In this document: positions 1 to 64,000 of the stretch, piece after piece | How positions within the stretch are numbered: the first letter of the stretch is position 1 | Layout of the letters: each line of letters opens with the position of its first letter | Translations under genes and position numbers: made by a program | The notes under the pieces: model-generated | What the model was told of the DNA's origin: nothing | Databases searched by the model: none | Seen by the model: only the letters and a program-made list of their open reading frames with translations | From: Datnioides undecimradiatus | Lineage: Eukaryota; Chordata; Actinopteri; Lobotiformes; Datnioididae | Length of the DNA stretch: 64,000 bases | Direction of reading: 5' to 3' | Assembly (NCBI GenBank): GCA_008933995.1 | Contig: WARS01000030.1 | Span: 2,373,501-2,437,500, forward strand

Positions 1-3000
1 GTATTTATATAGTAAAAGATGGATTTGTTTTTCTTCTCTTAGTCACTGATGACTTTGAGTTTAAGTGCAGGAATTGTTTTTCCTTCCACCTCATGGTGAT
101 GACCAGACCCCTGGGAGTCACTACAAGTAATATTGCCAGTGATAATGTGTTAATTATTGTCATAATAACTAATCAGGCTCAGTCTGGAGGTGCTGGTATT
201 TCTCTGTTGTTGACTTTGGGCAGCCAAGCTACTTCTTGCACCCACCTCCAGTGTTTATGCTGAGTTAATGGGCTGTGAATTCATGCTTATTGGACATATG
301 GGGAATAATATTTCCCACTATGTCAAATGACTTCTCTAAGCAATCACTATCTTTCAGCAGAATAACCATCTAATGCCTACACATGAAGCATTAAGGGCTA
401 TAAGTTTTTAAGCAATGCTGCCTAGCTATGAACCAGTGTATCGAGGGACAAACAGACAACACAAAGTTTGCAGAGCACTGGAGGACAAGAGATGTGAATC
501 CAAGTTTTCAGAAGGTTTTGAATAAGTCCCTCAGAAAGCTCACAATGGCCAAATCATTCTGTGTTGTGTGTGTCTGATTGTGTCTGGGATTCTGCAACAT
601 TGTGGAGGAACTGCATTAAAGCAAAGGTCTGCAGGCAATTTGCACTTGATTGGTAGAGACAGCGGATGGAAACGGATGTAGCCTGAAGTTGTCAACAATG
701 GGAGGGGAAGGGAGTTATATTAAAACTGGTTGTACTCCACAATCATTTATATTTTGATTTAATGTCGTCAGGTGATGACCAAATTGACCCGTGCCTGTTG
801 TTGCGCAACTGTGATGCAGTAACTTGCATTATTTATTGTGAGAAAGACCTCAGAGCTTGTCCCCCAAATTGAACCATCCATTTCCACCATTCGGTGGAGA
901 TTTGCTGTGGCTAAATGGAGAGATGTGTGCACATGTGTGAAGGTGCGTGTGTGTGTGTGCGCGTGCGCAGGTTGTTCTTTTTTTAGAGAAAACAATGATA
1001 CACAGATTATTTTTCCCCTGACATCCAATTTTGTCAACAATTCATTCGTTTTTCATGTCACCTTGGTACCTTACATCCCTCTGTGTTATTGGCATTGATT
1101 TCTTTCAACACCTCCCCGTTGAAGTCAACACTGCCTTTGTCGGTTTCCTTGAACTGGACAAAGGCTTGAAAAACTATTATGCTCATATTGCCTCAAAAAA
1201 AATATCAGAATAATGCAGTTTTCGGCGCCTCATATTTGGTAAATACGCACTGCTCATTGCTGCAGTGTGTTTGACAGTGTGAAATAAAAACATTATTGTA
1301 TTAATGTGGATAATGAACCGATCACCTCTGTCAGTCGCACAACCAACGTGATGTTCGGGGAAGAAAACTGTATCTGGGAATTTGAGAACCGTGCAAATGA
1401 GGCAAAGATAAAAACATTGAAGTGTAAGAGCCGTGAATTTTTCGGAGCTGACACCAAGGTTACCACAGTTTACACATATCTGGTGAAAAATTCACGACTT
1501 TAAGCCTCAAGGTTGCTGTTTGCTGTTTCTATACTCCAGTGGGAAGACTAAAGCACAAAATGCTTTAAATGTACACTTAACTCCAGTTTATCCACAGTAG
1601 ACTTCATGTTTGCAGCAAAGCACCCAATGGGCTGACAAAAAATGATTTTCTTTTAAAAATAATTTTAATTAACAAAGCTGCCATGCTGTAACAGTAAAAT
1701 CAGAGTGTAAGGATCCTGCCGTGTTCAATGGGTAGCTGAATCCGTGGTGATCTGTGGAAAAGTGGTGAAAATCAGTGCATCTACCCAGGTGTTTACATCA
1801 TTGCCAATTGGAGTAGGAGCTGATAAAAGCCCTTGACTATTGCAGAGTCATTTGATGCAGGGTTGAAACCTGATTGTACACATCTACATTGACGATAAAA
1901 AGCCAGATGTTAGCGGACATTAGTGTGGGTTTTGTGCACTGTCAAAGGGGCTTTAGGTTGGACACAAGGATGGTGCAATGCTTGTTTATGACTGGGAGTC
2001 TGCACAGGGTGTTTTACTTGACAAACTATTTAGATCCTCTATGTTGTCTGTATCTGACTTCTTGCTCTGTTCAGCTTGACAAGGCTTCTGTCCAATATAT
2101 GCAAGGTGCATAGTTTTTCAGAGCAGGACAGAATTAGAAATGCTACACTGCATCTAAAAGATCCACAAGCATTGGCTAGAATGCTGCAATCAACTCTAGT
2201 TGATCAGAAGACTCATTAGTCAGAATCAGACTCATTAGTCAGAATCAAACTACAAAATGTCATCTTCCAGTTTCTTATTTTCTGATGATGATGTTTTTTT
2301 TTATTTTTAGTTAATAAAGTAATAAAATAAACTGTGGATTGTCTACAGTCTTATACTAACAATTGGGAAATAAGAGAATTATCTCCTAGCTCTGCCCTAC
2401 TTCTGCAGCTCTTCTGAGCACTGTAGTGTCTTTCAGCTCGCTGTCTTGTTTTTACTGCACATGACCGTTTGCATCTGCAGCAGGCTGCTGTTTTACAGTG
2501 AAAAAGCTCTAAAAGCCACTGCACACTTTCAGCTCAGCACCATACAGCAAACAGGCACAGCTAACGACCAGCTGGTGAACTCAGTGGAGCATTTAGAAAC
2601 TAAAGAGCTATGGCTTTAACTCAGGAGTCGATGGAGCTTAAAGAAAGTGAATTTTGGACTTTAAGTTGCCATGTTAAGTTAAGTTGCTATTGTTGCAATG
2701 TGCCCACTGGTTGTGTGAATAGGCAGTGTCCAGATCTGTCAAATGGTTTTAAAATCATTCAGGTTTTAACTTGATTTAAATTAAGTTAATTTTCAATTTT
2801 TTCTTGATTGATTTGATTAGATTTTAGGGAATGAATCCATTTAGTTGTTGTAAAGCTGCTACATAGCTGCTAGCTGGTTGCTAGGTTCTGCTTCCTAACT
2901 GACCCAACTGGCCAACAACTAGTATAACTTCAGATCGTACTGCTTGCTGCAATAACTTTGCACTATTTCAAGGCATGCGCACAAATTAAAGAGTATGAGG

Positions 3001-3420
3001 TTTAAGAAATAATAAATGGTTTGCATGTGCAAGGGGATTTATTTCAGTGGATGAATTAATATGAAGAAATATTGCGTTTGATATCCAAGCTCTGTCCTCT
3101 GTCATGCACATGTCTTTAGAAGCATTCACATGGGCTAATCAGCAGGTTTTTCCAGCAGAAATCAACCTCTGTTAGTCAGGTTTTTCTTAATCCCTTAACC
3201 TTGTTAAAGAAACCAGGTTTTCTAATTTACACAACATTTCAGAAATTAGGTTACTGCCGAAAGCTGAGAATAATCGGATTTCTTAAGTACGCATAAATCC
3301 AGCGAGTGTGTGACAGACTCAGATCAGAGCGGAACATTTTGTCAGCCTGACACCGAGGTGATGATTAAGACTGAGGTGTCAACAGGCTGCGGATTGGCCA
3401 GACGGCGCATGTGTGGACAA
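1..3420. other. AT-rich non-coding stretch
   Basis: I see no gene here. The open frames are short, have no recognisable motif and lack splice-flanked structure. The only local structures are a short TG run near 945-962 and a 19-bp unit repeated twice in tandem at 2210-2247. It could be intergenic DNA or an intron of a gene outside the window. Confidence 0.5.
2210..2247 (+). repeat. 19-bp direct tandem duplication
   Basis: The unit GACTCATTAGTCAGAATCA occurs at 2210-2228 and again immediately after at 2229-2247 with no mismatch. It contains TGACTAAT/ATTAGTCA-like AP-1 half-site sequence, but two copies are too few to infer a function. A recent local slippage duplication is the simplest explanation. 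Confidence 0.8.
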
Positions 3421-3424
3421 GCTT

Positions 3425-3573
3425 GTGTGTGTGTGTGTCTGTGTCCGTGTCAAGGGGGGAGGGGAAGTGCGCAATCATCCAACCTATGGTGAACTCACAA
3501 GTGTGCCGTTTGCGCCTGAAGACACTTCCTCTCCAAATTGCACACTGACACGTACACACACACACACACACAC
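3425..3573. repeat. TG run (3425-3438) and CA run (3554-3573)
   Basis: Two short dinucleotide arrays of opposite polarity lie about 115 bp apart. Translated reads through them give VCVC or HTHT strings that are not protein. Confidence 0.85.
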
Positions 3574-3689
3574 ATTCAGCTGATGAGATGTTTTGTGAGG
3601 GGCTTCTCCTCAGCAGAGGTGGCACAAGCCTTTTAGCAGCTACTTATGAACCTCCATCCCCTACAATACACACTCACATGCCGGCTCCT

Positions 3690-4150
3690 GGCAACCAACT
3701 CCTTCCCTCCCTCTGTATTCAAAGCTTGATTTCTTTTCATCAAGTCTGTCTTTTCCCCTTTTCTCATCTCCACCTTTCTACTCTGCTGGATGCTCTTGTT
3801 TGTGTCAAATCCAATCTCTACTTCCCTCACGGCTTCTATCTCTCTCTCTGTTCCTTCTTGCATCTTTGTCTTCTCTCCATTATCCTCTCTCCTGCCTCTT
3901 TTCTCCTCCTCTTGTTCTATCTCTTTCACCGCTGACTAGATCTCCCTCTCCCGCTTCTATTTGCCTCCTTTTCTCAATATCTTTCTTCTTCGCTCTTTCT
4001 CTGTCTTCTATTCTCTGCTCCCTTTATAGCTCTCTTGTCCGCTTGCTCTCTTCCTCTTCTTCTCTCCTCCTTTGCGACCTCTCACCCTCTATTTTCCCTG
4101 TGCCTTTCTCTCTCCCCTTTTCTCTTTTCGTAGCCCTTTTCTCCTTCACT
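3690..4150 (+). repeat. Long pyrimidine-rich (CT) tract
   Basis: About 450 bp of the plus strand is almost wholly C and T, with TCTCTC, CCTCCT and CTTTCT words and few purines. Open frames through it on both strands (Leu/Ser-rich one way, Glu/Arg-rich the other) are composition artefacts. Such a mirror-rich polypyrimidine tract can form triplex DNA. It ends against the coding-looking segment at 4162. Confidence 0.8.
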
Positions 4151-4161
4151 CTGGGTGTCAG

Positions 4162-4338
4162 GGCTTTGTGGAGGCTCTCAGCCCCCAGTGGGACATCCAG
4201 CGGGAGAAAGAGCTGAAAAGCAAACTGTGGGACCTGGGAAGGAGGGGAGAAGAAGGGAAGGAAAGAAATAAAGGAGAAGGAGAGAAGAAGGATGGATGGA
4301 GGTGGTCTGTAGACCAAATGACCATGTGGACACGTTAG
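4162..4338 (+). other. Coding-looking segment, possible exon
   Basis: Just after a long pyrimidine tract and a GTGTCAG that could serve as a splice acceptor, the frame reads GFVEALSPQWDIQREKELK and on into a Lys/Glu/Arg-rich stretch, stopping at a TAG at 4336-4338. The first 27 codons have mixed, protein-like composition (Trp, Gln, Asp, Glu, Lys), unlike the simple-sequence frames around it; the later part is purine-rich low complexity. I do not recognise the family. It could be a terminal exon of a gene lying mostly outside the window, or chance. No donor site is obvious. Confidence 0.2.
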
Positions 4339-4339
4339 C

Positions 4340-5760
4340 TGGGGGCACTAAAGAGAGCCCAGCAGGTTTTCGATGGATTAGCATTGTTTCAAAGAAAATG
4401 GTGATTCTGATTGACTTCAGGGCGTCATTTACGTTTAAGACTACCTCAGTACCACTACCCTGCTCTTTTGCCTGCTAATTTCCTCCATTTATAAATTTGA
4501 TTAGTTTCAAATGAGCTATTGATGATTAGCCAAAATTCATCAAAATGGACCCTTTGGCTGAATTTTCCTTTGCCCATTAGAAAACCATAAGGGGACCATA
4601 TCTCTACGCCATGTGGGACCCATGTTGTTGGACCCATATGGACACCACACTGTGAATTCAGCTTTAGCCCATTCCAAGGCCTCATTTACCCTTCATAAGA
4701 CCCAACATGTTAGCTGGAAATGTGCCAAGTATGGACACATTTGGTTTAGTTTTCTTCAGTTATAGAACAACATATATACTGAAAATACAGATAATGCGTT
4801 AAACAAAACCAAAACCAAACGGTCACAGAGTCTGGTGTCTGTACCATATCTGTGCAAACAGACTGTAAAATTGGCAACAAAGAATTAACGCCACGAAACA
4901 TTGGGTGGTTCGATTCATGGCGTCCACATAGGAAGAAAAACATGAGTGGGTTGGGCTATGACACAGGAAAAATGAGTTGTCAGTGTCTTTACAAATTAAA
5001 TTAATATTTGCATTTTGTGGGATTCTATTAATGATCTGATTTGTTGTTACACAATCAAAGATGATTAATTTCTTGATTTTCATCAAATTGATTCTTTGTG
5101 AGTTCTTGAATCTTGTTGTACAACATATGATTATATTGATTTTATTAGCCATGTCATGATGATCTAAATATCACAGGGGCCCAGCTTACCCAACAATACC
5201 CAGCAAGCAGCTGGAAGACATCATTATCAGGTGTACAAATGATCTCAACCTAGTCCTTTTGAATTGAAGGAACAGCCATGTTACGGTGAGCCCCATCCAG
5301 ACAACCTGAGCAGGAAACCCATTTTGTCAGCTCATAACTGCAATTTCATTCATTTCAGCAGTGACCAAACGTACAACATCATGGATAGAAGAGGCCAAAA
5401 TGAGAAGCTGAGATAACAGAAAAGAACCTGTAATGAAGTGTCATGGTGAGTCCGTTGGACTGGGGACAATACTGTGAAAACAAAAAGGAAAAAAAAGTGA
5501 AAGTAAAGGTAAAATCCGAAACAACATATCACACCAAACAGGTTTTTACCTTTTATTTCTGCCCTCCACTCGCCTCCTTTCACTCCAGCACAATAGACTA
5601 CATCATATGAGAGAGAGTTCCATGTGAAATTGCAGACATTACTTCAAAGCTCCAGGAATCAAACAGTCTGTCTCCTATCCTGTCTGTCTTTCTCCCAACC
5701 CCCCCAAACTCTCTCTTTTCTGCCCATTTCTCTCTCTGTATGGGCTCATTGGGCCCTGAT
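4340..5760. other. Non-coding stretch, nothing recognised
   Basis: No splice-consistent exon, RNA gene or named repeat was seen. Open frames are short and of ordinary non-coding composition. Confidence 0.45.
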
Positions 5761-5764
5761 TGGA

Positions 5765-5811
5765 GTGTGTGTGTGTGTGTGATGTCTCTAATGGTGATAG
5801 GGGGTGATTTG

Positions 5812-5859
<48 letters not shown>

Positions 5860-5948
5860 GGATGTGATTTCACACCCAGAAACCTTATGGTCTCATCAGC
5901 CACCATATCAGCCAAATGGCTTATGTGAGTTGAAAACATTGTTTGCCT

Positions 5949-5985
<37 letters not shown>

Positions 5986-6206
5986 TCACATTAGCCGTTA
6001 CTGTGTGTGTGTTTATTATTTGAATGTGTGTGTGTGTGTGAGTGTGTCATTCCTCACTCTCTCATTTGCATGTTCAAACAGGATTAAGTGTATTGAGAGA
6101 ATCAGCAATAAACAGTTCTTTGACAGGAGACAAATAAAGCAGATTAGCATTGCAGATCAGATAACGTCAAGAAGGGAAGCTAGCCCTCACCCTGTTAATG
6201 TCTTTG

Positions 6207-6239
<33 letters not shown>

Positions 6240-6273
6240 CGTGTCTGTGTGTGTGTGTGCGTGCGTGTGTGTC
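5765..6273 (+). repeat. Cluster of (TG)n microsatellites
   Basis: Separate TG arrays lie at 5765-5782, 5814-5857, 5951-5982, 6001-6013, 6025-6040 and 6206-6273 (the last with TGCG and TCTG interruptions), all on the same strand within 510 bp. The unique spacers between them differ, so this is not one array broken by point mutation. TG arrays of this length are prone to length polymorphism and Z-DNA formation. Confidence 0.9.
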
Positions 6274-9200
6274 TGACCAAAAGCTGGAGTTTTGCTTCTG
6301 TGTCAAGGTACCCACGTAGCTGCGAATTCAGCAAATGTCACGTCAATCTTCTCACAGGTGTGGAGACCACTCGAACTGTGATTGGACAGCTTCAGCCCCA
6401 CAGGTTTGGATGATGGAGATTGTTAATCAGTATGAAAAGTTGAAGTTATTGAATTAGTTGGTAATCTATTTTCTCATGGTGCAAAATACAATCTCTGGCT
6501 AGCAAAGCCAGTTTCTCTGCAAACCATCCAGCTGGCTCTATATTGCACATGAAATATTGTACAATAATTAATCAAAGCCCAACTTTCTATCCATTTCTGT
6601 TGATTAGCTTGTGAGCAGGAAATCTAAACATTTTGAATGTATTCCCCAAGATAAGATACGGCTTGGAACAATACTGGAGTAAAAATGGCAGTCCTCCAGG
6701 GGTTTCAAGCCCTTTTTCTCCCATCTACAGCTCGAGCTTGTCTTATCTCAAAACCAATTTGAGTTGACCATTAGGGTCATCTTTCCAGAGAGATGCCTCC
6801 AGAGCAGTGCGCTGTAAAAAAAAAAAAAAAGTGCTTTCACATTCTGAATACACTTTGTGTAAAATCGGTTGAGTGCCCTTCCAATCGCATAACCAACCGG
6901 CAGAAGTATCATTGTGACGTCACTGCAGGTCAACTTATAAACCACTCTGCCGCAATAACATGCAGAGTCTTGCATGAGAGGACTTCAACAAGTGTGTGTG
7001 TGTATGTGTGTGCAAATGTTTACATGAGGGACTTTTCTGTGGTTTACCTGAGGTAGGTTTTCATCATCATGCTGTAAATTAATGATCACATTCATCATAC
7101 AACATTCATCAACAGAAGAGAATCACCAGTTCACACTGTTCTCTTCTGTTGCTTTAATACAGCCTCGTGTTGCTAAAACACACACTGTAACACTGGCGTT
7201 TAAACTTTTCAGTGCTAGACACTTTCTTTCTACGACTACGAACCCATAACCTCACACACTGTATAGAAACTATTTTATTAGCATTCAATAACACCTACAG
7301 CCAATGAGTGGCTGGTGATGGATGGGCAGGCCCTGTAGTGTGGCTCCACCTGCTGAGCCACAAAGAATCAAAAGGCGCTCAGTGGCGCCACACCCCAAAG
7401 TTGAGACAAGCTCCACTTTAAGCAAATGTCCCCTGAAGCGAATGTCAACCAAATGAGAACCAATCGTGCTCATTCTGATCCCCCCTTTACCTCTGATTTC
7501 TACAAAACGATTGGAAGGTCCAGCGTGGATTTCAGACCACAATGCAATGTGTCTTTCCCTTTCAGGCGTTTCTGTATTCACTGCACACCACAAGGTTAAG
7601 AAATGCAGCTAACAAAGCTGTTCTGTACTGGCAACTTCCTGCGCTACAAGAAAAACTTTCTCATGTATATTATGGCAGAGCTATGTCAGAAAACAACTGT
7701 CCATAAGAGCAGAGTAAACTATTGTGAATTGTATTATTGAAAATTGCATAGTGGATGTAACACACACTCACAACTACAGTTTCATGACTGTGTGAACACA
7801 GTGAGGGCTGAAACTGGGACAGGGTTTTGTGGCTGGGCTAAATGGACCCTGAATGTTAAATCTCAAGGGCTGTGGAACGAGCTGTAAATGCAACAATGAT
7901 TCACTATGGGGTCTCAAACTGCATCTGTAATGCCTCAGGCTCCACCAAAAACAATATGTAAATGTTGATATTAAATTATTTTTTTTTTTTACAATATATT
8001 GAACTATTGTTATTGTACTATTGCTGCTCTTACCTACTGCTCTTACCTTGCTGTTGCAACAATGCAATTGCCCCATTGTGGGGCAATAAAGGTTTCTTAA
8101 TCTTAATCTTAAATGAGTCGGATTCAAAACAGCCTTCCAACTGTCGACTTATAAACGTTTTTGTGTATACTGTGTACCACAACAATGATCTGACAGCGCC
8201 CCTAGTGGACAAAATAAAAGTATCTGATTACAACAGAAAATTACATGCATCACATTTGTGCATCAACTTCAACCGGGCAAAGTCAGACTGCTTCTAATTG
8301 TATGGATCAGTGTGTGTGAAAGAACAGATCACGTGCCTATTCTTTCAACTCTTTGCTCAAATTCTCAATATTTACTGGGCTAGTTGCCATGTAATTTCAT
8401 AAACACATTCTTGATTTCAGAGGATAAACACTTGAAATAAAGTTGACCACATGTGCCAGGCTCAGATACTCAGGCTCACAGACCCTACAGCTAATAAGAA
8501 ATAGTTGATTGAGGGTGTGTTAAAAGCTCTTTTGGACCCGCTAGTAGGACAACATATAGAAAACCATAATTTGCAGATTCTAGAGTAAACATACCAAATG
8601 TATTAAACTGAATTACCAGTAAATGTATAGTGTAACGATGGAGCCATAAAATTTGGTTTCTTGGATTTACGTCTTTCAAATTAGTATAATTTCATTGCTA
8701 TACAGCTTTAATAATGCTTTGGACAAGAGAAATAAAGAGTGTTTATGTGAAAATCCTTTATTTTTAAGGTTCAACTTAAAGAGAATGTTAGGAAAGTCAG
8801 GGCTCGAGAGCTTAAATGTTTGATTCTGCACACAACTTGGATATGCAGCAGTCATTGCACTTACTGCAGCTATAACCTCCGTCTGCTGATCCTAGCTGTG
8901 CTCAAGGGGTAATGGCGTGTGGAGTCAGAGATTTTGAATTTGAATGTGTAGGGAAATGTTGTGTGTTATTAGCAATGAGCCCATTTTAAGTTGGGCTCCT
9001 GAGAGCAGGTTATCATAAGTGTAATAATGGATTTTAAAATGCACAAAAGCCACTTTACACCTTTTATATTATCTGGCCCTTATGAGCCTGAACACAAACC
9101 AAAACTCTCTACAAATAGTATATTTAACATTCTCACTAAACAAATATCATATATCTCCCATATTTCATACTGTTAGCAGGAAATAACCAAAAACCTGCAT

Positions 9201-9590
9201 TCTGTTTTCAGTTTATCCACTTTTAAGAATTTTTCAATGAGTAAGTCATCACAAGCAGCAGGGAGCATGAAATGATTTTTGCTGGTGGAACGCAGCTCAC
9301 GTTTCAGAGGTTATCGAGCACATCATAAGGGTGCACGGGAGAAAATCCAGCTTTAAACTCTGTATCATCGCCTCGTTACACCCTCTTCTTCACCTCAGCC
9401 ACCACTTCCATCTTCATTGCCCTGAGCCATCATTTTACCCTCAGTCACCCTCCTCCCCGTGCTCCATCTCACCACTACACTCTATCATCTCCACCCATCG
9501 TTCTCCTATCCAACCCCCACTTCCCTCACCTTACCTCTTGATGCTACAAACCATCACACACTCCAAAAGAGATCTCAACTTGCCGTCCCA
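6274..9590. other. Non-coding stretch
   Basis: No gene recognised. A minus-strand frame at 7285-7593 has balanced composition but no motif, no flanking splice signals and no named relative. The only repeat I can place is the LINE-like tail at 8055-8113. Confidence 0.45.
8055..8113 (+). repeat. LINE/SINE-type 3' tail with CTTAAT repeat
   Basis: The sequence reads CCCCATTGTGGGGCAATAAA, then AGGTTTCTTAATCTTAATC. This closely parallels 54,844-54,900 on the other strand (CCCCTTTTGTGGGACAAATA, then AAGGAAATCCTAATCTTAATC). A hairpin followed by AATAAAGG and a short 6-bp repeat is the usual 3' end of L2-like LINEs and their SINEs in fish. The copy is 5'-truncated; its left limit is unclear. Confidence 0.6.
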
Positions 9591-9594
9591 TGAA

Positions 9595-9608
9595 TGTGTG
9601 TGTGTGTC

Positions 9609-9658
<50 letters not shown>

Positions 9659-9701
9659 CGTGCGTGTGTGTTAGTGTGTGTGTGAGAGAGAGACGTGTGT
9701 G
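9595..9701 (+). repeat. Compound TG/TGCG/GA microsatellite
   Basis: About 100 bp of TG repeat with TC and CG interruptions ends in GAGAGAGAGA. The preceding 200 bp is C- and T-rich with CCAC, CCTC and CATC words. Confidence 0.9.
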
Positions 9702-11284
9702 TCTTGATGTAAGTGGGGGTTGGTGATCCATAGGTTCCAGATTAATGCAGGCAATGAAGATACCCTGGGTGGGGCCACATGCTCTATGCCCCCCCCCCCC
9801 CCAACAAACTCATACACACATGCATGAACACACACTCCATATGATTCCTCCACAGAATTGTGATTGTAGCACCAGATGGCTAGCAGTACATCAGAGGAGG
9901 TATCTCTATGACGCTAAACAAACTCAAGTGGAAGATGCGTGTGTGGTGGATGTTTCTTTGCTTTGGAAATTAAGGGGGGTGGGAGGTCTTCTCAAAGGGA
10001 GGCACTGGGTAAATGTGTGTTCAAAGGGAAAATGTAAGCTTAAATATCAATATATCACCTTCAGTTGCTGTTCTAACTTTACTATTCTACTTTTGCTACA
10101 ATATTAGCATGTATGAGGGATGGCAATGTATGTTGACCAACCACTTTGTTCAGATTCAATGTCTCAACATTAGTACAGATTTTAATGATGCCCAGAAGAT
10201 GAATCCTAAAGAGTTTGGTGACCTTTTGACTTCTCCTCTGGTGTATTAGCAGGTCAAATTTATACTAACTCAGAAATATTGAAATAAAACATCTACTAGA
10301 TATATTGGCACAACATTTGATCCATCTGGTTCCTTAAAGATGAACCTTAATATTCTGGTGAGCCCCAAAATTTCGTATCAGATTTGGTTCTTCAATTTGA
10401 AGATTTGACTATTTCTTCATTTTTCCAGTTCACTTCCATTAAACTTGTAAAGTGAAAGTGTGATATGTGGTGTTGTCAGTTAAACACCCAGTCACAGGTG
10501 ACAGCAATAGAGGAAGTTCTGCCATCATCTGGTTCAAAAGGGGTTAAGCCCACTTCAGTGACCAACATCGCAAGACTAGAGAGTGTTAGAGCTTGCCAGC
10601 AGATGAGGAGTTGATCTTCCCTGCCTCATACTGTCCCGTGTCATGCTCAAAACCAGTTTGAGACTTGGTTTATGAAGTTTTAACCTCCTGTGGTCTTGTT
10701 TTTGCATTGCTCTGTGGACATCAACTTGAATCATCGCTTTTTCATTGACAGCTAGAATCTCAACACTTTTTGAAACAGATTGTAACAAATTTTGGTACTG
10801 ATAATTATACCCCTTCTGGATGAACTGCAGTAACTCTGTTGCCAGAGAAGACAACTGGCATGCCTCCTGACACGTTAGGCTATTCTACTCTTTGGTCTCT
10901 GGGTTGTACCCAGCAGTGATCCATGATGTGAAGCTTCCTACTGAAGTTTGAGGTCCATGGTGATGGTGTCTAAATGCACATAACCAGGATCACAGAACTG
11001 TGGGTGCTTTCTTGTTACTAAGGAGTGCTGCATTTGGCAGCAGCAGCCCTCATCTGAAAACACTTTAACAAGACCTTTTATATTTCATTAAACAAGTGAC
11101 TAAAGGCTTTTCTGTTTCTACCAGGTGTCATGATATATAAAAAAATAAGACAGACTTAAACACTGCTATCACACAGCTGTACCTAAAATTGTGCTAAAAG
11201 CATCAAGTAAAACTAAGATCAATTTATTTGTGTAATTCAATATCAGATTGCGTGTTTTAGTTTTTAATTTAGCACCAGCATTGG
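9702..11284. other. Non-coding stretch, short poly-C at 9790
   Basis: Nothing recognisable except a 13-C homopolymer near 9790-9802. No exon was supported. Confidence 0.45.
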
Positions 11285-11660
11285 TTTCTGACCCAGCCCA
11301 AGCTCTCTAAGAAGACGAGGAAAAACTCCCCATAAACGGAAATTGGGAAGAAACCTCGGCAGAGGCAATTCAAAGAGAGATCGCCTCTATACAGACGGCT
11401 GGGGGGGTTCAACAGAATCCGAAACTGGCAAAAGGTCCAAATTTGAAAATTTAGATCATTGGGTCGTGGCTCAAAGAGGTTGAGAACCACTGCTGCAGAT
11501 AATGAGGTCAGATCATTATCTTCCTTTTTGTTGTTGATGTCTTTTTTCCCAATGATGAATGTCAGCAGGGATCCAGAGGGGTGCACAGCAGACAGGAGTG
11601 AGGTGGGCTCCAGGAGGGCAAACAGGATATGTAATGCTGTGCTGTCAGGATGAGGGCTGA
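11285..11660. repeat. Degenerate teleost interspersed repeat
   Basis: The words GAGGAAAAACTCCC, GGGAAGAAACCTCGGCAGAG and CAAAGAGAGATCGCCTC, together with GAGGTTGAGAACCACTG, are characteristic of high-copy fish repeats. The second half carries GTCAGCAGGGATCCAGAGG and GTGGGCTCCAGGAGGGCA in the same style. No coding capacity. Family name and limits would need a repeat library. Confidence 0.5.
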
Positions 11661-14600
11661 TGAAGGAGCCTACGTAGACTTCTTAGTCTGGCCTGATGTT
11701 ACCTTGGGAAGGTGGAGGGCTGGATTAACTGAGGGCATGTTGCAGCTCCTCCAGAGCAGCTCCATGGGGTCTCTGGTCAGGCACATATGGAGCAAAGTCT
11801 TTACCTCTGAAAATAGAGAGAAACCAGGAAATCAAAGGTTTAAGTGGGCAGTTGCAGGAAAAAAAATCTGAAGAGTTGATTTGCTTTCGAGTTTGAAACA
11901 GTGTGTATTTGTGTGTGTATCTCTTACTTGTCGACAGTGCTCTGTTGATTTTAATTTCATCGTTGATAAATTTCACTGTGGAAAAAGACCTATGTCCACT
12001 CAGCAACGAATAGAACAGTGCACCCAGCTGCCAAACTGTGGTGAGACATGCCAAGTATGTCTTGTACTCAAACCATCTAACATGACTTAGCTAACGTAAC
12101 TTATTAGCTACTTTGCACGCCTTTGATTAAACTTCCTCTGTCTGGGTACCAACTGCTGCAATGTGTGGTTTATGGAGCAGTTATTTGACAGCCGTTACCT
12201 TATCAATTGTGGACCTCAGCTGCAGTTTAAGTCAGAGTGACCCCCTCACAAGCTAGGCTATGTCGGAGATTGCCACCACCAAGTGCATTTGTGGGGACAT
12301 AACACACACAAACACAGAAACATTCTTCAGTTAGATTCTGTAGCTGGGCCTCTTTGTCATCCAGGAAACCTTTGCGTGATTGACAGTACATTTCAAGGTC
12401 TTTGCAGAGGGCTGGCTTTTCCATAACCAGGAACCACTTGTCATCCAGGAGGTACCAGTACAGAAGGGATACTGTAGCGGACTGTCCAACTGATCTTACA
12501 GTAAAGCACCAAATAGGTCTTCTATATGATGAGATATAACTGCTGCTCAATTCATTTGTTCATTTTTGATCCAGATGCAGTATTTTTACAGAATATTCTT
12601 TCTATTTTTCCTCAGTACTGGTAGATGAGAAAAACCTTTGTTGCATCTTCTTTGAGATGACAACTTTCCATCTCAGCAGAGAACAATAGAGCAAACGTTT
12701 TCTTTTAAGCCAGCCAAGTGTTCTGCATAACCAAACTCATAAACAAACTATATCCAATCAGGCCCACCTGTGAAATTGTTTCCCTTTTTCAACAATGGGT
12801 GGATGGATGAAATGTGACAGGCGGGGATGGATTTTGTGTGTGCCGGTGCGGGGTTACAACATTCATAATGCTCTCCACTCTCACTAATGACTGATAACGT
12901 GGAGAGTGTAAGGTGTCACCTCCAATCGCTCAATGCAATTACAGGATTGGTTCACTTAACAGACGTGCACACACCCACAGGCGCATGCATGTGCAAGGAC
13001 ATGCGAGTATAGACTCACGATCTCATCATTATGTATGCAAACACGCCTAGTGATAAGAGCAAACGTGTGTGTGTGTCAATGTTATAGTGTATTTCTGCCT
13101 CATGTATAGATAATGATATTATGTCTATCAAGGCCTGACAATCTGATCGTTCACAAACTGTAGGCAGTGTGCATAGTTGCTCTACACAAAGAAAGTTAAT
13201 AGGGTTTTTTGTTGTGTCAAAAGATTGTATCTTTGTGACATACCAAGCAGTGATGAAGGCAGACTGATGCATCACCTCATCTGATGTGAGAAAAGGGAAA
13301 CCAGATGATCTAGGACTGCAAATAAATAAACCATTAACAAAGAAGGTTTCATCTTTCATCTCACTGGCCGCAGATGATAATCTGAAATGTCTGATAAGAT
13401 GTTGCAGCTAGCTTTGGTTTTGTCAGCCGCCGGTCTTTTGGTTGTGAGTGAGAATGAATTCACTCAATGCATACTGCAGCGACATGCTCGAAGGCCGAAG
13501 TGCTAACCTGAACAGCCAATCAGAGTGACATCTCTGACCTACAGCTTCCACCACTGATTCAATCCACTTAATTGTCCAATGACAGTGGACCAATTAGTGC
13601 CAGTGGTGCAGGACACCCCACACACACAAGGGCCATAGACACTCACCAACAGTGCCAATGAGGTTGGCCCACAGTTTCATGCACCTCATGCGTCACGGGT
13701 TGAGGAGGCTAACCATTTTTTTCCACATTTACCTTGATGAGCACATGTTGAGATGATTTTAGTATTCAGAGATGGCCCGCTCAGTATTGGCCAAGAGAAT
13801 ATATCTTTGTATTGTTTATCATGGAGCTTGGAATGCTTTTAAATCATAATCTGAATAAAGATTCCTAAATGCTACTTGAGGGACACAGTTGATGTCCAGT
13901 TGCAATTGTGGAGTATAACAAGCAGGTGGGTTTGGAGAAGGTTCTCCACCACCTAGCAGTTAGTTAGCATTCAGCTTAATGTTTGACGTACCTCCCAGCC
14001 TGAAGTCTAAATATCAGTGATGACAGTGAACTGCCATCTAGCCGTCATCTGAATCGTACCTGTACGTACACCATGTTCACACTTTCAGTACCATGAGGCT
14101 GATGGCAGGGATCAGAATCTGATTCAGACATTATAGAAGTATTGTTTTCGTTCCTTGCCATATTTTACCTTTTATAAATCAAACTAAGCATGTTCATATG
14201 TGTTATTTAGACATGGGTAACCTAGCTAAGAAAAGGCAAATGACTCCTTTCACATTGCCAAAAGACATGTTGACCTGTCTGTGTATTATCTGGTGCGTTA
14301 TGTTCGACATCAGAACCAATATCATGAACACACCAGAAAAGACAATTACTGTAGAAACCAATTTGAAGGCCAGTGACAATGTGGTGGTTACTCTTTAACA
14401 CCTATTTTAAAAGCTGGTTGAACAGAGACACACCACAGCATCACACTGGAGGCAGAAATTAGCATTTCTACCTGATTATTGTGTTTATGCCACACATTAT
14501 CAAAAAAGTCAGGTGTTAGCGGGTGTTAGTGGGTTTTTTGTGCAGTGTTAAAGCTTCGTTATGGTAGCTAATGATAACTTTTTTTTATTTCACTATGTTG

Positions 14601-15118
14601 TCATGTTGTAATATGTCAAAGAATTTTAAAAGAATGTGTTTACGGCTTTTGAGCTGAGCTTTGGGGTTTTTTTGTTGGCCCACACAAACAACACTTTATT
14701 TTAAGATTAGCTGAACATAGGATCTGGGATACACTCACACTGCGAGCTAGAACATGATCGAGCCTCTGTTTTTTATTACTCTCGCTTCATCCCATCATTC
14801 CCTTCTTCCTAATCCTTAATCGACATTAATAAGTGTGTGGGTGACCGACAAATATGCGCACAGATCCATGTTCTCACGTGGAAATTCATGGTGTTTATAG
14901 GTTTGTGTGTTTGCGTTGTGTGTCTGTTTGCCCACATTTGGAATACATTAAGAAAATGTTTGTCTGTGTGTGTGAGTGTAAGTGTGTTTTCCCATGCTGT
15001 TGTTCTAGGTATTAGAGTGAAATGAAGTGTGAAATAAGCTTTTCTGTCTCTGGAGTGTAGCTGTGGGAAGTCCCCACCACCCTTCAACACATCACACATG
15101 TTTACCATCTATCCCTCC
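11661..15118. other. Non-coding stretch
   Basis: No gene found. Short frames with TG-derived Val/Cys strings (14,837-15,025) are artefacts. AT-rich, with ordinary teleost intergenic or intronic appearance. Confidence 0.45.
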
Positions 15119-15126
15119 ATCTATAC

Positions 15127-15870
15127 CAGGGGTCTCCAACCTTTTATATTCTGTGAGCTACTTTTACACAATGAAAGTGCCGGAGACCTACTCATGTTTA
15201 GTAACATTCACATAGCATATGCTTGTTTTGCATATAACACATTCAAAAATGATAATACAGAACGCATATCATATCGCATATTGTGTATAATAACTTAAAT
15301 TCATAAGCATGTGCATGTTGTATTCTATTTCTATGTTCTGTCTAAAAAATTATGAAATAGAGTACTGTATCAAAAAACCAAATAACATATACCTGCATGT
15401 TCATTTGTGCAAACAGCATCCGTGTGAAAACAGTGCTATATCACTGGAGGCCACAGACTCATCACACTGGAGTGAAAACCAGAAGCACCTGTTCAGGTCC
15501 GACTCAGCTGTCTGACCGTATCCGCAGACAGCGCACACACCCTCCGCGGCACAGTGTTCGCACCAAGCTGGACACCAATAGCGGACAGACTCTCCGTCTT
15601 AATTTTATGGTCCCGGAATAATGATTCCGCCACAGCGGTCAGAGCCTCTTTAATGATCCCGCCATCAGTTAAGGGCTGTTTCTGAACTCTGCTGCTGTCA
15701 TTGTTGCTAGGCTAACAAATCAAATTTGTGTTATTATATTATTGACCCCTTGGCGAGATAGTGGGCGACGTGTTGGCGACCCCTGGGCTAGTGCTATTTT
15801 TAGAACAGGGCGACTCACGTGATCGCTGCGGGCGACCTGGTGCCCACGGGCACCGTGTTGGTGACCCCTG
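15127..15870. mobile_element. Non-autonomous hAT element with TIRs and 8-bp TSD
   Basis: The element begins CAGGGGTCTCCAAC and its far end, read on the minus strand, begins CAGGGGTCACCAAC: terminal inverted repeats with one mismatch in the first 14 bp. It is flanked by the identical 8-mer ATCTATAC at 15,119-15,126 and 15,871-15,878. An 8-bp target-site duplication with CAGGGG termini is diagnostic of the hAT superfamily. The 744 bp hold no transposase; a second CCCCTG word about 90 bp inside the right end and GGGCGAC-rich subterminal repeats are visible. A perfect TSD suggests a fairly recent insertion. Confidence 0.9.
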
Positions 15871-15878
15871 ATCTATAC

Positions 15879-17950
15879 ATTCTCCCACCTTGCCCATTAG
15901 GCCTCCACTGATGCTAACATTTGCATTTAACATGGTAAGAATATCATGATGGAAATACTGCTGATGAAAAGACACTGAGGAGAATACGGTGGTATTACAC
16001 AATGCATAAACCCATTTGTTTTTGATGGTAATCTGCTTATAAAACAAATCCAGGACATACTTAGGAGCTTTGATGCAAATGGAAAGATATCTATGATGCA
16101 TCTGTAAGTCTGCATATACCCATGAAAGCAGCAGTGGGCTGTGGAAGACAACAGAGAGGGTGAAGCTGACCCAGCACTTTACCTTTTACAGGACATCCTA
16201 CCACTGATAATAACTTTTATTTTATGCAACTTTGCCCCTCAGAAGTGATGTCTTAGTATCTCATCTCAGTTGTATTTTAGGGAAAATGCATGTAGCGGCA
16301 GGTTGCTGAGGTAAGCAAATAATAGTCCATGTACCGCAACGTTCCTACAGACCTCTGTAGCTCACATTAAGCCTGACTTAAGTGCAGATCAGTCACTGCT
16401 GTGATTTGTTATAGCAGACTAAGTTATACAAACAGTAATGATTGTTGCATAAGTGACAAATAGTTAGCCTCAGCGGGAGAAGCTGATGCGAGAGATGTGT
16501 TTTCAAATGTGTTTAAAGCTAACTGTTTTTCTGCGGACAGTTGGTCAATTGGGAAAAGGTGTTGGTTTTAATGAAAAACACAGAGAATTATCACCATATT
16601 CTTTAGTTCTCATCAGCTTTATGGGGCATTTAAATGTCTCTTTGCTTATTTTATTCTTGTTTTTCTTTTTTTTCTGATGTCACTGTTTTGGATCAGTCTC
16701 ACTGCTCTCATGAGCTTTGTTGTTTTCAGCTGTAGGAGGCAGCTGTTTCCAGCAAAACTGCTCCAATGAACTTACTGTATGATATCAGCCTCAGCACCAA
16801 ACTACAGACAAAGTTAGCATTTAGCTGACATGTAGAGTGAACAACTATGAGTACCTAAAGAATTAAAGAGAGCAAGGTGACGAGTTGAATGCAGAGTGAA
16901 TATTGTATTTACATTTGCCAGAAGTTGCCAGAAACACAACTCCAGAAGAATGGGGGGTATATGTTTCCTTACAGTCGTATCTTAACAAGGCTCTAGTAAA
17001 TCAAATGTTTGTGTGTGAGATTTAGCTTCCTCGTCCAAAACTGGTAAAAAAAAAAAAAAAACCAAAACAATGATTAACACTCCTTTATTGAAACAGCGGC
17101 AATCAAAATGTGACTAAAGTACTACTAAACCCTCAGCGTTGGAAGTATTTGAAACTATGGTGGAAACGCCAGTCACATGGTTTGCCCTGGAAAAAATCCT
17201 TCAAACCTGCTTGTAATCAGCTTTGCCAACTTGAGTTGACTATCTGTTGTGTGCTTGTCATTTTACTCTTGTGCTGAGCGGGATGTACTCTAATTAATTC
17301 TGATTCATATTCGAGCAGCTAAAGTGTCTGTTGTGATACTGAGAGGTTCCGTGTTTGTTCCTCTGTTAAGTCGCATCGTGGAGATATGCAAATAGAAGTA
17401 AATGAGCTTAATGAAGAGTTTCTTCTTTGCAGTGTGCCATCTGTTGGTAGGACCTGTGAAAACACGGTACAGATGACTGCGTTGTTAAAATGTTTTCACT
17501 TAAGCAATATAAATCCATTGTTTATCCAGTGAAGTCAAATCAAATCTGGCTGAATGTTCCAATAACAGCTTTGAGGTTGCATGCAAAATGATGCGAGATC
17601 ACAATACAGTGGTGAAAATACAGAACTGTGGCCACTTACACCCCAGATTGCAATTTCCAGCCTGTACGTGGTAATGTGTGCAACGGATTACATTTTTAAT
17701 CCGCAACCGTGTCCCTGAGGGGCCGGTCCTCCAACCCAACACTGGATCTCCATTAGTTGAAACCTCCAGAGGAATGTCGTGGCCTCACCTTGCCCCAAGG
17801 CTCTGCTCCAGTTTTCATTTATTGGCAGAGGACAGACAAAGACACTTGTCAGCATCCACACAAGTGGGTGGAAGGTATTGAATTTGTTTTTTGTTTTTCC
17901 TGAACCAGAAAGGCACTGGCTCTCTCTCTTCTCAATCCCACTGTGTCTTT
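15879..17950. other. Non-coding stretch
   Basis: No exon or recognised repeat. It contains an A-tract near 17,046-17,060 and AT-rich unique sequence. Confidence 0.45.
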
Positions 17951-17955
17951 TTTTA

Positions 17956-17986
<31 letters not shown>
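17956..17986 (+). repeat. (AAT)n trinucleotide microsatellite
   Basis: About ten AAT units in a row. It gives Asn and Tyr homopolymers in translated frames, which are artefacts. Confidence 0.9.
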
Positions 17987-17987
<1 letters not shown>

Positions 17988-19098
17988 CCATGATGCAGCA
18001 GGAGAAGTGTTACCTGCCAACTTGCCCACATTTTTGCTCAGGCATCTGCAACACACTCCTAATCTCAATTTGGATGCATGCTAATGAACACAGCGTGCAG
18101 ATGGGAGGTGACAGGGCTGCAAATTATTAATTTCCACTCCGATGCACAATATCTAAAGTCAGTCTGCCGCTGATAAATTTATCAACATCAGACACTGCAA
18201 ATTTAGAGTCCACGAGACTCACACTTTTCTCCCAAGTCTTTGTTTCCTCTCCTCCGTTGGAGTCCCCCTCCCAGCACCACCACCACCTCTCCTCCTCTTC
18301 GTCCTCTCCAGCTGTTAAACCAATTAAATGCTCACAGAGGGTAGACTGCCCACTCTCCTGTTGAGAAAAATACATGCAATAAAAGCCTTCTCTGTGCGGC
18401 GCTATTGTGTGACGGCAATGCCGCCATCTTTAATTATGGCCTATGCTCCCACCCTTCTCCTCACTGAATAGAAGTGGGCTGTAGGTACAGGCAGCCACTG
18501 GCACTGGATCAGGTTTTTGTGTTTTGTGTTGAGCAAGCGGCTAAAAGGAGGTGAACTGGTAGATGGTGCTGAGGTTGCACCGCAGAATAGTTTGAATAGC
18601 CAATCACAGGTTGGAAACTTGGGTATTGGACTGTTTTACAGAAAGCGAAATGGTTGAAAGAAGGTCAGAGAGAACAATGGGAAGACAGTGTAATTATGGG
18701 TATAATGCACATATATATGTATAATTTTGGTATATATGCAGTCTGATTATACAGATCCAAGCAACAAAACTGAGTCTTGAAAGAGAGGATTTCAGGAGGA
18801 GAGGAGCAATGCAGCGTGTGGGAGTGAAATAGAGAGAATGGATGTAAGGGATTGAGAGAGATGAGACAAGGTTGTTAACTGTCAGTTTTATGGCTTGGTG
18901 GAAAAAAAGAAAGGTCATCAGTAAAAGCTTGGGGCTGGAGAGAGAAGCCCTTCAGAAAAAAAGGAGATGCGGTCATGGTGGTGGTGCTGATGGTGTGGTG
19001 CGGGGGTCTGAAAGAGCGATAATATCAGAAAGAGAAAGGAAAATGGGGGCGTAGAAAGGCCTATGCTCCTCCCTGTGCCCTGTGCCTTGAGGGGGGAC
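17987..19098. other. Non-coding stretch with AT-motif-rich block
   Basis: No gene. The block 18,065-18,200 is rich in homeodomain- and POU-type words (GCATGCTAATGA, AAATTATTAATTT, TGATAAATTTATCA). It could be a conserved non-coding element, but I cannot test conservation here. Confidence 0.35.
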
Positions 19099-19455
19099 CC
19101 AGGGCAGGTCTGGGGAATGTGAGGCATGGGGAGGGGGGGAACAAAGCTGACTACTGTCCCCCAGAGAGAGGCCTTGTTCTGGGCTGGGGGGTACAAGAAG
19201 TCAGCCACTCAAATGTATGAATGGATGGATGGGTGGCTGACCTGCTGTCTGGGTGGATGCTGGTTCCCTGTCTGGTAGACTGACTGGCCTGCTTGCCCAC
19301 AGAGCAGGCTTTAAGGGAACCAGGGCAGGTCTGGGGAATGCGAAGCACGATAGGGAAACAAAGCTGGCTACTGTCCCCTGGAGAGAGGTCCTGTCCTGGG
19401 CTACAGGGCATGAGGAGTCAGCCTCTCCGGATAGATGGATGGAAAGCTGGATGAA
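19099..19455 (+). repeat. Imperfect tandem duplication, 221-bp offset
   Basis: CCAGGGCAGGTCTGGGGAAT begins at 19,099 and again at 19,320. Downstream the two copies run in parallel through GGGAACAAAGCTG / GGAAACAAAGCTG, CTACTGTCCCC, GAGAGAGG and GTCAGCC to ATGGATGGAT, ending near 19,240 and 19,455. The copies differ by substitutions and small indels, so the duplication is not recent. No long reading frame is conserved in both units. Confidence 0.75.
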
Positions 19456-21105
19456 TAGATGTCCGGTGAGCTTACTGACTGACAAGAAAGAAGACTAATA
19501 GTGTGAGTGAATACCATGTACACAGCAGGGTTTCTTCTCCTTAAACCTTAAAGTATCTTATTTGCAAATTAAGTGATATTTAAAATTAATCTGTAATATG
19601 TTCAGATTGATGGATACGTTTAAATCAGATGCAGGGCTCGATCCAAAGAGTCTTTGCAACAGCGACCCCCTTAAAACAAATGTACAAATCAGGTGTAGAG
19701 TCAACTGTGTTTTATTATTATATGCACACATGGCTGAAGTCTTTGTTACAGAACGACATGCTTCAATTAGATATTTTAAAATGCTGCATTTGTCATATTT
19801 TTAGGCCCTGATCAATCAACAATCTACAAAAACAGTCTAAAAACCATTTTTGAGTGGTGTATTTATTTACTGTGTAAAACTACTCAGGAACACATCACAC
19901 ATGGTCCATTGCTTTAGAAAATATTCAAACACATGTATTATGCACCCTTGCATACCTTTATACACAGAAATGTTATACATTTACTGCATCTATCCCTTCT
20001 TTTGTCTCCTGCTTCTGTTTGTTGAAGCTGTGTGACACACTGCATGCAGGACTGTATGCCAAAAAGATTCATGCAGGGTTCCTATGTGTGTAGGATTGAC
20101 TGTGGGAGTGAATGCAGAACTCATTATAACGTTAAATAATGTAGAAGTGAATGATGGACTGAATAACACAGTTGTGCCAGCAGACTGAAGTGATTTTGAC
20201 AATGCCGTTCTTTATTCGAGAAACATTTCCCACCTCTGCTGCCCCCCATTCTTTACCATACTGCTGGGCCTAATGGTTGGAAAGGACATTATACATTTTA
20301 AAAAGTTATAGAAATCATATGGATGAAGAGTACAAGAGATAACCCTGTGTTTCACCAGGTCTTAATCCATCTGCCCACATATTCATTAAAATGCTTACCC
20401 CATTCAGGGTTAAAGTGGGACAAATCTTGTCCAATACACTGGGTTAATAGCAGGCAAGCTCCAGTCTGTACAGGTCAGCAATCAATCACTGGGCTGAGTC
20501 ACGTCATGTCAAGTCATTTTACTAAAAAAAAAAAAGTCCATTAAAAGCAATGCAAACTGGCTCTGCTTCGCCAAATTTTCAGGGAAAGGTTCTGACATTA
20601 CATGAGCAGGAGCACACAGATATAGAGGACACGGTGGGACATGGATGGAAATTGTGGAGCTCTAAAAGCTTTAAAAAAAATTGCTTTTTGGCTGAAACTT
20701 TTCAATGCATGTGTCAATTGTTGAGGCTCCTCTGTTATTAGGGGGGAGGTTGTTCCACAGTCCAGGGGTCACAACAGCAAAGGCTCTTTGCTCCTTGCTG
20801 CCAAAAGCTTGAGGTCAGGTCATTTCAGAGACGTGGAAGAGGCCTTGGGTTAAAAGCAGTGGAGTAGACGGTGGGTGTGAGTAGGCTGTGGGGCATGTAC
20901 TGTGCCAATGTTCACAATAATGTGGGTACATTTGGCCCTACATCTACATCAGCTAAAATGGATCTTTTGTAAAATATTTTTCGAGGTGACTACGTTTGAA
21001 CAGCCCTGTGCAGAGGTGACGATTGTAATAAAAGAGCATTTATGCATTGGTAAGTTCCAACTTTGAAGTGGCTTTGAAGCAGCACCCCCTTTCCTCAACA
21101 ACTTT
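19456..21105. other. Non-coding stretch
   Basis: No exon supported. Frames at 19,598-20,035 and 20,323-20,741 have no motif and no splice context. Confidence 0.45.
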
Positions 21106-21475
21106 CAATTCAATTCAATTAAATTTATTTATATAGCGCCAATTCACAACAAAAGTCATCTCAGGGCACTTTACAAACAGAGCGGTTCTAGACCACACTC
21201 ATTACTATTCATTACACCCAACAGTTCCACCATGAGCAAGCACTTGGCAACAGTGGCAAGGAAAAACTTCCTTTTAACAGGCAGAAACCTTGGACAGATC
21301 CTGGTTCTAGGTGGACGGCCATCTGCCTTGACTGGTTGGGGGGAAGAGAGAGCGACAGAGAAAGTGACAGGAGGGGCAAGAGAGAGAGAGAATACACCTT
21401 GTTGCAGACAGAGATATAGGAGTACATAACTTCACATGAAACTAACAGAATGGTAGAACAACAGAATCCCAACTA
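21106..21475 (+). repeat. High-copy teleost interspersed repeat (TTTATATAGCGCC family)
   Basis: It begins with AATTC pentamer repeats and TTTATTTATATAGCGCCAAT, then CATCTCAGGGCACTTTACAA, and continues through GGCAAGGAAAAACTTCC, a signature of one of the commonest fish repeats. A reverse-oriented copy of the same end is at 56,057-56,142. The frames 21,212-21,472 fall inside it and are not genes. Confidence 0.75.
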
Positions 21476-21639
21476 TGGCAACTATTTACACTGCTTTCAG
21501 ACATCGCAGTTAGGAGGCTGCGTCCAGCAACTTTTGTACTTCTAAGAAAAACTGACAATCCCACGACAAAGCAGTGTTATTTCAAGGTTTTGAATTTTAC
21601 CCAAATGTCCTACGTGTACGAGCTAGTTTGCTTTAAAAC

Positions 21640-21960
21640 CTTTACTCTGAGAGCTTTTCCAGCTTTATGCTAGGGTAGCCCCAGGTCACTGACTCCTAAG
21701 TGAGGTCGTGTTAGTGGGCACTTCAGATGTTCTGATACTAAAGTGGACAGTCCTCAGAGGATTTACAGAGAAACAAAGGGATGTGTCCATTCAGGGCTCA
21801 TTAACAGAGATGAGATCAAACCACCCAGTTAGCCTTCATCCTTGAAGTCTATTTCTGAACACTTTCCACTAAAAGATAAAGTCACCTTTTTGTGGCTTGT
21901 CGGAGTTTGTTTTTCAGCTAAAAACTAAAAAAGTTGGTATGTCCCCTGCCAATGAATGAA
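21640..21960 (+). repeat. Dispersed repeat, copy 1 (partner near 26,240)
   Basis: It shares, in the same order and orientation, GCTTTTCCAGCTTT, then AACCAnCCAnTTAGnCTTCATCCTTGAA, then an AAA-rich block and a CAGCTAAAAACTAAAA / AAGCTGAAAATTAGC word, with 26,240-26,540. Similarity is patchy, so both are old copies. No coding capacity. Confidence 0.5.
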
Positions 21961-22256
21961 GGAAAAAAACACCCACTGGAGTACAAGTAGGTGTTCTTTT
22001 AAGATTTGTTCTCAGTTGGAAATTAAACTCAATGGCATGCAATGACATTTCATGTTTACCTTGCTCGAGTGCAATCCATTTTGCAAAGTGCGTACCAGTG
22101 GAAAGTCGGAAAATATCTTTTTAAGAGCAGACAAAAATATCACCATTTGTGATGCAGTTCAATGTGACAGAACAACCAAAATGAAACGATTTAAGCACAG
22201 TCACAGACTATAGCCATAGACTGAAAATGTATGCAATTAATACTAAATTGAACCAT

Positions 22257-22286
22257 GCACACACATACACACACACACACACACAC
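22257..22286 (+). repeat. (CA)n microsatellite
   Basis: About 30 bp of CA with one T interruption. Confidence 0.85.
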
Positions 22287-22626
22287 CTCCCTGGTTTTGT
22301 TCTCCATCCAGCTGGACTAACCACCTTTCACCAAGACAGGAGAACTTTAAGCAAATTGCCAGTGTTACCATGGTTATCACAGGTAATTCCAGGTTATTAA
22401 TGCCTAATGTGCCAATCACACTGTGGTATATCCCCCCTTCATTATCCTACCCAGAGTATTTTCTCTCTGTTGCTGTTTGCAGTTGTTAGTATTGTCTCAA
22501 TCCTTCACTTCACTTTCCTCTGTATCTTTTCATTCAGTGAGTTCTTCCAAACATCACCGTTCAAGCTGCTGTGATTGAAACTGCTAGGAAACGATGGCGG
22601 TTAATATTTTGCCTGTCTGGATCCAG

Positions 22627-23757
22627 AGACAGTTGAATATTTTTTATATATATATAAAAATTCCCATATCGCCCTTCGCGGGCGGTTCCTCCTCTGCAAG
22701 CTCGGGTCCTCTACCAGAGGCCTGGGAGCTTGAGGGTTCTGCGCAGTATCTTACATGTCCCTAGTATTGCGCTTTTCTGGATTGAGATGTCTGTTGTCTT
22801 TCCTGGGATCTGTTGTAGCCACTGCTTCAGTTTGGGGGTCACCGCTCCGAGTGCCCCAATCACCACAGGCACCACAGGCACCACTGATGTTTTTACCTGC
22901 CAGGCTTTCTCCAGTTCTTCCTTCAGGCCTTGGTATTTCTCTAGCTTCTCATGTTCCTTCTTCCTGATGTTACCATCGCTTGGGATTGCGACGTCCACCA
23001 CAACGGCTTTCCTGTGGGTCTTGTCCACCACTACAATGTCCGGTTGGTTAGCCATTACCATCTTATCAGTCTGTACCTGGAAGTCCCACAGGATCTTTGC
23101 ACACTCATTCTCTATCACCTTTGGAGGTGTTTCCCACTTGGATCTGGGGACTTCCAGCCCAAACTCTGCACAGATGTTTCTGTACACTATGCCAGCCACC
23201 TGGTTATGGCGTTCCATGTATGCTTTTCCTGCCAGCATCATACATCCTGCCGTTATGTGCTGGACTGTTTCTGGGGCCTCTTTGCACAGCCTACACCTTG
23301 GGTCTTGCCTGGTGTGGTATATCTGGGCCTCTATCGCTCTTGTGTTCAGGGCCTGTTCCTGTGCTGCCATGATGAGCGCCTCAGTGCTGTCTTTCAGTCC
23401 AGCCCTCACTAGCCATTGGTAGGATTTCTCCATGTCAGCCACTTCTGATATCTGTCGGTGGTACATCCCATGCAGGGGTTTGTCCTCCCATGAAGGTTCG
23501 TCCTGGGTCCACTCGTCTGGTGTCCACTGCTTGAGACTTTCACTGAATACTCCATCCAATGGGGCCATCTTTCTGATGTATTCCCGGATCTTGGATGTTT
23601 CATCCTGAATAGTGGCCCTGATGCTCACCAGTCCTCTGCCCCCTTCCTTTCGCTTAGTGTACAGTCTCTGGGTGCTGGACTTGGGGTGGAACCCTCCATG
23701 CATGGTAAGGAGCTTTCGTGTCTTGATATCCGTGGTCTGTACTTCATCCTTTGGCCA
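22627..23757 (-). mobile_element. 5'-truncated LINE, R4/Dong/Rex6 type, with open 3' ORF
   Basis: The minus strand carries an open frame from the truncation near 23,757 to a TAG near 22,710, with methionine-initiated length 330 codons. It holds the C-terminal part of a non-LTR retrotransposon polyprotein: a CxxC...H...C zinc motif (CRLCKEAPETVQHITAGC, about residues 139-156) and a restriction-enzyme-like endonuclease core PDIVVVD...KAVVVDVAIPSD (about residues 219-240). That domain order is typical of REL-endonuclease LINEs. No reverse transcriptase is present, so the copy is 5'-truncated. Beyond the stop is a GC-rich tail (ACCGCCCGCGAAGGGCGA) ending in a TATATA run, the usual 3' end of this fish family. 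AAT-rich sequence abuts the 5' end. The copy cannot move by itself. Confidence 0.8.
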
Positions 23758-24290
23758 ATTTATTATTATTATTTATTATGATTACTGGCAAGGCATAGCT
23801 GTTTATTGCCTGGACCTTGTTCTTGCATTGATCTCTCATCTCATGGACAAGATATATATATCTTTTGTTACGAAGGCGAATGGTACCAAAGGCTTTTGAG
23901 ATGATATGAAGACAATTTCAGAATGGCAAAAAATAGTTGAATGCAGCCAATAGCTTATTGAATGTATGTGAGCAGTGAGACCTCAGCACTGAAAGTACAT
24001 GTCTTTTTATCCAAAAGTCTGACACCACTTTGAAAATGTAATATTGTTACTGTTTTTGTCATTATTTTCTGTATTTGTAACATTGACCGAGTTGACTCTT
24101 TCGTATCAAAGGTCAGATTTCCTTGTATCCTTTCCGTTTGTGTTCAGACGGCACTCAGGTGGATTTAAGTTAACTCAACTTGAAGCCAATATTCACCCAT
24201 TATAAATACTATGGCTGTACCTGAAGTTACCAGGAGATCATTGCTTACTAAGCTGTGTTGTACCAGTGAAAAACATCAGAACTAAGTGAA
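23758..24290. other. Non-coding stretch
   Basis: Nothing recognised. It begins with an ATT-rich run (23,760-23,778) that may be target or duplicated sequence of the adjacent LINE. Confidence 0.4.
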
Positions 24291-24299
24291 AGTGTCAGA

Positions 24300-24960
24300 A
24301 ATCAAATTGTTATTCAGAGAAAAGAGGAACTTTCTCAGTGTCAAATCACTGCAAAGGGCATGATACACTAAAATGCTCTGCTGAAATGGTATCAGTTGAC
24401 CAGGCAGACCAAAAGTTACCAACCATCAGAAGATCAATACATCAAGCATCGTTTCCTGACAGACTTGACAAAATAAACAACACAACAATCCCATCAGCAA
24501 AAGTCCTGTCAAAAGAAGACTGTCTTGTTATGGCCTCAAAGGACAAGCAGCAGCCTCTAAAACATTTCTCTGGAGGGGAAACAAGGCCAAATGCTTGGTG
24601 TGGGCTTAGAAATACCAGCCTTCACAGTGGATGGCTGGAAACAAGTCCTATTTACTGATGAATCAAGGGCGTATGTAAAAGACAAACAGGAGTGTGAATG
24701 GTCTGCCAATGGCTTGTCCGTTCTGACGCTCATCACCTGCCCACCTCTCACTGATCACCTCAGCTTACTCAGCCAGTTTTACCACCAGAATAAATCCCTT
24801 TATAACATGTTTTGCAAAAACTACTTGAAAACCAAAAAAGACCAAGGAGTCTGACTGTTGTGGACTTTTCAGTCATCTGACCTCAACCTTGACATTCTGT
24901 GACATCAAAAGGAAAACTGTCAAATCATGCTGGCCTAGTAGATCATCAGGTTTTGTATAC
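24300..24960 (+). pseudogene. Degenerate Tc1-like transposase relic
   Basis: The plus strand holds broken Tc1/mariner transposase fragments: a helix-turn-helix-like KLPTIRRSIHQASFP near 24,411, the catalytic-core motif WKQVLFTDESRAYV (24,634-24,675, compare W..VLFsDESkF), and QSSDLNLDIL near 24,870 (compare SPDLNPIE), followed in frame by a TGA and HQKE. Frame changes and stops lie between them. Terminal inverted repeats were not found, so the element limits are approximate. It is a dead copy. Confidence 0.65.
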
Positions 24961-26239
24961 ACTTGTGGAGTGTAGGTCAGCTTGAGTGCTGCTGTCATAA
25001 AGCAAAATCTGTAACACACTAAATACTAAAATATTCATAAATTAATAGACATTTTTCAAACAATCAACTCCTCATGTGGGTCTTTTAGGGAGAGTAGAAC
25101 TGGGATTTGTGTGAAACACTGATGGGTAATTTATCCCTACTGTTAGGAGAGCTGGAAAATGTTCTTGGATAAGTTACATTAACCACTTTAGTGTGAATGA
25201 CACCACTGTAAAACACTAAGGGCATGATGAAATCTTGTGATAGGAGTCAGAGAGTTTAGGTGGTCAGTGCGAGGCAGCAGGGGGTGAATCCAAACGCAGA
25301 CAACGCACAACTGCAACAGTTCAGGGGTTTACTGCAGCAGCGGACATGCAAAAGCTTTGAGACAGACGGACACGCTGGCAGGAACAGGTGGCTCACAAGC
25401 AAATACACGTGGCAACAAAGGAACTACAGAAGTTAACAATGGTGTGAGTGCTGCAGGGCTGATGGGGAAAGTGGGAACAGGTGTGTGGGTGGGAGGGGCT
25501 GTGAGGTGACTGCAGGACAGGGAGGAACAGGAGAAAAAGATCATCTGGTGGACAGCAGCAGTGGACAGAGAGAGACAGAGAATTGGTTGGCATGTGCAAG
25601 TCACTCCAAATCAATGAGTCACTGGATTCTACACAGAAAATTTAGCTTTAGTTCAAATATTTGTGGAGCTCTTGATTAAACAACTCAAAATACATTCAAA
25701 AACAGTTCCCCTGTATTAAGATGCTCTTGGAATAAAGAGCATTTCACAATTAGACATGAAGTATCTTGTTATCTTACACAAACATGAGCAACCTGTGTCT
25801 GCTTTCCTGTGATGCTGTGACAAAAACACTGTGCTGCCCAAGAATAAAATGGTAAGTGTTAACTGACTGACTTGGAATAAGTCTTTGTCAGATGATGGAA
25901 CAGCTTCATCTCCTCCCTCTCCCCATGCCTCTCTGTTGTTGTATATTTGTGGCAGAGTACGGCCCAGGTGATGTGGTAAGCAGAGTTTGAACCTAAAATG
26001 AAGCCCTCTTCAGTCTTCAAAAAGCTATTTCTGGCACATTTTGTGTGTATAAAAGTTTACGAGTGTTTGAAAGCGTGCAACCATTATCCCCAGTTTAGCA
26101 CATCTCACCCTCTCTGTGATAGCAGGTTATTCACCCTGCCTTCAAGTGAGACCAAATAGAAGCACTTTTGCTATTTGATGTGTTCAGGCGTCATTGCGTT
26201 CGTTTTCGTGCCTTTAGCTCAAAAGCTTCTTTTCCAGCT
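24961..26239. other. Non-coding stretch with possible repeat at 25,250-25,640
   Basis: No gene. The segment 25,255-25,580 (AGTGCGAGGCAGCAGGGGGT, then CAGACAACGCACAACTGCAA, then GGAACAGGTG and GACTGCAGGACAGGGAGGAA) has the style of a fish interspersed repeat, but I cannot name it. Confidence 0.35.
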
Positions 26240-26540
26240 TTTTAGCAGGGTAACGCAAGTTCTCTGAGAATTCTTTCCAGTGGGAACTTTACATGGTCTA
26301 AAAACTAAACATGCTTTCCTGCTTTCAGTCTTCCAGGTCTCCCTCACAGTCCCAGAAAGCTCTACAACAGAACTCTGGGAGGCATCAGTCCTTTCCTCAT
26401 GAATAGAGATGGACCCAAACCAACCAATTAGTCTTCATCCTTGAATTCTTTTCTTTTACAAAACCCAAAAATAAAGTTTCAGACTTCCACCACTATTTAC
26501 ACCTAAATGCACCTTTGTTGTTGTTTTTAAGCTGAAAATT
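26240..26540 (+). repeat. Dispersed repeat, copy 2 (partner near 21,640)
   Basis: Parallel to 21,640-21,960: TTTTCCAGCTTTTTAGCAGG, AACCAATTAGTCTTCATCCT, TGAATTCTTTTCTT and AAGCTGAAAATTAGCTTA. Same strand and same word order, about 4.6 kb away. Confidence 0.5.
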
Positions 26541-29310
26541 AGCTTAAGCTAAGATAGCTTTATTGCCCCTTGTTGCACAATTATTCCCTAGGGGAGCAGT
26601 AATGAGTGAGTTATTGTGCTCTTCCTGCTTATTTGACCACTGTACAAACCCTTTCACTTATTTGGAGATTAATGACAAAAATACATTCCTACACCAATAT
26701 TATGGTTGGAATAATTGTTTAGCCACAAACAAAACTGACAGTGTTGTATTTTGACTTGACACTTCAAACTAGTATTTTTGCAGGTATCAAAGTGATGTAG
26801 CAGTCATAATCATTTGATAATCATTGTATGGCTGTTAAGAATTTGATAGGGTATGTGAATTTTATTGGTTCTGCTACTGAATAAAGATCTGAAATACAAA
26901 CAATATGTAGCTTTCTATTACATTTACACCTATTGTCTTTCACATAAAGCTATATATTAGCAGAGCTGTGGAAATGAAGTATCAATTGTGGGGAAAAATG
27001 CATTTGGCAATGTTTGGAAGAAGCCAGATTTATTCATTTTGAATTACAGTTAATCTTTCATTTTACAAAGTTAAGGAAAGTGCTTACAGTTTGCACCTTA
27101 AATTGATGTTTTTTTCAATGCTCACTTATCCTGCGCAGGTTTGCAGCACACACACTAGACAAGAGGCAGGGTCAACCCTTGACGCAAAACACACACAAGC
27201 TTAAATTAAAAATAGTTTGTGTTAATGTTTGTCCTACAACGTGCAGTATTACTGAAGTGAAAACAAGGAGATGGACTACACCAACATACGGTGGCATAAA
27301 AGTAGTTTTGGGGAAATGCAAGTTCATATTGTAGATTGGCTCCCAGCATGCTTTAAGTTACATGATCACAAAAACAGAAATGCAACATGGAGATGTTAAC
27401 AAGCCATTTTCTCTCCACTTGTGGTTGCCTGGATGGAGACCAATCAGAAAGAGGCAGAATGGCCAATCAGAAACAGTAGCCTTGGAAATAGCCAATTAGG
27501 CCTGTTTGTCTGTGAGGACAAAGGAAGTGATATTGCAGAGTGATTGCACCAGCGCTGAGCTACACAAACATGCTCAAATGACACCTTGCTTGTTGCCTTC
27601 CAACCCTAATTTTCCAGGAGTGTAAGATCTTGATTGCATCGGTGCCGGCAAGAGAGGACGTCTCATTATTACACCAAAACAATCGCCACCTCAGAGGCAA
27701 AAAAACGAGATTTTGTTTTCATTAGGGAGCTATTGAGTCACCAGCACTCAAGTCAAGGCCAGCACACATGCACACGTGTGCACACACACACACACATGCA
27801 CCGAGGGTCTAGTCTGGCAATTTTATTCAAAAGATTTGTACCTTACTCCAGTCCACTTAATGAAGCTGTAAATTTAGAGACATGAGAGCCTTTACAGTGC
27901 TCCTCTGAGAGCTGCTACAATGATCCTGGGACTGAGCTGGTTAATTAACTGATTATTTGCTTGGCTGGAAGCCACAGAGAAATAGGGTAGATGTGGAATG
28001 AGACAAGAATGGGAGGAAAAGAGAGGACATGAGGGGAGGGGACAGAGGAGAGGAGAAGCCATAGATGAGAAACGTCTGAACTGATGAGACAAAGAAAAAA
28101 GGACAGGTACAGAGTAAATGACAGAAGGGAAGAAAAGAACAAGAAATATCAAAAAAAGAAGGGGAAATACCCAGGATCAACTTTACACTCTCAGTAATTA
28201 TATAAAGTGAGTGAGATTACCAGTCATGTCAATAGAACAGCTGCAATATGGCCTCCATCCACCAGTGGCAGCACTGACAGCACTGACAGCAGGGCGGCAG
28301 TCAGATTGAAGAAGATGTCCTGCACCATAGTTCATTTAACATGGTTGTAATAGGCCTCCCTTGGTCCTGGAATAAGGTACCCACATAAGAACACCTGCAA
28401 AGTCACTCGGAAAGAGAAGTTTGTATTCTCCGCAGTTTCCCCTGTGATGAAATGAAGGCACAGTAGCAATGCTCGATGCTACACATACGTGTAGGGCTGA
28501 GCTGCCCCAAAAATCAAGCATTGCTAGTTTAAACTTGTAGTGGGTTCACAAATGAAAGGATCTCACTCTCTATTGAAGTTGACCAAGTGTTTTTAAATGA
28601 TATTAATGACTATGTTTTTTTAAATGAGAACAATAATTGTAATGTCAGTGTTACAGGTATTTCTGGACACACTTATGTAGTTGAAAAGTAACTTTTATAG
28701 ACATTACAGACTTAGATGCAAGTTAGATACCATTGCGGTAATGACAACTTGTGTATGCAACAGGTTAGTCATATAGCTAACAAGGATCCACTTATTTGTC
28801 AGTCCTCTCTGTCACTCTTTTAATACTGGTATTTTATAACTGGCGTCAATCATCTTGGTTTTAGTTTATCTTCAGAATCCATTTCTTTATTTTTTGCATA
28901 TTGTAAATGGAACTGCCCATTTCCATGTCTAGTGTGTTATTAGAGGCACATTATGGTGCATTTTGGTGCTAATGAGGCCTTAAAAGTGTGCTGAGGACAA
29001 TTGCAACCATTTTCATAGGTCAACTCATTTGAGTTGTGCTTATTTCTAAAAGGGGAAATCATTTTAATAGAAGTCTTACGATGCTACTTCTGCCGCCAAA
29101 CTCTGCAAAGCTGGATCCTCCGACTCTTTTTAAGCTGCAGTATTAATCAAAAGCTTCTTGCGTGAACTCTGATATTTCAAAAGAAGCGGCTGCTGACTGT
29201 TTCATGTTGAGGGATCGCAAAGGATACTTAAAAGTGTGGTGCTACAATGGGATGCACACAAACATACATAAGAAAGTGTAGCGGAAACACAGGTTCATGT
29301 TGGTTCAATA
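26541..29310. other. Non-coding stretch downstream of fabp6
   Basis: No exon supported. It includes a CA run at 27,778-27,796, a purine-rich block around 27,980-28,160, and a 46-bp segment at 28,146-28,192 that recurs at 33,565-33,610. Confidence 0.45.
28146..28192 (+). repeat. 46-bp direct repeat, copy 1
   Basis: ATATCAAAAAAAGAAGGGGA followed by AATACCCAGGATCAACTTTA and CACTCT is matched with a single difference (G/A) at 33,565-33,610 on the same strand. The flanks do not match. Probably ends of an unnamed repeat, or a short ectopic copy. Confidence 0.75.
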
Positions 29311-29317
29311 TTCTTAG

Positions 29318-29323
29318 TTTATT
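29318..29323 (-). terminator. fabp6: fabp6 polyadenylation signal AATAAA
   Basis: The plus strand reads TTTATT, so the minus strand carries AATAAA 65 bp after the fabp6 stop codon (29,388-29,390). Position and strand fit the usual short FABP 3' UTR. Confidence 0.6.
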
Positions 29324-29387
29324 TTTGCCGTAGCTGTAGTTCTGAGGTCTCCATTTTAACTGTCAAAGGTGTAAGATCAGTCAGCAT

Positions 29388-30486
29388 TTACAGCTTCTTG
29401 CTGGTTCTCTTGAGCACCACAGAACCGGCTTTGGAGGTCTAAAGAGAGACAAAAAAGGAGTAAATCAGTAAAAGGAGGAATATATATTATCCCAGTGACG
29501 TCATTGCAACAGTGTCAGGAAAATAAGAGTTGGATTTAATAGTTCCTAAAATAATTTCACTGATGGTACTTGTGTATTTTGGCTTGTTGCTTATACATCT
29601 GCAGCAAGACACAGTCATTAAACACTGAAATACATATCTTTATAACTTTCACTCAGAAAATGTATTAAACATCTCACGCTGACTCAGGCTGAAAGGTTAA
29701 ATGTGAGTTGCTTGTTCAGATGTACTACTCCGTGTTTGAGGCTGTTTTTAATTGTTAGCAGAGGACTTTTCAGCCAGCTGCAGAAATAAAACATTAATAA
29801 CTCTAATAATCCCTGTGGGGTGTTGAGTGTAATAACTGCTGTCATCGTGCTAGGTTATCGCCACCAAAAGCCTTGGTGAGCGTGTTTACCTCGATGAGCT
29901 TGCCTCCACAGATCTCAGAGGTATGGTGGTAGTTGGGGAAGGTCACGCTCAGCTTGCCTCCCTCCATGTGCACTGTGGCCTGAGAACACACAAGTAAGAA
30001 TCAGTCCAAGGTACATTTGTCTTCCCTTCCCTCTCTAATGGGTTTATCATCATCTTCATGGATTCATATCTCTGCCCTGCACAGCTGGAGCTATGAGCTC
30101 TGGAGTATTTTTCCATCCTACCTTGAACTTCTTTCCTCCGATGGTCTCCATGTCGCACTCCTTGCCAACGGTAAACTTGTTGGTGACCTTGGCGTTTGTG
30201 GGGTAGACCTGGGTCCAGGAGAAGTTATCGCCATCCTGGGTGACCTCTGTGATCAGCTTGTAGTCACGGCCCTTCTCAATGATGTCATCAGGGATACCTA
30301 GGAGCGAGAAAAGAAAAGGAGTGTTAGGATATGATAGCACAAGTGAGTCCAGAGAATCAGAGAGGACAGCGAAGTAAACTGCATGTGTTGTTTTGGCTGA
30401 GATGGGTGTTAGATCTCACCAAGCAGCTTGCAGAACTCGTCGTATCCCTCCTGGGTCTCAGTTTCCCATCTTCCAGCGAAGGCCAT
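29388..30486 (-). CDS. fabp6: Fatty acid-binding protein 6 (gastrotropin, ileal bile-acid-binding protein)
   Basis: Cytosolic carrier of bile acids in enterocytes, a member of the intracellular lipid-binding protein family with a ten-strand beta-barrel. Four coding exons on the minus strand join in phase: 30,486-30,420, 30,297-30,122, 29,979-29,890 and 29,438-29,388, giving 127 residues, the normal length. All introns are GT-AG and the four-exon layout is the family rule. The product opens [20 protein letters not shown], has [17 protein letters not shown], and ends [11 protein letters not shown]; the NFSWTQVYP and [15 protein letters not shown] stretches are gastrotropin-like rather than heart, liver or intestinal FABP. 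A TATA box lies about 92 bp upstream of the start codon and an IR-1 element of the FXR type lies farther upstream, matching known bile-acid control of this gene. No frame break is seen. The subfamily call is firm but from memory of the family, not an alignment. Confidence 0.92.
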
Positions 30487-30577
30487 TTTAGTGGTGTTGG
30501 TGGGTGGAGGCGTGAGAGCACAGATGCTGAGGCAAGCTGAGGGAAAAGCAAGGTACTGAGACAGAGCCTGTTCACTG

Positions 30578-30585
30578 TTTTTATA
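30578..30585 (-). promoter_or_regulatory. fabp6: fabp6 TATA box
   Basis: The minus strand reads CAGTATAAAAACAG, a strong TATA box about 92 bp upstream of the ATG at 30,486. Transcription would start near 30,550 and leave a 5' UTR of about 60 bases with no intron. Confidence 0.75.
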
Positions 30586-30772
30586 CTGTACACCTCTCGC
30601 CACCTCCCTCATCTGCATGTGATGACACAAGAGTGCAATTACAGCTCAAGATGATGACTACAATAGGCTACAGGGGAGGGGGCAATAACCTGCATAAACG
30701 GGCGTTTATGGAGTTCCCAAGCAGTGAGTAAAATGCTGACTGCTCATCAGAGCGAGCTGGTAGCTCACCTCC

Positions 30773-30785
30773 AGGTCAATGAACT
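30773..30785. promoter_or_regulatory. fabp6: IR-1 nuclear-receptor element, FXR type
   Basis: AGGTCA-A-TGAACT is two inverted hexamer half-sites separated by one base. Read on the other strand it is AGTTCA-T-TGACCT. This is the arrangement bound by the bile-acid receptor FXR with RXR. It lies about 220 bp upstream of the inferred fabp6 start site. Mammalian FABP6 is a classic FXR target through a promoter IR-1. Seen: the sequence and spacing. Inferred: use by FXR in this fish. Confidence 0.55.
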
Positions 30786-32512
30786 CTCCTGCAATGGCTT
30801 TATGGTGGCACCCTCCACTTTTACTGCCGCAGGGTCTAAAATCAAATAAAAAGCTTTGTTTTAAAATACAATCAACCTATTTGAAGTAGTTTCTTATCTG
30901 ACATTGTGAATTGTCTGATCTATACAGAGCTCATCACATACTCATGCAAGATCTTTTCTCATAGGCTGGCACTGGAAAAAAAAGAATATGATGAAACCTT
31001 TATAACTTCTATAAAGGATTGAAATGACTGTGTTTGTATAAGAGGTTACAAATAAATACATGTATAAAACCACTAAAACCTTCACTGTGTTAGTTGACTT
31101 TTGATTATTTGCACATTTCTGTGTGAATCTTCACCACTTGACTACATATTTACAATACAACCCCTGCACTGTGATGTGATCTTGTGACTCTAGGCTCTGG
31201 GCTGTGTGTCAGACTGTTGTTTTAACACCTTTAATATTCTAGTTTTAATGCTCACCCTGTGTGTCTAAATAAAGTTGTGTTTAATTGAAAAGGCTGTCAG
31301 TGTTCTATATTTTACCAAATCCGATAAAACACTAACAGCGTCTTGTTCATCGTTGAGCCTGCTGGTTCCTACTGAAGACATAAATCCTTAAACACTCACA
31401 AATGTTTGGTTTCATTTTTAAAAGATAAGATGAACTCTTTGTATTTGTAGATTTAGTCCACTAGCAAGTATTTAGGGCGCTAAATGGACACATGTGTGTG
31501 TGTCCTGGTAATAAAGAAAAAGGTCACTCAGTGCAACAGTGAGGCTCACTGGTGTGTTTTAAATGTTTAACCTCTATAGCATAGATACACACAACACAAC
31601 AATACCAAAAAAAACATAACATAAGGTGGAGGTTGCGCTTATACAAATATTTTATTTTTCATGTTATTTAAATCGGCATATTTTGTATTTATGTGCCAGC
31701 CATTCGCTCAATGCACAGTTGCGCTTGAATGGTGTGGAAAAGCTTTTTAAAAGTCGATACCACAGGTAATATTCGTCCCAGAAGCTAATTAAAAGGGTTC
31801 TGTCAGTAGACGTGCTGTGGAAAATTGAACAAAAACAGCAAACTAGTGACAAAAACAAGCAGTCCTTAAATCATCCTTTAAGAAAAACATAGTGCATGGC
31901 CACACTGCTAACAGGATTACAGTATAATGTTGCTCATACACACTGGTTGCTCTAAAATTGTCCATTAAGGTGACGGCATGACTGGAGCACCTCAGGCTTT
32001 CAATTCTGACAAACTGTGAATAGGTAAAAGCTTTTGATGCTGCACTTAACTTCGATCTCACACAATGCAGCCATTTTCACAGACCACTGATAGTGTTTCT
32101 AAGCCGTGAAAAGTCAACATGGCCTTGGAGCTCTTTATAGATACATAAAACATCATATTGGCCAACATCATATAAAAGACACCCACTAGCTCTGGCTCTA
32201 TCTGTCTTTTTACTGTCTCTCTCTTTCTCGCTCACACACACAAGGTCAGTGGACAGAAATGCACAAACACAGCTTAAAAAACCCACCCCTCATCAAATCT
32301 AACATGGCATCCCCCTCCTGACAGCATCTTTCTGTTTTTTACATCAGCTGGGTGAGTGTGATCTACAGCGTGACGTGACATCAGGCACAAGTTGACCTTT
32401 TAACTCTCTTGCGTTTGACCTTCCAGAACAGACTTGATGATGCAGCATGTATTTTCCACATAATATTTGAGCAACTGCCTAAATTTGCCTCTTCATGTGA
32501 TTTCCACAAGCG
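30786..32512. other. Non-coding stretch upstream of fabp6
   Basis: No exon, RNA gene or named repeat recognised. AT-rich, with short frames only. Confidence 0.45.
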
Positions 32513-33545
32513 CAGTGGATCTAAAAAGTCTACACAATCGCAGGTTTTTGAAATGTACAGACAGAAATGGGAACAATGTGAATGGCAGTGTTGTTCTTAT
32601 CTTTCTTGTGATCTTATAACCAACAAAAAAAACAACAACAAATAGTTCATTATTTGGAACATTTTAAGTAAAAAAGACTAAAACACCCTGATTGCATAAG
32701 TCTGCACACCCCGCCCAACTAATCACATGGGAAAGCACTTTTTGCATTTTTTAAAGCAGCAGGTCTTTGAGAATAATTCTCTGTTAACTTTGCTATTCTA
32801 GTCATTGGCTTTACTCTACTCTCCCTTGTATGTTGTATATTACTTCAGTCTGTGAGGTGATCTCCTGTGTTCAGCTCTCGTTAGATCATTCCACATGTTT
32901 TCAATGATATTGAAGTCTGGGATCTCACTGGGCCATTCCAACACTTTGATTTTCCTCTTCTGATTTCTTCGCCTGTGTGTTTTCAGTCACTGTCATGTTG
33001 GGATGTGAACTTAAACTCTCCATCTTCAGCTTTCTGGTCAGTGAGGTCAGTAAGTTTTGTGTTAAAACATGTTGATTTGGAGCTGATCACTGGCCTTCTG
33101 TCTTGACAAGAACTGCTGACCCAGCTGAAGAGAAACAGAACCACAGCATGATGCCATTCCTCTGAAGTGCCTCACCATGGTTTGGTGTACCTGAATGCAT
33201 CTTTAGGCAGAATTCAAACAGTGTTATGTCCCCCTCACCCCCCAAGCCCAGACATGTGCAGAACACAGGAGATGGTTGACTCATGCAGCATTGACCAGGA
33301 CCTGCCAGTAACTGCTGTGGTTCCTTCAGTGTTGTCCTCTTGGTGGCATCCATAATAACTTTCTCCTCCATCAACTTTGGATGCTCCTGTACCCTCAACT
33401 TAATATTGTTTGGTGTAATTAAGATGCAGCTTGCAGCTTTTTTTAAAAAAAAAAGCCAAATATTAAAGATATTGTTGAGATGTATAGCAAGTGCTCTGGT
33501 TTAGATGAAAATTCAGTTTTTATCAGTTGCCTGGATTTTCACCCT
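32513..33545 (-). pseudogene. Degenerate Tc1-like transposon relic
   Basis: Read on the minus strand, 32,881-32,943 gives VLEWPSEIPDFNIIENMWND, clearly the Tc1 transposase motif (E)WPxxSPDLNPIENxW. Upstream on that strand are a HGEALQRNGIMLWF block and an HTH-like segment KEPQQLLAG. The plus-strand left end CAGTGGATCTAAAAAGTCTA at 32,515 and the word GTGTGCAGACTTATGCAATC (minus, near 32,700) are the terminal and 3' regions of a common fish Tc1 family. Frames are broken by stops and indels; the right terminal repeat was not found. No active transposase. Confidence 0.75.
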
Positions 33546-33564
33546 GTCTTTAGGCACGTATTCC

Positions 33565-33610
33565 ATATCAAAAAAAGAAGGAGAAATACCCAGGATCAAC
33601 TTTACACTCT
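33565..33610 (+). repeat. 46-bp direct repeat, copy 2
   Basis: Matches 28,146-28,192 with one base difference, same strand, 5.4 kb away, next to the Tc1 relic. Confidence 0.75.
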
Positions 33611-34640
33611 TAACATTAATCCCCTTAAACCACATTTTCCCCTTCAAATGCAGAGATAAACGTTAATGACATCTACTATAAACTGTATATAATATGGGGC
33701 ATCATTAAAGCTTTTCTGAGGATGCAACTGACTTTTAATTTGCAGTGATTGCTGTCAGTAAGATGATCAACACCTCATTTAGATCATCCTGTATCTGACA
33801 CCAGACGAATGAATCACATGCACGAATCCCTGAGGTGTGGTGAAACTAGCATTAGAAATAAATGGCATGTAAGTTACATCTGTTGATAATTAGCAAGAGG
33901 CTAAAGCTTAGCATCATCCATATATCATATATAAGGACACAATCTTGTTTCTCCTGCCACCAGAATGTGAGTTCATGCAGAAAGTCCTGACTAAAATTTA
34001 AAAAAGTCATTCTCCCAGACCGTTTTATGTTTTTTGTTTCAATGTCAAGCTAAATCCAACCATTCACATCAACGAATAGTGAGCAAAGTGCAGCCTGTGG
34101 GGTTTATTGTCGAAGTTGTAACCTTTTGGTTACACTTTAATAGTAAGCTGTAATTTACAATAAGTATACAATAACAATAAGTAACTAGGATCACTGGCCC
34201 AATGTCCAATCACACCTCGATGATGTCATGCTTAACTTTGGACTCTTTTCTTATTTTATGATAGGCATCTTCCCATCCATGTGAAGAAGGAGTGAAATAA
34301 AAGCAGGTGATGACTGCAGAAAACAAGAAGAAAAAACAAGAATATGAACAAATGAACAAGGAGTTAACGAAGAACAAGAGAGGGGAGGAAGGGGGGAGGA
34401 AGAAAAGATTCTAAAGAAAGATACATATAGATAGATTCCTTTTATCTGCAGCTATAAAGAGGGGATTTGCGATGGAGGAATTAAAGGAGGGGAGGCCTTG
34501 ATATGCAAATGAAGCTGCTGCTAATCAAAGCAATAAGATTAGCCTTCCAAATTGAGATGAAGAAAGGCTCCATTATCTGGGCCGAGTGTCATGTTTAATA
34601 ACGCGGAACGGCATGGTAATTCACTAGTGATGCAACTGTA
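33611..34640. other. Non-coding stretch with possible conserved element
   Basis: No gene. The part 34,470-34,620 looks like a regulatory element: an octamer ATGCAAAT (34,504-34,511), TAATCAAAG (34,522), GATTAGCC, ATTATCTGGGCC and TTTAATAACGCG in about 120 bp of low-repeat sequence. Conservation cannot be judged from one genome. Confidence 0.35.
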
Positions 34641-34644
34641 GCCT

Positions 34645-34902
34645 ACGTGGGTGTGTGTACGTGTGTGTATGTGTGTGTTTATGTGTGTTTATGCATGAGA
34701 GATGTGTGTGTGCGTCTGTCTGTGTGAGTGTGAGAAAAAGAGAGAAAGTGTGTATAGAAAGAATTAAACATGTGAAAGACAAATGTGACCTTGTGTATGT
34801 GTGTGTGTGTGCATGGTGTCACCCAACTTGTGTGTGTGTATTTAAGGGAGAGAGAGAGGGATAGTGAGAGAGGGTGCAAAAGCTGGTTCCCTTGAGAAAA
34901 AA

Positions 34903-34937
<35 letters not shown>
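34645..34937 (+). repeat. TG microsatellite cluster
   Basis: TG arrays at 34,645-34,735 (interrupted), 34,796-34,811, 34,830-34,840 and a clean run 34,905-34,937, with GAGA between. The Val/Cys and His/Thr frames here are artefacts. Confidence 0.88.
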
Positions 34938-34938
<1 letters not shown>

Positions 34939-36840
34939 ACACAGTGGGCTTTGATGCAAAAGTTTTGTGCTCTGTTGTGTAGCAGGATGAAGACGTGGGT
35001 TAATTGATTAGGTGTATCATCATTCATTAAATGATTTGGGCCTGCTCCAAGAGCGAGGTAGAGGGTGGGCGGGCAGGTGATAGTCACACAGAGACAGACT
35101 TTAACAGGCGCACATTCCAACACATGACTGACTTCAGCTTGCGACCGGGCTCTGTTTGTGCTGCTTTATATAACATTTTCAGCAGGTAAACAAAGGGTAC
35201 CATTGCAGAGAAGTACTAGCAACAAAATTTAGCAATTGCTTATTTTGAATTAATATTTCATACCCTTTTTGTTCACAGCAGACAAAGTAACAAATCCGCA
35301 GAGTAATATCAGCCACTCTGTACTTCCCCTTGGCTCTGTGGAGCGTTTTGGCATCCATTGGCTCATTGGTTTGCCTGTAGGACTCACAACTTAACCTTTG
35401 GATTCACTCTCACTGCTCCTATTAATTGTGCTTCAGCTGCACCCCAATGATCAGCATCAAACGACACACACGCATAGTTAGCAACTAGCTGCTGAACCTA
35501 CTGGAGCGGCCGAAAGATGGATATTTTTCCCCCGAGTTGGTGGAAGCTAATGGAGCTAAAAGAGATTGGACTTTGGATTTGGCCAGACACATGCGTCCAA
35601 ATGAATGCTGGCAGTCCACTGTGTCTGCTCAATGTCTAAATGGGCTGCCAGAACAACTTTTTTAAGCAGCATTTTGTTGTTAGACTGGGTCAAGATGAGT
35701 GTCACTGGCAGAGCTTGGGCCCTAAGGTAAGTCACACATAGACACACACACAGCGGGCCCTTCCTCACCATTTAGTTGCATATTCCAGCAGTGTATTTAA
35801 TATCAGTGTGCACAATGAACACATTTAATACATTTACAAGAATGAAAAACAAAACAGTGTAGCTGTATTAAAGACATTTCCATGATGTGCTGAACTCGAC
35901 CTGGAGCCGAGGTTAAATGTGGTAGAGTGGGAGGGGTGTTTTGTTTTCGGTACGGGATCGGGCTGTTAAAAAACCTTTTTTTAAAGTAATGTTTTAAAAT
36001 AGACCTAAATATATTTGTAGTTAATAACTTTCTGTGAGAGAAAGAGCAGGTTGAGGGATTTTTCCTTCATGTTCGTCTTTTGTTCATATTGGCTGTCCAG
36101 TTCCATTCTTCACTGTAAATATCTGCATGGGACTCCAGGACTCTTTAAAATTAAATTCCCAAATGACCACTGAACTTCGCCTGCAACTCCTCTTTTATGC
36201 GTCTGGCCGCCCAGCTGACAGTCACAGCCAGTTTTTCAGGAAAGCATATGGCCGAGTGAAAGCCGGGGAACGTAAAGAGAAACAGACAGAGCTGAGGGAG
36301 GGGAAGGAGCGAGTAGAAACATCTTCTCTGCACCAATGTAGTTTATGACAAATATGAGACGTAGGACTAGAAAAACCACTGGCGTGCAAGAGAGGCTTTC
36401 AATTGTTTACGGTAATTATACCAGTCTATCACAACCAATTTGACCATGACTGTTGATGGTTGAAAAATGCTGCACATTGCACCTTTAACTCTGAAAAGCC
36501 TGACAGGGAGAGCTGCCTCAGTAACTCGGGCAATGAGCCAATATAACCATTAAACACCGAGACAGAAATAGGCCACGGTCGCCGCCAACAGTAAGCATTC
36601 TGTTGTTGTTATCTTTACTGTTTCTCAATCCATCCTGACAGCCTTGCCATCCTTTGGGGAAGGAAACGGCAGTCACTGGTGATTATAAAGCCCCCACCAC
36701 CCCCACCTCCGCCCCTCATCCAGGGAGCCAAATTATGCCTGCATTAATATTTCATATTACACAGGACTTGCAGAGAAACCACATGTGTACTCAGCCCTTT
36801 GTCTTCATGTCAAACGAAATGTGCTCGGCAATCATCAGAG
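34938..36840. other. Non-coding stretch
   Basis: No supported exon. The segment 36,500-36,740 is low in repeats and has mixed motif content, but nothing nameable. Confidence 0.4.
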
Positions 36841-37185
36841 GGTGAACCGAGGCGGTGAGAGGAGGGGTGACGGCAGGATGGGAGGAGGAGTAAGGAAGGG
36901 GTGGAGGGAGGTGAGAGGGAAGGATGGCGGGAAGGAGACAAGGGAGGAGAAGGAGGATAAGAAGTGATAAAAGTGATAAAAGCGGAGAGTTGAGGGGAAA
37001 GACCAGGTGGGACGAATAAAGGCACGTAGAGGAGAGAACATACAGCTGAGGGGAGGGATGAGGCAAGAGGAGGAGCGAGGAGATATGAAAGCTGGAGAAA
37101 GTAAAGAGATCAGCAGAGCAGATGAAAGGCAAGCAGAGCAGAAGAAAGAAGTAAAGGGAGAGAGGAGAAGAAAGGGGGTGTTGAG
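36841..37185 (+). repeat. Purine-rich (GA) tract
   Basis: About 340 bp of almost pure A and G on the plus strand, with GGAGGAG, GAGGAGAAGG and AAAGAAG words and only scattered pyrimidines. Frames on both strands through it (Arg/Glu/Lys or Ser/Leu/Pro rich) are composition effects, not genes. Confidence 0.8.
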
Positions 37186-38693
37186 AAATACCTTTGTGCT
37201 TTAAATAATGTAAAGAGGTGAAGGCGTACGCTGGGCTGAGCAGAGGACAAAGAGGTCTGTAATACATCTGAGAGCCAGCCAGTGAGGAGAGGAACTAATA
37301 TTTTTAGTTGTCTTTTAATCATCATCCGATCTATATATTATATTTTCAAGAGACAATGGAGTATAACTGCAAGATAGAATCAGAGTTTGAAGGTGCAAAA
37401 TGTATAAATGCCTTAAATTAAAAACTTATTTGATGTCTAAAATTATGAAGAATTTCATCTTTGTTTCTTCAGCAAGGCAGGAAGTAGGATGATCCAGGAG
37501 TTATCTCAGGTATTATTCAAAGCAGAACCTTTGTGTTCCTTTATACAGCCACTATGTCCACCTGTAGATGGTCAGCAAATAGAGCCACGATTCAATAAAA
37601 AAAAAAAATAGAAACACAACCACAATATTGCAGCTTCAGAAAGACTCAGAAAATGGATGCACAAACTACAGGAAAAACTGGATGCTAGCAACAGTTGAGA
37701 ACAGGTGGGATCCTCTGGAGATCCAAGCTGAATGATTTGATGGGAGAAAGTCATGATATTACTGGTTGATATTGATTAGTTCAGGCGTTAGTAAGCATAG
37801 GTTTTGTTTTAAACAAATGAATACATGAATAAGCTTTTATTTAAACTGTAACTGATGATCTGCACACACATGCTGTGCAGCTCTTTTACAGAATATTTTG
37901 AATATTAAGGTCTGGTCCCACAATCTCTACCTGACCTTACATGTCTGCTTAAAGTTCCGATAACAGGAGAAAATCATGCACTCTTTAGTTGTGAATGTGA
38001 ATTGAGGTGATTAGAGAAAGGGGTCGAGGTTTGGGCCCGGTGATTGGTTTAGTGATTGGTGGAAGGCTTTCAAGTATTTTGCAGTGTTGGGTTTCTGGAG
38101 CCAAAGATTGTAATTTTCATTTTGAGGTCTGTTATTTGACCTGCTGCATTTGGCGGAAATATGCAGACAGAGAAATTAGAGTGACGATGCAGGAAACATC
38201 TCAGAGCCTTTTTATTCCGGTTGTTGGAATCAGAGCAAAAAGTTTTGCCTGCCAACAACTCTGGCTCTGAAGGGTCTTGGGAGCAGTGAACTGGGCTGAC
38301 CGTCATGACTGATTTTATTCCTAAATCTAAACCTAAAAGGAGAGGTCACTTTAAGTGTTTATTATTTTACTTTCATTACTTTTATTAATGCCCTTTGTTT
38401 CCTGTATGGATTGGAACATTAAGAAATTAGGAATAAATGTGTAATTTGTGTTAAAAGTTATTTAACTGCAAACCATGTTAACATAATGTTTTCTATGTTA
38501 TGCTGGGCTAAGATAATAGGCAATGCTTTCTGTTCATTTGCAGTGCCTCTGCCACTTCACCTGAGCGACAAACAGCTCACTAGACACTAGACCTTATTTG
38601 TGCCCACAGTATAATGTGGAATTTGAGTTGAACATATCATTAACGGTCAAGTGTTTTCTTTTTTGAAGGAGGAAGGTGGTATTCAGAATAACA
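37186..38693. other. Non-coding stretch
   Basis: Nothing recognised apart from an A-tract near 37,598-37,609. Confidence 0.45.
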
Positions 38694-39495
38694 TGAGCAT
38701 ATAGCCATGCTAGCAACCATGCTATTGAACTGAAAGCTAACATGCTCACCACAGCAATACTAACATGTTGATGTTTAGCAGGTTTAATGTTCACTATGGT
38801 CACCATCTTATTTTAGCATGTTTCATCCTGATGGCGTCTAATTTGCACAAAGTACAGTTAAGGGTGATGGGAAAGTTTCTTTGGCAGGTGTATAATCATA
38901 ACCCAAAATGATAATGATGGCACTATAACAGAGAGTCTTTACCACAAACAGCCAAAATTTACAGTCAAAACAAAACACTATGTGCTGTGTAAAATAGATC
39001 CCAAGTTCTAAGTCCTTCCTGAGGAAATTGTTACTCTGCTGTCTGTGCTCAGACTATTAAAATAATCAATAAATTAGAATCATTTACATTAAGACAGGAT
39101 TTTTACCTCACCCCCCCCCCCCACCCCCCCCCCCCCCCACACACACACACACACTTTAAATAGTCATTAAAATTATATTAGTATAATATTGGGGTTTTTT
39201 TTCTTAAATATTTGCTATAATCAAACTGTGCGTTGGGCCAGTCCTTGGCTGTGACCCTACCTTGGGTGATCCATGTGATCCAGGTGATAAAATGTGATAA
39301 TCACAATCCAGTGGATAGCTGTTGAGACAACCCCCTACAGGTGATAATTAAAGTAGAGTCACAGGAACACCAAAAATAGTAGGATTGGTCATCTGCAAAG
39401 AATGTCTGCAGAGAATTTTATGGTAGTCTATCCAATTGTTTTTTGTTGTAATATTTCAGTTTGGACCAAAGTGATCTACTGGATTACCAACACTA
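38694..39495. repeat. Old teleost interspersed repeat, interrupted
   Basis: The left part (GCTAACATGCTCACCACAGC, CTAACATGTTGATGTTTAGC, then GCACAAAGTACAG and GTGATGGGAAAG) and the right part (AATTTTATGGTAGTCTATCC, then AATATTTCAGTTTGGACCAA) match in order the start and end of a common non-coding fish repeat. A reverse-oriented piece recurs at 57,745-57,880. The middle has been replaced or eroded and contains the poly-C/CA tract. Confidence 0.55.
39111..39154 (+). repeat. Poly-C tract followed by (CA)n
   Basis: Twelve C, one A, fifteen C, then about eight CA units. The opposite strand is a G12/G15 run able to form G-quadruplex structures; the C strand can form an i-motif. Confidence 0.9.
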
Positions 39496-42400
39496 CCATC
39501 ACTAGAGTCACTGCGTTTGCGTGGCTATAACGTGACAGCTGTACCAGAAATCAATTTGGGCCAACAGGGAAAATTAGAATCAGGTTCATGCAAATGTGAA
39601 TCAAATCAAATAACACCCAGCGGGCTGAGCTTCTCTGAAACAAACCTCTTTATGCCCGAGATTGTCAGACCAGCAACAAACAATAAAAGCCATAAATCAA
39701 GCTATCTGCCTGTCAACCTAAATGGCACATCCCCCTTATAAGTTTGATAACACAGATACAGGTGGCATTGGGTTCATCCCATTGTCCATAAATGGGGACG
39801 ATGTCACCAACAGATGGGGCTTCTCCAGCTGAAAACAAAGAACCACGTGGACACGCACACACATACACACACTCAAGTGATGACTGATAGATGTTTTTTG
39901 ACAGATGTGATTTATACTTGAGGTTGGAAATGTAGAGTGAGGCGGAAAAAGACTGTCTCTTCTCCAAGAGTCTGAATTGGCGACTACTTAGAGTTTCATG
40001 CTTAATTACACACACACAGACACACACATACACGCACACTTGACAGGGAGCTACTAGCTGGCTGGTTGGCTGATTAACACTAGCTTGTCTGTGGTTGAGT
40101 GTGCTCCCATCACGGTGAGATTGCTGCAGCCTCTTGTTAACCCTCATTGTATGAAACAACCCAGTGGCTCACCTTCAAGCACACTTATCAGCCTCTTATT
40201 CCCAAACCTCTCTCACTGTCAACAATTATGTGTGTGCGTGTGTGTGTTCTTGTGTGTGAGTGTGTATCTCTGTCCCTCTCACTAGCTAGGAAGTTAGCAG
40301 CAGCAGCTTCAAGAGCGCTTCAACATCCTCTCCCCCTAACCTGATTATTAATTACAGTCTGCCTCTAGCTGACCGCAGCCCAAACACTGGCTGACTCTGT
40401 TACCAAGGAGACCAGCACAAAGTCATTCACAAACAAGATTCAGGAAACACAGATTTAAGTACACTGGCACTTTTTTTTTTCATGTCTGTAAACGTTTCAG
40501 TTAACATGCACACCAATCAAAAGTTATTCATCATTTTAACCTCAAGTTAAAAGCGTTAATGCTCAGGTGACACCTGTGACTAGCTTGGCATTATCTCAAA
40601 AGCACCATGACTCGCCAAACACTCGAGATGAAACCCATCATCTGGTCGCAAAATTGTAAGTTGATCAAAAGTGAGCGTGCGCCAGAAAGTCAGTCATGCC
40701 TGGGCTGTACGGCACTCAGCAGTAATCAACCTGGAGCCGTGCCTGCAGTGAGGCTGAGGGACATCACTCTTTAAATGGGCTTCTGGCAATCAGTGCTGTG
40801 TGTGTGTATGTGTGTGTCTACGTGCTTGTATCACACTCGTGTTGAGATGGAGAGCAGATTAAGTACTTGCCAGCAGCAAAATATGGCTTATAATGCTACA
40901 CAAGTGTGCTCCGTGTTATTTTAGTACTGGCCATACGGTCCTGTTTTACACTCTGTGGCGCACACACATTTATACACACACGCATGCATGCAGCCTGCAA
41001 AATGCTTACAGTCTGATGTCAGCCAAGTGTCAGACATCACAGTGCCTTCAGAGGGAGCTTTTCATCTACTAATAAAGAAAGTAGGCATTAATGTGTAATA
41101 ATTTTCTCACCAAAGAGGAGTGTGTGTGCGTGTGTGTCTGTGTGTATGTGTGTGTGTATCCATGAGGCCTAAAGAATCGTTTCCCTCTTCATTAAACAAA
41201 GGTAAAGCCAATTCTTGAAAGAAAGCTGCATTGTGTTAGCCATGCTCGTTAGCTCGCAGTCATCTTTTTCCTTGTCTTCTCTATCATTGATTAGCGCAGG
41301 AGTGTACATCATGTCCTCATGTGCATGCATGGATAAAAGCACATCTGGGAGTCTGGTCATGCAGATGTTGCTCCGTGGCAGTACTAGTGCTCAAACTTGC
41401 CGCTGTGCTGCTTAGTTCCCAGAATCTTATGGCGTCTGACCAGCCTGAACAGTTACTTGAAATACTCTGAGACTGAATGTTACAACTGTGAAAAGTATGT
41501 ATGCATTTTTAAGGTCAAGCGGATGAATATGAATAAACATGGAGTTTATGTTACAAAGTCATCTACCAGGAATCTGCCCCCACTTGCATATAGATGGTTA
41601 AAGCAGTTCTTTGCTGAATAACATTGCACTGTGTTGCAGGAAAAAGGACCATTGTGCTTCCCATAAAGCTTCTGCTATGTTTCCATCTGGTGCCTGGAAT
41701 ATGGAAGTAGTACTTTATGCTTCTGCTCTCATCTTGAATGTGCCCAACAGGACCATGGGTAGCTCTCAAACAGTCTCATATCCCTTCAACATCCCCTCTT
41801 ATGTAACCAAGATATCAGCTTTTATAGTGACTCATGCAAGATGGCTTCCAGTCTTGCTCCAGTCCTCTATGACGATGTTCGGACTCTGATTGGCTTTGTT
41901 CAAACACAAGCTTATCTGACACTGTGGACGTGAATTAACATTTGATTCCCTCATCTTTTTCCCGTGCTCCTTATGCCAGTTTTTTGTTTTACTTTGATGC
42001 AAATTGTTTTTTAATCGTAGTCCTGTTGCTGTCGAAGTAGTCAAAGCTCACAACAGAGCCTTTTCTCCTGCAGTGCTATGTTCACTGACCGGTAAGCAGA
42101 GCCTATGGGCAAGCGTGCAGAGCCTTAGAAGTGCCCTACATTAATGGCACGCTGTCATCAATAATAATATCACTTCCACCTGTGCTTCTCCTGCTGTAGC
42201 ATTCAAACATGTCCACTATGAAATAGGTAAATGTAGCCTTTTATAAATATGTGAAGTTGTGATTTCATTCTGTGGTCAGTTTCGAAAGCAGCACTTTTTC
42301 CTACTTTGTCCTTGTTGTGTTTAATTGTGTTTAATTTACCATTGGTAACCTTGTCATATGAAAGTCTTTTTTTTGCAAACGCTGCTTTGCAAAAAAAGAA

Positions 42401-43330
42401 AAGTTCACCAACTGTTTTATGGCGCTTTGAAAAACTCACACGAAAAGAGCCGATTTACGGAACTTTGTTGAGGCAGGAGTTGCCACATTGTGCTGATGGG
42501 TATTAAAATGGCTCGCCTGACTTGCTGCCTGTGGAACTTTGATTTAGTCACTTCAAAGTGCTTTTTCATGTGGTGTTCTGTTATTTTGTCGGCCCCCCCT
42601 GTTGGGTTTGGAACAGAGGACAGTCAAAACCAATATGCTGCTGGAGATAAAAGCAGAGAAATAGATAGTGAACAGAATGGGAATAAGTGGTGATGGCAGG
42701 GGAAATATAACTTACGAGAGGCGGGTATGGGTAATTCAGTCACTCCTATAATACTTCTTTCATTTCTGTCCACAAGGGGGAGTGGATGGGATCGTCAAAC
42801 TCAGGTAATTATGCTTGTACATCATGACAGATGGAGCCGGGGAGTTGTGGGGTGGGCTGGGGGTTTCCCCCTTGGTAAGAGGGATTAAATTGGGGAGGGG
42901 GGACCCTGATCTGAAAAAGGGGGAGGGATAGACGGAGATGCTCGATACAGAGCTAATGGCAGCCAGCAGTTGATTGGCTGTGACTGCCAGCCAATGGGTG
43001 TAAGAGGAGAATAAAGCCACCCCAATGCTGATTAGAGAGTCTCATCTACTATATTAGCAGCTGGGGGAGGGGACTGATGAAACAGGGGTTAATGTGTGTT
43101 GAGTGTGTTTGCGCCTTTGTACTGGGTGAACAAACAGAAGGAATGAATGCAGTAAATGAAAGGACCTTATAAGAACAGTAAACATTCATGGGACAATACA
43201 TATATAAATAATAACACGGAAAACATGATAAAAAATGTTGACTTCATTACAAACAAACATGTTGCATTTCTCAGTTCACAGATGTCATAAATACAGCATG
43301 TACATGTATTTTGTATATAAAAGAAATCAG
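39496..43330. other. Non-coding stretch 3' of elovl8
   Basis: No gene supported. It holds several short CA/TG arrays (39,855-39,872; 40,010-40,040; 40,230-40,265; 40,797-40,819; 41,120-41,158). Frames here either read the arrays or lack motifs. Confidence 0.45.
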
Positions 43331-43494
43331 GTGACACTATTAACAAAAGGAATTTAACACAATAAAAGAGCAGAAATGTTTTTTTAAATCCACCTGTTGT
43401 CTTTTTCTTCGTCCTTCCTCTTTCCAGATCCTTCCTTCTCAGCTCTTTCCTCTCTTTCTTCACAGCTACATATGTTCTTTATCTTTCCCCCTCC

Positions 43495-46400
43495 CTACAC
43501 CTTCTTGCCTTTCTTCCTGGCAACATAGCTGTGGTAGTAGAAGTTACTGAAGGGAGCGATGAGGCTAAGGGAGTAGGCCAACACGACCACGTTCATGGAG
43601 TCAGGGAAGTCACAGTCTGCAAACAGGTTGTAGGTGGTGTGGATGGTTACTATGAAGAACTGGAGCTGGGAGACAGACAGGCAGACAGGCAGACAATCAT
43701 GCAGACAGAGGAAGAAAGGGGGAAGAGAGAGCGTGTCACACTATCAGCACACACTGGGTGACAGAGCAGCACTTCCTCCTACGCCGCAGCCTGCATAAAG
43801 ACATAAAAGCCAAGTTCTTACACTCAAATGCAGAAAATTTCACACACACACACACACACACTTTCTATCTATCTGTCTGATCAAAACAAAAATTCAATAT
43901 AAGCTTTGGGAAAAACTGACATTTGGATGGAAGTAGCAAAATATGTCAGAGCACAAGTCACGGCAAAGGTGAAAAGTCAGAACGAGTCTAGCAACACATG
44001 AAACTGAGACTCTTTATGGTTTTTAGATCTTATTTCCTTTAGTGATGTAGTGTAATTATCAGACTACAATGAATGACTGTATTTGTGGACACAGTCTAAT
44101 AAATAGTTGTAACAATGTTTATTCTTTATGGTGTATTGTATCCTACAGTCATGCTGTTGTATGTTTGCTACGTGGTGTATATGGTGTTGAACTTTCTCAT
44201 TGTTTGTACTCACATTGTAAACCTTACAACTTGCTTACAGTGCAGTTATAGTCACGCCACAGAGGCAAATTGATTTTGATGTGATGCATCTTGTTTGCAT
44301 TCCCTCCTTCATGTCTATATATTGTTTGTCATTCCCTTTGTCTCTTGTTGATGCTTTTGCTGAAATTCATGGTGAATTTCTGCATATTTCCCAGTGTTTT
44401 TTTGAGTTTCTGTGTGTGATTTGGATTTTTGCACTGGTGCTGCCTGCCTCAACCCCCAGAAAGCTTCATCTTTCTTTTTGTAAAATGAACCTTTTTTGAA
44501 TTGCCAGTTCCTGATCCAGTTTTGAATCTGCATTTGGGTCCCACTCCCAGTGTTTTCCTGGTACCCACATAGCAAATGTAATATTTGAGTGTGAGACAAG
44601 AAGAAGAGAGACTCTGCAGGACCTCCTACAACTTTGCTAGCTGTACAAATAGTACCTCTGTGCTATTTCTGAATTACTCAATTTCCAATTGAAGTCGAGA
44701 TGCAATTTAAAAATGACATTTTAACCATCTGAGATCACATCATCATGTGCATCTATTTCACAATGTGTCCCAAATAATGCCATCTTTGTTTTCTTATATC
44801 AAAATCTGATCCAGTTTCCTATCTTGCATTTTGCATTTATCACGTGTGATGAAGTAAGCTTGAACCAATCAGTTTCCAATATCATTACGTCCACCTATCA
44901 ATCAAATGTTAAGTAGCACAAACCATTCGTTAGTCAGCTGTCAAAGGCACGTCCATGTGTCTCCACTTCAACAAGTAACGCAACAGTATGTCCCACCTGT
45001 CTATCCTGTTTCACTCGCAAATAAATAACGATATGGAAGTCGCATAATCTCAGTATGCCATTTGATGTGTGTCCAGCAGAAGGTTGGAGAAGTACCTCCA
45101 TAATGAAGAGAGAACAGCTGCAACACAATTCTAATTAAATGATCTCATGAGACTTTAATGTCATATACATAGCTTTTATTTTAATTATAATCTAAAAACA
45201 GTACTAAAATATCAGTGCCCATGCTGGACTGATAATAAGATTGCTTCAGTGCTATCTACTGCAAGGCCTGCATTGCGCAGATTGTGCTGGCTCCTGCAAG
45301 AGTCTCCAAAGCGTCACTACAATTCTGCATGTAAATGTCAAATTATGCTGTAGTTTGGTCGATATCCATATGTTTTACAGAGACACTATAGAATTCAGGG
45401 TGCAGGCAGGGATTATGTGTATGGACATATTGTACGTTAGGCATCTATCCATTCCTCTCCATACACACACACACACACCTCCTGTTTCAGTGTCTAATAA
45501 TTACCATTCAACAATACAAAAGAAACTCACTCATACACACAAAGACATACAATCTCCAATCTCCCCAATCAACCCAACAATCCTAGCATCAGTTCACCAA
45601 ATTGCAAAGCCAACTGTTAATGAAGGCTTGGGGGGGGTCACCTCGGAGGTCAGGACAATTATTGTTACATAATGGCAGTCAGTCACCATACTGACCTATA
45701 TATGTTGCAGAGAGGGAAAAAAACCCTACAGGATGCATTGTCTCCTCATCAAGCCATTAGAAAACAGATGGTCCAGTAGTTAGTTGAGGAGCATTGGTGC
45801 TGCTAATCCGTCTAGTTATGCCAACAGCCGGTCAGAACAATGACAAATGAAGCAGGAGGTCTCATGTTCAGCCTCAGTGAGTGGAGTACTTTAAGCTTTT
45901 TGAACATTCTCGGATATGTTTGTCGGGCGTTTGAACAGTGAGAGGGGAGAGACTTGCCAATGTGTTTCATCTCTGGCAACATCACATACATTATGCGGAA
46001 AGAGAGATTTTATTCAAAGATGCCAAATTGGAGTAAGAAAGTTGGCTAAGTGGATTAATGCCACAGGTGGAATGGCACACTCTCTTTGCTTAAACAGCAT
46101 GCAAAATATTCAGAGTGAACTATGCTAAAACATAAAAGAGACTAAAAATTCCCCAAAGAGGTGATCCGAGATGCTTTTGCCACATTTACATAGTAAAGTG
46201 GTTCATTTATAAAGACAGAATGTGATAACATCGTAAAATAATAATAGAGAGGGAAAAGTAGGGAAGGTAGAGGCAAAGTGCACGTAGGAAGTAATGTCAC
46301 ACACACACACACACAAACACACACCCAAAGTAAAATACCGACCAACTGCAGGGAGGTGAGGTAGCGTTTCCACCAGAGGTATTTGGACATGCTCGGCCCC

Positions 46401-48708
46401 AGCACTGCCAGGCTGTAGTACAGATACATCACTACATGGACCAGGGAGTTGATCAGACCAATCAGGAAAGCTACGGACAGATACGCAGGATGAGTTTGAC
46501 ATAGTATGTGCATATGTGTCATGTGTGTATTCTGGGTGAATCACAGTGTACTCACACTGGCCACCAGCCACATATTTAACCCCAGCCCACCAGTTGAAGA
46601 TCATGGTGGCGTGGTGGTAGACGTGGAGGAAAGTCAACTGACTGTTCTTCTTCCTCAGGATGAAAAATATCTGAAGTACATGCAGACACACAAAAGGCAG
46701 GCACAGAGTAAGATCTGGAGGAACAGATAAGCATGTACGAATAGATCTGTAACATATGTGCTGTATGTGTGCAACAAAACATTTGGAGGAATTTGATTTT
46801 AGCATTGAAAAGCTGGCAATTTATAACAAACATGGAGAGCTACAGTGATTCAGAGTTGGGTGTTAGGTTCAGGTGTTTGCCACCTCAACAGGGCCTGAGG
46901 TGACACCTGGAGTCACACAGACGCGCTATGCTGATGCTAGCTGAGGCTTAAAGCCAAAGATTGATTCATGGATGAATGCTGATATTGCCAATTGAAATTG
47001 GTTGACTCAAGCTTTTTTCCACAAAGAAAAATGGTGTCTTATTATTTTTTTTCTTTATTGTCAAATAAGTGCAGAATATGATCTAAAAGGCGTGTTTCAT
47101 TTCATCTTGACTTTAAATAACAAAGAAAAAAGATTCTTCACAACTTCTTCTCACTCCTCTCCTCTAGGATATACTCACAGTGTCACTGAGCTCTATAACT
47201 TTGGAGAAGTAGAACCACCAGCACACTCTGGCCATCTGTCCAATAGGATGGAAAATATGTTATTATATATATATATATATATATTAACATTTAATGAACT
47301 AATTTCTATTAAGAAAAATTGTTTTACATGTTTTTGGGAGAACGGCTTTATTAAATCAGTAATTTAGATCAAAGCTGTGGAACTTTATCTATAAACCTGC
47401 TGTATGAGGTGCGGTGTAGTGAGCAGATTTACCCTCATGGCCAGTGGGCTGTCGCTGTAATCGACTGGCTGGCACAGCAGACTGTATCTGGCCAACCAGG
47501 AAGAAGCTGTGAACTGGAAAGACAAAAGCTGCTTTCATCTCTGCTTTGGTGTCTCTCACTCAGCACAGGGACCTCTCATCCCATTTTGTCACACACGGAT
47601 TGGCTGTGAATGAGCGAAATCACTTCGTGTTTCACTGACGACTCCCACAATGGACATAAAATACTGTTGTATCACCTGAGATGACATTTGTCTGACTTCT
47701 ATGGAGCAATTATATCCTGTTTAAAGATGCACGCATTTTTAGGACACTTGTTGGCAGCAGACACACAACAGAACACAACCTGGCATACAATATCATTACA
47801 ATTAAGTTGATAACAGCTGCCTATTTATATGTCAAACACATATGGAGCAGTTAATATTCATATGAAGTTGTGTTTTTGGCCACCTGCCAAATGCAAAGTT
47901 TCATTTCTCACTATATACCGGGTTCTTTAGCTCCTTAATGCCCTACTGTGTTTGTCTGTCTGCCGTTTGGTGCCTTGTATTGTGGGAAATAAGTGAAAAT
48001 CAACCAAATCAACCAAAACAGGAACATTGGGCCACAAACCAAAACAATATGCTGAAAGATGCTACAAAGCTCTGCAGAGGTGAGGTGAATTGCAGAACTG
48101 AGTGATTATTCTCAGACCTGTTTCATATTATGTTATTTGATCCATAGCTTTAAAGCAAATGAGCAGATTTATTTGGGACGCTGGACTTTGATGCCAGCTT
48201 GAGTGATCTTGGTTTTCAGGGTGCAGTAGTTCTTAGGATTCAGTTACTTTGTGGATGTTGACATGCAAACAGCAGAAAGCCCTACTCCTGCCCTACATTG
48301 TCCCATAGTGACATCTTTCCAGCCTGCAGCTTCATGAAAACTTGCACAAACAGCGGGAGCAGTACCTCATAGAACATATATGCAGACAGGCAGACCATGG
48401 CGAAGTTGTAGACTATCAGGACAGGTTTGAGGTTGACTGGCTGCTTTGTTGCCATCAGCTTTGTTCCCACCCATATAATGACCAGGTAGCACAGAAAGAT
48501 ACAGCTGATTGGCACAGGAGAGTAGACCAGCGGCCAGCTGTCAGTCCTCTTGTCTAAACAGAGAAAAAGCAAGAGAAAGGCTTCGGTCAAGTAAATTTCC
48601 AATAATTTATCATAGAAATATGCCAGTGATTATATTGATAAGTGAAAATACAGACTTGCCTCCATTTTCCAGAATCCCCTGGTAGAATAGTTGCAATTTC
48701 TGCCACAT
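43495..48708 (-). CDS. elovl8: Very-long-chain fatty acid elongase, ELOVL8 type
   Basis: Condensing enzyme of the ER fatty-acid elongation cycle, adding two carbons to long-chain acyl-CoA. Seven coding exons on the minus strand join in phase: 48,708-48,660, 48,553-48,366, 47,513-47,433, 47,235-47,179, 46,670-46,556, 46,470-46,343 and 43,665-43,495, giving 262 residues. Seen: [13 protein letters not shown] near the N-terminus, QPVDYS, VIELSDT, FILRKK, the histidine box HVYHH (141-145), [27 protein letters not shown] and a lysine-rich end KKGKKV like ER-retention tails. Several hydrophobic segments fit a multi-pass membrane protein. The body resembles ELOVL4, but the shorter tail and motifs match fish ELOVL8 best; a or b paralogue is not decided. 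Exon 1 ends AG|GCAAGT, a GC-AG intron. A further exon at 50,396-50,391 could add five residues. Confidence 0.9.
43666..46342 (-). other. elovl8: elovl8 last intron (2.7 kb)
   Basis: Runs from the donor TTG|GTCGGT at 46,342 to the acceptor CTCCCAG at 43,666. It contains CA microsatellites at 43,841-43,861, 45,461-45,478 and 46,297-46,324 and no exon-like sequence. The donor is weak (GTCGGT); a stronger-looking GTATTT four bases on would break the frame. Confidence 0.6.
47263..47284 (+). repeat. (AT)n microsatellite in elovl8 intron
   Basis: About eleven AT units just upstream of the short 57-nt exon 47,235-47,179. Confidence 0.85.
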
Positions 48709-48716
48709 GGTGAGAG

Positions 48717-50396
48717 CCTGAAATCGCTGTGATGGATACACATGAGCAGGAGAAACTGCCAGTAAGACACAAGTGAACCCAAAGAAACACCATTGTAGAA
48801 ACAATATTTGGAAAAGTGAACAATATTACAAAGGCACTCTTAGTGTATTCAGAAAGGCATTTCAAGATGCCTCTAACAAAAGAGAATAAAAGGAGAATGC
48901 ATAAGTAGATGAAACAGGAGGTCTTTAACTTCCAGGGCAGTATTAATCATTAAATTGTAGTTTAATTGTTATCTCATTTACATTATTGGATGAACTCGTA
49001 ATGTTTTAAAATTTATAGCAAATTTGCACACTGATAGCATTTCTCTTCCTTTACATTTTCTCTATTACTATGCCTTAATGTTGTGTATACGCAATTATAC
49101 ACAATCCATCACATTTCAGCAAATTACAGCTATTTGTACTGAAAGGTAAGCAGTTTATTTTGCTTTCGGTAAAAGCAGAATTTTGCAACAACTGACATCT
49201 TGCAGCTCACTGTGTGTCAGACATTCATCACCTCATTTGAAACAATCTTACGTAAAGAAGAACACTCCACCGCAAATTTGATTAAGGCAGCCACAGATAA
49301 TCTGGATTATAATTCAAGGATTCTGTTCACTAATCCAAACGTATCTCCTGATAATGGATAATAACCGATAATCCTTTTGATGAATAGCTGCCTAATGTGG
49401 ACAGCAGTGACAGGGTGATGAGTTTCCATACCATAAACGTGACAGTGCTGCCATCTAGTGTTTGTTGTGTGCAGAGCTTTTAGCTGCAAAGCGCGCGTGT
49501 TAGGTAAAGTTGGGGACTGAGGAATCATCTCTGCCTTGTTATCTTCATCTCAATGTGGATCAGTGCCCATAGCTTCTAGGTAAATTGTTACATAAAACTT
49601 TGCTTCTAGTGAAGTGTCAGTTATAAATGAAGTTATTTTACTTTTCATTCTTGAGTGAGTTCCTTGTGTGATTTGCAATAAATTCGCTTTTTTTGTCAAT
49701 AAAATGTTTTTATGTTGAGTGTTGCATGAATTGCGTTCAAGGCAAAGCAGTTTTGTTTAAATTCAAAATAGTAATTTAATTGACAACGCTTAGGGCCATG
49801 GAATCAACTTGTGCAGTATTTACAATGCAGATCACTGACTGTAGGTCAATGTGCTGGGATTTAGTCTGCACAGGTGAAATGGCATTACATTGAGCAGTGA
49901 GCAATGTCAAATACATGCAGTCTTTAAAAAGGTGAAAGCTCTAATGAGTGTTTTTCTACTGGAGCGTTCATTTAACATGTCACCGCTGAATGTAGTGAAA
50001 GCACTGATTACTGTATTGGCAGAAGCAGCGGGGTGTGTGGACAGTGCTAAGTAGTTTAGCCTCTCCAGGAGCCTCCTAACTGGGATTAACAGAGGAAAAT
50101 CCCCAACAGGGCCAGGCCTCCACAACCTGCAGAGGGTTATTGTGGAGGCTTCAGACCTTCGACACTGCTCACTGGAAACCTAAAGAATCTGCAGCGATCT
50201 GCAGCACTGAACAGAATCACAGTTTATACAGACACCCTACATGCAGGTTATCATGGGAAATTATGACAATCAATGAACTTTCAGGTGTTTTAATCAAAAC
50301 TGACTGTTAATAACTACAAAAACAATCAATGAAAACTTAAAAGATTCAATGTTAAATGTTCTTTTTTAAGGATGGGGTAAGTGACCTTACCTTCAT
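48717..50396 (-). other. elovl8: elovl8 first intron and possible start exon
   Basis: Nine bases before the ATG at 48,708 lies a good acceptor (ATTTCAG, exon start 48,717), so an upstream exon must exist. At 50,396-50,391 the minus strand reads ATG AAG followed by GTAAGG. Joined, this gives MKALTMWQ in frame with the main protein, for 267 residues. A TATATAAG word at 50,418-50,411 is only about 20 bp upstream of that donor, too close to act as its TATA box, so the true 5' end is open. The rest of the interval is unremarkable intronic sequence. Confidence 0.4.
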
Positions 50397-50510
50397 TCTG
50401 ATGGTGGCCGCTTATATATTCTCTCCTCAGCTCTGTTCGTTCAAACCATGCTGCATCTCAGCCATGTGTGAGCAGCACTGAGGTAATCTGCCTGTTCTCT
50501 CTGTGTATAT

Positions 50511-50544
<34 letters not shown>

Positions 50545-50854
50545 GTGTCCTGTACGACATATGGTAGCGTGTTTCCTTCATTCTAGCGTAGCAGGTCAAG
50601 TACCTGCCAGCTAAATCTCATCCATCAGAGGTTCAGTGTTGTTCAGAATATGCGTTACTGTTGCTTTAAGACAACTAGGTTCATTCGATCTAGATGATGA
50701 TAAAAACATAACTTTGAATGACTTAATGATAGTATTCAGATCAGTGTGCTGCACAAAGTGACAGTATGTTAAACAGCTCCCTCAAGCATTTGTATAACTC
50801 AGTTAATATTTTCTATGTCTGCACAGTAAAATTTGAAGCTGCACCTGACAGCTG
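50397..50854. other. Intergenic, with TG array
   Basis: A (TG)n array occupies 50,513-50,542. Otherwise nothing is recognised. Confidence 0.5.
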
Positions 50855-51262
50855 CTTATCTTAGCTTAGCATTATGGCTACAGACAGGTGAGCAGAGCTA
50901 CCTGACTGTATAAAGGCAGCAAGCAAAATCCCCTGAAACTAGAGCAGCTTACTGTATGTAAACTGTATCAAAACTGGATTTTGTATCCAGTTTGTTGAAT
51001 TCTCACAAAAAAATGTCAAGTATAAATATGAAAAGTTGTGGTTTTACAAAGATTTATGGAGCAGAATAATTCAAGAACTTATTCTAGCTCAACTTGGCAG
51101 TGTGTGAATGAAGCACACCCAAAAAAAAAAAAAGATTTGTGCGCTTTAGAGGTGCCCGAGGGTGGATTGTTTACCCTCAGACAGGGACAGATTAGCTGTT
51201 TCCAGCCTTTATGCTAAGCTAACCAGCTTTTGGCTGTAGCTTCACATTTAGTGTTCAAAAAG
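50855..51262. repeat. Old teleost interspersed repeat
   Basis: GCTTATCTTAGCTTAGCAT at the left and GCTGTTTCCAGCCTTTATGC, then TAAGCTAACCAGC and TGGCTGTAGCTTCACATTTA at the right are the two ends of a well-known non-coding fish repeat; CGCTTTAGAGGTGCC lies between as expected. An A-tract near 51,120-51,134 interrupts it. Confidence 0.6.
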
Positions 51263-51269
51263 CAAGGCT

Positions 51270-51320
51270 TGGTTTAAGGTTAGGCTAGGGTTAGGCAAGT
51301 AGTGGTAAGGGTTAGGGTCC
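51270..51320 (+). repeat. Telomere-like GGGTTA words
   Basis: AAGGTTAGGCTAGGGTTAGG and GTAAGGGTTAGGG form a short degenerate block of TTAGGG-type units. It may be a small interstitial telomeric-like tract or chance. Confidence 0.4.
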
Positions 51321-51366
51321 AGTCTCCAGGAAATGAATGTAAGTCAGTGTATTGTCCTTTGAAGTG

Positions 51367-51368
<2 letters not shown>

Positions 51369-51406
<38 letters not shown>
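51369..51406 (+). repeat. (TG)n microsatellite
   Basis: Nineteen TG units without interruption. Confidence 0.92.
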
Positions 51407-51407
<1 letters not shown>

Positions 51408-52620
51408 ACACTTGATATCTAAATTTATCAAAAACATTTCAGACTGTCATTGACAAAGAGCAGCAGACTGCACTCACTTCAGGATGTATTGGATGCCACT
51501 GTTTAATGGAGATACACGTGGCTTTATGACTTAGTCAGTGAACTGCGAAAATGATGAAGAGAACAGAGAACAGGTCCAGGATCAGGACTTTTGGGCTAAA
51601 AATAATAGCAAGAGCAACAGAGGGATCATTCTGGATCTGGCTTTCATCCAACCACTTTATCAACAACCTCACTGCTTCAGATGAACCCACCAAGGACATT
51701 TGTGGAAGATATATTCAGAGGAAACGGCTATAGAGTGTCAGTGGAGCCTAACTCTGAAGAACTGATCAGATGACTCTCTTAAAGGGAAGCTCAGTGGAAT
51801 CAGAAAATAGATGTTTGTGGAGCCCAAACCATGCAGCTTCAAGGCTCGGGCTAGAACAGGAAACTACTAGGTACTTTAACACGTACCAAGAGAGAGCAAG
51901 GAGGGTTAAACATGTCTGAGCTTGGATTATCAGGAGATGTTGGCATGAAACTTTCATCAGCACTTCCTGTAGGACAATACTACAAGCTACTTTCTGAGGG
52001 CAGGGAGGTGGTCGGTTACTCCTCTCTCCTCTCTTGATGATTTTTGATGATGGCTGCAATTCAAGAGAGACTGTGAAACCCTGCAGATCACTGAAAAGGA
52101 AGTCATGCACAGGAGTCACTACCAGGCACCCGTCTCTTCCTAATCAATACGCTATATATAGAAAGATGGCTCACTATCTTTCCTCCCTGGATGTTCACCG
52201 GGTCCCCATTGTGCAAGATCAAAACAAATCATTGTCATACTGTATTTTATTGTGTGGAAATGCATTATAGCATAGATTAAAATAACTCCTGTAACTTTGA
52301 TTTTGATTGTGCTGTATCACTCAGTGTTTTATTATTACTGAATCATTAATATCTGTGAGTATAATCTATGGACTTGTTAAAATAAAACGTAGAATGCTCC
52401 ATGAGTGCTTGAGTTTCAGAGGGTGAACATACTGAAAGACACAGTTTTAAAATGTATTTTGATTTTAATGGAAAACAAGAGACTAAAGGTTTATTCTACA
52501 TTCAGGTCATTAATCATTAATGATTAATAAGTAGTTAAGTAAACAAACCGATCTACAGTTAAAATGCAAATGAAGCAGTGTACAGTATGTTAATCCAGAA
52601 ACACTGTATATTGCTGGTGT
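51407..52620. other. Non-coding stretch between elovl8 and selenop2
   Basis: No gene recognised. Frames at 51,551-52,270 on either strand have no motif. Confidence 0.45.
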
Positions 52621-52622
52621 GA

Positions 52623-52628
52623 TTTATT
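52623..52628 (-). terminator. selenop2: Possible selenop2 polyadenylation signal
   Basis: The minus strand reads AATAAA about 600 bases beyond the stop codon and 315 beyond the SECIS candidate, a plausible end for the transcript. The region is AT-rich, so a chance match is possible. Confidence 0.4.
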
Positions 52629-52943
52629 ATTTCGAATGATTTAATTAGATTAGTATATTAATGTAATTAATCATACCACCTCCCAAATGCCTGCACACGC
52701 TCAAATGAATAATCAGCACTTGAAAGTCTTCACACATGCTATATATGCTTGTGTTATGTGCACATGGTAATCTGGTAGCACAGCATGCTGCAGTCAGACA
52801 GGATTGACAGAAGCAGAAACTCAAACAGGAGGGAAGATGTCTGGACAGTGATCCGACTGACATTTGCTCTGCAGCAGTCCACAACATCCTCCAACTCCAT
52901 GTGGATGATGGTAAGCATCAATCCATCCAGTCTTTCCACACAC

Positions 52944-52990
52944 ATCCATCTACAGCCCCCTGCAGGCAGGTTTCACACCATAGACTTCAT
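52944..52990 (-). promoter_or_regulatory. selenop2: SECIS element candidate in selenop2 3' UTR
   Basis: On the minus strand the core ATGA (52,990-52,987) is followed by 13 bases, then AAA (52,973-52,971), then 23 bases, then GGAT (52,947-52,944), which fits the SECIS pattern ATGA...AA...NGAN. TCTATGG pairs with CTGTAGA to form the helix above the quartet, and CCTG pairs with CAGG around a four-base loop, giving a form II shape with an extra apical mini-helix. Helix I (CCAT with GTGG) is weaker. It lies about 230 bases after the stop, on the same strand as the Sec codon, as needed for eukaryotic selenocysteine insertion. Folding was done by eye. Confidence 0.7.
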
Positions 52991-53223
52991 TAATGGGGGG
53001 AGACAGGGTAGGACTGGCTACTTCATCCACACAGAGGTGTGAGGTGTGGACATGCTGACAGAGAAACTGCAGGCTGATGAATGTTCAGACAGATTCATCT
53101 GCTCAGTGAGCTGCTGTTTGTCTGTATGTTCTGCCATCAAAGTAGATATATCTCACCAAATTGAAACTAAACTAACTAACTAGATAGAGAAGAAGAAGCT
53201 AAGTATAAACACAAGTGATTTCA

Positions 53224-55889
53224 CTAATTATTCACTTCCATCCCACCATGATGACTGTGGTTTCCAGATGGCTGTTGATGATGATGCTGATGATGATGCT
53301 GATGATGATGATGATGATGATGAGGGTGATGATGCTGCGGGTGGTGGTGGTGGTGATGACTGGGATGATGCATAGTTTTGTTCTTAACTGTGCCATGTTG
53401 GGACTTGTTCCACTGTGTGGTGTTATGGGTGTGATGGTGATGAGAATGATGAGGATAATGATGATGGTGGCTGTCATGGTGACTCGCCCCAGGAGTTGTG
53501 TCTTCAGCGTCCAGTTGAATTGTGGATATTGTAGTTGTCTGGCTGACATTAACCTGCGTCATGTCATTCTTCATGGTGCTGTTCCTGTGACTTGACAATG
53601 TTGAGTTAAGCTGGGGGAGAAAAAAACGTGTGTTATGATTAAAGTAAGGGTAGTAGAGGCTAATAATGCAACTTTGTGTATTAGTATCAATATAAACTTG
53701 TCATGTTGCCTTTTTACACATCCAGCAAACACGATGCAACATTCTGAGTTGTGTTTCTGGACAATATTAGCCCTGCTATGGTCTCTACCAACTCCTGAGG
53801 GAAACATCTAGTTCTGTGGCTGCAGAGTGCTTTGCTATGTTCACCAGCGAGTTGTGAGCTTTGTCCATGTGTACAATGTGTTTATCAGAGATTGTTGTGT
53901 TTCTATTCACAGCCACTTCTATTCATGTGCAAGCGTTTGTGTGTGCGTATGTGTTCTGTGATTACTCACTGTGCAGTTGCAGATGTTTTTATAATAAGTG
54001 GCTCTGATTGCAGCCTCTACATAGGGATAATGCAGGAAACTGTAAGGTAGCACTATATGAAAGGTGAGCAGGCCACACCTAGAAAAAAAGAGAAAGAAAT
54101 GAAATGTTAACAGAAATCACTGTGATTTCATTGGCTCTTTCCTGATTATCACAATTTGCATAAACAAATGATATAGTTATGGATTTTAAGACTAGTTTAA
54201 AATACTGTTCTTTTTGAATGCCATTCCAGGTCCTTTCAAAGCACTTTCTTTTTAATATTTCATATTGTTGATGACTCAAAACACATTGTGAAAGTCTTTC
54301 CCAAGAGTGACATCTATCTTATAGTTCAGAAACTGGTGAAATATGATTATATTTCCTTTCTCGTCTCACCAGTGAGCCAAAACCTCCTGGAATTTTGACA
54401 AAAAAGAGTTTCAGATGACCTTCATGCCTTGAGGAGGTGGCTTGCCTTACCTGTCATAGATCAGGAAGTCATCTTTGTCACCATCCAGAGCCTCCCACAC
54501 ATCATTCTGAAAGGGGTCCTGCTGGTACACAGGAACACCGGGGGGCGCTCTTCTCTTCAGCTCCCAGTACATTGCTCTGGACTGAGCCTCTCGCTCATTT
54601 ACTATCATGAAGGACACCTCCGTCAGGTTGCTGCGGTTCAGCTTGCTACGCAGGCCTCCAATGCTACAGGGGGACAGATAGAGACACCAATGCTTTTACT
54701 GAAATCAGTTCAGTGAGGGCTGCAATGTGACAGACATTCATTAATGTGAAAAAGTCCTGCACCATAGATTTAACGTGAAATATGAGAATTAGTCATTAGT
54801 CATGCACTGAATGTGCAGCAGCACAATGTGTCACAGAAAAGGCAAGATTAAGATTAGGATTTCCTTTATTTGTCCCACAAAAGGGGAAATTTGCAGAAGT
54901 GACAGCAGCCAGTAATGCTGCATTCATGTGCCTAGCAAATATCAAAGTAAGGAATAAGTGCATATGATAAAATGTAATAGGATGGAGAAACAGAAACAAT
55001 AAAAAGTTTCTTACAATCTTTAGTTTTGTCCTTGGCCGATTCCTTTTCCTTTGTGTTAAAGAGAGAGTCATCGCTAACATTTAACTGTTTTTTTACTCCT
55101 CTGCTCCCTTTTCTCCCTTTTCTCTGGAGACAATGTCCAGAGTCATCTGTTGTAAACTCCCCTGATAATTTAAGTTGATGTGTTGGCAGATTTGATCTCC
55201 CACAGTTACCAACAACATCATGACAGTGACGCTCAGTAAAACGAACCCAGCTATCTTTTCATGATCTAAAACATTCACTGTAATAAAGGATTGTTCACAT
55301 TAAAGCTACAGTGCCCCCTTCTGGCAATGAGAGCTATTACATCTACACTGCCTGCCAAGCTCCTCGCTGCTGTAGCCTACTCTGTAGCTGTAGTTGCTCC
55401 TCCCTTTAACTCTGGTGAACCAGTCATCGCTGGATGACAAAAAATTTATGATCCAGTGCTGAAATGCAACAACAGACCCTAGATTTAAATACTAAATACT
55501 ATGAATGTAATCTATAAATCTATATACTATGAAATAGAGACAGTTATATGTGGAGGTGATAGGCTAAATCAACATTCATTTAACGTGCCCTCTGTTGTCG
55601 ATGTTTGCATCGATACTGTATGTTAAACTACTACTATTGCTCTGTGAAGTCTGGTCTCTTACTTGAAGGCCTGGGTGAGACAGAACTGTCAGCTGGCTTT
55701 CAGTAGCGCCACCACAACCACATTACCCAGCAGCTCTTGCATGGGTGCTTGTCCCTTTATTTTCCAGGAGGGGGCAGGTTTGCAGATCCTGGAGGCGTCG
55801 TTGTCCCCCTCCACTATCAGACTCACGTGTGAGGCCCACAGCAGACCTGGCAGGGCCACATACAGCCATAGCGACAAGAGAGAATGCAT
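53224..55889 (-). CDS. selenop2: Selenoprotein P, single-selenocysteine type (contains in-frame TGA)
   Basis: Secreted selenoprotein with a thioredoxin-like N-terminal domain. Four coding exons on the minus strand join in phase: 55,889-55,663, 54,663-54,451, 54,078-53,970 and 53,610-53,224, giving 311 residues when the TGA at 55,691-55,689 is read as selenocysteine. Seen: a signal peptide (MHSLLSLWLYVALPGLLWA), CKPAPSWKI, VVVVALLKAS then U67-Q-F-C70-LTQ (the UxxC redox motif), FMIVNE, YQQDPFQNDVWEALDGDKDD, FLIYDRCGLLTFHIVLPYS and KNICNC. The last exon carries Asn-linked glycosylation sequons and a tail with about 40 histidines in some 85 residues (from residue 226). It stops at TAG with no further Cys/Sec-rich domain, as in fish sepp1b/selenop2 rather than selenop1. 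A 5' UTR exon probably ends at 56,781. A standard caller would cut this gene at the Sec codon. Confidence 0.92.
54664..55662 (-). other. selenop2: selenop2 intron with repeat tail
   Basis: The intron after the Sec-encoding exon. It contains a reverse-oriented LINE/SINE-type tail at 54,841-54,905. A 61-codon minus-strand frame at 55,093-55,278 has a hydrophobic stretch (FVLLSVTVMMLLVTVG) but no splice-site or homology support. Confidence 0.55.
54841..54905 (-). repeat. LINE/SINE-type 3' tail in selenop2 intron
   Basis: The minus strand reads CCCCTTTTGTGGGACAAATA then AAGGAAATCCTAATCTTAATC, parallel to 8055-8113 on the plus strand. Ends in CTTAAT-type units. 5'-truncated. Confidence 0.6.
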
Positions 55890-56056
55890 TGTCCCCCCGT
55901 GGCTGGCTGGACTGAATCTACCTGATGAGAAAGACGTGCAGTAATCTGTGTTACATTGACACATGGGTGCTGCTTGTTGAGCCATCATCACTCTTTACAG
56001 AACCTGCGTCCAAGCCTCCACAATGCACTCAACGGCCATCATATGAGTGTGGTCTA

Positions 56057-56142
56057 GAACTGCTCTGTTTGTAAAGTGCCCTGAGATGACTTTTGTTGTG
56101 AATTGGCGCTATATAAATAAAATTGAATTGAATTGAATTGAA
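56057..56142 (-). repeat. Fragment of TTTATATAGCGCC repeat
   Basis: The plus strand ends GGCGCTATATAAATAAAATT followed by four GAATT units, the reverse complement of the start of the repeat at 21,106. It lies in the selenop2 5' UTR intron. Confidence 0.75.
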
Positions 56143-56780
56143 TCATGACGACATGCATGCAGCCCGTAGACGACACCATGTGCAGGTAGTCTGGGCTAAA
56201 AGCAGCTTCAGTCTTTGGCTGGCCTTCCTGCCCTGAACCAAATAGCCAGTCTGTCTGTCTGATCCCCAAATAATTAAAAGAGTAAACCCTCATTGTCTTT
56301 CTCATCACATGTGGAGATAATCTGCAAAAAGAGTCTATTATGGGATAAACTGCCAACAGACAGAAGAATGTTGGGGGGCAAGGACGAGAGGGCAGGGAGG
56401 AAGACAAAGAGAGGCTGGGGCAGAGATATTTACAGCCTCAGCCACATCCAAAAACTGTGCCGTCTGCACAAACACGTGCATTTTTTGGTAGTTAATTAGA
56501 GAAAGTAATTGAAGTTTAGATAATAAATGAGCTAATACTTAATAACCTATATACCTACTGAATTCAGATTAGAATCAGATTCTAAAAAACTGCATTAATA
56601 AATCTCAATGATTTTTAGACTAGAAGACTGAAAAAAAATCCTTCTAATGCGAAACTCTAATCATGTTTTTGAAAAGATAACCAATAAAATCATCTACAAA
56701 TTGCTTACATTTCATAATTAACTTTTCGAAATAAAATCCGTTAGAATATATATAAATTTGAGCCAAAAAGAAGATCTTAC

Positions 56781-56842
56781 CTCAGTCCTCTCTTTGTACT
56801 GTGACCCACATAAACAGACAGTAAACCCCTGTTGTTTTTAAA
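56781..56842 (-). promoter_or_regulatory. selenop2: selenop2 probable first exon and TATA-like box
   Basis: The minus strand has CCTTTAAAAAC at 56,842-56,835 and, about 55 bases on, a strong donor GGACTGAG|GTAAGATC (exon end 56,781). The coding exon starts with an acceptor TCTCATCAG at 55,922, 32 bases before its ATG, so a non-coding first exon is needed. This pair fits, with transcription from about 56,810. Confidence 0.5.
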
Positions 56843-56849
56843 GGCTGGG

Positions 56850-59430
56850 GGGTGGAGGGGGGTGACCAAGCACTTCCCCCAAATCAAACAGAGAGCGAGT
56901 GAACAAGAGAGAGAGAGCGAGAGTGTCTCTACTGTTACATGTACTTAGTTTACTCATTTGCTTTTTTCATGCTGTTGTTTTCTCACCACCACCTGTAATT
57001 TAACTGAATTCTCTAAAGCCATAAGCATCACCTCCTATTAATTTTAAAAAAAATGGGGGAGGGGTCATTTCATGCTTTTATTCTTTAGAGTCATTAGTAG
57101 AGGGGTGACTAAATAAGGGAGGAACGAAGAGTAAAACAATGGTGACCAGCCGGGGGTGTAGCAATTCACAGTCAGGGTGTCTGCTCCACTTCCTGCTGTG
57201 AATTGCATTGCACTGTGGGACAACAGCACCCATCAAAAACAAAAAAAAAAGACATTTGTGCATAACTTAAACACAACTGCTCATACTCAAGACATAGTGT
57301 GTAGTACAAGAAACACACACCTAAAATGTCTGCTCCATTATTTAAAATGTTCACTTTATTCATACTGTTGAAACTCAACTTTGAGTCAGCGGGCTATGAG
57401 CTGGACTCTACATGTAAGCCATTGTTCATCCTGGTTCTTTACCCAGTGAATGCTGTAACATCACTTCAGTCCAGTAGATCACTTCTCCAATTGGGGCAGC
57501 ACTGTTTCCACTGCTGGTGAACATCTGCTGCAGAATCTGTTGCACCACGTTGCTGCAGACTGAAATATCACAGCAGCTAATGGACGGATCATTATTAAAT
57601 TTGTTATACATGTTGGTGCTGAACAGAGGATGAAGCCTTGGTGACGTTAGTGAGCCCCTGGCTTCTCCTTTAGCTCCATCATGAGGCTTTTTGGTTTTGC
57701 GTGAGACACTAAATCAACCATGTAATAGATGAAACTGTTTAAATTAATAACATTCTCATGATGGTGTACATTGCAATCATTATACCTGCTAAACATCAAC
57801 ATGTCAGCATATTCACTGTGATGCTGACTTTAGCATTTAGCTCAGAAAGGGCCGAACCCTGCAGAGCCATTAGGGTGATTGTAAACGCTCAGTCTTGTTT
57901 ACCATCAAAAGAACTTCTTCTAAACAATATTGATTTCATTATTGAGTAATATTTACTTTACTATGTGTGAGTCAAGCTTTTGACTGTGCAGAGGTGAATG
58001 CCATCCCATGACAAACAGAGTGACGGTTCCACTTTTGTAGGAAGCATGCGGCCAAAATCAATGACAATCAGCACATGAAGGTCAGAGTGACAAGCTCACT
58101 GTGACGTCTTTTATTGTTGGTCAAAGAAACACATGTAAACAGTTACTGTACACACGTACTGTGAAGCTGCAGCGCTAAAATAAATTGTCACAAACCACTG
58201 GGCAACATCAATCAGCGTCTCTGACTGTTGCCTTCATGTTGCAGTTCAGCTTAGGTAACAAGCTAACTGCAAAACAAATATCTAATCTCTCATGTGATTT
58301 GTTCAAAGTCCAACCTGACCCACAGTAAAATGTCATTCTTTGTTTTATGCGTGGTGGAGGCAGAAGCTGAACACATCATGCTAGGTATACTCCAGTATTT
58401 AAGGACACTTCGGCTTTTATTCAGTGGTGGAGCCAGTGTGGTGATGGGAACTGTGTAGTTTGTTGTCGGCACTGCAGACCTACATGCATTATGACTTTTA
58501 GATGAAGTGAAATGTCTCTCTATCTCTCTCACACTCATAGAAAAATCCAGTCACTCTTTACTACAACTTTATTTCCTCACAGTGCCAGTGTTTTGGATTT
58601 CGATGTCACATGACTCACTGTGACTAGCCTGAGTTTTGTCTGGATACCCTTTGTGGAAACTGCAACTGCACTGCAAATCTAAAAACTTCAAGACTCAAAT
58701 ATCCAGAGGGTACAATCGATCTAGTGTAGAATTACACTGCAGGTAGTTATTCACAGAGGGTTTAGTTTTATTTCCCCGTCACACAGCTCGCTAATATATT
58801 CTATAATGTGATTTTGGAACCAACGTGAAACAAGAAAACCATCTGCAGTTTTGTTGAAAGCATTTGAATGAGCTGCAGTCAGAGGAAGATGCTCATGTTT
58901 ATCACAGACTTGTGCTACTGCTCTACACACACATACACACACACGATAAATATTAGGGGTAAATTTTTACAATAAAGCTCGCTTAAAGCACAGGAAACAG
59001 TTTGTAGTGTAATATGTTTACATGCCACAGTTGTCCCACAATATCAGAATACTCAAAGTACTCAGGATGTGAGCTTATCTGCTCTCAGTACATTTGATTG
59101 TCCTGAATACTACCAGGGTTTTGCTGTGCATGTAAACACTGTCAGTCGCACAATCAGCTGTGAACACAAGCAGCAAAATCAACAGGCTTTGTGCAAATTA
59201 CGTTGCAGCACAAACTGTTGCTCAGCGTCCTCATTAGCACAAACCCAGGCTAACTGCCAACCCAAGCCATGTCTCAGTGGTGGAGAGCACAAGCACAACC
59301 AGGTGACGATTAAATGGGTCAACTCAGCACACATTTACATCGATGCTCAAGTCTCTCGTTGAGTTATTTGAAGTCACATCTGCACATGTTTAACACTTCG
59401 CCTTTGTTAGAGTCGGTCTGTCAACCTGCC
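56850..59430. other. Intergenic region between selenop2 and the THAP gene
   Basis: No gene supported. It holds a repeat fragment at 57,745-57,880 and a likely polyadenylation signal of the THAP gene (AATAAA on the minus strand, 58,772-58,767, about 660 bases after its stop). Confidence 0.45.
57745..57880. repeat. Fragment of old teleost repeat (partner at 38,694)
   Basis: CCTGCTAAACATCAACATGT and the flanking words are the reverse complement of 38,755-38,790 (ACATGTTGATGTTTAGCAGG). Confidence 0.6.
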
Positions 59431-59434
59431 ACGA

Positions 59435-61199
59435 TCAGGACAAAACACCTATCAGCTCCTCCTCATCATTGTCCCCAACACCTTCTGTGGGACTGTCACA
59501 GGCCATGAGTCCCAGGCCCAGCTCTGCCAGCATCTCACAGCTCATGTCCGTCGTCACCATGATCTTCGTCTCCAGGCGGTTACACAGAGTTCTGTAGGAG
59601 GGCAAAGGGTATCCCAGCTCTCTCAAGTACTCATAGCCTTTTGTGCCCACTGCGCAGCGGATCTTTCGGGCCTTCAGGATGGTCTCTGGAGACCAGACGG
59701 CGCGTCGGGAGCGTTTGGTGAGGGATAGGGCACGAATCTGGTCCTCGTGCAGAAAGTTCTGGAGACCCTTCTCAATGCGATCGAGTCGATACAGACGCTT
59801 TTTCATCTCCTCTGCCTGGCAGAGACAGAAGAAGAAGATCAGGGCTTCTTATTCAACATTCACACTTTCGCATTTATGATTCCCGGGCAGCTGCCAACAT
59901 CTAGTTAATTGGAGCCAACTGACTCGGTTTTTATTTGATTGCTTTGTTGTCCCTTCAAAGAAAAACAAACAAAACAAAAACAATAAGAATGCAGCCATCC
60001 CACCTCTTTCTGTAGCCTGGCAGTGTGCTGCATCTCCTGCTCCAGCTGTTTCTTCAGGAGCTGACACTGCATGCAGGGCTGTTGGTCCTCCGCAGTCCGT
60101 TCTGTGTCCTCCTCCTCCAGGCCAGGCAGAGGGGTGCGTCTGGCATAGCCATGGTCCCCGAAGTTCAGCTCCTTCTCCACTATAAAAATAACCAATATCA
60201 GCAGCTAATATTGGATTTCCTGTCTACAATGTGATGCATTTTACATGCTTTGACATTGTTGATACTAGTGCACTTCTATTAAAAAATATGGCTGTTTATC
60301 TTCCAGTATTTATGCTTGCAGCTTTCTTGAGAACCATCGTCTTAACGTGACACTCAACACTGGTCTTTCAAAGTATTATACATTGTTGATCAGGGACTTT
60401 TTCCAGGTTACAGGAATTGTTGGCCAGAAACAACCTGTTCCTGTGGTCCAAATACCTGCAGGAATCCCCATATTAGATACATCCCCACATGTACCATCTG
60501 AAATGAATTAAGAAATCCAAAAGTGTGAATCGAGTCAATCTTGATTAACTTTGACCTGGATGAATGAGCGCCTCCACAGACATTAATCAAGAAGGAATTT
60601 TCTTGCACACTCAGTTACCTGGTTCAGGTTTCATGGGCAGTAAGATGTATGGGGTAGTTACTGCAGGGTAAGGAGGGTCACCGATGCTGAACAGGGTGGG
60701 GATGGCATTGGGCTTTAGCTTCTTGCCTCCAGCCGGAGACCTGGCTATCTCCTCAAACTGGCTCTGCTCAAAATGGTCCTTTGGGTGACAGGGATATGCA
60801 TGCATTACAGCAACCTAATGATGTTCCCAAATACAAGAGACAACAACATACATGCAATGACAATTAAGTGAACCAGGAAGATAATTTACCATTAAGAAAT
60901 AAAAAAAATTAACCTGTCACTTCATTTTTGGATGGATTATGTTGTTCTGTTTGACTCTGGGTCGTCCTCTTTTGGACTGACTCATCTTCACTATACAAGT
61001 GCTTTAACTGGCTCACAATCAAACATGAAACTCTCTGTGGACTCACTACCTGACAGAGTCTGGAGTGAGGAGTTGGTTCGAAGTCACGTCGACAGTTCAC
61101 CACCCATTTCTTCTTCCGGACGGGGTCTTGGGGGAACCTGAACAGCTGTTTACCTATGCTCGTTGAATTGGAGCAGTTTGGAGCGGAGCAGCCGCCCAT
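59435..61199 (-). CDS. THAP-domain protein with HCF-1-binding motif and transposase-like C-terminus
   Basis: Probable sequence-specific DNA-binding nuclear protein. Five minus-strand exons join in phase: 61,199-61,050, 60,778-60,619, 60,497-60,456, 60,179-60,004 and 59,815-59,435, giving 302 residues. The THAP zinc finger (C2CH) is complete: C4, C9, W32, then C49 and H52 across the first exon junction, closing with AIPTLF (75-80). A DHGY motif at 126-129 fits the HCF-1-binding consensus (D/E)HxY, just before a Gln/Glu/Leu-rich coiled coil (about 145-195). The C-terminal part (SPETILKARKIRCAVGTKGY, then ELGYPLPSYRTL) resembles the helical segment of P-element/THAP9-like transposases; no catalytic domain follows. 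The third exon is only 42 nt and keeps the frame, so it may be alternative. Which THAP paralogue this is I cannot say. It is head to head with toe1. Confidence 0.85.
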
Positions 61200-61995
61200 C
61201 GCAGCAGTTCAAGCGAACAGCAAAGCTAAATTTAGCAAACGGCAAGATAGCTTGGCTTGCAATGACGCTCAGATAGAGACTTTAATCATTCTATTCAGCT
61301 AGTAACTACTTACGCGGTGTAAAAATACAAGAAAAAGTTACATAACAGCTAAAGGTTTACTCCTAGAAACCAAAGTGTCGCCCTACTGACTTTTACACCC
61401 GTTAATATAAACACAATTTAAAATACTTTATCAGAGGTAAAATGTTTCTGACTTTGTTTGAGCCAAAATGGCGCACTTCATCTAGCTGGATAAGTATAGT
61501 GACGTTTTATTTTTAGGTGTCTATTGTAGACGCCTGCTTAAAACATTATCAAAAAGCAAAACGTCAAACATAAAAAACACTAAAATAGATAGATGTACAC
61601 ACTTTCATGATTAAATTAAAAATTTATTAAGTTTTAGAAAAATATTCCTGCATTCAGCTGGGAATGCGGTTTATTTGTGTTCAGAAAATAATCCAACTAG
61701 CAAGGCATTTTATGTCAGAGGACCCCAAGAAGCACGTTGAAATGTTTACGGTGGATTCGCTGTACGCTGTGGACCACAAGTACTTATAAATGAATAACTG
61801 TTAAACTAGTTAAACTAGTTAAACTAATAACGAGAAACTGTTATATATAACCGACCAGTAATGTATTTGCGTTGTGCAGCTGATAACGATTACCATTTCA
61901 AGATAGTTAGCTAAACAGGCTAATAAATGCTAATGTTCAATGTAGCCGTCGCTAACTTCAGGAAACGTTTGAGATACACCTAAGTTATTACAAAC
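61200..61995. promoter_or_regulatory. Shared divergent promoter region, THAP gene / toe1
   Basis: The two start codons point away from each other across 796 bp. No TATA box at a suitable place was seen for either gene, as usual for housekeeping bidirectional promoters; there is no obvious CpG-dense block. The stretch includes AT-rich sequence and a triple GTTAAACTA repeat at 61,801-61,826. Confidence 0.5.
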
Positions 61996-63603
61996 ATGGC
62001 TTCGTCTCTGGTAGTCCCCGTTATTGATGTCCATAATGATAATTTCAAAGAGCTTTGGCCTGCTATGGTGGTAGCCATTAAGTCGTCTTCATTCGTTGCA
62101 CTGGACACGGTAAGTGAGTGTCTGTGTTCCACGTTATTTATTAATGATGTCATTATTTATTTATTTATCTATCATGTTTAACTGCTGTGCTCATTGTTTG
62201 CCTTTGTTTCTCCCCTGAACGCCTTTCTTATTCCTTAATCCATACGGTGACCTGTGCAACATGCAGGCACACACTTAACTGCCTGTCATACACCCATGTG
62301 CACTGCTTATCATTAACCCAATTAACTAAATCTGACCCCATCTTTCAGTACAGTCTATGACACTCCTTGTATTGTCACATGATTTCATCATTCAGTAATA
62401 AGGAATAAATGGCTCATTTGTTGTTTCAGGAGCTGAGTGGACTTGGAAACAGGAAATCATTGCTGGCTGAGTGAGTATTAGTCCGATTACCACACGCTCA
62501 CCTGAAACAGCATCAATAGGTCGTTATTGAGTCAATTCAGTGCCATCTGCAATTTTAAGTTTGCCCTGACCTTCACTGTCATGTCTCAGGTCTATAGAGG
62601 ACAGATACAAAGCCATATGCCATGCCGCTCGCTCTCGCTCCATACTCTCCCTGGGAATCGCCTGTTACAAGAAACTGGACCAGAAGGTACAATTAGATTA
62701 TTTATGTCGGATGGACTTTTATGTCTATAATAACATGTATATTTTTGTTTGTGGGGTTTATCCTTTGTCTCCTCCTCCTTCTTTAATCTCTTCCCCAGGC
62801 TGCAGACACATACCTGGTCCAGGTGTATAACCTCACCCTGCTGTGCTCAGAGGAGTACATCATAGAGCCCCAGTCAGTCCAGTTCCTGGTACAGCATGGA
62901 TTTGACTTTAACAAGCAGTACGCCCATGGAATCCCTTACTGCAAGGGAAATAATAAGGTGATGATACTTACGTGCTGTTCTGTTGTGGGCTGAGCGTTCT
63001 TTGGACAGGGCTATTATGACAGGGCTACAGCCATCAAACATCAAGGGCATGTATTATAATAGGACAAGACACAAGCAGACAGAGCTGAGCACCATAGGAA
63101 CGCTGTGTCACAAGAGCAGGATAGCATTGAACGTGATACTGCAATGAATTCACATTGTCTTTTGTCTCTTGACTTTCTCTGCCAGGGAGGAGCAGATGAC
63201 CGAGGTGTCCACATCCGGGCGTTGTTCACTGAACTGCTGCGTGCTAAGAAACCCTTGGTGCTCCACAACGGCCTCATCGACATGGCCTTCCTCTACCAGG
63301 TACAGCTGAGTTATTGGACCCGCTCTTCAGATGTTGATTGTGTTTTACAGTTTTCACATATTCAGTCAGACTAATTAAAATGGGTCATTTTGTATAATAC
63401 GTTCCACCTCAACCTAAAGTGAAACATGAAAATGATTTTGTCTTTTTCTACCAGAGTTTTTATGCTCATCTGCCCGAGCGTTTGGCCACCTTCACAGCCG
63501 ACCTGTCTGAGATGTTCCCTGCCGGCATTTTTGACACCAAATATGTCACTGAGTTTGAACTGCGGCTCACTGCCTCCTACCTGGAGTACGCCTATAAAAA
63601 ATG
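61996..63603 (+). CDS. toe1: TOE1, target of EGR1 (DEDD 3'-exonuclease), 5' part
   Basis: Nuclear/Cajal-body deadenylase-like exonuclease that trims 3' ends of small nuclear RNAs. Six plus-strand exons join in phase: 61,996-62,109, 62,430-62,470, 62,590-62,686, 62,799-62,957, 63,186-63,299 and 63,455-63,603, covering 224 codons plus two bases; the gene continues past the window, so the rest of the nuclease domain, the zinc finger and the nuclear signal are missing. Seen: [16 protein letters not shown], the CAF1/DEDD motif VALDTELSGLG (D37, E39), [27 protein letters not shown], a second acidic site [12 protein letters not shown] (D169) and FYAHLPERL...[12 protein letters not shown]. These match vertebrate TOE1 closely. 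The final base pair TG before GTGAGC probably completes a Cys codon. All introns are GT-AG. Confidence 0.95.
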
Positions 63604-64000
63604 GTGAGCATCGCTTTACAGTGCAGCAGAGACACAGACTGCAGAAACACAGCTGAAGTGTTGATATCTTCCATTCATTTACTTGCTGGCTTCTATCTCT
63701 ATAGCAAAAGGAAAAGAACTGAATAGAAACTCTCATGGCCCTCAGCTATAAAGTTTCTAATTAAAACACAGAGAAAAAACAGATGAGTGAGCATGCAGAT
63801 GTCTTCCATGACTATTTTCCCACAATCAGGAATGTTTTTTCTACTATTTGTATGTCAAACTAAGAGAAAGAGATGTGGCTTTGTCCCAGATATCATTAGT
63901 GTGGACAGTTTACCTTGTATAGAGTTTAATAAATGCACTTTTTACATATTTTGACATAATATCCCTGCATGGTGTACAATGTTGTTGGTCAGCTACAGAT
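63604..64000 (+). other. toe1: toe1 intron, running off the window
   Basis: After the donor TG|GTGAGC at 63,604 no further toe1 exon appears before the right edge. The remaining 397 bases look intronic and AT-rich. Confidence 0.7.

Follow-up and report, generated by a model that had tools for sequence, protein, structure and literature searches.

A 64,000-nt stretch of Datnioides undecimradiatus contig WARS01000030.1 (the window, whose positions serve as coordinates throughout) contains what we regard, at a probability of roughly 95%, as the orthologue of fish SelPb (Selenop2, Sepp1b): the predicted product is a selenoprotein with a thioredoxin fold that is probably secreted, carries a single Sec within a UxxC motif and has a His-rich C-terminus. 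SelPb has been described as a protein with a single Sec, one type-2 SECIS and a His-rich region, in which the Sec-rich tail is absent (PMC2397514, PMC5133445), and the window gene is assigned to this subfamily because its structure, its signals and a SelPa gene in the same genome fit the published description. Its status as an orthologue is proposed on the basis of architecture, neighbours and paralogue, rather than of a tree. The gene looks intact, an ordinary, well-formed SelPb of a kind already described; set beside SelPb/Sepp1b/Selenop2 of fish, birds, frogs and early mammals, as far as PMC2397514, PMC5133445 and PMC6301783 portray them, no difference is shown.

The gene is read from the minus strand, where four coding exons of 227, 213, 109 and 387 nt join into a single 936-nt frame that runs from ATG to TAG, with GT-AG at all exon borders, one internal TGA, and no other stop or frameshift. 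The predicted product, of 311 residues, consists in order of a signal-peptide-like start (judged by eye), CKPAPSWKIKG...LLKAS-U-QFCLTQ, ...KDDFLIYDRCG, an N-x-S/T linker and the His block. Exon 2 (55663-55921, coding part 55889-55663), delimited by frame reading and the SelP_N match, follows the acceptor CTTTCTCATCAG with a 32-nt leader and the ATG at 55889-55887, and encodes the signal-peptide-like start together with the first part of SelP_N, including UxxC. The remainder of the thioredoxin-like domain is encoded by exon 3 (54663-54451), and exon 4 (54078-53970) contributes a Cys-containing segment (CGLLTF...ICNCT); the coding part of the last exon (53610-53224) comprises the linker, the His-rich C-terminus and the TAG (53226-53224), with seven N-x-S/T sites.

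Upstream of the ATG there is probably a non-coding first exon (56781-56814, minus strand; recognised by sequence inspection, its start site guessed), which would match the layout of SelPb in zebrafish and medaka, for which five-exon models with accessions and a non-coding first exon have been presented (PMC6301783). Its candidate donor, GAG/GTAAGAT at 56781/56780, lies 0.86 kb upstream of the acceptor that ends at 55922, and a TATA-like TTTAAAA is located upstream (56842-56836, minus strand). At the other end of the gene, a candidate polyadenylation signal, AATAAA, occupies 52490-52495 on the minus strand, with others nearby (e.g. 52628). An earlier, sequence-only reading of this DNA had described a TGA followed by FCLTQ and three further phased exons, all of which is reproduced by the 936-nt frame and its GT-AG borders; the minus-strand placement, the probable non-coding exon 1 and the SECIS candidate go beyond that account. 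The earlier reading had also predicted that standard annotation would cut the gene short or divide it.

The internal TGA (55689-55691, minus strand; context AS-U-QFC, next base C) is predicted to specify Sec at residue 67. It stands in a UxxC (U-Q-F-C) within the first coding exon, a feature of the selenoprotein P family, and the product matches Pfam SelP_N (PF04592) over residues 32-273, with an E of 8.8e-79 and a score of 264.6 bits versus a cut-off of 23.2, which excludes a chance match. The combination of one internal TGA with a TAG stop, that is, a single Sec without a Sec-rich tail, is a feature of the SelPb subfamily, and no Sec/Cys-rich remnant was seen when the 3' UTR was inspected by eye in its three frames. 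Not every SelPb has just one Sec: in salmonids, 1 to 4 have been reported per SelPb gene (PMC6301783), so the number of Sec is variable within the subfamily; here it is one. The placement of this TGA in a UxxC redox motif, and a true TAG stop with no C-terminal Sec cluster, had been proposed before and hold in the present frame; the proposed identity, a selenoprotein P with one Sec and of the fish selenop2 type, is backed by the SelP_N match, the SECIS candidate, the stem-loop 3' of the TGA, the exon phases and the SelPa paralogue. Residues 1-183 found no match in a PDB sequence search, NCBIfam returned only one weak thioredoxin-fold domain match (19.9 bits versus a cut-off of 100), and a viral-contig scan yielded six pattern stretches, none of them a relative.

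A SECIS candidate is located 3' of the stop, at 52937-52999 on the minus strand. Its layout is ATGAA, 12 bases, AAA, a CCTG/CAGG apical ministem and a 3' GA core (AUGA, AAA and GAU in the RNA), and the presence of the ministem makes it a type-2 candidate. The Rfam model SECIS_1 covers it over positions 1-64 of 64 and brings the AUGA, AAA and GAU cores into alignment, but the 16.8 bits obtained fall short of Rfam's gathering score (35). The match is listed only for a 141-base query, with an E of 0.65; in that query a bacterial family, matched by chance, has the better value (E 0.043). As a control, the same model was applied to this genome's SelPa gene, where its two matches scored 29.3 and 20.9 bits, likewise below 35. 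At the gathering threshold Rfam gave no match in the whole window, and at E 10 it gave 18 matches in the 4.5 kb from 49500 to 54000, SECIS among none of them; snoRNA-type matches on the GATGAT array were set aside as simple-repeat chance.

A SECIS pattern was drawn up with the candidate already in view, so its test is not blind. It matched once in the 743 nt examined of the 3' UTR, and twice in the 2500 nt 3' of the SelPa stop, at both SECIS_1 sites. When the UTR was shuffled with dinucleotides preserved, 2 of 500 shuffles reached the candidate's score and 7 of 500 contained any match; over the whole window, on both strands, the pattern matched eight times, with three matches tied at the top score. 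The folding energy of the region is not special (z -0.87, and -0.6 in a second run). According to PMC5133445, Sepp1b mRNA has a single UGA and a single SECIS, which is of type 2, as are both SECIS of fish SelPa. A SECIS in the 3' UTR is a feature of the selenoprotein P family, and a single one, of type 2, a feature of the SelPb subfamily; it is present here as a sequence candidate.

The RNA just 3' of the TGA is predicted to form a second candidate signal. Fifteen bases past the TGA, the spliced RNA can adopt the hairpin CAGGCCTTCA-ACAT-TGGAGGCCTG, with an unbroken stem of 10 bp that includes one G-U pair. Its 5' part is the end of exon 2 (55663-55673) and its 3' part the start of exon 3 (54651-54663), both on the minus strand, and because the arms sit in two exons the hairpin is possible in spliced RNA only. 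For the 75 bases 3' of the TGA the folding energy is -31.3 kcal/mol (z -3.3 versus shuffles), a stability equalled by four of 2000 synonymous recodings, 60 of which contained an equally long hairpin. None of 58 segments of 75 nt, taken at 15-nt steps along the coding sequence, is as stable; six of these overlap the hairpin, and one non-overlapping segment reaches -28.0 kcal/mol. SREs, stem-loops that assist recoding from a position 3' of a Sec codon, are known (PMC8704476, PMC5133445), and the window stem-loop resembles those described there in being stable and shortly 3' of the Sec codon; unlike them, it has its two arms in different exons, and an SRE role would be assigned to it by analogy.

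These signals bear on whether the locus might instead be a decaying SelP copy, in which the TGA is a real stop. Such a pseudogene would account for the in-frame TGA itself and for the low SECIS score, but it sits badly with 936 nt devoid of any other stop or frameshift, with intact splice sites, with a near full-length SelP_N match, with a SECIS candidate that has its core bases, and with a stem-loop past the TGA whose stability is unusual. We therefore consider decay very improbable, and retain the reading of an intact SelPb gene.

The same genome (581 Mb, 497 contigs) was searched with the SelP_N profile, and among the best candidates scored there were six exon matches, in two genes: the window gene and a second gene on contig C328 (7558000-7564500, about 7.56 Mb; minus strand), delineated by frame reading, SelP_N and SECIS_1. 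In this second gene the frame reads through 17 in-frame TGA, the first of them in a UxxC, to a TAA and gives 405 residues; a Sec number of 17 has been reported for SelPa of zebrafish, common carp and two pufferfish (PMC4699779). Since the C328 gene is thus a 17-TGA SelPa, the window gene is taken as the other paralogue, SelPb. With Sec written as Cys, the two proteins are 39% identical (76/197, E 2e-41), and the genes have in common SelP_N, a TGA in UxxC, a His-rich region, a SECIS_1 match, a long stem downstream of the first TGA (-24.1 kcal/mol in SelPa, a value without a control run), and the exon phases, with 203/213/118 nt before the last exon in SelPa versus 227/213/109 in the window gene. 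SelPa differs in its 17 TGA with a Sec-rich tail, and in having two SECIS_1 matches versus one. A genome search with SelP_C gave no match, a null that is uninformative because the Sec-rich tail of this SelPa was likewise missed.

The shared exon phases and N-terminal domain would also be expected if the window gene were a truncated SelPa that had recently lost its Sec-rich tail, instead of an old SelPb paralogue. Against this stand the separate 17-TGA SelPa, only 39% identical to the window protein, the 3' UTR frames, in which no Sec-rich remnant is apparent by eye, and the neighbouring genes, which are compatible with a SelPb locus. A THAP-domain gene, with the THAP domain split over two exons, occupies 60614-61208 (exon 60912-61208 above the Pfam cut-off; 60614-60814 below it, at 18.6 bits), and exons of an ELO-family fatty-acid elongase, ELOVL4/8-like by eye, lie at 46142-48629; both genes are on the minus strand, as is SelPb. 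In our reading the elongase would be elovl8a. The two neighbours are compatible with the teleost cluster toe1-thap1-elovl8a-zswim5-urod (PMC12025145) and with the SelPb locus, which is described as syntenic with human chromosome 1 (PMC6301783). Recent truncation of a SelPa thus appears highly unlikely, and the window gene is best read as SelPb.

Three further features of the window were observed. An open frame at 59435-59848, downstream of the THAP exons and without a Pfam match, may belong to the THAP gene. At 30056-30415, on the minus strand, there is a Lipocalin_7 / fatty-acid-binding-protein exon (E 2.5e-26), which we take to be gastrotropin-like. A 353-codon open frame (22711-23772, minus strand) matches zf-RVT weakly, at a score under the cut-off, and may represent the last part of a LINE-type reverse transcriptase.

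The His-rich region that is a feature of the SelPb subfamily is retained: from GASHH to the end, the tail comprises 88 residues, 41 of them His, in agreement with the roughly 40 in some 85 residues counted before, with 16 His in the densest 20 residues and a longest run of seven. The sole comparison made is with SelPa of the same genome, where the best 88 of the 120 residues from the start of the last exon to the first C-terminal Sec contain 22 His, mixed with Gly (best 20 residues, 10 His; at most three in a row; CAT to CAC, 22 to 12), so that the window tail is about twice as dense in His. Tail lengths of other fish SelPb were not found in the literature searched; among these proteins the length and density of the block may be unusual, as the earlier reading supposed.

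Within the block, at 53276-53334 on the minus strand, lies a triplet array of CAT with CAG/CCT interruptions (59 bp, 19.7 copies, 85% match), and 16 of its 19 whole codons encode His. The last exon as a whole has 30 CAT and 12 CAC codons, among which CAT is not significantly clustered (p 0.08 for runs and 0.06 for the longest succession; 20,000 permutations). A plus-strand open frame at 53209-53595 was dropped as a mirror of the His codons. The sequence-only reading had raised the possibility that the tail grew by expansion of CAT/CAC codons; the array speaks for this part of its account, the lack of significant clustering and the array's share of only 16 of the 41 His speak against it, and repeat expansion of CAT is faintly suggested.

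These observations also bear on the view that triplets expanded recently in this lineage, that most of the His block arose in this way and that it has little function; this question concerns the tail and leaves the identity of the gene untouched. Beyond the array itself, an uninterrupted run of seven CAT, three HHHQ units near each other and the doubled His content relative to SelPa would fit such an origin; the unclustered arrangement of CAT and CAC and the limited reach of the array do not, nor does the report of a His-rich region in both SelP forms (PMC2397514). On balance we hold this origin to be possible, if somewhat unlikely. A further conjecture is that triplet slippage contributed to lengthening the SelPb tail in this lineage, which would now be an arm of 41 His able to bind metals or glycans. 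The product would then be a redox enzyme with one Sec, tethered to surfaces, and the length of its tail could differ between individuals and species; this we put forward as a doubtful proposal.

If the gene works as its SelPb architecture suggests, the SECIS would recruit the machinery for Sec insertion and the TGA would thereby be decoded as Sec, a recoding that the stem-loop 3' of the TGA may assist. The U67/C70 pair would then carry out redox chemistry outside the cell, with the His block possibly binding heparin-like glycans or transition metals and so holding the enzyme at surfaces; secretion of teleost SelPb is, according to PMC6301783, still awaiting confirmation. SelPb would not be a bulk selenium carrier, because the Sec-rich tail is absent, and that role would fit SelPa.

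SelPb is reported to be absent in nearly all placental mammals (PMC3316567, PMC2397514), with the armadillo named as an exception (PMC2397514). The gene in D. undecimradiatus offers a clean case of a selenoprotein gene that is legible from raw sequence, with TGA, SECIS candidate and splice-junction stem-loop all present. Its one-Sec form, combined with a long His arm, would separate redox activity and surface binding, two roles of selenoprotein P, from the transport of selenium, a separation that is testable.
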